Origin: Ignavibacteria bacterium
GTDB taxonomy: Bacteria > Bacteroidota > Ignavibacteria > Kapaibacteriales > UBA2268
Direction of reading: 5' to 3'
Assembly: GCA_012518115.1 (NCBI GenBank)
Contig: JAAYTD010000067.1
Coordinates: forward strand, 1 to 36,047
Length of the DNA: 36,047 nucleotides
Made by a program: the position numbers and the translations under genes. A model generated the notes under the pieces. That model did not search any database and was not told the origin of the DNA. It saw nothing but the letters and a program-made list of their open reading frames with translations. This document shows, one piece after another, positions 1 to 36,047 of the stretch. Positions within the stretch are counted from its first letter, which is position 1; every line of letters begins with the position of its first letter.

Positions 1-1
1 A

Positions 2-124
2 AAACAGTTAGAGGGATATTTCAAATTTACATTTAGCACAAAGGATTTGCCGAGTGGTAGCTATAACGTTATCATAAAAGCAGATGACAAAAAACAAGTT
101 GAGAAACTAATTATTGAAAGATAA
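2..124 (+). CDS. C-terminal end of a T9SS-sorted secreted protein (5' partial)
   Basis: Only the last 40 codons lie in the window, read in frame 2 up to a TAA at 122-124. The peptide has the pattern LPSGSYNVIIK, a short charged stretch, then KLIIER at the end. This matches the final strands of the T9SS type A sorting domain, which typically end in an L.sG.Y.v.i pattern followed by a KLI/KLV strand. The domain directs export across the outer membrane and is normally removed during surface attachment. The rest of the protein is outside the window, so its function cannot be stated. A terminator follows 20 bases later, so it is transcribed separately from the next gene. Confidence 0.7.
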   Translation, partial: KQLEGYFKFTFSTKDLPSGSYNVIIKADDKKQVEKLIIER

Positions 125-144
125 TTTATATTTTAATTTTTAAT

Positions 145-180
145 GAGACTGATTGAAAGAAATTTCGTCAGTCTCTTTTT
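145..180 (+). terminator. Rho-independent terminator of the partial T9SS cargo gene
   Basis: An 8-bp perfect stem (GAGACTGA at 145-152 pairing with TCAGTCTC at 168-175) with a 15-base loop is followed directly by a T run (176-180). Confidence 0.85.
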
Positions 181-265
181 ATTTTTATAAAAATCTTACA
201 CTTTTCTTACTCCTTTTTCGTTTCTGTATTTATTAGAATATTGTTTTTTACAGGAGCTTATAAAA

Positions 266-2335
266 ATGAAAACAAAAATTACCTTTATTATTCTTCTTAT
301 TTCCTTTTTCTATCTAAATTTTAGTTGTGTTTTTGCTGCAAAACCAACTATTTCCGATTTTGTTATATATTACAACGTGGAATTAGATAGCTTGTCACCA
401 GCTATTACTATCAAATGGAAAGCTACTTCTGATACACGTAATTTCAAGATTGTCCGCAAATTAAAGAATGAATCAAAGTTTACACAAGTTGCATATTTAG
501 AAGGCAATACAGCAGAACAATGGCGTGACACAGATATTGAAATAGGCAAAGAATATGACTATGGTCTAACACAAGCAAAAGAAGAACGTACTGCATTTGC
601 ATACTTTTCTGCAGGCATAGATATTCCACTAAAAGATTATCGCGGTAGCTTGTTAATGCTAATAGATAGTACTATTTTTCAGAGTTTAACTGAAGAAATT
701 CAACAATTAACAGAAGATATTATTGGAGACGGCTGGCAACTTCATATCAGACAAGTTCCACGTGCAGAAACATTTGATAAATCAAAAGTAGATATTGTAG
801 CCAATATTATCAAAGAAGTAATTGAAACAGATACTAATTTAAGAACTCTTTTTCTATTAGGTCGTGTTCCTGTACCATATTCAGGAAACTACGCAATTGA
901 TGGACATCGCCCTCAGCATGAAGGAGCTTGGCCCTGCGACGGTTATTATCAAAGTTTAGACAAGAAAGGCATTCCTCAATTTAGTCCCAATTGGACTGAT
1001 TCCTATGCTAATAACACAACTGCTATAAGTGAACGTACTTGGAACAAGCCAGGAGATGGTAAGTTTGATAATAGTACTTTTCCTTACAAATTGAATTTAG
1101 AATGTGGTCGCGTAGATATGTATGATTTACCTGCTTTTTCTCTTACAGAAGAAGAACTTTTGCGTCGCTATTTACAACATAATCATAAATATCGTAATAA
1201 TTTAATTGACTATAAACCACGTGCTATTGTTAATGATTTTTTTGGACTTAATGGAAAAGAATTATTTGTAACAAACGCTTGGATTATGTTCGGTGGAATT
1301 TTAGGTGCAGATAAAATAGATACGTCACTAATGTCTGAAACTTTGCGTAACGAAAAATACTTGTTCGCTTACGGAAGTGGAGCCGGCTCTTATGTAAGTT
1401 GTAACAAAGTAGCTTATACTAATGATATTGTTAAAAATGGCGGATATCATACAATATTTTCTTTTTTATTCGGTTCTTGGTTCGGCGATTGGGATAGCAA
1501 AAACAATTTAATGCGTACTATATTAGCTGCTGACCCGCCAGCACTAACTTGTGCTTGGGCTGCACGTCCATATTGGTATATTAATCATATGGGAACTGAC
1601 GAAAACATAGCTTATTCAGCCTTAGTTACTCAAAATAATGATAAATCTCATTACGTTTCTAACTCTATGTTTGGACATAAAGGAACGCACATCTCTTTAT
1701 TAGGCGACCCAACTTTAAGAATTTATACAGTTCCACCTGTAAAAAACCTAAGCGCTAGTATGTTCGGCTCTGAACAAGAACCGACTAGCTTAGAAGTAAG
1801 ATTAAAATGGGAATATGACGACAATAATATAATTGGATATAATGTATATAGAGCTAAAAATATAAATGAAGTTTTTGTAAAATTAAACGATACACCTATA
1901 AAAGAATGTGAATTCGTAGATAAAAATTTTCCATCAGATTCAGCTATATATCAAGTACGGGCAATTAATAAAAACTTAACTTTCTCTACTTCATATTTTA
2001 CTCAAAGTACGGGAAAATTTGCAAAAACTAAAACGATATCTAATATAACTGATAATCAAGAAATATCAGCTTATATTTTTCCTAATCCAGTAGAAAATGA
2101 CTTTTATATACATATTCGTGGACAAAAAGGCAAGAAATTAACAGTTAATATATATGATGTTTTAGGTAAAGATTATGGCATAATATACAATGATATCAAC
2201 ACTTACGATGAATTGAAAGTAAAATTTACAACAAATTCTATTGATAAAAATTTGCCATTAAAAAATGGTGTTTATTTCTTGAAAATACAAGAAGATAACA
2301 ATCAAGTATATCTACCATTGTTTATCAAAAAATAA
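266..2335 (+). CDS. T9SS-exported gingipain-like (C25-fold) protein, probably catalytically dead
   Basis: 689 residues with a signal peptide (about 1-24, cleavage after VFA). A fibronectin-III-like segment (about 30-115, WKATSDTRNFKIVRK) leads into a long middle region (about 125-490) that I read as a C25 (gingipain) caspase-like fold because of RTLFLLGRVPVPYSG and a closing LLGDPTLRIY. A second FnIII-like domain (about 490-585, IGYNVYRA) and a type A T9SS sorting domain (about 605-689: FPNPVEN, VNIYDVLGK, LKNGVYFLKI) follow. In gingipain RgpB the catalytic His211 sits in a GHG motif and Cys244 in CVNGDF, 33 residues later. Here the matching positions read G-S371-G and S404-WFGDW, also 33 apart. 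That suggests a non-catalytic surface or adhesion protein. The fold call is by motif only. AGGAGC precedes the ATG by 8 bases. Confidence 0.72.
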   Translation: MKTKITFIILLISFFYLNFSCVFAAKPTISDFVIYYNVELDSLSPAITIKWKATSDTRNFKIVRKLKNESKFTQVAYLEGNTAEQWRDTDIEIGKEYDYGLTQAKEERTAFAYFSAGIDIPLKDYRGSLLMLIDSTIFQSLTEEIQQLTEDIIGDGWQLHIRQVPRAETFDKSKVDIVANIIKEVIETDTNLRTLFLLGRVPVPYSGNYAIDGHRPQHEGAWPCDGYYQSLDKKGIPQFSPNWTDSYANNTTAISERTWNKPGDGKFDNSTFPYKLNLECGRVDMYDLPAFSLTEEELLRRYLQHNHKYRNNLIDYKPRAIVNDFFGLNGKELFVTNAWIMFGGILGADKIDTSLMSETLRNEKYLFAYGSGAGSYVSCNKVAYTNDIVKNGGYHTIFSFLFGSWFGDWDSKNNLMRTILAADPPALTCAWAARPYWYINHMGTDENIAYSALVTQNNDKSHYVSNSMFGHKGTHISLLGDPTLRIYTVPPVKNLSASMFGSEQEPTSLEVRLKWEYDDNNIIGYNVYRAKNINEVFVKLNDTPIKECEFVDKNFPSDSAIYQVRAINKNLTFSTSYFTQSTGKFAKTKTISNITDNQEISAYIFPNPVENDFYIHIRGQKGKKLTVNIYDVLGKDYGIIYNDINTYDELKVKFTTNSIDKNLPLKNGVYFLKIQEDNNQVYLPLFIKK

Positions 2336-2362
2336 AGAATTTATTTGCTCATTATTGAAAAA

Positions 2363-2401
2363 AGAACTTCAAAGTATTAAGAATGTTTTGAAGTTCTTTT
2401 T
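2363..2401 (+). terminator. Rho-independent terminator after the C25-like gene
   Basis: An 11-bp perfect stem (AGAACTTCAAA at 2363-2373 with TTTGAAGTTCT at 2387-2397) and a 13-base loop are followed by a T run. Confidence 0.88.
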
Positions 2402-3038
2402 ATATTTATTTGCAATTTCTCTATTTATATCTATATAATACCAAATTGAATAATATATTAGTTCGTTTCTATTGTCAGAACTATGATTTATGTGATTATT
2501 GTGATTTAGAAATGTTTTTAAAATTCCACTTTGGAACGAAGGGTGGCAAACGAAGTTTGACTGGGTAGTCTATTGATAAAATTAACGACAAACCCCGAAG
2601 AGGTGTCATTATTATAGAAAAAATAATGCACAAAAACAAATAAACCCCGTAGGGGTGTCACTAGCGTTGTTATGGCACGAATAAAAAATGTCACCCCTAC
2701 GGGGTTTTATCAAAATTTGGATTTCATAAAGCTATAATAATGTCATCCCTAACGGGATTTTTGAGGATATATATTCATAGCCACACCTCCCCACTTCGCA
2801 GGTACTCCTCTCAAAGAGGAGAATTTTCACCTCTTCGCTGGACGCAAATTCCCCTTCACAGAAGGGGGCAAGCGCTAGCCTGACGGGGTAGTCTATGAAA
2901 AAAATTAACGATAAAACCATATAAATCATAAAATCCCACAAATAACGGTTCAGACAAAAATAAATTACTAATCTTTACTAATTATTTTGTTAATCATACT
3001 TTTTTTGTATATTTGTAATTATTTTTATATTATTTTTT
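2402..3038. repeat. Gene-free block of palindromic intergenic repeats
   Basis: No convincing gene lies here. Four short palindromic units are present: near 2591 (CCCCGAAGAGGTGTCA), 2643-2660 (CCCCGTAGGGGTGTCA), 2689-2706 (its inverse) and 2741-2758 (a diverged inverse). A second family of CTCC/GGAG hairpins lies at about 2785-2868, with ACTCCTCTC opposite GAGAGGAG-type arms. Two copies of a GGGTAGTCTAT...AATTAACGA segment occur at 2563-2595 and about 2886-2918. The whole block is flanked by related inverted ends, GTCAGAAC at 2475 and GTTCAGAC ending at 2956. The last 50 bases carry the promoter of the next gene. The same families recur at 13205-13575 and in part at 19279-19440. Confidence 0.75.
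2986..3015 (+). promoter_or_regulatory. Bacteroidota-type promoter for the dciA-like gene
   Basis: TTTG at 2986-2989, 18 bases, then TATATTTG at 3008-3015, which fits the -33 TTTG / -7 TAnnTTTG consensus known for the main sigma factor of Bacteroidota. The ATG lies 23 bases downstream. Confidence 0.65.
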
Positions 3039-3314
3039 ATGCAGCGTATATCTGAAATTCTCAATCAATTTATCTCGGACAATGAATTTTTAGCGGAAAG
3101 TATAAATTTAGAAAAAATAAAGCAAATTTGGCAAGAAGATTTTCCGCCTAACCTATCACAAAATATAAGTGTTGTTAAATTCCAAAGCAACAAACTATAT
3201 CTTCATACTTCCTCTTCTGCTTGGCGTAAAGAAGTTTTACTCAGAAAGACTGAAATTATAAGCAAAATCAATGAAAAGTTAACGTCAGTATCAATTGTAG
3301 ATTTAGCAATTTAA
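3039..3314 (+). CDS. dciA: DUF721 family protein, DciA-like replicative helicase operator
   Basis: 91 residues, the small form usual in Bacteroidota. An N-terminal helix (ISEILNQFI) is followed by a central KIKQIWQEDF and the family's typical SSSAWRKEVLLRK block with a terminal INEKL...VSIVDLAI strand. DciA proteins bind the replicative helicase DnaB and help it load in bacteria that lack DnaC or DnaI loaders. In several phyla DUF721 genes sit beside recF and gyrB, and this copy sits 110 bases upstream of gyrA, which supports the assignment. No signal peptide or membrane segment is present. The function is taken from the family and genomic context, because sequence conservation in DUF721 is low. 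Confidence 0.72.
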   Translation: MQRISEILNQFISDNEFLAESINLEKIKQIWQEDFPPNLSQNISVVKFQSNKLYLHTSSSAWRKEVLLRKTEIISKINEKLTSVSIVDLAI

Positions 3315-3339
3315 AGTAGGAATTTAGGGAAAAATTTCG

Positions 3340-3347
3340 TATATTTG
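3340..3347 (+). promoter_or_regulatory. Possible -7 element of a gyrA promoter
   Basis: TATATTTG matches the TAnnTTTG element 77 bases before the gyrA start. No good TTTG is found at the expected distance upstream, so this is a weak call. The 110-base gap after the dciA-like gene is large enough for a separate promoter. Confidence 0.35.
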
Positions 3348-3424
3348 TGATTGTATTTTTGTGAAAAAATGATGTTTAGGACTGTTTTTTTCACTCATTT
3401 TTTGAAATAAATTTAAGATAAATA

Positions 3425-5965
3425 ATGACGTCAATATTTGAAAATGACACAATAATTCCAACGGTACTTGAAGAAGAGATGCGTTCTTCTTATTTGGATT
3501 ATTCTATGTCAGTAATAGTCTCTCGTGCCTTACCAGATGTTAGAGATGGTTTGAAGCCCGTCCATCGTCGTATTCTTTATGCTATGCAAACAATGGGACT
3601 TTGGCATAACAGACCATACAAAAAATCAGCAAGATTAGTCGGTGAAGTTCTTGGTAAATATCACCCTCATGGCGATTCTTCTGTTTACGAAGCAATGGTT
3701 AGAATGGCTCAAGATTGGTCTTTGCGTTATCCACTTGTAGATGGTCAAGGTAACTACGGCTCTATAGATGGTGATCAAGCAGCAGCTATGCGTTATACTG
3801 AAACTAGATTGTCAGCTATTGCTCATAATGTTTTACGAGATATTGACAAGAACACTGTAGATTTTCAACCTAATTTTGATGAATCTTTAAAAGAACCTAC
3901 TGTTCTTCCGACAGTTTTACCAACTTTATTACTCAATGGCGCTAGTGGTATAGCGGTTGGAATGGCAACGAACATTCCACCTCATAACCTATCGGAAGTC
4001 GTAGATGCTTTGCAAGCTTATATTGAAAATCCTGATCTTACTGTCGATGATGTAATGAAAGTTATGCCTGCTCCTGATTTTCCCACTGCTGGCATAATAT
4101 ACGGATATTCAGGTGTTCGCGAAGCTTATGAAACAGGACGTGGTAGAATAATTTTACGTGCTAAGTTTCATATAGAAGAAGCAAAAACAAAAACTTCTAT
4201 TGTCGTTACGGAATTGCCTTATCAAGTAAATAAAGCTAATCTTGTTGAACGTATAGCAGATTTAATAAAAAATACGGATAAAGATAAAGACGCTGAATTA
4301 TACAAAGCTCTTAATATGATTTCAGATTTACGTGATGAATCTGACCGCGATGGTATTCGCATAGTTATTGACTTGAAACGTGACGGTATCCCTGAGATTG
4401 TTTCTAATCAACTTTTGAGATGTACGCAACTTCAAACAACTTTCGGCGCTAATATGTTAGCTTTAGTCAATGGTCGTCCGCGTCTTCTACCTGTTGTGAA
4501 GATGTTAAGGCATTTTATTGAGCACAGAAACGAAGTAGTTGTAAGACGCACACAATTTGAATTAGATGCAGCCGAAAAGCGAGCTCATATTTTAGAAGGT
4601 TTTGTTATAGTTTTAGATAACCTTGATGAAGTTATAAAAACAATACGCCAATCTGCAAATCGTCCTGAAGCTTCTGTTCAGTTGCAAGAAAAATTCAAAT
4701 TGACAGAAATACAAGCCGAAGCTACTTTAGATATGCGTATCTATCGTTTAACAGGTTTAGAGCGCGAAAAAATCATACAAGAATACAAAGAAATTTTGCA
4801 AACAATAGAAAAATTACGCGCTATACTAGCTAGTAAAGACTTGCAAATGCAAATTATCAGCGACGAACTTGCCGAACTAAAAGAAAAATATGGCGACGAC
4901 AGACGCACAGAAATAGTTTACAATACTGAAGATTTAACAAATGAAGCCTTTATTGTAAATGAAGAAGTTATTATAACTATAAGTCACAAAGGACTAATTA
5001 AACGCATTCCTGCTACAGCATATCGCAAACAACATAAAGGTGGCAGAGGATCACGTGGACTTACAACTTATGAAGATGATTTCGTAGAACACGTCTTCCA
5101 AGCTTCAACACATCATTACCTTTTATTCTTTACTGACAAAGGAAAGGTTTACAGAATTAAAGTTTACGACTTGCCTGAAGGTTCACGGAATGCAAAAGGT
5201 CGTTCTATATCAAATGTTTTAATTCATAAAGATGATGATGAAAACGTAACGGCATATCTACCGGTTCAAGAGTTTAAAGATGACGAATATGTTATAATGT
5301 GTACGCAAAACGGTACAATTAAAAAAACTGACCTTTCTGCTTTTGCTAATGTACGCGCTACAGGTATCATCGCAATAACTTTGAAAGACGACGATAAACT
5401 TATTTCAGCTAAAATAACTAATGGCGAAAATGATGTTATTTTAGGCACACGCAATGGATTTGCTTGTAGATTCCGCGAAGATAGAGTTCGTTCTATGGGA
5501 CGCACAGCTGTGGGAGTTCGCGGTATATCTCTAAGTAAAGATGATATTGTTGTTGCAATGGTGATTATTAAACGGCAAGATGCTCAAGTCCTTGTCGTAT
5601 CGGAAAATGGCTATGGAAAACGCACAAAATTTGAAGAATTTAGATTAACTAATCGTGGCGGAAAAGGTGTTATTTCTATGAATATTACACCAAAAACAGG
5701 AAAAGTTGTACGCCTCGTTCCTGCTTTAGATACACAAGATTTAATTGTAATTACAACGGCAGGAATTATAATACGTCAAGCTATTTCAGCCATAAGCACA
5801 ATAGGAAGAAATACGCAAGGCGTTAAACTTATAAGGCTTGATGAAGGCGATACCATAGCAGATATTACAACTATTATGCATGAAGAAAATGATGATGATG
5901 ATGACGACAGCGGTATGCAAACACAAGAACCAAGTTACGAAGGCGAACAAATCAAATTAATATAA
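3425..5965 (+). CDS. gyrA: DNA gyrase subunit A
   Basis: 846 residues, full length for GyrA. The protein carries the DNA breakage-reunion domain in its N-terminal 500 residues and a C-terminal beta-pinwheel that wraps DNA. With GyrB it forms the A2B2 enzyme that introduces negative supercoils using ATP. The catalytic tyrosine is Y124 in [11 protein letters not shown]. The quinolone-determining region reads [19 protein letters not shown], with Ser85 matching E. coli Ser83 and Glu89 in place of E. coli Asp87. The GyrA box in the C-terminal domain is TNRGGKG rather than the classical QRRGGKG. The tail is strongly acidic (seven Asp in a short stretch after residue 820), as in other gyrases where an acidic tail tunes DNA wrapping. 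gyrB follows 30 bases downstream. Confidence 0.97.
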
Positions 5966-5995
5966 TAGCTTTTTTATATAATAGAAAAAAATAAA

Positions 5996-8053
5996 ATGGA
6001 AAATAAGAAAACAAATTTAACTGAGAATACATATAATGAAGAAAGTATCCGTGTCCTTGAAGGTTTAGAGGCGGTACGTCTTAGACCTGCTATGTACATA
6101 GGAGACACAGGAGAACGTGGCTTGCATCATCTTATAAATGAAGTCGTTGACAACTCTATTGATGAGGCTTTAGCAGGATATTGTAAAAATATTATTGTAA
6201 CTTTACATAGTGACGGAGCTTGTTCCATAAAAGATGATGGACGCGGAATTCCTACAGGTATGCACCCCGTAGAAAAAAGATCTACTTTAGAAGTTGTACT
6301 CTGTACCCTGCACGCTGGAGGTAAATTTGACCACAATAGCTATAAAGTATCAGGCGGTTTGCATGGTGTCGGCGTTTCTTGCGTTAATGCACTATCTTCA
6401 TTTTTTGAAGCAACTGTAGAACGCGAAGGAAAGATATTCCAACAATCCTATTCTGAAGGAATACCTAAAGGCGATGTAAAAATTATAGGAAAATCCTCAA
6501 AAACAGGAACTACGATAAAATTTATTCCCGATAAAACAATATTTGACACGGTAGAATTTAAATACTCTAAAGTTGCTGAAAGATTGAGAGAACTAGCTTT
6601 CCTAAATCCACAAGTAAAAATTACTTTACGTGACGAAAGAGAAGAAATAGAAGAAGTTTTTCACTATAAAGGTGGTTTAAAAGATTTTGTTAATTATGTT
6701 GATGCCTCTAATACTACTATTTCCAAACCAATCATAATTAGTGGCAAAGATGAAGAAACTAATACAGAAGTAGAAATTTGTTTCCAATATAATACAGGAT
6801 ATAATGAAGTAACACTAACTTATGTAAATAATATACATACAATAGAAGGTGGTACGCACCTAAGCGGATTTCGAGGAGCTCTAACCAAAACCTTAAATAC
6901 CTATATAGAAAAAAATACAAAGACAAAAGTATCCTTGATAGGTGAAGATTTTCGCGAAGGAATAACAGCTGTTATATCTGTCAAAACACCATTTCCACAA
7001 TTTGAAGGACAAACAAAGACTAAATTAGGAAACAGCGAAGTAGAAACCGTTGTAAGACAAATTACAAGTGCAAAACTACAAGAATATCTTGATGCTTATC
7101 CAAGTGAAGCAAAAATTATAATAGATAAAGCTGTTAAAGCAGCTGAAGCAAGACTAGCTTCAAAAAAAGCAAGAGAACTCGTTCGACGCAAAAATGCTTT
7201 AGAATCATCTACTCTTCCAGGAAAATTAGCCGACTGTTCTTCTAATAATCCTGACGAATGCGAGCTCTACATCGTGGAAGGTAACTCTGCAGGTGGATCA
7301 GCTAAGCAAGGACGCGACAGACGTTTTCAAGCTATTTTGCCATTGAGAGGTAAGGTGCTAAATGTGCAAAAAGCTAACCCTACTAGAATTCTAGAAAATG
7401 AAGAAATTAAAATGATGATTACTGCAATAGGTGCTGGATTTTCGACAAAACCAAATTATGATGACGACGATGAAGAAAACAATAATAACGACAAAGAAAA
7501 AGAATTTGATGTAGACAAAACAAGATACGGCAAAATTATTATTATGGCGGATGCCGATGTGGATGGAGCTCATATCAGAACGCTATTGCTGACTTTCTTC
7601 TTTAACTATATGAGAGATCTAATCACAAAAGGGAAATTATATATTGCTCAACCGCCTCTATATAAAATTAAATATGGAAAAACAGAAAAATATGCATACG
7701 ATGAAGAACAAAGACAACAAATCGTAAATGAATTAAGACGCGAAAAAAGTGGTGGTAAAAATGTTGAAGTTATAGAATCAACTGAAGAAGAAAACGAAAT
7801 TACTGAAGAAACACCAGAACAACCTAAAAGAAGAGACGGTATCGTTATTTCAAGATTTAAAGGACTTGGTGAGATGAACCCTGAACAACTTTGGTCAACA
7901 ACGATGGATCCAGAAAATCGCACTCTGCTAAAAGTTACAGTGGAAGATGCTAATAATGCTGTAATTTTATTCCAAACCCTTATGGGCGACAGTGTGCCAC
8001 CAAGACGCGAATTTATAGAAAGAAATGCTCAATACGCTAGACTTGATATTTAA
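5996..8053 (+). CDS. gyrB: DNA gyrase subunit B
   Basis: 685 residues. The GHKL ATPase domain shows VVDNSIDEALAG, DDGRGIP and KVSGGLHGVGVSCVNALS, followed by the transducer domain and a TOPRIM domain. The TOPRIM metal site is Glu428 in VEGNSAGG and Asp519/Asp521/Asp523 in MADADVDGAH. The C-terminal GyrB domain contains SRFKGLGEMNPEQLW. Two oddities stand out. Position 430 is Asn where nearly all gyrases have Asp (EGDSAGG); it equals E. coli Asp426, whose change to Asn gives quinolone resistance. A run of Asp, Glu and Asn (about 488-505) is inserted just before the metal-binding Asp motif. A second charged, Glu-rich insert lies at about 585-615. The gene lies downstream of gyrA, the reverse of the usual gyrB-gyrA order, and is closed by a terminator at 8078-8110. 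Confidence 0.97.
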   Translation: MENKKTNLTENTYNEESIRVLEGLEAVRLRPAMYIGDTGERGLHHLINEVVDNSIDEALAGYCKNIIVTLHSDGACSIKDDGRGIPTGMHPVEKRSTLEVVLCTLHAGGKFDHNSYKVSGGLHGVGVSCVNALSSFFEATVEREGKIFQQSYSEGIPKGDVKIIGKSSKTGTTIKFIPDKTIFDTVEFKYSKVAERLRELAFLNPQVKITLRDEREEIEEVFHYKGGLKDFVNYVDASNTTISKPIIISGKDEETNTEVEICFQYNTGYNEVTLTYVNNIHTIEGGTHLSGFRGALTKTLNTYIEKNTKTKVSLIGEDFREGITAVISVKTPFPQFEGQTKTKLGNSEVETVVRQITSAKLQEYLDAYPSEAKIIIDKAVKAAEARLASKKARELVRRKNALESSTLPGKLADCSSNNPDECELYIVEGNSAGGSAKQGRDRRFQAILPLRGKVLNVQKANPTRILENEEIKMMITAIGAGFSTKPNYDDDDEENNNNDKEKEFDVDKTRYGKIIIMADADVDGAHIRTLLLTFFFNYMRDLITKGKLYIAQPPLYKIKYGKTEKYAYDEEQRQQIVNELRREKSGGKNVEVIESTEEENEITEETPEQPKRRDGIVISRFKGLGEMNPEQLWSTTMDPENRTLLKVTVEDANNAVILFQTLMGDSVPPRREFIERNAQYARLDI

Positions 8054-8077
8054 AAAAATACTGTAAATAAAATAAAG

Positions 8078-8110
8078 AGCGATATTACTGCTTAGGTAAT
8101 ATCGCTTTTT
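8078..8110 (+). terminator. Rho-independent terminator of the gyrA-gyrB unit
   Basis: An 11-bp perfect stem (AGCGATATTAC at 8078-8088 with GTAATATCGCT at 8096-8106) and a 7-base loop are followed by a T run to 8110. It separates gyrB from the convergent minus-strand gene. Confidence 0.92.
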
Positions 8111-8164
8111 ACTTTAAAAACTTGCTACCAAATCAAATTATATTGGTTGTAAAAATTTTTCTAA

Positions 8165-8815
8165 TTAATTTAGATAAAACACTTCAGTTTTTAATATCTC
8201 ACCATTTTGTTTAACAACAACGCCATAAGGACGTTTTTTATCAAGGTTTGATTTTGCTAAAAAATCAAGTTTTTGATATTCGCCTGCCTTAACTGTAACA
8301 TCTGAAGCAAGTACTTTACCTGTTGATAGATCAACTATATCGATCTTGCTATCATCTGCAACTTTAATTTCAAGTAGATTATCTACTGTTAGGTTCATAT
8401 CCAAAAGATTTTTATGAATATAAACTTTTACTTTGCCACTTGCAGGCTTAAATGTTTCCGGCTCATAAGCCTTACCTAAAGAAGATACATGTTCAAAATC
8501 TTTACCTTCACATTTAAGCGGCTTAATATCTAGCTTCCTTGTAACATCAATTCCTGCATTAGTTACTCCTTTATTAGAGTAGTTAGGCATAATATATCCG
8601 TTTTTCCAGTAAGAATCTTCGCGCCCTTCTACTTTAATTTCAGATAACTTATCTCCACTAATATCATCAAGATAGTAAAGAACAACGTATTTTTTGCCGT
8701 CAGTTCCCGTATATTTATGATATTCTGTTTCTACCATTTCTGAAATAGAAACTTGGAATGCTAATAAAAATATTCCGAAAACAAGCACTAAAGTTCTTGT
8801 GAGTTTTTCTTTCAT
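8165..8815 (-). CDS. Exported protein of unknown function
   Basis: 216 residues with an N-terminal signal sequence (KEKLTR, then a hydrophobic stretch LVLVFGIFLLAFQ) and no lipobox cysteine, so it should be released into the periplasm or exported. The rest is Lys/Asp-rich and looks beta-strand rich. A stretch from about 130 on (KVKVYIHKNLLDMNLTVDNLLEIKV) and the ending YGVVVKQNGEILKTEVFYLN resemble the strand pattern of a small beta-sandwich. The end is faintly like a secretion-sorting domain but lacks its key motifs. I do not recognise the family. The start is preceded by a near-perfect ribosome binding site (AGGAGG, 8 bases before ATG), unusual in this window and a hint of strong translation. 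It lies 173 bases downstream of the kinase-like gene and may have its own promoter. Confidence 0.75.
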   Translation of the reverse strand: MKEKLTRTLVLVFGIFLLAFQVSISEMVETEYHKYTGTDGKKYVVLYYLDDISGDKLSEIKVEGREDSYWKNGYIMPNYSNKGVTNAGIDVTRKLDIKPLKCEGKDFEHVSSLGKAYEPETFKPASGKVKVYIHKNLLDMNLTVDNLLEIKVADDSKIDIVDLSTGKVLASDVTVKAGEYQKLDFLAKSNLDKKRPYGVVVKQNGEILKTEVFYLN

Positions 8816-8832
8816 CTTATTTACCTCCTATT
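8816..8832 (-). promoter_or_regulatory. Strong Shine-Dalgarno site
   Basis: On the minus strand AGGAGGT stands 8 bases before the ATG at 8815. Most other genes in this window lack such a site, as is usual for Bacteroidota, where translation relies little on Shine-Dalgarno pairing. Confidence 0.6.
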
Positions 8833-8935
8833 TAATTCAGTAGCAGAAATATTTTATCTCTTAATAAATATAAAAAAAAAGTGAATTTTCCAAATTTTTG
8901 AGAAAATTTTAGCGTATTTTTGTTCGTTTCAGCTT

Positions 8936-8979
8936 AAAATCACATCAATCATCTAAATCACATAATTCATAGTTCAGAC
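8936..8979 (-). repeat. Solo copy of the GTCTGAAC-type terminal repeat
   Basis: Read on the minus strand, this begins GTCTGAACTATGAATTATG and continues with two spaced GTGATT units. It closely matches the left end of the repeat block at 2475 (GTCAGAACTATGATTTATG, also followed by GTGATT units). It starts 9 bases after the stop of the kinase-like gene and has no partner end nearby. Confidence 0.55.
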
Positions 8980-8988
8980 TTTTTTTAC

Positions 8989-10332
8989 CTACTCTACAGG
9001 TAATTCTATTTTATATGTTGTTCCCCTACCTATTTCTGGAAAAATGGAAAATTTTCCATTATGTTGCAGTAATATATGTTGTGATAAAAGAAACAAGAAG
9101 CGTGATTTGACTTTTTCTTCAGATAAATCAACAAGAGAGATGATATTGTTGGATATTTCAGGAGCTTCTAATCCTAATCCCGTATCTGTAATTAATATAG
9201 TAATAGTATTTTTTTCATCTGAATTATGAACTCCAATATTGATTTGTCCGCCCTCAGGCATAGAATTTGCCGAATATAAAATTACATTCGCTATAGCAAA
9301 TATAATTTGAGTTTTAAAGCATTTGATTTGATTCTTTTTCGTTTCAATCACTTTGGTTAATTTCACGCCATATCTATTTATTTGATATGCGATTATCTCC
9401 AAAACTTCATCTAAAATTTCATTAACAGAACAGCTAGTAAAATGTTGCTCTACATCGTTTCTAAACTCACTCATTTTTTTCTCAATTCCACTTATATACG
9501 CAAATTGTTCTGCTAAAATATCTATTCGTTTATTTATATCGCCTATTCCTTTCGCTATTAGTTCTAAATTAGTTTTTCCAATTTTCAAAGGTGCTTTAAT
9601 TTCTTTACTTAGCATTAGAATGATTTCACTAATAGCTAGTTGATTAGAAGCGCTAGCTATTTGATTACGAAGAAGATGCTGCTCCGTATTTAATCTTTCT
9701 ATCTCGTTTTGTTTTTTTAATGAATGAATTAAATAATATGCTTTTTCTATAAAATTATAGAGCTCTTTAATATTTTTCTCTTCTATTTCTACTTTTTCCA
9801 TAGCAGAATTTGCGAGAAAAATTGCAGATTTTTCATCGAAAAAAATGATAGGTATGATTAAAATACTTTTTATTGCTTCATTTTCTTGCGTTGTATTTGG
9901 TAGGATTTTAACTTCTTTAGTTTCAAAAGCCCATTCTATTAAACCGCGTTCTTCTAAATCTTTATAGAGCGCTTTTAAATTTTCGGAAGAATGAATTTCG
10001 TCCAAATTTTTGATATTTTGGTCAGCAATAATAAAAATATCTAAATCAACTACTAAATATTCTTTTGCCAGAAAAGCAAATACCGTATTAAATGTGTCAA
10101 AAACCGTTTTACAATTTGAAAATGTCGGCATCTCAACTTCAAGTTGATTTTCAAGCACTGGCTTAGCTATAGCTTCTTTGCTTTCTAAGTCCGCCTTTTT
10201 GTTCAACTTTTCTATCGTTTCATTTAATTCGTCTCGCAAAATATTCACAGATAGCTCCAAAGATCTTATATATTCATCTTGAGGAGTAAAATTTTGTTCA
10301 TCTTTTTTCTGCTTCACTGTTCTTTTTGCCAT
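8989..10332 (-). CDS. Degenerate soluble histidine-kinase-like protein lacking the phospho-accepting His
   Basis: 447 residues, no membrane segment. An N-terminal coiled coil (about 15-65) is followed by a GAF-like sensor region (about 70-205: DLDIFIIADQNI, ILIIPIIFFDEKSAIFLAN), a second coiled coil (205-235), a DHp-like helix pair and a C-terminal GHKL-type ATPase domain (about 300-447). The helix that should carry the H-box reads MLSKEIKAPL, so Lys243 replaces the His of the usual SHELKTPL. The N-box is ANVILYSANSMPEGG with Asn kept, the G1 box DTGLGLE is intact, and the G2 region (FLFLLSQHILLQHNGK) lacks the usual glycine pair. It may bind nucleotide but probably cannot autophosphorylate in the classical way. 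A scaffold or regulator role is inference. It is last of four tightly spaced genes, starting 15 bases after the lolA-like gene. Confidence 0.78.
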   Translation of the reverse strand: MAKRTVKQKKDEQNFTPQDEYIRSLELSVNILRDELNETIEKLNKKADLESKEAIAKPVLENQLEVEMPTFSNCKTVFDTFNTVFAFLAKEYLVVDLDIFIIADQNIKNLDEIHSSENLKALYKDLEERGLIEWAFETKEVKILPNTTQENEAIKSILIIPIIFFDEKSAIFLANSAMEKVEIEEKNIKELYNFIEKAYYLIHSLKKQNEIERLNTEQHLLRNQIASASNQLAISEIILMLSKEIKAPLKIGKTNLELIAKGIGDINKRIDILAEQFAYISGIEKKMSEFRNDVEQHFTSCSVNEILDEVLEIIAYQINRYGVKLTKVIETKKNQIKCFKTQIIFAIANVILYSANSMPEGGQINIGVHNSDEKNTITILITDTGLGLEAPEISNNIISLVDLSEEKVKSRFLFLLSQHILLQHNGKFSIFPEIGRGTTYKIELPVE

Positions 10333-10347
10333 TTTACATAAAAAAAT

Positions 10348-10980
10348 CTATAATCTATAATCTATTACCTCTACCTTTTCAGGAACTTTAAAGTTAAATG
10401 TACTGTTATCTAACTTCGGATTTACTTTAATCTTTTTAATTATCCAGCTTTGTGTTCCCATATCGCCAACTAATTCAAGTTCTTTAATGTCAGTAAAATC
10501 TGGAGTTAAAGATAAATTAACAGTATTTACTCCCGTATTTTGATTCTCACATCGCAAAGAAAGTACATAACTTTTTTTCTTGCTTGAAGAAAGTTCACTT
10601 TTAAATGAAGTAGGAATTAAATTTGGAAAAATTTCAAAGAAAAAATAATCTAAAGTAAATGAAGCTACACCTTCTTCAAAGTCAGAAATAACAACATTTT
10701 TATTAGTTATGCTATAGTTCCAAAGAGTTTTTCCGTCGCAAACAATTCTTCTGTTGCCTGACTTCAAGTTGAATTTATTACCTTTTTTCGCTTGCAAAAA
10801 ATAACATGCTGAAGTATGCTTTGCATCGCAAAAATTAATAGAAACCGCTGTACTATTAGCATATTTTTTCTTTATTTTATTAAACACTTCCGTTTTATCG
10901 TATTGTGTCCAAACTTTCTGTGTAGCAATCAAACAAAGCACTACAAAAATAAATATCTTTTTCATAATTTTAATTCTCAT
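10348..10980 (-). CDS. lolA: LolA-like periplasmic lipoprotein carrier
   Basis: 210 residues with a signal peptide (IMKKIFIFVVLCLIATQKVWTQ). The mature part shows the LolA pattern: an early segment on substrate induction (FNKIKKKYANSTAVSINF), then AKKGNKFNLKSGNRRIVCDGKTLWNYSITNKNVVISDF, which matches the family's KG.FR......I.DGk.lW.Y....kqV..s. LolA ferries lipoproteins released by the LolCDE ABC complex from the inner to the outer membrane. The true start may be the second Met (residue 6, position 10965), which gives a cleaner signal peptide. It lies only 3 bases after the thiamine pyrophosphokinase gene. LolD is encoded separately at 19454-20146. Confidence 0.78.
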   Translation of the reverse strand: MRIKIMKKIFIFVVLCLIATQKVWTQYDKTEVFNKIKKKYANSTAVSINFCDAKHTSACYFLQAKKGNKFNLKSGNRRIVCDGKTLWNYSITNKNVVISDFEEGVASFTLDYFFFEIFPNLIPTSFKSELSSSKKKSYVLSLRCENQNTGVNTVNLSLTPDFTDIKELELVGDMGTQSWIIKKIKVNPKLDNSTFNFKVPEKVEVIDYRL

Positions 10981-10983
10981 ATT

Positions 10984-11649
10984 TTATTTATAAATAGGCG
11001 ATAACGGCAAGCGCGCTTCTACAAAAACTGTAAGCGAACCGCTATGTAAATTTATTGTAATTTCATCGTTAGTCGTTAAATTTCTTGCACCCTCACGAGC
11101 TCCTAATTCAAGACTTTCTTTCAACAAGCTCCATTTCAAATTCTGCGTTGTCAATGTTGCTTTAGGCTGTGGAATTAAAGAAATTATCTCATCTTTTTTC
11201 AATCTCAACATAACATCTTCTCTCACCACAAAACCATATCTATTTTCTGTACATATACATAAATTAAGTTTAGAAGAATAGCGAATAAAAATGCTCCAAT
11301 TGTTCAAAGAATGTTCAAACTCGCCTCCGTCTATACCTAAGATCAAACAATTTCTATAACCTGCTTCCATAGCAAATTGCAAAGTTTTTTCAAAATCATT
11401 TGTTTCCTGTTCAGCAATATGCACTAATTTATCTTTAGGAAATTTGATATTGTCAGGATTTGCATAAAATGTATCTAAATCACCGATAATTTTCTCAGCT
11501 TCAACACCTATTTTCTCTAAATTAAAAACAGAGCCGTCAGCCGCAAAAATAGGAATATCTTGCAATTTTTCAAAAACTTTCGCTTTCGGTAAAATGCCCG
11601 CAAGACAAATTATACAATCAAATTTTCCACTAAATTCTATAGTTCTCAT
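10984..11649 (-). CDS. thiN: Thiamine pyrophosphokinase
   Basis: 221 residues. The enzyme transfers pyrophosphate from ATP to thiamine to make thiamine diphosphate. The family's substrate motifs appear in order: FAADGS (36-40), the metal and phosphate site IIGDLDTF (54-61), EQETNDFEKTL (80-90) and GIDGGEFEHSLNN (105-117), which corresponds to the usual G..GGR.DH...N with Glu-Phe-Glu-His in place of Arg-x-Asp-His. A C-terminal beta-sandwich thiamine-binding domain ends the protein (LTTNDEITINLHSGSLTVFVE). The ATG begins directly after the glycosyltransferase stop codon, and lolA follows 3 bases downstream, so the genes are very likely translated from one transcript. Confidence 0.88.
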   Translation of the reverse strand: MRTIEFSGKFDCIICLAGILPKAKVFEKLQDIPIFAADGSVFNLEKIGVEAEKIIGDLDTFYANPDNIKFPKDKLVHIAEQETNDFEKTLQFAMEAGYRNCLILGIDGGEFEHSLNNWSIFIRYSSKLNLCICTENRYGFVVREDVMLRLKKDEIISLIPQPKATLTTQNLKWSLLKESLELGAREGARNLTTNDEITINLHSGSLTVFVEARLPLSPIYK

Positions 11650-13104
11650 TTATGTTTTTATAAGCAACAAAGTCAAGTTATTATATTGTAAGCCATCAAT
11701 TACATTGAACTTACGCAGAATATTCTCTTTTACCAAATCTTTTGTAATTTGTTCATCTAAAAAACACCAGCAATAAGTGTTCCTAAATGGCAATTCTAAA
11801 TTATACGAATTTAAGAGAAATATATTATATTTTATGTCATATTTTTTCAAATAAAATGTAGATTTCGGAAAAGAATATTTGTCTAAACCCGTCAAAACAA
11901 CAATATTTCTATTATATTGCTCCGACTTACGCAGAACATAACGGATAGCTTTATCGTAATCCGGATTTTTCATACTAGCGCTACCTTGCAAAATATAACT
12001 ATTGATAAGTATAATCAATGAAAAAACAACTAAATAAATATATTGAAATTTCAAAATTTTAGGAAGTAAAACTATGCCACGAGCTCCTAAAATAATGATA
12101 GGCAACAAAAGAAATAAAATATCCGTTTCAACATATTTTATATGCAAGAAATATATTGAAAGCAAAAATAAACCACTAGCTCCAAACAGCCAAATTACTA
12201 AAAACAAAGTAGAATTAATAAAGCTTGTGCGCGCATCTTCACCAAATTTACCCCGCTTGAAAACTTTCTTAATATAAACAAAAATCAAGAATAAAAGAGG
12301 CAGCACTAAAAGCCCTGTAATCAGCAAGTTATTTGATAGCAAATAATTCAAAGAAAGGAAAAAATCTAATATAGAAAATTTGTCTGAAAAAGATAAAAAA
12401 TTATTTGAAAATAAAAAATAGTAATAAAGAGCAGACAAAATAAAAATAGCAAAAAAATATGCCACTGTTCTTAAAAATAATTTTATCTGTTTTACGAAAA
12501 AAAACGAATAGCAAAAACCTACAAAAACTATTATTATTCCGAAAATATTAGAAAGAATAAGCAAAATCGCACTAGCTATTAAAAAAAATATATCAGCACT
12601 CCATATAACTTTATTAGTACTTAAAGTATTAAAAAAATTAATTAATGCTATGAAAAATAAAATAGTTAAGCATAAAAATATAGACCAACCATTAAATGCT
12701 TGCCAACTCTGAATATGTATCCAAGAAAAAGAAAAGAAAACTGCTACAAATAAAGCTTCTGCTTCAGAATATAACTTGCGTACTAATATGAAACTTAACG
12801 GGATAGATAATATTCCCGCAAGCATCGCAGGCAATCTTACAATATATTCGCTATAAATCCCGAAATAATTATAAATTTTATAATTGGCAAAATCTAATAA
12901 AAATGCTATAAAATTATGGCTTTTTATATTTTCTTTCACTAAAGAAAAAACAGTAGCTAATGAATCTTGACTACTTATAGACCAAAAAATCTGCTCTTCT
13001 GCCGACAAAGAATTTATTGAACAAAATATATAACGCATAATTATGCCAAGCAAAATAAATGTCAATAAAATCCATTTTGTATATTTATTTTCAAATTCCA
13101 ACAT
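11650..13104 (-). CDS. GT-C fold membrane glycosyltransferase (GT39/ArnT-like)
   Basis: 484 residues with about ten to twelve hydrophobic segments. It resembles the GT39/GT83 family, which moves sugars from polyprenyl-phosphate donors onto proteins or lipids at the periplasmic face. The first loop after TM1 carries SLSAEEQIFW where this family has a catalytic D/E pair. The next parts match the family layout: FGIYSEYIVRLPAMLAGILSIPLSFILVRKLY, then a hydrophobic helix and a C-terminal soluble tail. The acidic residues at 36-37 are Glu-Glu rather than Asp-Glu, and the usual His-Pro loop motif is only HNF, so the donor and acceptor are unknown. It is the first gene of the tight minus-strand group with thiN, the lolA-like gene and the kinase-like gene. 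Confidence 0.75.
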   Translation of the reverse strand: MLEFENKYTKWILLTFILLGIIMRYIFCSINSLSAEEQIFWSISSQDSLATVFSLVKENIKSHNFIAFLLDFANYKIYNYFGIYSEYIVRLPAMLAGILSIPLSFILVRKLYSEAEALFVAVFFSFSWIHIQSWQAFNGWSIFLCLTILFFIALINFFNTLSTNKVIWSADIFFLIASAILLILSNIFGIIIVFVGFCYSFFFVKQIKLFLRTVAYFFAIFILSALYYYFLFSNNFLSFSDKFSILDFFLSLNYLLSNNLLITGLLVLPLLFLIFVYIKKVFKRGKFGEDARTSFINSTLFLVIWLFGASGLFLLSIYFLHIKYVETDILFLLLPIIILGARGIVLLPKILKFQYIYLVVFSLIILINSYILQGSASMKNPDYDKAIRYVLRKSEQYNRNIVVLTGLDKYSFPKSTFYLKKYDIKYNIFLLNSYNLELPFRNTYCWCFLDEQITKDLVKENILRKFNVIDGLQYNNLTLLLIKT

Positions 13105-13615
13105 AATTTAATATTATATATTTCCCTAATTGTTAACTTTCCTAATATTATAGAAATCGGACAAAAACAGAAAAAATGAAGTTATACCGTTTTGAATAAA
13201 TTTTACGCTTGTTAGCCATTAGTGCTAAAGTGAAACTTGACCTCTCCTAATCTCTCCAAAGGAGAGGAAATTAAAAATTCTCCTATTGAGAGGAGTAACT
13301 GCGAAGCGGGGAGGTTGAGGCTTCGCCTGCCACCCCTTCGTCCCGAAGGGGAATTTGTAGCCTAACCTTCAAGCAAGTTAAATTTTTAAAAATCATAAAA
13401 ATCAGAGTTCAGACAAAAAAAATATTATGTCACCCCTACGGGGTTTGTCGTTAATTTTATTAATAGACTTCTGACTTCCGTCTTCCGTCTTCCGTCTTCT
13501 GACTTCCGTCTTCTGACTTCCGTCTTCCGTCTTCTGACTTCCGTCTTCAAACTACCCCGTTAAACTTCCTTTGCCTTCCTACGTGCAAAAGGGAAATTTC
13601 AACTCAATTTTGACA
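13105..13615. repeat. Gene-free second block of intergenic repeats
   Basis: No gene is seen. From left to right: a short AT-rich leader that includes the start region of the GT39-like gene; CTCC/GGAG hairpins at 13240-13300 (CCTCTCC...GGAGAGG and CTCCTATTGAGAGGAG); a hairpin CCCCTTCGTCCCGAAGGGG at 13333-13351; a GTTCAGAC end at about 13408-13415 preceded by AAATCATAAAAATCAG; one CACCCCTACGGGG palindrome at 13435-13447; a copy of the GTCTATTAATAAAATTAACGAC segment (reverse orientation) at 13447-13470; the heptamer array at 13466-13548; and ACTACCCCGTTAAACTTCC at about 13551-13569. The families are those of the 2402-3038 block in reverse orientation. Confidence 0.75.
13466..13548. repeat. Tandem heptamer array, about 12 copies
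   Basis: The stretch is built of 7-base units that alternate between GACTTCT, GACTTCC, GTCTTCC and GTCTTCT, with no spacer. It sits inside a copy of the intergenic repeat at an AGACT / ACCCC junction that is uninterrupted in the copies at about 2563-2580 and 2886-2900 (both in reverse orientation). Confidence 0.9.
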
Positions 13616-14269
13616 TTATAACTTCATATTTTCTTTATAGTTATTACAATATTGCTTGATTTTACATTCCGAACATTTTGGACGTCTCGCTATACATACA
13701 GCGCGCCCTAAGCGAATAAAATAATGAGTAGAATTTACCCAATATTTTTTATCTATGATTTTCATCAAATAGCGTTCAATAGCTTCTGCGTTCCGCGTTT
13801 TGACAAAACCGAGTAAATTTGTAATTCTAATTACATGCGTATCTACAACTATACCTTCAGGTTCAAAATAATTTCCTAAAACACAATTTGCTGTTTTACG
13901 TCCAACACCCGGCAGCTTTACGAGCTCTTCCATCGTGCTTGGCACTTCTCCCGAATGATTTTCTAACAAATAATTAGAACAACTTATGATATTTTTCGCT
14001 TTATTTTTATAAAAACCTGTAGAAAAAATTATTTCCTCAACATCTTCATTTTCTGCATTTGCAAGCTCTTTAGCCGTCGGATATTCAGAAAACAATTTTG
14101 GAGTAACCATATTCACGCGCTTATCTGTACATTGTGCCGAAAGAATTGTAGCTATAAGTAATTGAAATGGCGAAGTATTAATTAGATCGGATTTAACATT
14201 AGGATATTCCTTTTCCAGAATTTCCATAATTTTTGCGATACGCTTTTTATCATCTTCTATTTTATTCAT
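13616..14269 (-). CDS. nth: Endonuclease III (DNA glycosylase / AP lyase)
   Basis: 217 residues. The enzyme removes oxidised pyrimidines and cuts at the abasic site in base-excision repair. The helix-hairpin-helix is LPGVGRKTANCVL with the catalytic Lys, and the catalytic Asp is in VDTHVIRI. The C-terminal [4Fe-4S] loop has the exact C-X6-C-X2-C-X5-C spacing (CIARRPKCSECKIKQYC). The N-terminal LLIATILSAQCTDKRVN is the family's substrate-side helix. The ATG overlaps the dnaG stop region by 8 bases (14262-14269), which points to translational coupling with the primase. Confidence 0.96.
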   Translation of the reverse strand: MNKIEDDKKRIAKIMEILEKEYPNVKSDLINTSPFQLLIATILSAQCTDKRVNMVTPKLFSEYPTAKELANAENEDVEEIIFSTGFYKNKAKNIISCSNYLLENHSGEVPSTMEELVKLPGVGRKTANCVLGNYFEPEGIVVDTHVIRITNLLGFVKTRNAEAIERYLMKIIDKKYWVNSTHYFIRLGRAVCIARRPKCSECKIKQYCNNYKENMKL

Positions 14270-16088
14270 ATCTTAAATCTGTATTGATAATATCTTGTTT
14301 TTCTTTCTGCAAACAATTTATTTGCTGCAATCCTTGCATATCCCCTACCTTGAGTTTTTGTTGCAACTCCTTAAGTTCTATCTCGATAGCTTTCACGCGC
14401 AGCCTAGCTAGTGCAACACCGACAACTTTTTCTGTATTTACTTTAGTTTCAATCTCAGTAAACTCTTTCCATTTTGCACTCTGGGAAAACTCTTCCATTT
14501 TCAATTTCAAAAGCAATTGAATAAGTTCTTCATCTCTATCTTCTTCTTTCATTAGCTCTTGAACAACATCTTCAGCGTCCCAAAACTCGTTAATTATTTC
14601 AAAAATAGATTTAGCTATATCAGTTATAAAACTATTTTCTGCAACTCTGTAATCTTCTTTTATAGTCTTAAAATTTTGTTTATTTTTCAAAATAAACTTA
14701 AAAATAGTTTTTTCTTCAGGAAACAATTTTTCTGCATCAAAAAAAACATCTTTTGTGCTAGCTTCATTATTTTCTTCTTTATTACTTGCTTTAGGCTTCG
14801 CGTTATTTCTTAATAAATCTCTATAAATATTTTTCAAAATTTCAATTGGCATATTAAAAATTTCTTTAATATTTTCAAGATAAAAAAGATGTTGAGTTTT
14901 ATCTTTAATTAAGAAAATCAGTTTTATTATTTCTTGAATAGTTTCGGATTTTTCAGCAGGTGTTTCTAATTTATTTTCGTTTCGTTTCCTGTCGCAAATA
15001 AAATCTACAAACGAGCAAGCGTGATTTTTATGATACATAAATTCGTCGTATCCACCTTCAAGATTTATAAGTGTATCGGGATCTTGCCCTTCTGGTAATT
15101 TAATAATTCTTAAATCAAAACCTACTTCAAGCGCTGCCGGTATTCCACGCAAAGCTGCATTCATACCTGCCAAATCACCATCAAACAAGAAATAAAGAAC
15201 ATTCACATTTGTATGCTTTTTCAAATAGATAAGTTGCTCTTTCGTTAGTGCCGTTCCACACGGAGCTACAACGTTTTTTATTCCAGCTTGCGATAAAGAA
15301 AGCACATCTAAATAGCCTTCAACTATAAAAACTTCGTCAGTTTTGCGTATAGAATTTTTAGCTTCAGCAATTCCAAAAAGTGTTCTTTTTTTATCGTAAA
15401 TAACTGTATCAGAAGAATTTATGTATTTTGGAGATGATTTATTTCCATCAATTTGTCGCCCACCGAAAGCAATTGTTCGCCCTAAATAATCTTTTATTGG
15501 AAACATTGCACGATTGCGAAAAAAATCGTAAAACTTATTATTCTTGTTAACTACCAAGCCCGATTTAATAACTAGCTCCGTAGAAATTCCACGTCGCATA
15601 AATTCACGAAAAAGAGCGTCCCATTTGTTAGACGAATATCCAAGAGAAAATTCTTTTATAGTTTCCATACTCAAATTACGCTGCTTAAAATAATCAAGAG
15701 CTTCAACACCACTATTTTGGACAAGCAACATTGAGTAAAATTCTTGAGCTATGTTATAAAGATCGCGTATTTCGGACTCCTCGCTTTGCTCAAATTCTTG
15801 CAAATCTATATTTATTCCGCAACGCTTTGCTAACTCGCTTACCGCTTCAACAAAAGACAAATTCAGATATTTTTGAAGAAAAGAAATAGCATTTCCACCT
15901 TCATTGCAACCAAAACAATGAAAAAAACCTTTTTCCGAAACAGAAAAAGAAGGTGTCTTCTCACTGTGAAACGGACATAAAGCTTTATAGTTTGAACCTA
16001 CTTTTTTTAAACTTATATATTCACCTATAAGCCCAACAATATCCGTTCGCTGCACTACCGCATCAATTATTTCTTTGCTTATTCGCAT
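14262..16088 (-). CDS. dnaG: DNA primase
   Basis: 608 residues, normal length. DnaG makes RNA primers for replication. The N-terminal zinc ribbon has Cys38, His41, Cys58 and Cys61 (CPFH...FHCFGC). The central core carries the TOPRIM motifs EVFIVEGYLDVLSL and FLFDGDLAGMNAA, and FGGRQID and SPKYINSSDT are the usual basic primase motifs. The C-terminal helicase-binding region is less conserved and charged. It follows tsaC by 21 bases and overlaps nth by 8 bases, so tsaC-dnaG-nth is a likely operon. Confidence 0.97.
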   Translation of the reverse strand: MRISKEIIDAVVQRTDIVGLIGEYISLKKVGSNYKALCPFHSEKTPSFSVSEKGFFHCFGCNEGGNAISFLQKYLNLSFVEAVSELAKRCGINIDLQEFEQSEESEIRDLYNIAQEFYSMLLVQNSGVEALDYFKQRNLSMETIKEFSLGYSSNKWDALFREFMRRGISTELVIKSGLVVNKNNKFYDFFRNRAMFPIKDYLGRTIAFGGRQIDGNKSSPKYINSSDTVIYDKKRTLFGIAEAKNSIRKTDEVFIVEGYLDVLSLSQAGIKNVVAPCGTALTKEQLIYLKKHTNVNVLYFLFDGDLAGMNAALRGIPAALEVGFDLRIIKLPEGQDPDTLINLEGGYDEFMYHKNHACSFVDFICDRKRNENKLETPAEKSETIQEIIKLIFLIKDKTQHLFYLENIKEIFNMPIEILKNIYRDLLRNNAKPKASNKEENNEASTKDVFFDAEKLFPEEKTIFKFILKNKQNFKTIKEDYRVAENSFITDIAKSIFEIINEFWDAEDVVQELMKEEDRDEELIQLLLKLKMEEFSQSAKWKEFTEIETKVNTEKVVGVALARLRVKAIEIELKELQQKLKVGDMQGLQQINCLQKEKQDIINTDLRYE

Positions 16089-16109
16089 TTTACTCTAAAA
16101 TATGAACTA

Positions 16110-16703
16110 CTATAATTTTTGATTTAATACTTCTTCAATTGCTTCAACTTTAATAGCGCCAACACGCAAAATTTTTGGTTTCTCTACTATTGATAAAACT
16201 GTTGATTCAAGTTTATATTTGCACTCGCCACCATCAATAGCTTCATCAACTTGCTCAATTATATAAGGATTAACTTGAGAAAATGAAGTCGGAGCTCCGT
16301 CGCCCGATATGTTTGCCGATGTCCCCGCTAAAGGGGTGCCTACTCTATCGGCAAGTTCGCTGAAAATTTTGCTATCAGGAAAACGAATAGCTATCGTATC
16401 CATTCCCGCAGTAACTAGCTTAGGCACAGTTCTACTAACATTCGGCAATATAATAGAAAGAGGACCAGGGAAAAAATGTTCCGCCAAAATATAAAATAAA
16501 TCAGGTGTTGCATCGCAAAGCAACTCAACAGAACTAATTGACGAAATATGTGCCGCTAAAGCCTTAGAAAAATCACGACCTTTGATAGCATAAATTCGCC
16601 TTATAGCTAGCTGATCAAATATACTAGCGCCAATACCATAAACCGTTTCCGTAGGAAAAAGAAACACTTTTTCTGAAAACAAATTTTTACTATCCTTTGT
16701 CAT
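16110..16703 (-). CDS. tsaC: L-threonylcarbamoyladenylate synthase (Sua5/YrdC family)
   Basis: 197 residues, the short form without the extra Sua5 C-terminal domain. It makes threonylcarbamoyl-AMP from Thr, bicarbonate and ATP for the t6A37 modification of ANN-decoding tRNAs. The family motifs are FPTETVYGIGASIFDQLAIRRIYAIKGR, FFPGPLSIIL and PLAGTSANISG. The usual KGRP..KPL is KGRDFSKAL here, with the second Pro changed to Ala. It starts 49 bases after the stop of the upstream outer-membrane gene and precedes dnaG by 21 bases. Confidence 0.9.
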   Translation of the reverse strand: MTKDSKNLFSEKVFLFPTETVYGIGASIFDQLAIRRIYAIKGRDFSKALAAHISSISSVELLCDATPDLFYILAEHFFPGPLSIILPNVSRTVPKLVTAGMDTIAIRFPDSKIFSELADRVGTPLAGTSANISGDGAPTSFSQVNPYIIEQVDEAIDGGECKYKLESTVLSIVEKPKILRVGAIKVEAIEEVLNQKL

Positions 16704-16752
16704 TTACTATTATATTTTTAAATGGAAAAATCTATGAAGATTTTCATAAAAA

Positions 16753-19218
16753 CTACTCGCTACCTTTGACATCATCACTGCCACTTACGCTACGCCGCAT
16801 ACGATGGGTTTCCTTTTTATCTGTTAATTTATAACTTACGCTAAGCGAAATACTTCTAGGCATAATTTCGTAATTACTTTGCGAATAAAAATTGTCACCA
16901 TAGCTCGTCGTTTCCATTTCCGAAGTAATTAAGTTATTTAACGATAAAGAAAGAGATAACCTATTATTTAATAATCTATAAGAACAACTTGCACTTAGCG
17001 ACTTAAATCCCTTAGATTCACTTTGTATGCTTATAGAACTAGAAGAATAATAACCAAAAAGTTGAAACGAAAAATTATCCATATTGATATAAGTACTACC
17101 ATTAAAACTAATTCCGTTAGACTTGCTATTTACACGTTTATTAGTAAAAGTACTAGGAATTTCATATAGCGTTCGATAATAACTACCTCCTAAATTGACA
17201 TTCCACCAACTAAATAACTGCTGCCCAAAACTAGCATAAACATTAAATCCCTCTGTCTTAGCTATGTTTTCGGGACGATAAACAATTATACCATCTATCA
17301 AATTAACATTACTTTGTACAACACCATTTGTATTACTATATCCTAAAGATGCAGATAAATTTGTACCCGTTGTAGTAAAAAACATATAGCCTAACCTGAA
17401 AGAATTAGTATAATTAGGTGCTAAATCAGGATTACCGACAGTTGCAGATAAAGAATCTGATCTTAATATATAACGCGGATTTAAATTATTTTGCCAAGGA
17501 CGACTAAAATACCGACCATAGCTTGCATTTAATGAATGCGCCATACTAATTTTGTAAGATAAATGTAAAGTCGGAACAACACTCCAATACTTCCTTGAAA
17601 AACTTGTATCTATTGCATTCTGAAAATAATCAAAATCTGTATGAGCTAATCTTAAACCTAATTTAATACCTAAAGATGATATTTGTTTCTTCAAATTAAT
17701 ATACATAGAACCTACTTGCGAAAAATAATCGTAATTATCACTTCTTGGGAAAATATTACTCCACTCTCCATTTAACTTTTCGTCATAATCATACTTGCGA
17801 TATATCTTGTTTATATGAAAATTACCACCTGTTTCTAAATTTACTATTCCTTTAAAAGGATGTTCATAATCACATTTTATATTAAATGAATTACTACTGT
17901 TGTTTTGTATGTTACGAGCCTCTATAGTTTTCAACTCATCTTCCGAACTTATAGGATTATATATACTTGTATAGAAACTATTGTCGGGAGAATTATTTTC
18001 AGAATACATAAAATCAATCCACAAATTACGACCCTCTTGCTCAAACTTTTTATGATAATTTAATGTGCTTGACAAAGATCCAGAAGAACGGTTTGAATTG
18101 ATACTCCTTTCTATATCTTGATAGATATTTTCATTCTTTCTGCGAAGCGAGCTAATATTATTCTCATTATCAGACTTAGACTTATAATAAGCTATAGTAA
18201 ATGAAAATAAATCTTTTTCGGTTAAATCATAATCAAAACCAATGCTACCATTTAAAGAAGGACTTGAAGATAAATTATGCGTATTATTTACTATAGAAGT
18301 CGTGTCAAAAAGCTGCCAATTATTATATAAATTATAAGAAGTATGTTCATTTTTTGATATACTTCCTGACAATCTGCCAAAAATATTAAATTTCTTTTTT
18401 TTATAATTACCATTAAAAGAACTATTAAGACTTTTCCTCTTCTTAAAATCTAAGCTACTACTTCCACCCGTTGAAACATATCCGTTAAATCCCAAGTTCT
18501 TATCTTTTTTCAAAATAATATTAATCACTCCATTTTCACCTCCGTCAGCATATCTTGCCGAAGGATTGTGCATCAATTCAACTTGATCTACCATCTCCGA
18601 AGGAACAGCTTCCAAAGGCATACGAGGTTTTTTCCCGTCTATTAATATATTAGGTATCTTACCTAACATTTTTACAACGCCATCAGGTTCAATAGTTACA
18701 GAAGGTAAATTTCTAAGAACATCTTTAGCATCGCCGCCCTCTTTGACCAAATCTTTCTTGATATTGAAAGTATATTTATCTATACCTACAACCATATCAG
18801 GACGTTCCGCCGTTACTGTTACTTCTTCCGTTTCTAAGGTTTCAGAATGCAAGATAATTTCAGGCAAATTAATACTTTCTAAACCTTTTTTCAAAAGAAT
18901 ATTTGGAATAAATAATGTTTGATAGCCGACAAATGACACTTTAAGAAGATATTCCCCGAAATCAGTTTTTATCTCAAACTTACCTAAAGCATCGCTTATT
19001 GCTCCCGTTACAATTGAGCTATCTTTCGCAGCTAATAAACTTATGCTTGCACTTTTAAGAAATGTTTTAACAGTATCGGTATCCGTAACTTCTACTGTAA
19101 ATATTTGACCGCTAACTTTAGCCATAGGCGTTGTAGGATCTGAAAGTAATTTTACTTGAAATAAAAAACAAAATAAAATTACACTTAGAAAAGTATATAA
19201 AAATCTTGAAGAAAACAT
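16753..19218 (-). CDS. TonB-dependent-receptor-like outer membrane beta-barrel protein
   Basis: 821 residues. A signal peptide (about 1-26) is followed by a carboxypeptidase-regulatory-like beta-sandwich (about 35-125: SISLLAAKDSSIVTGAISDALGKFEIKTDFGEYLLKVSFVGYQ), a plug domain (about 135-240: DAKDVLRNLPSVTIEPDGVVKMLGKIPNILIDGKKP and NPSARYADGGENGVINIILKK) and a beta-barrel to the end. This is the OMP_b-brl_3 type, common in Bacteroidota. The substrate cannot be told, and no SusD partner or TonB box is evident nearby, so it may not be TonB-driven. The C-terminus (SGSDDVKGSE) is longer and more polar than a usual terminal Phe strand. It follows lolD by 235 bases of repeat-filled spacer, so it likely has its own promoter in 19219-19278. 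Confidence 0.87.
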   Translation of the reverse strand: MFSSRFLYTFLSVILFCFLFQVKLLSDPTTPMAKVSGQIFTVEVTDTDTVKTFLKSASISLLAAKDSSIVTGAISDALGKFEIKTDFGEYLLKVSFVGYQTLFIPNILLKKGLESINLPEIILHSETLETEEVTVTAERPDMVVGIDKYTFNIKKDLVKEGGDAKDVLRNLPSVTIEPDGVVKMLGKIPNILIDGKKPRMPLEAVPSEMVDQVELMHNPSARYADGGENGVINIILKKDKNLGFNGYVSTGGSSSLDFKKRKSLNSSFNGNYKKKKFNIFGRLSGSISKNEHTSYNLYNNWQLFDTTSIVNNTHNLSSSPSLNGSIGFDYDLTEKDLFSFTIAYYKSKSDNENNISSLRRKNENIYQDIERSINSNRSSGSLSSTLNYHKKFEQEGRNLWIDFMYSENNSPDNSFYTSIYNPISSEDELKTIEARNIQNNSSNSFNIKCDYEHPFKGIVNLETGGNFHINKIYRKYDYDEKLNGEWSNIFPRSDNYDYFSQVGSMYINLKKQISSLGIKLGLRLAHTDFDYFQNAIDTSFSRKYWSVVPTLHLSYKISMAHSLNASYGRYFSRPWQNNLNPRYILRSDSLSATVGNPDLAPNYTNSFRLGYMFFTTTGTNLSASLGYSNTNGVVQSNVNLIDGIIVYRPENIAKTEGFNVYASFGQQLFSWWNVNLGGSYYRTLYEIPSTFTNKRVNSKSNGISFNGSTYINMDNFSFQLFGYYSSSSISIQSESKGFKSLSASCSYRLLNNRLSLSLSLNNLITSEMETTSYGDNFYSQSNYEIMPRSISLSVSYKLTDKKETHRMRRSVSGSDDVKGSE

Positions 19219-19278
19219 AGTAACATACCTATAAATTATTTTATAAAATATTTTTCCAATAATAATTTGTCAAAAATT

Positions 19279-19440
19279 CCCCTTCAGATTGAAGGGGTGG
19301 CTATAGAGATTAATTCTCCTTTTAAACCTCCTCCGGCTCCTCCAAAGGAGGAGAGCCCTAAAATTTCCCCTCCTTTGGAGGGGCTAGGGGAGGTCAAACT
19401 CCCCTTCAGATTGAAGGAGTGGCAGACGCTAGTATGACGG
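19279..19440. repeat. CTCC/GGAG palindromic repeat cluster
   Basis: CCCCTTCAGATTGAAGG appears twice in the same orientation (starting 19279 and 19401, 122 bases apart); the first copy completes a perfect GAAGGGG arm, the second has one change. Between them lie two hairpins, CTCCTCCAAAGGAGGAG and CCCCTCCTTTGGAGGGG. The block ends in TGACGGAGTAATAAAAAAATT, a diverged relative of the segment at about 2881. It fills the spacer between lolD and the barrel gene. Confidence 0.8.
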
Positions 19441-19453
19441 AGTAATAAAAAAA

Positions 19454-20146
19454 TTATTGATAATAAACTTTGCCGTCTTTCATATTTATAATTGTATCTG
19501 CACAATCAGCCATCTCTTCGCTATGTGTAACTATTAAAAAAGTAGTACCGAGTTCAGCATTTATTTCTTTAATAAGTTTTAACATATTTATAGCTGTAGC
19601 AGAATCTAAATTTCCTGTAGGTTCGTCTGCAAAAATAATTTCTGGCGAATTAACAAGCGCACGAGCAATGGCAGCACGCTGCTGTTCTCCGCCTGAAAGC
19701 TCATTAGGTCGCTGTTTTTTAATATGCAAAATCTGCATTTTTTCCATTATGTACAATGCTTTCTCTTCAGCTTTATTTTGCGAAGCTCCAGAAATAAGTG
19801 TTGGCATCATAACGTTTTCCAACACATTAAATTCAGGCAAAAGATGATGAAATTGGAACACAAATCCTATATGCTTATTTCGCAGTTTAGCTAGTTCGTC
19901 GGAGCTCATATTTTTATACAAAAACTCTTCACCTGTATCACTTTTGAACAAGACTTCACCTGAATCAGGCGCATCAAGTGCTCCAAGAATATAGAGTAAA
20001 GTAGTTTTACCCACTCCTGAAGCACCCATTAAAGCCGTAATTTTCCCTCTTTCAATATCTAATGAAATATCATTTAATACGCAATTTTTCTTTTCACCTT
20101 TAATAAAGAAAGTTTTTGTTATATTTTTTGCTGAAATTATTGGCAT
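19454..20146 (-). CDS. lolD: LolD-type ABC transporter ATPase
   Basis: 230 residues from the ATG at 20146. An earlier in-frame ATG at 20170 exists but overlaps the end of the FadL-like gene; 20146 begins 1 base after its stop and gives the usual MPIISAKNI start. Walker A is GASGVGKTTLL (41-51), the Q-loop follows at HIGFVFQFHHLLPEFNVLENVM, the signature is LSGGEQQRAAIARAL, Walker B is PEIIFADEPTGNLDS, and the H-loop is LIVTHSEEMA. These are typical of the MacB/LolD group. LolD drives release of lipoproteins from the inner membrane with LolC/E, which are not in the window. The assignment to LolD rather than FtsE or MacB is by length and the LPEFNVLENV pattern. Confidence 0.78.
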   Translation of the reverse strand: MPIISAKNITKTFFIKGEKKNCVLNDISLDIERGKITALMGASGVGKTTLLYILGALDAPDSGEVLFKSDTGEEFLYKNMSSDELAKLRNKHIGFVFQFHHLLPEFNVLENVMMPTLISGASQNKAEEKALYIMEKMQILHIKKQRPNELSGGEQQRAAIARALVNSPEIIFADEPTGNLDSATAINMLKLIKEINAELGTTFLIVTHSEEMADCADTIINMKDGKVYYQ

Positions 20147-20147
20147 A

Positions 20148-21641
20148 TTAAAATCTATATCTAAACCCAAGTCCGCTATTTATTATGCTATAATCTAAAG
20201 TATAGAAAGAAAATAATTCTCGTTTTTCTGCACTGCCATAAACAGCTTGTAAATTCTGCATAGAAGTATATGTAAAGAAAGCATCAATTGTTAAATTTTT
20301 AGCAAGAACTATACTGCAACCTGCTCCGATTATATTTCTGCTATCATAACCTTCATCGTGTGGATATTCAAAAATTGTTTTATATGGCGAAGTAACTCTC
20401 GTATAGCTAGCTCTTACATATAGTGGCAATGTCGGAATTCTATATTCTGCACCTATTCCAACTGTAAGACGTTTTTTCAATTTATCTTTTATGTTGTCAT
20501 TTAGGCAGTCATAAAAGAACATATCTTTCCTGTAATAATAATTATAATTATAATAATCATCATTGTCAAATCTTAATGCTGCAGCATTTTGATAAGATGT
20601 AGCTAAAGAAAGTACTAATCCGTTAAAATGTGTTGAAGCAGCTAAGGAAAATTCAAATGGAGCTGTAACACTATATTCGTTTTTTCCCTCATAACTGTCC
20701 CTAAAAGTTTGTTGTTTAAGTTTATCGTTGTCATCATACTCTACTTCATACATTGTTTTATAATCTTCTTCTATAAAGATATGGCAAGGTGTTTTCACTG
20801 TAATTCCTATGCGTAAGTAATCTTCTAAACGGAATTGCACGCCGAAAATACCTAAAACAGATCCGACAGATTGATTAAGTTTATCTGTAACTCTAACTTC
20901 ATTTACATCATCAACCTCAAATTCATTGTGTACATTATGAATATCACTTTCCGTGTAAACTCTATAGTAGTCGTAGTTTCCTACTCTTGCAACAAAAGAA
21001 CCACCTATTGCAAAATTATCAGTCAAATCAACGCCAACACCAACTACTAAATTATGTAGCCCACCTGTTTCGGAAATTCTACCTACTTGTTCCATATTGT
21101 TTTGGATTTTTGTGTTATAATTTGAATCAACCAACCAAGTTTCATAAACCCAAGACGACTTTGCATCTGCTTGCTGAGCTATAAAAGTATTATTAGGATT
21201 ATATGCAGAAAATTTATAATCTGCATCAAAATTATTCTCTAAAAAATAAGCAAAACCAAACGTGTAATTAATGTCTTCGTCTTCTGCTATCGGTATTTCA
21301 AAAGGTAAAGCAAATTGCACATTAGAAAAATACAAATCGTTTAAACTTTCTGTTTTTGTCTGACCTAAATAATTTGTCTCAACATCTGTAGAATTAAAGT
21401 TTAATCCCAATCCTAACTCATAGCCATGGACTAAAGCTAAGCCCGCAGGATTAAAAAGAACAGTTGAAGCATCGTCTGCAAAGCCATAATAAGAAACACC
21501 TAAAGCGCCTACACGAGGCGAAAATGCAGTGTTAGATTTTGAAAAACGTAGAGCATCTTCTATAAATTGAGAAGATAAATACTCATAGTTAAATAAAAAT
21601 AATCCTGTGAAAAATATCACCTTAAAAAAAAGATTGCGCAT
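20148..21641 (-). CDS. OmpP1/FadL-family outer membrane protein
   Basis: 497 residues with a signal peptide (LFFKVIFFTGLFLFNYEYLSS). The mature start SPRVGALGVSYYGFADDASTVLFNPAGLALVHGYELGLGLNF has the family pattern of an N-terminal hatch followed by a barrel strand (D.as...NPAgla). The rest alternates hydrophobic and polar residues as in a long-chain transport barrel, with strands such as YNYNYYYRKDMFFYD and a final LDYSIINSGLGFRYRF ending in Phe, the usual barrel sorting signal. Members transport fatty acids or aromatic hydrocarbons, or act as T9SS shuttle proteins (PorV); which applies here cannot be told. The lolD gene starts 1 base after its stop. Confidence 0.78.
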   Translation of the reverse strand: MRNLFFKVIFFTGLFLFNYEYLSSQFIEDALRFSKSNTAFSPRVGALGVSYYGFADDASTVLFNPAGLALVHGYELGLGLNFNSTDVETNYLGQTKTESLNDLYFSNVQFALPFEIPIAEDEDINYTFGFAYFLENNFDADYKFSAYNPNNTFIAQQADAKSSWVYETWLVDSNYNTKIQNNMEQVGRISETGGLHNLVVGVGVDLTDNFAIGGSFVARVGNYDYYRVYTESDIHNVHNEFEVDDVNEVRVTDKLNQSVGSVLGIFGVQFRLEDYLRIGITVKTPCHIFIEEDYKTMYEVEYDDNDKLKQQTFRDSYEGKNEYSVTAPFEFSLAASTHFNGLVLSLATSYQNAAALRFDNDDYYNYNYYYRKDMFFYDCLNDNIKDKLKKRLTVGIGAEYRIPTLPLYVRASYTRVTSPYKTIFEYPHDEGYDSRNIIGAGCSIVLAKNLTIDAFFTYTSMQNLQAVYGSAEKRELFSFYTLDYSIINSGLGFRYRF

Positions 21642-21821
21642 ATTATTTCCCTCTAAATAATAAAAATTAATAATTCACTAAAATACAAAAAAGAAATGAA
21701 AAAAATAGAATAATATTAAGATTTAAGGTAATTATTTTAGACTTATAGCAACTTGTTCCAAAAAGAAAATATAAATGTAGTATAAAAAGTATTATTTCTT
21801 CACTTTTTTAGAAAAAATCAT

Positions 21822-21829
21822 TAAATTTG
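21822..21829 (+). promoter_or_regulatory. Possible -7 element for the MFS gene
   Basis: TAAATTTG fits TAnnTTTG. Its position implies transcription begins near 21836, which would place the TTG at 21834 outside the message and favours the ATG at 21870 as the start. No clear TTTG is seen 18-21 bases upstream. Confidence 0.4.
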
Positions 21830-21869
21830 TGATTTGATACCAATTATACATATATTATTTTCAAATTCA

Positions 21870-23204
21870 ATGAGCCGAAACAACATTTCTTCTAATATGT
21901 CATCAAAAAAAAAAGAACGGATAGGCTGGTATTTTTATGATTTTGCTAATTCTGCTTTTGCAACAACTGTAACAACAGTATTTTTAGGACCTTTTTTAAC
22001 AAGTGTAGCTAGTGCAGCTGCTAATGACGCTGGAAATATTCCGTTTTTATGGTTTGAGATAGCAGCGGGTTCTTATTTTCCTTTCATTGTATCTTTATCT
22101 GTTGCTATACAAGTTTTCTTATTACCTCTTATTGGCTCCATAGCAGACAATACTAAGTACAAAAAACATCTTTTATTTTTAACAACTTATATCGGCTCTT
22201 TATCAACTCTAGGATTTTACTTTGTTACGGGAACAAATTACGCCTTAGGTGGCGCTCTTTTCGTAATAGCTAATATAAATTTTGGCGCAGCTTGTGTTGT
22301 TTACAATTCATATCTAAGTTATGTTGCGGGTGAAAAAAGTGCTGAAACTGTCTCATCTATGGGCTGGGCTTACGGTTACATAGGTGGCGGAATTTTATTG
22401 TTACTCAATCTTTATTTTTTTTCAAATGCCGAGCATTATGGAATATCTACAGAATTGAGCATAAGAATTTGCTTAGCTAGCGCAGGATTATGGTGGGGAT
22501 TGTTTGCATTAATTACGTTTTTTACTCTACGCAATTCGCCAAATAAACCACATCACACCACAAACAATATACTGTCGCACGGTTTTACTTCGTTAATAAA
22601 AACAATTAAAGAAGCTAAAAACTATCCGCAAGCTCTTATATTTTTATTAAGCTATATGTTCTATAACGACGGCGTTCAAGCTGTTATTGTTTTGGCAGCA
22701 CAATTTGGAAATGCAGAAATCGGCTTGACAATGGATACTTTAATCACTGTAATTTTAATAATCCAATTTGTTGCATTCTTCGGCTCATTATTTTTCGGTT
22801 ATCTTGCAAAAAAAACTAATCCTTTATTAGCTCTAAAAATTAGTATTGTTATTTGGATATTAGTTATTTTCTATGCTTATTTTTTCCTTTATACCAAACT
22901 TGATTTTTATATTATGGGAATTGTTGTAGGAATAGTTTTAGGTGGAACACAAGCTATTTCGCGTTCAATTTACTCTCAAATAATTCCTATAGGGAAAGAA
23001 GCGGAATACTTTAGCATTTATGAAGTTAGCGAAAAAGGCACTAGCTGGTTAGCTCCTTTTCTATTTGGTTTAATCTATAATTTCACAAACTCTTACCGAA
23101 CTGCAATAATTTCTATTGTACTGTTTTTTATAATCGGCATAATACTATTGCTGAAATTTGATTTTATCGAAGCTAAACAAAAAGTTAAAGTTACGTTGCA
23201 ATAG
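21870..23204 (+). CDS. UMF1-family MFS transporter
   Basis: About 444 residues from the ATG at 21870; a longer reading from TTG at 21834 adds 12 residues but seems to precede the message start, and a third candidate is ATG 21897. The opening KKKERIGWYFYDFANSAFATTVTTVFLGPFLT is the UMF1 (unknown major facilitator) hallmark, found also in autophagy protein Atg22. About twelve transmembrane helices are visible, with the usual SIADNTKYKKHLL loop between TM2 and TM3 (the MFS A-loop, with D and R/K pattern) and GGTQAISRSIYSQIIP in the second half. Substrate unknown; relatives move amino acids or solutes. It stands alone, convergent with rpsO and divergent from the FadL-like gene. Confidence 0.85.
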   Translation: MSRNNISSNMSSKKKERIGWYFYDFANSAFATTVTTVFLGPFLTSVASAAANDAGNIPFLWFEIAAGSYFPFIVSLSVAIQVFLLPLIGSIADNTKYKKHLLFLTTYIGSLSTLGFYFVTGTNYALGGALFVIANINFGAACVVYNSYLSYVAGEKSAETVSSMGWAYGYIGGGILLLLNLYFFSNAEHYGISTELSIRICLASAGLWWGLFALITFFTLRNSPNKPHHTTNNILSHGFTSLIKTIKEAKNYPQALIFLLSYMFYNDGVQAVIVLAAQFGNAEIGLTMDTLITVILIIQFVAFFGSLFFGYLAKKTNPLLALKISIVIWILVIFYAYFFLYTKLDFYIMGIVVGIVLGGTQAISRSIYSQIIPIGKEAEYFSIYEVSEKGTSWLAPFLFGLIYNFTNSYRTAIISIVLFFIIGIILLLKFDFIEAKQKVKVTLQ

Positions 23205-23313
23205 AAAGTAGCATTTCGCTACAATACAAACGGGCAGGCAATTTGTAAAATACAATTTACCTACCCGTTAAAAATAAAAAGCTATTAATATGGAGCTCCT
23301 AAGCGCTAAATAA

Positions 23314-23580
23314 TTATTTACGTAACGACAATTCAGAAATTATAGTACGATAGCGAGTAATATCTTTTTTAATTAAATAGTTTAATAATTTACGACGTTT
23401 TCCAACCATCATAATCAAACCACGACGAGTATGATTATCTTTTTTGCGAGTTTCCAAATGTTTCGTTAAATTTGTAATACGTGTTGTTAAAATCGCAATT
23501 TGCACTTCAGCTTTTCCGCTATCTTTTGGATTATCACCATATTTAGCAATAATTTCAGCAGTTTGTTCTTGAGTTATCAT
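23314..23580 (-). CDS. rpsO: 30S ribosomal protein S15
   Basis: 88 residues, standard S15 length, all-alpha. The conserved GDSGSPEVQIA-type motif reads [50 protein letters not shown], with HTRRGL and the RRKLLNYL block that binds 16S rRNA helices 20-22. S15 binds early in 30S assembly and in some bacteria represses its own mRNA by binding the leader. Here a promoter lies about 33 bases upstream of the ATG, leaving too short a leader for such a fold. It is downstream of ribF but separately promoted. Confidence 0.97.
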
Positions 23581-23612
23581 TCTTCAAAAAAATTATTATT
23601 AAAACAAGACTA

Positions 23613-23644
23613 CAAAAATAACACTTTTTTATTTAATTTACAAA
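23613..23644 (-). promoter_or_regulatory. Promoter for rpsO
   Basis: Read on the minus strand, TTTG at 23644-23641, 20 bases, then TATTTTTG at 23620-23613 fit the TTTG / TAnnTTTG consensus well. The ATG follows 33 bases later, so the leader must be very short. Confidence 0.65.
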
Positions 23645-23687
23645 CAATTAGAAAAATTTATTAAAAATAATTTAAAATAATTTTAAT

Positions 23688-24617
23688 TTACCTACTCAAA
23701 CAATTCTTTTTGTCATTAAATAACTGTTCAATAAGATCATCACTTGTATCAAATTTTTTTTCTTCGCGAATAAATCGTTGAAATAGAATTTCTATTTGTT
23801 TCCCGTAAATATCTTCATCAAAATCAAATATATGTACTTCTATATTTTTTTCAGAATTATCATAAAATGTCGGTCTATATCCAATATTTGTCATACCTTT
23901 TAGGCTTGTTCTTTTTGACTCGTCAATAATTACTTCGCAAGAATAAACCCCATTTTTAGGAACAAGTTTACTTTGATTATTCACAATTATATTAGCTGTA
24001 GGAAACCCTATTTTTTGTCCTATTTGTTTTCCTTTAACAACTTTTCCAGCGATGGAGTATTTACGCCCTAAAAACATATTTGCGTTTTCAATTTCACCAT
24101 TAATTAAGTAATTGCGAATTTTTGTACTTGAAATATATGTATCTTGAAAAACGATAGGCTCGCAAGGAATTATTTTTGTTTCTGGCAAGTTTATTTTTTT
24201 CACAAAGTCATAATTTCCTTCGCGATTTTTACCGAAAGAATGATTAAATCCTATATATAATTTCGTAAAACCGATTTTTTGATATAAATAATTTCTAACA
24301 AAATCTTCGGCAGTTATATTTGCAAATTCCTTGTTAAACGGAACAACAAGAACTTCATTAACATTTAATGTTTCAAAACAGTTAAGACGTTCATCTATTG
24401 TTGTCAGAATTTTAAAATTCGGATTAAATACTGCACGCGGAATTGGTTCAAAAGTTATAATCATAGCAGAAAGTTTCTGCTTTTGACTTTCGTTTTCACT
24501 AGCTACTAGCGTTTCTATTATCTTACGATGTCCAAGATGCACACCATCAAAAGCACCAATAGCTATGGCGCGCATCTTGGAATATGGAATTTCATCTATC
24601 TGATTATAAATTTTCAT
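23688..24617 (-). CDS. ribF: Bifunctional riboflavin kinase / FAD synthetase
   Basis: 309 residues. The N-terminal FAD synthetase domain has GAFDGVHLGHRKII (21-34), the HxGH nucleotide-binding motif, and ISSTKIRNYL (the ISSTxIR motif). The C-terminal flavokinase domain has GKVVKGKQIGQKIGFPTANI, PKNGVYSCEV and GMTNIGYRPTF. It phosphorylates riboflavin to FMN and adenylates FMN to FAD in the cytoplasm. It starts 7 bases after the ahcY stop, so ahcY-ribF is likely co-transcribed; rpsO follows. Confidence 0.95.
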   Translation of the reverse strand: MKIYNQIDEIPYSKMRAIAIGAFDGVHLGHRKIIETLVASENESQKQKLSAMIITFEPIPRAVFNPNFKILTTIDERLNCFETLNVNEVLVVPFNKEFANITAEDFVRNYLYQKIGFTKLYIGFNHSFGKNREGNYDFVKKINLPETKIIPCEPIVFQDTYISSTKIRNYLINGEIENANMFLGRKYSIAGKVVKGKQIGQKIGFPTANIIVNNQSKLVPKNGVYSCEVIIDESKRTSLKGMTNIGYRPTFYDNSEKNIEVHIFDFDEDIYGKQIEILFQRFIREEKKFDTSDDLIEQLFNDKKNCLSR

Positions 24618-24624
24618 TTATATC

Positions 24625-26043
<1,419 letters not shown>

Positions 26044-26141
26044 TCACTTATTTTATTTGTTAAAAAATTTATAATAATTTTAAAAATAAACAAAATATTA
26101 TATAAAACCAATATGTTTTGAAAAATATTTATTTTTCTTAC

Positions 26142-26171
26142 AAAAAAACTCCTTACATATATTGCAAGGAG
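26142..26171 (-). terminator. Rho-independent terminator of the small exported-protein gene
   Basis: On the minus strand a stem beginning CTCCTTGCA (26171 to 26163) closes with TGTAAGGAG (26157 to 26149), nine pairs including one G-U, and is followed by a run of seven T (26148-26142). It lies 38 bases after the stop at 26209. Confidence 0.85.
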
Positions 26172-26208
26172 CTTTGCTTTCTAGTTTCTATTAAATTAAG
26201 ATATATTA

Positions 26209-26583
26209 TTATTCAAAACTTTCAATGTCTTGCATAATAATATAGTCGATTCTTCCTAATTTGCTTCGTTTCATATCGCCGGTTATCGCAACTTTTGAAA
26301 GGTGTGCGTAATTGCTTATTTTTTTGAATGCAAAAGAGCCGTCTTCGTGAAGTACGAAATAAATTTTCTTTTTGTATAAAAATACTAACGGACTGCCCTC
26401 TTCTACTAATTTTTTTGCGTTATCTTTAGTTAATTGCAAATCTTTTTCGCCTTTAATAACAGCATCCAAAGAAACGATTTGTCCTCCTTTGTAAGTTTTT
26501 GCCTTTTTAGATGCTTCTAATGGTGAGTTCAAACCTACAAAAAGTAAACCAAAAATTACACTTAAAAGTAATACTTTTCTCAT
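26209..26583 (-). CDS. Small exported protein of unknown function
   Basis: 124 residues. A signal peptide (MRKVLLLSVIFGLLFVGLNSPLEA) precedes a mature Lys-rich protein of about 100 residues. The mature part contains GGQIVSLDAVIKGEKDLQLTKDNAKKLVEEGSPLVFLYKKKIYFVLHEDGSFAFKKISNYAHLSKVAITGDMKR, a pattern with repeated aromatic and Lys residues, ending IDYIIMQDIESFE. There is no Cys, hence no lipid anchor. I do not recognise it. It stands between two terminators (26142-26171 after it, 26612-26647 before it), so it should be its own transcription unit, yet the 28-base space between the upstream terminator and its ATG leaves almost no room for a promoter; one may overlap the terminator. Confidence 0.72.
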   Translation of the reverse strand: MRKVLLLSVIFGLLFVGLNSPLEASKKAKTYKGGQIVSLDAVIKGEKDLQLTKDNAKKLVEEGSPLVFLYKKKIYFVLHEDGSFAFKKISNYAHLSKVAITGDMKRSKLGRIDYIIMQDIESFE

Positions 26584-26611
26584 TTTTTTTCCTATTATAT
26601 TTATGTTAAAT

Positions 26612-26647
26612 AAAAAAATAGAAGTTGCTACTATGTAACAACTTCTA
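26612..26647 (-). terminator. Rho-independent terminator of the FnIII lipoprotein gene
   Basis: On the minus strand a 9-bp stem (TAGAAGTTG 26647-26639 with CAACTTCTA 26627-26619) and an 11-base loop are followed by a T run (26618-26612). It stands 17 bases after the stop at 26664. Confidence 0.85.
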
Positions 26648-26663
26648 CTGTTAAATCAAAAAA

Positions 26664-27584
26664 TTATCGTTTTGCGTAAGGAACGTTTTCAGCTTTTTGG
26701 TATGAAATATAAACTTGAACGAACACATTGTCGCCTGATCCTTGTAAGAAATTACCAGCTTTCTTTAGCACAAGAACTTTTGCATAATGTTTTTTATCTA
26801 AAGTTCTAGCAAAAAAGATTACACCTTTTTCAGCTTTTTTAGCAATAGGATCGTTTACTAGATCGATTGATTTTTTAGAATATGCAAATTTGTCAAGTGA
26901 AGTATCTACAACCAAATTACCTAAATTTTCTAAATCTACATTCATCAAACCAGTAATTTCAGCGTCAGCAGGATTTTTAACTTGAGTATATCCAAGAGCA
27001 GAAGCACTACCGAATAATACTTTTCCATCTCTTGCAAAAAGTCCTAAATTCCAGTTTGCTTCATTAGCTATTTTCCAAATTTTTGGAGCACCACCAGCAG
27101 TATTAAATAATTCTAATCCACTACCATAAGCTGATGCTGAACCATAAACTCTAATGTCAGATTCAGTGTCATTCTTTTTAAATTGACTAGCTGTAGCCCA
27201 TTTAAAAGTTGCTTTAGCACCTACTTTGTTATCGATATTTCTACCAGCAATAGTAAATTCATAAACTACGCCTTCTTTAGCTTCGTTGAAGGTGTATTGC
27301 GTCATAGATTTTGAGATAGTGTCTGTTACTGCAAATAAATCAGCACCTTCTTCTTTAATGGTAACAATATAATCTTTGAACCAAGTTGAATCCTTTTGTG
27401 AGTGCGTCCAAGTGAAAACAAGAGTAGTTTCGTTTACGCAACCTCCCATAAGATCATTAGCCTTAATAGGTATTTCTGTACCTGATGGAGTTATAGGATC
27501 ATCTTCAATTGGATCACAAGATGTGAAAACAAATAATGTTAAAACAATCACAGCTAAAATGCTGTATAATTTTCTTAAGTTCAT
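26664..27584 (-). CDS. Lipoprotein with a fibronectin-III-like domain
   Basis: 306 residues. The N-terminus (MNLRKLYSIL, hydrophobic core, FVFTSC) has a lipobox with Cys23, so it should be acylated and anchored to a membrane. Residues about 40-135 read like a fibronectin III domain (TTLVFTWTHSQKDSTWFKDYIVTIKEEG, VVYEFTIAGRNIDNKVG). The rest (about 140-306) holds DIRVYGSASAYGSGLELFN and is unrecognised but beta-rich, with a final VFVQVYISYQKAENVPYAKR. Such FnIII-plus-unknown lipoproteins are common in Bacteroidota, often surface-exposed. It has its own promoter and terminator. Function unknown. Confidence 0.75.
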   Translation of the reverse strand: MNLRKLYSILAVIVLTLFVFTSCDPIEDDPITPSGTEIPIKANDLMGGCVNETTLVFTWTHSQKDSTWFKDYIVTIKEEGADLFAVTDTISKSMTQYTFNEAKEGVVYEFTIAGRNIDNKVGAKATFKWATASQFKKNDTESDIRVYGSASAYGSGLELFNTAGGAPKIWKIANEANWNLGLFARDGKVLFGSASALGYTQVKNPADAEITGLMNVDLENLGNLVVDTSLDKFAYSKKSIDLVNDPIAKKAEKGVIFFARTLDKKHYAKVLVLKKAGNFLQGSGDNVFVQVYISYQKAENVPYAKR

Positions 27585-27636
27585 TTTTAAACCTTCTATA
27601 AATTATTAAAAAAAATAAAACTAATTAAAACATCTA

Positions 27637-27668
27637 CAAATTTAATAAAATATAAGTTGAAAACAAAA
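27637..27668 (-). promoter_or_regulatory. Promoter for the FnIII lipoprotein gene
   Basis: On the minus strand TTTG (27668-27665), 20 bases, then TAAATTTG (27644-27637). This fits the TTTG / TAnnTTTG consensus well and leaves a leader of about 45 bases. Confidence 0.7.
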
Positions 27669-27693
27669 TAATTTTTGATAATTACATGTTTTT

Positions 27694-28194
27694 TTACTTC
27701 TCTTTATACTTTTTGGGATAATCGAAAAAACGCAAGTCGCCGTTAGTTTCTTCGATTTCTTGCCACTTATTAACGTTAAAATCTATACAAACCGCTCCGC
27801 AAGTTGGAACATTGTCAATATAAGTACCTGAAAAATAAGATGATAGCGAAGTTATATCAGGATTATGTCCAAAAATCATAATAAAATTGTTGGAATCATC
27901 TGCACTCAACACGAATTTTTTAACATAATTCGTTCCACGCTCATAAATATTTTGATCTATTATAAGTTTATCTTTAGAATAACCCAATTGTTCAACAAAT
28001 ATACTGGCTGTTGTTAGAGCTCTTATAGCGGGACTTGTCAAAATTAAATCGGGCATAGCAATTTTGTTTGAAATAATACTTGCCATCATTGCTGCATCGC
28101 TAAACCCACGCGCATTAAGAGGTCGCATTAAGTCCGTCCAATCTGGATTATCCCAACTTGATTTTGCATGTCTTACTAATAGTAATGTTTTCAT
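27694..28194 (-). CDS. sixA: SixA-like phosphohistidine phosphatase
   Basis: 166 residues of the histidine-phosphatase (phosphoglycerate-mutase-like) superfamily. The RHG-type motif is LLVRHAKSSW with Arg8 and catalytic His9, followed by DWTDLMRPLNARGFSDA (the family's D..RPL..rG), SPAIRALTTASIF (the second Arg) and MIFGHNPDITSL (the second His). E. coli SixA dephosphorylates His on the ArcB Hpt domain and on NPr. It starts 19 bases after the coaE stop. The phosphohistidine substrate here is unknown. Confidence 0.87.
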   Translation of the reverse strand: MKTLLLVRHAKSSWDNPDWTDLMRPLNARGFSDAAMMASIISNKIAMPDLILTSPAIRALTTASIFVEQLGYSKDKLIIDQNIYERGTNYVKKFVLSADDSNNFIMIFGHNPDITSLSSYFSGTYIDNVPTCGAVCIDFNVNKWQEIEETNGDLRFFDYPKKYKEK

Positions 28195-28213
28195 AATTAA
28201 GTGTCTTATTTTA

Positions 28214-28867
28214 TCAAATTGCCAAAATAATAGGCAACAAAAAATCTATGCTTTTATATAGTTCTTCTATACTTTTATTGTTTTCTATTATAAAATCTGA
28301 ATATCTAATTTTATCTTCTTGAAAAATTTGATTTTTTATTCGTTGTTTTATTTCATTCTGTGTTAATTTAGAGCGATTTTCTATACGAGATATTCTTAAA
28401 TCTTCGTCTGCAACAACAGCTATAATAAAATCAAACCCTTCTTCAAGTTCCAATTCAAAAAGTAATGCAATATCTACAAAAACAATTTTATTGCCTGCAA
28501 TAGCTAGCTCATCTATTTCATTTATTATACATTCCAAAACTTTAGGATGAACAATTCTATTTAATCTGTTAAGATTGACCTCACTATCTTCATTTTCGAA
28601 AACTATTTTAGCAATAAATTTAGTATTATATCTGTCGTCTATATAACTTTCTTTACCAAATGTTTCTATAATTTTTTGCTTAACAATATTATCGTTTTCG
28701 ATAATATGTTTAGCTACTTCATCTGCATTTATTACAGGATAGCCTTTTTTTTTCAAATAACTACTAACAGTTGTTTTCCCAGAACCTATTCCACCTGTAA
28801 TTCCGACAAGAATAAGTTTATCATTGTTTTCTGTTGTGTCAATTTGATTTGTTGTTTCCATTTCCAT
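28214..28867 (-). CDS. coaE: Dephospho-CoA kinase
   Basis: 217 residues. Walker A reads GITGGIGSGKTT (22-33), the substrate-binding aspartate is in VINADEVAKHI, and HPKVL and ALLFELELEEGFDFIIAVVADEDLRISRIENRSKLTQNEIKQRIKNQ are typical of the family. It adds the 3'-phosphate in the last step of coenzyme A synthesis. The first Met (28867) or the third residue Met (28861) may be the true start. It follows the LRR gene by 10 bases and precedes sixA by 19 bases. Confidence 0.92.
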   Translation of the reverse strand: MEMETTNQIDTTENNDKLILVGITGGIGSGKTTVSSYLKKKGYPVINADEVAKHIIENDNIVKQKIIETFGKESYIDDRYNTKFIAKIVFENEDSEVNLNRLNRIVHPKVLECIINEIDELAIAGNKIVFVDIALLFELELEEGFDFIIAVVADEDLRISRIENRSKLTQNEIKQRIKNQIFQEDKIRYSDFIIENNKSIEELYKSIDFLLPIILAI

Positions 28868-28877
28868 AGGTTTACGA

Positions 28878-30320
28878 TTAGAAAATAAAGCGAGTGTTCC
28901 CTAATACACGCTTAATTCTCTCTTTTTCCGAATTAGACAATAAATTTTGTTTCAAATCTAACATGCGTAAATTAGATAAATTACTCAAAGAATCCGGCAA
29001 GTATTTTATTTTATTATTCGCCAACAAAATGATTTTGCAATTTTGTAGAAAAACCATCTCATTTGGTAATTCATTTATATTATTATCTGTTAAATTTAAA
29101 GTTACAAGTTGTCCTAATGATTTAATATTAGCAGAAATTTTATTCAAAAAATTATAAGACATATTCAGATGTTGGAGCAATGGTAACTCAAAAATAATTT
29201 CAGGTATTTCAGTAAAATTATTATACGATAGATCTAATTCTTTTATTTTTCGCAGATTTCTCAAAGAATTGGATACTTTTTTTAAATGATTTCCACTAAT
29301 ATCTAATGCCAACAAATTACTCATCTGGAAAATTTGTGAAGGCAAAAGTCGTGTTTTCGAGTGTGAAATTTTAAGAACTGTCAAGTTGCCCATGTTTTTC
29401 ATACTTACAGGCAAATCTTTCAGCCTATTTCCTCCGATATTTAAGGTACAAAGCGAATTTAATTTAGAAAAATCATTGCTTAATTCTGCAATTTCATTCG
29501 CACTTAAGTCCAAGTATTTCAAAGATGATAATTGATAAAATTCTTTTGGAAGTTCTGTTAAATAATTATCAGCTAATGATAAATAATGCATTTTTTTTAG
29601 ATTACCAACACTCGGAGGAATTACAGATATTTGATTTTTGTCTAAGTTTATACTTTCAACAGAATAAGGACATTCATCAAAATTAAAATATCGAATTTTA
29701 TTTCCTGATAGATCTATATTTTTCAAAAAATCACATTGTGAAAATGATATATTTATATCTTTAATTTTATTTTTGGAAATATCAATTCTTTCTAGCTTCT
29801 TTAACTTAGAAAAATTAGCTTCTAACGAAGAAATTTGATTTCCCGCCAACTCAATAATTTCAAGATTTGGTAATTCTAAGAGCTCCAAAGGAAATAATTT
29901 TAGCTTATTTTTATTTAATTTAATTTCACGAAGTTTTTTCAGACTAACAAATTCTTTAGGTAGTTCTTCAATATTATTATTACTTAAATCGAGTTTTATT
30001 AAGTCTTTCATCTTAAAAACATTGGCAGGCACAGTAGTTATATTCTGTCCTTCTAATGACAAGCTTTTAGTTGAATTTATATCTCCAGATAAACGTTTAT
30101 AATTACGTGCAGTTCCCTTTCTGTTTATAGGAATGGGTTTCCGTTTTTGGTTTTGACAAAAATATTGGAATTGCTCAGAAAAATATACTTCAACTTCAGC
30201 CTTCACTATGTTCATTTCTATACTTTTTTCTCTAGCATACAAAAGCTCAGAGAAAAATATAAAGATAGAAATTATAAATACAGTTTTTTTCAAGTAATAA
30301 GTATTGCTACTATATAACAT
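28878..30320 (-). CDS. Secreted leucine-rich-repeat protein
   Basis: 480 residues. A signal anchor or signal peptide (about 10-29: KTVFIISIFIFFSELLYA) precedes a polar region and then 17 tandem 23-residue LRR units (about 84-475), with the usual LxxLxLxxNxLxxLPxxFxxL pattern (for example LIKLDLSNNNIEELPKEFVSLK). A short C-terminal cap (LGNTRFIF) ends the protein. LRR solenoids bind other proteins. It is the first gene of an LRR-coaE-sixA group, so it may share transcription with two housekeeping genes. No known enzyme domain is attached. A T9SS sorting domain is absent, so it should stay in the periplasm or be tethered by its hydrophobic N-terminus. Confidence 0.87.
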   Translation of the reverse strand: MLYSSNTYYLKKTVFIISIFIFFSELLYAREKSIEMNIVKAEVEVYFSEQFQYFCQNQKRKPIPINRKGTARNYKRLSGDINSTKSLSLEGQNITTVPANVFKMKDLIKLDLSNNNIEELPKEFVSLKKLREIKLNKNKLKLFPLELLELPNLEIIELAGNQISSLEANFSKLKKLERIDISKNKIKDINISFSQCDFLKNIDLSGNKIRYFNFDECPYSVESINLDKNQISVIPPSVGNLKKMHYLSLADNYLTELPKEFYQLSSLKYLDLSANEIAELSNDFSKLNSLCTLNIGGNRLKDLPVSMKNMGNLTVLKISHSKTRLLPSQIFQMSNLLALDISGNHLKKVSNSLRNLRKIKELDLSYNNFTEIPEIIFELPLLQHLNMSYNFLNKISANIKSLGQLVTLNLTDNNINELPNEMVFLQNCKIILLANNKIKYLPDSLSNLSNLRMLDLKQNLLSNSEKERIKRVLGNTRFIF

Positions 30321-30420
30321 AATTATCTAAATTAATTATAATCTTAAAATATCACTAAATAATAATTTGCCTATAATCTAAAATTCTCCTAAAAAAATCT
30401 GTTTAACATTAAAACATTCA

Positions 30421-30428
30421 CAAATATA
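30421..30428 (-). promoter_or_regulatory. Possible -7 element for the LRR-coaE-sixA group
   Basis: TATATTTG on the minus strand fits TAnnTTTG, 100 bases before the LRR start. No clear TTTG is found at the right distance. Confidence 0.38.
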
Positions 30429-30536
30429 GTAAAAAAATATATAAATGAGCATAAAATGAATATAAAATTTGTTTCTAAAAGTCGCAAAATGTATAAAATA
30501 TATAAAATAGTTCTCACAATTATTTATTTTTTTTAT

Positions 30537-30544
30537 TATATTTG
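30537..30544 (+). promoter_or_regulatory. Possible -7 element for the giant histidine kinase
   Basis: TATATTTG fits TAnnTTTG, about 57 bases before the ATG at 30601. The expected TTTG upstream is missing. It faces the minus-strand element at 30421, making a 280-base divergent promoter region. Confidence 0.4.
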
Positions 30545-30600
30545 TACTAACTTATTAAAAGTTTAACTCATTTTAACGTTTCTATTCTATTATAATAAGT

Positions 30601-33600
30601 ATGGCTAAGAAAAAAACTAAAAAAAAGATAAGATTAGAAGACATTAGAAAATATCGCTGGTCAGCTCTTTTTACTTTTATTATGACCATTGTAATTGCTT
30701 TTCTATTGTATGTCTTATATATGTACGTGAGACATTATGACGAGGAAGCATTTGTTAACTCTAAGACAGATATAGTAAAAATGTTAAGCAATATTGTTGC
30801 ACCTCTTACAGAAGAACAAGCTGATCAATCTGAGTTTAACAAATTATTATATAACTATCTAGACACATATTCCAAACAAAATATTAATTCTACTGACGAT
30901 ATTATATCTATTTATATAAGAACAAACGATCAGTATGCATTTTCAGAACAATTATTTCATTACAGTAATCCGTCTTATCCTCTAAACTTACAATTATATA
31001 AAATAGATGAGAAAAATAAAGGTTTACAACGCGAAGACCATCTGTTTGCTTCAATTACTCCAATTTATGGTGCCTTGGGAAACGAAGTTGGGACTATTAC
31101 TGTTCTATTTTCGACAGATAGTATGGAGGAAAAAGCCTCTAGTTTTATTAATCTTGTTATGTTATTAGCTACCTTTGCCCTGTTACTCTTTATGTTAATT
31201 GTATTTTTGCTGCCTAAACTTATACTAAATCCTGTAAATAGTATTGTTAAGACTATGCAATTGGTACAAGCTGGAAATTATTCTGCTAGGATAGAGCTAG
31301 ATAAGAATGGTACAAACAGAATTAAAAGTGCATATGAATTCGATTTTGCAGTCGAAGTATTTAATGATATAGCGAGTGTGTTAGAAACAAAACATAGAGA
31401 ACTATCTTCTTTAAATAATAAATTTTACAATGACGTAAACCAACAAATGGAGTTGTTTTCCAAAGAAATTGCAAAAGCTAAAAAATCTGAAGAAAATATA
31501 AGTAAAGAGATACAAGCCATCAATAATATTATAGAATATGCTCCTTTTCCAATTATAGAATTAAGTTCTGATTTCATTATAATAAGAAACAATAATATGT
31601 TTTCAAAAATATTCGGTTACGAAAACAATGAATTAATAGGCAGAAACATTAGAACAATACTCTACGATTATAATACTCAAGAGCTACAAGAAATTTTTGA
31701 AAAAAGCATAAATTCTACAGAAGTTTATAACATAAAAAAAATAAAAGGTAGAAAAAAAACGGGTAAATTGATGGATCTTGAAATAAAATTAGTTTTTATT
31801 TCCAATGATATAAAAGGTAGAAACGGATTTATTTTAACAATAAATGACATTAGTGAAACTCTAAGTATGTCTAAAAAAATTAGAGAAAACGAGTCTAGAT
31901 ATCGCAATTTGATTGAAGGAACAGTAACCGGTTATATAATTATACAAGATAATTTTATAACGTTCGCAAACGATGCTACTCTTAGAATCTTAGGCTACCC
32001 AAGTTTTGAAGACCTATATGTAACTCCACTCGAAAATATAATAAATCCTGAAGACAGAGAAGCGTTTTTTAAAAAAACTAGCACTGAGGAAAATGAAGCG
32101 ACTAATTTAGAAATAGAAGTTACTTGTTTTGCAGGTGAAACGAAAACAATTGAAGGCATTCTAACTACTGTTACTATAGATAATATTCAAAGGAAGCAGC
32201 TAAGTTTTTATGACATTACGAAACGAAAAAGTACGGAACAAAAATTAATGAATATGAATGAGATTTTAGAACAACGTATTCTTGAACGTACTAAATCTCT
32301 TAATAATGCTATGCAATTACTCCGCTCTGAAATTGACAAGAAAGAAGAAATTGCAAGTTCTTTACAAATCAAATCTAATATATTAGATATAATACAAACT
32401 GTTTGTATTGTTCATGATCAAGATGGGAAATGCGTATATTTTAATAAATACTTAGAAACGCTTTTAGGTGATCCTAAAAATTATCACAAATCTATATTTG
32501 ACCCTAATACTAATCCTATAGAATTAGAAGGAATTGAATATGAAATCTTAAGCGATGAGATTTTCTATATTACACAAGAAAACATAGCTAAAGTTGCAAA
32601 AGGCGAAATACCGCTACCTAACGCAGACAAAGGCTATTGGATATTGAAAATTAGAAATAAATTTACCGACAATGAGACTTACTATTATCAAATGCAAGGC
32701 ATTGTAAAAGATGGAATGTTTATTCAAACGGGTATAGACATAACCAATATGGTTGTGACTAATGAAAATCTCAAAATAGCTAAGGAACAAATTGAATTTC
32801 AAGCCAATATTATTGATCAAATATCAGCTATATGTTTTCTTTTTAATGCTCATACAGGCGAATGTACTTATGCAACCCCTTATACTGCAAACTTACTTGG
32901 AACTACATCAAAAGAATTACTAGGTCAAGGCATTTGGAAATACTTGGATAATAATCCTGAAATTAAAAAAATACGTAATTTAATTAATTCGCCTGACTTA
33001 ACAACTGAAACAGATTTATTTAGCAATACAATTTTTTATATGCATCAAGCAGATAAGTATTTTAATTTATATATTGAGTTTCTTGAAAACAACAATATCA
33101 TTTGCTTCGGCTCAGATATTACAGAAAGAATACTGGCACAAAATGAAATTGAACAAAAAAACAAAACATTAGAACAACTCGCAAACGATTTAGAAGAAAA
33201 ATATAACATATTAAACAACTCCTTAAGTCTTTCTTTAGTATTTGATGAAACAGGTGATGTTGTATATTATAATCCTTACGTATTAGAAGCTTTTGCTCTT
33301 TCCGAACAGTATCGCCCGTTCTGGCCAAGTGAAATATATGAAATGTATGGAAAAATGTTTGAAATTATAACTGAAAATGACAAATTTAAATTTACAAAAG
33401 AAACTATGAGTAAGATTGTTAAGGGCGAAATCCCTATAGAAAAAGACAACTGGATAATAAAAGTTTGTCATGAAGGTACTAATTTTAAGCCTAAGTATTT
33501 TAAAACTCAAGGGGTTGTTCTTGATAATAAATTTATTCAAACAAGTATTGATGTTACTGATATTGTTCTTGCTAATGAAAAATTGAAAAAAATAACAGAA

Positions 33601-36047
33601 GAACTAAAACTCAAATCTCACATTCTAGATAATATACCAGTAACTTGTATTGTTGCCGATACAAATGGCGACTATATTTATCATAACCCTTATACTATTG
33701 AAGCTTTTGCTATTCCTGCCATAACTTCTACACCATCATCATATTTTGAAAATCAAGTGTTTGAAGATATAGACAAAAGATATGAAACTTTTCATGAACT
33801 TGGAGTTATTCCCCCTACAAAAGAAAATCTTGCTAAAATAGCAAAAGGGGAAATTAGTTTGATGACTTCTGAGGGTAAAATGAACTGGCTAATGAAAGTT
33901 CGTCATGAAGGTACTAATAATGAAACAAAATACTTTAAAACAGAAGGAGTTATAATAGACGGACTATTTATTCAAACGGGAATCGATATTACTTCCGAAA
34001 TCTTAACCAATGAAAAATTGCAAAAAACAACAGAAGAACTAAAACTTAAATCTCATATTCTAGATAATATACCAGTAACTTGTCTTGTTTCCGATATAAA
34101 TGGCGACTACATTTATTATTCCCCTTATTCTATTAAAGCTTTTGCTATTCCTGCCATAACTTCTACACCATCATCATATTTTGCAGACGAAATATTTAAA
34201 GATATAGACAAAAGATATGAAGTTATAGACGAACTTAACAATGTTATTCCTCCTACAAAAGAAAATCTTGCTAAAATAGCAAAAGGAGAAATTCAATTAC
34301 GTATTTCTGCTGCTGGTAAAATGAACTGGCTAACGAAAATTTGTCATGAAGGTACTAATTACGAACCAAAATACTTTAAGACAGAAGGAACTATAGTAGA
34401 TGAACTATTTATTCAAACAGGAATTGATATTACTCGCGAAATCTTAGCCAATGAAAAATTAGAAAAACTTACAGGACAATTACAACTACAATCTGACATA
34501 TTAGCCCAAATACCTGCAATTTGTATTGTAATGAATAGTAGAACAGGTGGTTTTATTTATACAAACTCCTACACTCTTTCTATTATAGATATCTCAAAAG
34601 AAGAATTAGAAGAATATAATATATTTGATGTTTCAAATAGTAGAAATTTATTAGAGCTATTTGTTGAAAATACAGGATTAGCAACTCAAACTAACGAAAC
34701 TATTACTAGAGAAAAATTAAAACAAAATGTTATATTGGAACATCCAATAACAAAACAATATTTTAGAATAAATAGTGACCTACTTCAAAACGGCGATATA
34801 ATTTCTGTTGGAATTGATATAACTGAACAAGTCTTAGCACAAAAAGAAATAAAAGACAAAAATACTGAGCTAGAAAACATGACACAAGATTTAATAGTAA
34901 AATCAAATATGTTAGACAGCTTAGGAAGTTTATGCTTAGTTTATGACAAAAATGGCGAATGTATATACTGTAATTCTTATACATTAGAAAGTTTTTCTAT
35001 AACTGATGACCAAAAATATTTACTCAATGATATTAATAATATTAATTTACACCATTCTGAAAATGTAAAATATGAAGTTGTGTCGAAAAGTGAACTTCGA
35101 TTTACACAAGAAAATATAAAAAAAGTTCTTAATAACGAAATAACTATAAAAACAATCGAACAAGAAAACTATATCTTAAAAATTAGTAACCATAAAATAA
35201 ATTATGACACTAACTATTTCAAATTACATTCTACAATAAAAGATAATCTGTTTATTCAGTCGGGAACAGATATTACTGACCTTGTGTTAAGCAATAACAA
35301 ATTAGAAGAGTTAACAAAACAATTAGAAGATGCTTTAATTGAAGAACAAGAACTTAATGAACTAAAAACTCGTTTCGTTTCTATGATATCACATGAATAC
35401 AGAACTCCGCTTACTATTATTCTTTCAAGTGTAGCAGTAATTCAACAAGCTATAGAAAATAACCGAGCTGATATGGCTACAAAATTTATAGAAAGAATTG
35501 AAAAAGCAGTTAAAACTATGTCTAACCTAATGGAAGATGTTCTAGCCTTTGGAAAAGCAGAAGCTACAGAAGTTACGAACATTGAGGAAATTAACTTAAC
35601 TACATTTATATCAGATATGATATTAAGTTTAGATTCAGTTTATAAACAATATACTTCTAAAGTAAAATTAGAAGTTATAGGTGAAATACCAATTATTAAA
35701 ACAAATGAAAAATTATTAACTCATATAATACAAAATTTACTTACAAACGCAATAAAATATACTACTAATAGCGAAGATGCTATAATTAAAATTGTTAAAG
35801 AAAATGAAAATATAAGAATAGATGTTATAGATAAAGGTATCGGCATTCCGGAAGAAGATCTAAAACATTTATTCCAAGACTTTTATCGCGCAACTAATGT
35901 CGGAAATATCCAAGGCACAGGACTTGGAATGCGTATCGTAAAAGATAGCGTAAATAAACTTGGGGGTAAAATTACTGTAGAAAGTAAAGTAAATGTTGGT
36001 TCAACGTTTACTGTGGTTTTACCAATTAACACTCCCCCCCCCCCGCA
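30601..36047 (+). CDS. Giant membrane histidine kinase with nine PAS-like modules (3' partial)
   Basis: At least 1815 residues, with no stop between ATG 30601 and the window edge. Order: TM1 (about 20-43), a periplasmic sensor loop (45-180), TM2 (182-206), HAMP (about 205-265), coiled coil, PAS A (307-421), PAS B (432-544), coiled coil (545-595), then seven tandem modules of 130-147 residues (starting near 591, 734, 867, 1005, 1150, 1297 and 1434). Most modules show a PAS-like start (ICIV.D..G..IY.NPYT), a middle KENLAKIAKGEI, an NW..K..HEGTN turn and an end FIQTGIDIT; the second and sixth are the most diverged. A DHp domain has His1598 in MISHEYRTPL. The ATPase domain has N-box NLLTNAIKYT, G1 DKGIGIP and G2 GTGLGMRIVKDSV, so it looks active. 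No receiver domain is seen before the edge. Modules 4 and 5 are near copies. The last residues after GSTFTVVLPIN are a Pro run from an 11-C tract, probably not real. Confidence 0.9.
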   Translation, partial: MAKKKTKKKIRLEDIRKYRWSALFTFIMTIVIAFLLYVLYMYVRHYDEEAFVNSKTDIVKMLSNIVAPLTEEQADQSEFNKLLYNYLDTYSKQNINSTDDIISIYIRTNDQYAFSEQLFHYSNPSYPLNLQLYKIDEKNKGLQREDHLFASITPIYGALGNEVGTITVLFSTDSMEEKASSFINLVMLLATFALLLFMLIVFLLPKLILNPVNSIVKTMQLVQAGNYSARIELDKNGTNRIKSAYEFDFAVEVFNDIASVLETKHRELSSLNNKFYNDVNQQMELFSKEIAKAKKSEENISKEIQAINNIIEYAPFPIIELSSDFIIIRNNNMFSKIFGYENNELIGRNIRTILYDYNTQELQEIFEKSINSTEVYNIKKIKGRKKTGKLMDLEIKLVFISNDIKGRNGFILTINDISETLSMSKKIRENESRYRNLIEGTVTGYIIIQDNFITFANDATLRILGYPSFEDLYVTPLENIINPEDREAFFKKTSTEENEATNLEIEVTCFAGETKTIEGILTTVTIDNIQRKQLSFYDITKRKSTEQKLMNMNEILEQRILERTKSLNNAMQLLRSEIDKKEEIASSLQIKSNILDIIQTVCIVHDQDGKCVYFNKYLETLLGDPKNYHKSIFDPNTNPIELEGIEYEILSDEIFYITQENIAKVAKGEIPLPNADKGYWILKIRNKFTDNETYYYQMQGIVKDGMFIQTGIDITNMVVTNENLKIAKEQIEFQANIIDQISAICFLFNAHTGECTYATPYTANLLGTTSKELLGQGIWKYLDNNPEIKKIRNLINSPDLTTETDLFSNTIFYMHQADKYFNLYIEFLENNNIICFGSDITERILAQNEIEQKNKTLEQLANDLEEKYNILNNSLSLSLVFDETGDVVYYNPYVLEAFALSEQYRPFWPSEIYEMYGKMFEIITENDKFKFTKETMSKIVKGEIPIEKDNWIIKVCHEGTNFKPKYFKTQGVVLDNKFIQTSIDVTDIVLANEKLKKITEELKLKSHILDNIPVTCIVADTNGDYIYHNPYTIEAFAIPAITSTPSSYFENQVFEDIDKRYETFHELGVIPPTKENLAKIAKGEISLMTSEGKMNWLMKVRHEGTNNETKYFKTEGVIIDGLFIQTGIDITSEILTNEKLQKTTEELKLKSHILDNIPVTCLVSDINGDYIYYSPYSIKAFAIPAITSTPSSYFADEIFKDIDKRYEVIDELNNVIPPTKENLAKIAKGEIQLRISAAGKMNWLTKICHEGTNYEPKYFKTEGTIVDELFIQTGIDITREILANEKLEKLTGQLQLQSDILAQIPAICIVMNSRTGGFIYTNSYTLSIIDISKEELEEYNIFDVSNSRNLLELFVENTGLATQTNETITREKLKQNVILEHPITKQYFRINSDLLQNGDIISVGIDITEQVLAQKEIKDKNTELENMTQDLIVKSNMLDSLGSLCLVYDKNGECIYCNSYTLESFSITDDQKYLLNDINNINLHHSENVKYEVVSKSELRFTQENIKKVLNNEITIKTIEQENYILKISNHKINYDTNYFKLHSTIKDNLFIQSGTDITDLVLSNNKLEELTKQLEDALIEEQELNELKTRFVSMISHEYRTPLTIILSSVAVIQQAIENNRADMATKFIERIEKAVKTMSNLMEDVLAFGKAEATEVTNIEEINLTTFISDMILSLDSVYKQYTSKVKLEVIGEIPIIKTNEKLLTHIIQNLLTNAIKYTTNSEDAIIKIVKENENIRIDVIDKGIGIPEEDLKHLFQDFYRATNVGNIQGTGLGMRIVKDSVNKLGGKITVESKVNVGSTFTVVLPINTPPPP
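32371..35331 (+). repeat. Seven tandem PAS-like modules within the giant kinase
   Basis: Modules begin near 32371, 32800, 33199, 33613, 34048, 34489 and 34900. Modules 4 and 5 are 435 bases apart and share a 48-base identical block (33701-33748 and 34136-34183) and a 35-base identical block (33814-33848 and 34252-34286). A one-codon insertion lies between the two blocks in module 5. Module boundaries fall at a recurring ILxNxKL coiled segment and a KS.IL or QS.IL start. Confidence 0.85.

Follow-up and report, generated by a model that had tools for sequence, protein, structure and literature searches.

A histidine-kinase homolog without its phospho-acceptor

The window (the whole stretch of DNA that was analysed, 36,047 nucleotides) carries on its reverse strand an intact open reading frame for a 447-residue homolog of histidine kinases, preceded by a lolA-like and a thiN-like gene. 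The protein can be divided into a predicted N-terminal coiled coil, a GAF-like region and a DHp-like region, followed by the positions of the ATP-site motifs. The features are as follows.

8989..10332, reverse strand: His-less histidine-kinase homolog, a probable pseudokinase; intact ORF, 447 aa, HATPase_c match at 1.3e-6, full-length relatives, ZraS alignment
10135..10290, reverse strand: predicted N-terminal coiled-coil segment, residues 15-66, with conserved Y21, L25, E26, L32 and E35
9697..10134, reverse strand: GAF-like region, residues 67-212, with conserved E128-x-G130 and P161; GAF_2/GAF_3 in relatives
9433..9696, reverse strand: DHp-like region, residues 213-300, with the hairpin motif GIGD-x2-KR (262-269); from ortholog and ZraS alignments
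9586..9615, reverse strand: degenerate H-box MLSKEIKAPL, residues 240-249, read from the sequence
9604..9606, reverse strand: Lys243 codon at the phospho-acceptor position, from the sequence and the ortholog alignment column
9274..9276, reverse strand: Tyr353, replacing the second N-box Asn; from ortholog and ZraS alignments
9172..9186, reverse strand: G1 box DTGLG, residues 383-387, retained; from ortholog and ZraS alignments
9091..9114, reverse strand: G2/ATP-lid position, residues 407-414, motif lost; sister copies mostly have GKGTGLGL
10348..10980, reverse strand: lolA-like gene immediately upstream of the kinase homolog (LolA, 4.3e-9), an unusual position for the latter
10984..11649, reverse strand: thiN-like thiamine diphosphokinase gene, next upstream (TPK_catalytic, 1.6e-10; thi_PPkinase, 92.1 bits vs. 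a cut-off of 76.4)

In a Pfam scan of the window protein, HATPase_c is above the cut-off and neither HisKA nor GAF is matched; among 23 aligned relatives, HisKA is found in 16, GAF_2 in nine and GAF_3 in nine. The preliminary description had read MLSKEIKAPL as an H-box with Lys243 in place of the acceptor His, and this is confirmed by the intact reading frame and by a phmmer alignment with ZraS (9jfj; E 8.5e-6) over residues 218-446, which puts Lys243 on the ZraS His. The same alignment places DTGLG on DSGKG and Tyr353 on the second N-box Asn (the NARDA position), which we take to be the metal-binding Asn, and the G2 lid motif is missing from it. The earlier statement that Asn and the G1 box remain therefore holds for N349, the first N-box Asn, and for DTGLG, but not for the second Asn, while the G2 box is degenerate just as had been described. 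Measured against a HisKA kinase, the protein has the G1 pattern D-x-G-x-G and DHp-CA homology, and lacks the acceptor His, the second N-box Asn and the G2 lid. The residues after the acceptor site are E244-I-K-A247, which puts Ala at H+4. As a control, the eight HisKA domains above cut-off elsewhere in the same genome (ten matches listed) all have the His. A structure prediction of the window protein from its single sequence gave a mean pLDDT of 36 and is unusable; a helix over residues 17-46 of the N-terminal segment is seen only in a very low-confidence model.

A second kinase-like gene lies in the same window on the forward strand, where a very long ORF (30601..36047, 1815 aa) runs to the contig end. 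It has an intact HisKA H-box, ISHEYRTPL, with the match at 35365..35565, and apparently encodes a large multi-domain sensor kinase.

Loss of the acceptor histidine across the family

Our first search covered 60 relatives, 55 of which had some kinase match, including full-length ones that share the N-terminal half. A profile search covered 54 genomes of the same family, and an order-wide search with one sister protein as query (E 1e-50) covered 123 genomes, mostly drafts as throughout; four very divergent copies, from genus g24, were recognised by gene order only. The ortholog set has 49 members: the own family contributes 32, spread over 19 genera, and six other families of the order contribute 17. 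Three of the 49 are incomplete (G023, cut before a masked run; G013, truncated by its contig; G024, at a contig end). The nearest relative of the window protein is 40% identical to it, and 22 of the 54 own-family genomes, the congener G001 among them, yielded no copy of the gene. Among the matches listed, no family genome has an additional copy that both bears the His and shares this N-terminal half, and the other family kinase matches cover DHp-CA only.

None of the 32 own-family copies has His at the acceptor site, as opposed to 17/17 copies from the six other families. The own-family residues at site 243 are Lys (10), Glu (5), Asn (4), Arg (4), Gln (3), Asp (3), Ser (2) and Trp (1), and across the 19 family genera this site ranks 288th of 447 in conservation, not above the average. 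The preliminary description had left it to the orthologs whether Lys is conserved here; since it is not, Lys has no special role and is not under selection as such, and Lys as a functional replacement for His was rejected in view of the eight residue types found. The second N-box Asn (Asn353) is present in 13/32 own-family vs. 17/17 sister copies, and the G2 pattern in 0/32 vs. 17/17, with two of the 32 having no letters there and several retaining the GLGL half. D383 of the G1 box is kept in 24/32. All of N353, D383, G385 and G387 are kept in 12/32 copies, so that the ATP site has decayed to different degrees and some own-family proteins may, judging from these residues, still bind ATP.

The idea that a different His of the DHp helix has become the acceptor, which had also been raised, finds no candidate among the family copies: the DHp region has no alternative conserved His, with H255 in 3/19 family genera, and the one column where His has a majority among the family genera (H424, 13/19) is in the CA domain. 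On these grounds an alternative His acceptor was rejected. In the ranking over the 19 family genera (447 sites), R269 is 3rd, G264 20th, E244 34th and the H+4 site 381st, and E128, R269 and G437 are invariant where filled. Thirty-six positions are conserved in both groups, and the only one to change its residue is site 255 (H+12; N255 in the window protein), which is His in 10/11 sister genera and Asn in 14/19 family genera. We take H+12 to fall within the segment to which response regulators dock, in which case this face would have been altered, not abandoned.

The 11 His-bearing sister copies form a clade with support 100/100 in a 30-sequence tree, and a tree of FlhF, FlhG and FliA splits 44 own-family rows from four sister rows with an SH-aLRT of 100; because of these two splits, the simplest history is that the His was lost once, in the ancestor of the family. 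His-bearing orthologs, should they exist, had been expected to mean a strain-specific loss. They do exist, but outside the family only, and the loss is therefore old and family-wide. A strain-specific loss or sequencing error was rejected, as 32/32 family copies are without the His and the other eight HisKA His residues are intact.

Gene neighbourhood and co-occurrence with flagellar genes

The lolA/thiN setting noted at the outset is present in the window but is not the usual one, as the neighbours of most family copies are flagellar regulators and a membrane-protein gene. The common cluster reads flhF, flhG/MinD-like, small membrane protein, fliA/whiG-type sigma, HDOD, kinase homolog and a membrane protein of ~500 aa, after which it continues with a type IX secretion tail protein and then a PorV-like protein. 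The names were assigned from the G015 copies, of which the upstream neighbour matches HDOD (PF08668) at 8.4e-61 and the ~500-aa membrane protein has no Pfam match. Of the gene's 32 copies in the family, 21 directly follow HDOD, 22 have fliA ≤2.5 kb upstream and 28 directly precede the gene of the ~500-aa membrane protein; the four without it there are those of the window genome, G029, G006 and G024, of which that of G024 is at a contig end. At L083, L091, L092, L093 and L203 the HDOD and kinase genes overlap, the shared stretch ranging from a few bases to tens of bases. At ten sister loci, the membrane protein is downstream in nine and HDOD upstream in four (L094, L095, L097 and L102); the sister locus L096 begins at the kinase gene. 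The downstream membrane protein is thus a steadier neighbour than HDOD, and in g4, g12 and g21 it remains where kinase homolog and HDOD are both missing. No response regulator adjoins the window gene, and there is none among the conserved cluster genes.

The window genome has FlhA, FlhF, FlhG, FliA and HDOD genes, with the kinase homolog away from the cluster. Its flhF-flhG-X-fliA genes are at the end of contig C46, and the HDOD gene, followed by what is presumably a TypA-like GTPase gene, is at the end of contig C70; because both are at contig ends, fliA and HDOD may still be neighbours. In the nearest relative, G029, three different contigs carry the kinase homolog, HDOD and fliA, in other surroundings. 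Between flhG and fliA, the window genome encodes a membrane protein of 520 aa (L204, 782..2344, reverse strand), vs. roughly 125-295 aa at the other loci.

FlhA was found in 49/54 family genomes (the negatives being G001, G007, G061, G025 and G026), and the kinase homolog is present in 32/49 FlhA-positive and 0/5 FlhA-negative ones (Fisher p 0.008, ignoring relatedness). Outside the family, FlhA is in 16/17 carriers vs. 13/52 genomes without a match at 1e-50 (p 4.6e-7, again ignoring relatedness). Overall, 48/49 carriers have FlhA; the exception, G043 of family f9, has a His-bearing ortholog but, in contrast to G114 and G115 of the same genus, no match to FlhA. Because the kinase homolog was not found in 17/49 flagellated family genomes, it seems dispensable for flagella. 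In G001, a 1.8-Mb genome of the window genus, FlhA, FliA, HDOD and kinase homolog were all not found, which is consistent with a recent loss of flagella.

The HDOD ortholog is well delimited, with 31 matches at E 2.5e-68 or better and the next at 3e-41. In the 49 flagellated family genomes, kinase homolog and HDOD are both present in 29 and neither was found in 15, with three genomes having the kinase homolog only (G003, G005 and G013) and two HDOD only (G060 and G066; p 5.9e-8, ignoring relatedness). The HDOD of G003 is cut by a contig end, the G013 locus ends inside the kinase gene and the G066 genome is 78%-complete, leaving G005 and G060 to break a tight pairing. In 11 of the 15 genomes with neither gene, the fliA region was inspected (G011, G031, G033 and G076 excepted), and neither gene is beside fliA there. 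On the tree, the co-absences (g8, g4+g19, g12+g21) represent two to three events, all with FlhA retained.

RpoN is present in 53/54 family genomes, and a PF00158 search of 10 genomes, from which 28 loci were examined, showed three NtrC-like groups that recur. One of the groups, an orphan NtrC-type regulator (REC-AAA-Fis HTH) that recurs across the order, has no kinase within its short flanks and is represented in the window genome by L261 (G000, contig C65), which appears, by eye, to keep the receiver Asp. L261 is no more than a possible partner of the window protein.

Purifying selection in relatives

Three g20 pairs have a dN/dS (Nei-Gojobori) of 0.07-0.08 for the kinase homolog, the g25 pair has 0.06 and three g24 pairs have 0.03; these ratios are approximate because dS is at least 0.74 in all family pairs. 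The range of 0.03-0.08 over these seven close congeneric pairs from three genera is similar to that of neighbouring genes, as in the g25 and g24 pairs the values for flhF, flhG, fliA and hdod are 0.02-0.07. A g14 pair gives 0.11, two distant g18 pairs 0.19 and 0.27, and a His-bearing sister pair (g30) 0.05. These values apply to relatives, the window copy itself being without a close enough relative. The low congeneric ratios argue for a maintained pseudokinase rather than a decaying gene, and a pseudogene is disfavoured for the relatives.

The most degenerate copies are those of genus g24 (L199-L202), which are without the His, N353 and the HE motif and, in the three with letters there, without G1. 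All of them lie directly after HDOD, and the dN/dS of 0.03 is the lowest measured for the kinase homolog.

A probable maintained pseudo-histidine kinase

The family combines a histidine-kinase fold lacking the phospho-acceptor with conservation as a gene (selection being seen in relatives), which is one trait of pseudo-histidine kinases of the DivL kind. The suggestion of a pseudokinase in the preliminary description is supported: the protein has lost acceptor, second N-box Asn and lid, the DHp region offers no other conserved His, and relatives are under purifying selection. In our view the protein is probably a maintained pseudo-histidine kinase, acting as a DivL-like scaffold or allosteric sensor without phosphotransfer and derived from an active kinase. 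We infer its mechanism, including the absence of phosphotransfer, from sequence. Its origin is a sensor kinase with GAF-DHp-CA architecture and of AtoS/ZraS-like (HisKA) type, which still looks active in the sister families. The comparison of the two groups shows that this bacterial family lost the acceptor His and the ATP lid, most simply in its ancestor, and the protein was kept in relatives by the purifying selection seen in close pairs of three genera. The GAF region would sense, and the dimeric DHp/CA body may dock a partner protein, for which the upstream HDOD protein (often co-absent), the downstream membrane protein, a response regulator and another kinase are candidates. The output would affect flagellar gene control or placement (flhF/flhG/fliA). 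With RpoN and an orphan NtrC-type regulator present, DivL-like sensing of a regulator is also conceivable.

That the protein instead forms hetero-dimers with one of the cell's His-bearing kinases and thereby changes the activity of that kinase, the flagellar linkage being incidental, we consider rather unlikely. There are precedents, as in excerpts of the respective reports RocA interacts with CovS (PMC7028121) and ChrS and HrrS form heterodimers by two-hybrid (PMC9491836), and both the eight intact HisKA domains of the window's own genome and the varying degree of CA preservation fit in; however, the family matches listed contain no second His-bearing copy with the same N-terminal half, and the co-absence with HDOD suggests a partner that is not a kinase. 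A protein that has lost kinase activity and dephosphorylates a response regulator via the E/DxxT/N motif could explain why E244 is kept in 21/32 family copies, and the orphan regulator L261, with its receiver Asp apparently kept, would be at hand. This is very unlikely, because the H+4 residue is Asn or Thr in 7/32 copies (Ser in five more, Ala in the window protein) and the His itself is implicated in the reaction, HK853 H260A having diminished phosphatase activity according to an excerpt of PMC5727384.

Relaxed selection after loss of function, with the gene heading for deletion, would agree with its absence from 22/54 family genomes (G001 and several genera among them), its strong divergence and its position off the usual cluster in the window genome and G029. 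The intact reading frames and the low dN/dS of the close pairs, that of the most degenerate genus, g24, included, make such decay most improbable. It is hardly credible that the protein is still a kinase with a new phospho-acceptor such as Lys243 or another His: the G1 box is retained and Lys is the residue in 10/32 copies, but eight different residues occupy the site, no other DHp His is conserved and the window protein has neither Asn353 nor the lid.

Returning to the maintained pseudo-histidine kinase, a more specific version is a family-wide rewiring, in which a flagellar-cluster kinase has become a phosphate-free sensor that acts via HDOD or the downstream membrane protein on control at the level of FlhF/FlhG/FliA; this version is tentative, and we would not expect all of it to hold. 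If it were true, the change from enzyme to scaffold could be traced stepwise among living lineages, with the sister families retaining all catalytic motifs.

Relation to known systems

Pseudo-histidine kinases are already known (DivL, RocA and ChrS), and to our knowledge few bacterial ones have been characterised. In the family described here, the His-less form is fixed in 32/32 sampled copies and fully motif-bearing orthologs exist in six sister families; together with ATP sites that are kept, partly lost or fully lost, this makes the order and consequences of the loss of kinase chemistry directly testable. It also points to the kinase-HDOD neighbourhood at a flagellar locus.

Like the window protein, DivL of Caulobacter is a HisKA-type DHp-CA protein without the phospho-acceptor His (Tyr550 in DivL), and in an excerpt of PMC4211667 it has neither kinase nor phosphatase activity in vitro. 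The sensor domains of DivL, however, are PAS domains and its action is on CckA/DivK in the cell cycle, whereas our protein has a GAF-like region, relatives beside flagellar genes and eight different residues at the acceptor site across one family. In a profile search DivL (4q20) matches only distantly (3.3e-16), and orthology is not supported. RocA of group A Streptococcus is likewise kinase-like and works without phosphorylation of its own via a true kinase (PMC7028121, in the part available), but it keeps a dispensable His (H246), is a membrane protein and belongs to another organism and pathway. ChrS is, in the excerpt of PMC9491836, a laboratory-evolved pseudo-histidine-kinase variant. The common upstream neighbour shares its HDOD domain with the motility proteins GsmR, Cj0248 and SadB; HDOD mutants alter motility in several bacteria according to an excerpt of PMC11004494, and the portions of that literature at hand describe no pseudokinase pairing. 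Among the open-licence papers listed by our searches (titles and abstract starts), we recognised nothing on this kinase family or on the flhF-flhG-HDOD-kinase cluster, and found no paper with flhF, flhG and HDOD together.

The closest named kinases are AtoS and ZraS, which are the best named matches of the single sister copy scanned (L019, from G044; AtoS 4.9e-60, ZraS 1.3e-47). Both are active kinases paired with NtrC-type regulators, in contrast to the window protein, which is without the His, N353 and G2 and matches AtoS at 5.1e-12; the matches are far below the NCBIfam cut-offs.

Follow-up and report, generated by a model that had tools for sequence, protein, structure and literature searches.

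Seven of the nine PAS-fold modules in a giant transmembrane sensor histidine kinase are most parsimoniously read as the product of a lineage-specific expansion within the gene, in which an ordinary third PAS domain multiplied from one copy to seven and gave rise to one diverged subtype. The kinase gene closes the window, by which we mean the whole stretch of DNA analyzed here: the entire contig C50 (36,047 bases), one of the 92 contigs of a draft genome of 2.48 Mb. Its reading frame (30601–36045, + strand) comprises 1815 codons with zero stops and is open at the contig end inside a C11 tract. A stop-free run of this length has a log10 P of about −72 at local composition, and the GC content of the three codon positions (39/28/19%) displays a normal bias, in agreement with the single long stop-free frame reported by the first-pass annotation. 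GC is about 30% in the window, and the genome as a whole is low-GC. Ten HisKA matches were found in the genome; the kinase is the largest frame among them, the next being 1158 aa.

The protein is predicted to be a transmembrane sensor histidine kinase whose nine PAS-fold modules consist of two Pfam-recognized PAS domains and seven further modules (the array), matching the nine PAS-like modules counted at first pass. Hydropathy places transmembrane segments at aa 18–45 (30652–30735) and aa 178–216 (31132–31248), flanking a periplasmic segment of about 130 residues (aa 46–177, 30736–31131) that weakly matches CHASE8 in the homologue from genome G072. A HAMP-like linker follows (31219–31386), then PAS1 (aa 306–421, 31516–31863; Pfam PAS_9/PAS) and PAS2 (aa 431–543, 31891–32229; Pfam PAS_8/PAS). 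The earlier description of two ordinary PAS domains after a HAMP is therefore sound for PAS1 and PAS2, which pass Pfam, while the HAMP is sub-threshold here (PF00672, 14.5 bits versus a cut-off of 25) and clear in both homologues described below. Downstream of the array, the HisKA/DHp domain with phospho-acceptor His1598 (35365–35565; PF00512, 47.9 bits) and the HATPase_c catalytic domain, which is complete (aa 1702–1809, 35704–36027; PF02518, 100.4 bits), both score above cut-off. The core motifs SHEYRTPL (1597), QNLLTNAIKY (1711), DKGIGIPE (1744), and GTGLGMRI (1772) are present, confirming the intact core (His1598 and the N, G1, and G2 boxes) noted earlier, and this combination of phospho-accepting His and HATPase_c identifies the protein, on sequence, as a HisKA-type sensor histidine kinase. 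It is not a hybrid histidine kinase: HATPase_c ends at aa 1809, early stops follow in either candidate contig join, and there is no C-terminal receiver. No response-regulator gene was recognized beside the kinase or beside its two homologues. The divergent neighbor of the kinase gene (28878–30320) encodes a leucine-rich-repeat protein (LRR_8, six stretches), and the protein encoded at 266–2335 carries a T9SS sorting domain, a feature suggestive of Bacteroidota or a near relative.

The seven array modules, all on the + strand, divide into two types. Five are A-type: M3 (aa 588–718, 32362–32754), M5 (aa 868–989, 33202–33567), M6 (aa 1004–1134, 33610–34002), M7 (aa 1149–1281, 34045–34443), and M9 (aa 1429–1562, 34885–35286). 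The B-type modules are M4 (aa 737–844, 32809–33132), which appears nearest to the ancestral form, and M8 (aa 1296–1409, 34486–34827). A-type modules are mutually alike (pairwise z of 27–89) and M4 resembles M8 (z of 20), whereas either B-type module against the five A-type modules mostly scores z of 1–10. The signature TKENLAKIAKGEI / FIQTGIDIT is limited to M3, M5, M6, M7, and M9 and does not occur in M4 or M8, and the two types differ between C-alpha and G-beta. In a maximum-likelihood tree the A-type modules form a single clade (support 99/97), while M4 and M8 fall with the third-PAS modules of the homologues from genomes G097 and G072 and group with each other at moderate support (77/83); this tree is built on 134 columns and has long branches, which leaves its finer internal order unsure. 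Pairwise scores and tree thus replace the single signature family of seven proposed in the first-pass annotation with five modules plus two. Six of the seven array modules (aa 602, 745, 1016, 1161, 1308, and 1445; window 32404–35135) have a cysteine at the same alignment position in the first PAS strand, as does the G097 module; PAS1, PAS2, and the module of G072 lack it.

None of the seven array modules reaches a curated Pfam PAS cut-off, the best scoring about 20 bits. For the A-type modules, no curated PAS match is significant (best 17.6 bits versus a cut-off of 22.6), and the NCBIfam sensory_box model gives an E of 0.02 at best. We place the A-type in the PAS fold because it shares its position with a module of the G072 homologue that Pfam recognizes as PAS_9 (E = 4e-11), because its profile aligns with a profile of B-type plus homologue modules (hhalign probability 97.3%, E = 2.5e-11), and because an AF2 model of M6 resembles known PAS structures. 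The M6 model is of middling confidence (pLDDT 71.6); Foldseek ranks PAS domains highest for it (prob 1.00, lowest E 1.5e-4), and VIA returned Z values up to 8.9 (rmsd of 2.9 over 108 residues) that alone would be middling. Modeling thus assigns the A-type modules a PAS fold, and their shared position and profile match indicate common descent with a recognized PAS domain. With the Pfam PAS clan (PF00989, PF13426, PF13188) the array modules have in common the fold, the C-terminal D-[IV]-T motif, and the position in the kinase, but they score below its curated cut-offs. The earlier remark that they match no named PAS subfamily holds insofar as they fall below all named models in the Pfam run; since they derive by orthology from a Pfam-recognizable PAS domain, however, they are better described as divergent PAS domains than as something outside PAS. 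Searching PDB sequences with this A-type profile yielded nothing useful, no profile suggested CHASE or other extracellular domains in the array, and no cofactor motif (LOV, haem) was recognized in the modules.

The origin of the array is indicated by two homologous kinases from other genera of the same family, G097:C2 (958 aa) and G072:C123 (922 aa), found by searching with the N-terminal part and with the B-type. All three proteins follow the order TM-periplasmic-TM-HAMP-PAS-PAS-57-residue coiled-coil linker-PAS-42-HisKA-HATPase_c, but the two homologues carry a single third PAS, and no A-type module, where the array kinase has seven modules including the private A-type. The G097 kinase is colinear with the array kinase over its full length (21% in the N-terminal part, 31% in PAS1–2, 27% in the linker plus module, and 50% in the core), and the G072 kinase, equal in layout, gives a local match of 45% over 262 aa in the module/core part. 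A genus mate (G001, 95% complete) showed no match to the array, the N-terminal part, or the B-type. We infer an ancestor with the order TM-periplasmic domain-TM-HAMP-PAS1-PAS2-coiled coil-PAS3-DHp-CA, from which repeated in-frame duplication, in this lineage, would have raised PAS3 to seven copies. Two of them keep the ancestral type (B) and five represent a diverged subtype (A). The pair M6/M7 appears to be the latest duplication step, because its DNA is 87% identical in register at 435 bases (about 77% for the protein); M3, M5, and M9 share 35–44% identity with M6.

The linkers of the array bear on how such a chain could signal. We took each spacing as the distance between the D in the D-[IV]-T motif of one module and the first conserved Ile/Met of its successor. 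Within the array there are six, of 25, 32, 25, 25, 25, and 32 residues, all 4 mod 7; the 32-residue spacings come after the B-type modules M4 and M8 and are longer by exactly seven residues. Both the PAS2-to-first-module distance (57) and the distance from the last DIT to the His (42) are equal in all three kinases. In LOV/PAS kinases, output is set by linker length in sevens, and heptad spacing has been noted between consecutive sensor modules (PMC6798134). Because the array linkers differ by one heptad and the first and last lengths are constant in three kinases, the spacing supports a putative continuous coiled-coil signaling dimer; equal spacing among the copies is partly inherited through duplication and to that extent is not independent evidence. 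The long signaling rod envisaged in the first-pass annotation agrees with linkers that differ only by whole heptads, but a two-module structure prediction (pLDDT 55.7, pTM 0.37, low confidence) was too poor to show a helical linker or a rod.

The best explanation, and one we consider probable, is a homodimeric transmembrane kinase in which PAS3 has expanded from one copy to seven and a coiled-coil relay carries the signal to the DHp. The modules would pair across the homodimer, and two-stranded coiled coils would join them in one heptad register as a parallel dimer. Any module that changes in response to a ligand or to redox state would then produce a twist that is passed to the DHp helix, tipping the balance of kinase and phosphatase activity towards a response regulator presumably encoded elsewhere. 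After duplication the modules probably bound the same ligand at first, which would give a graded or cooperative input; divergence in ligand may be confined to the older ones.

The extra modules allow two other functional readings. They could be spacers, or largely neutral, with whole-heptad duplications tolerated and the periplasmic domain, PAS1, and PAS2 doing the sensing. The one-module state of the homologues fits this account, as does the lineage restriction of the A-type in the sampled genomes, and the near-identical M6 and M7 have a dN/dS of about 0.7 (5–95% interval of 0.44–1.18, which includes 1) that is not clearly below 1. The older A-type pairs argue otherwise: dN/dS is about 0.3–0.4 for M5-M6 and M3-M9 (0.6 for M5-M9), values that are rough given synonymous distances near saturation, and the five copies agree without exception at 21 of 129 columns. 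On these two grounds the fold was maintained under long selection, while the newest copies, M6 and M7, may be under relaxed constraint. We regard the spacer account as possible though somewhat unlikely. The first-pass annotation suggested instead that the array integrates several inputs, with a separate signal for each module. Divergence of M3, M5, and M9 to 35–44% identity with M6 would suit this proposal, as would the differences between A- and B-types from C-alpha to G-beta, but M6 and M7, with about 77% identical protein, probably sense the same thing, and LOV or haem motifs were not recognized. We judge one signal per module to be unlikely.

An assembly or frame artefact might be suspected, since the draft genome is in 92 contigs and the gene runs into a contig end at a C tract. 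However, exact repeats inside the gene are no longer than 48 nt and the copies differ throughout; together with zero stops in 1815 codons, normal codon-position bias, and regular module spacing, this makes an artefactual array very improbable. Contig C50 terminates in C11-GCA (the homopolymer, 36034–36044 on the + strand, lies in the last kinase codons), so the kinase frame is not closed within the window, and contigs C73 and C74 both start with a C run followed by GCA. The kinase nevertheless appears to be essentially complete, with nothing large missing beyond the contig end, because in either candidate join all reading frames hit a stop within about 23 codons past the tract. An indel in the C tract could change only the last few kinase residues. 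Either of the two contigs could follow C50, as both begin with C(n)GCA. C74 has a tldD-like pair that adjoins the kinase in G072, and C73 has queE, which is found near the kinase in G097; in both cases orientation and distance differ. We take the two tandem homologous genes (L086:7428-10001, L057:951-4519), which adjoin the kinase in G072 and lie near the C-tract end of C74, to be TldD/PmbA-like. Runs of at least nine C occur at only five places in the genome, four of them at or no more than 3 bases from a contig end: window 36034–36044, the end of C69 (L027), the start of C73 (L025), and the start of C74 (L026); in three cases GCA comes after the run. Assembly breaks at long C tracts, and they may be slippage-prone (phase-variable) sites, one of which sits in the last kinase codons.

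Within its own genome, the A-type is confined to the array kinase gene. Searching for other tandem arrays, as had been suggested at first pass, recovered none in the sampled genomes, and no A-type module was found outside the array kinase in 40 relatives, 123 genomes of the order, 391 of the class, and 395 of the phylum. Matches of 20–29 bits to the A-type in these genomes were weak and were read as ordinary PAS domains. Two peptide-pattern scans of genome contigs, which reach close relatives only, revealed no further A-type arrays. The A-type thus appears lineage-restricted among the genomes sampled, bearing in mind that absence from a sample is not absence in nature. It is conceivable, but in our estimation improbable, that the A-type arose and was quickly amplified in this lineage as a separate PAS subfamily with a ligand of its own, so that copy number tunes the sensitivity or cooperativity of the kinase.

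Large PAS kinases of the order (1799 aa in G016, 1708 aa in G113, 1478 aa in G005, and about 1600 aa in G084) likewise join several PAS domains to a kinase core within a single chain. Unlike the array modules, the PAS domains of these proteins exceed Pfam cut-offs, and three of the four proteins also bear receiver domains as well as GAF or PocR sensors. Published histidine kinases reach up to 19 PAS domains (Aulosira tenue; PMC10468136), and these giants resemble the array kinase in placing a long cytoplasmic PAS chain before the DHp-CA core. Compared with them at the level of domain architecture, the array kinase appears to differ in that most of its copies trace back to a single module and make up a private subtype. 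No paper on the expansion of PAS domains through duplication within a gene turned up in a literature search.

Long PAS chains are already known, and common, but their origin is seldom visible; the array kinase shows unusually clearly how one grows. The related kinases represent the one-module state, M4 and M8 lie near the ancestral form, and M6 and M7 are recent, so that together they provide a natural series. This series lets one ask whether the addition of copies in heptad register alters the gain of a sensor kinase or is neutral.
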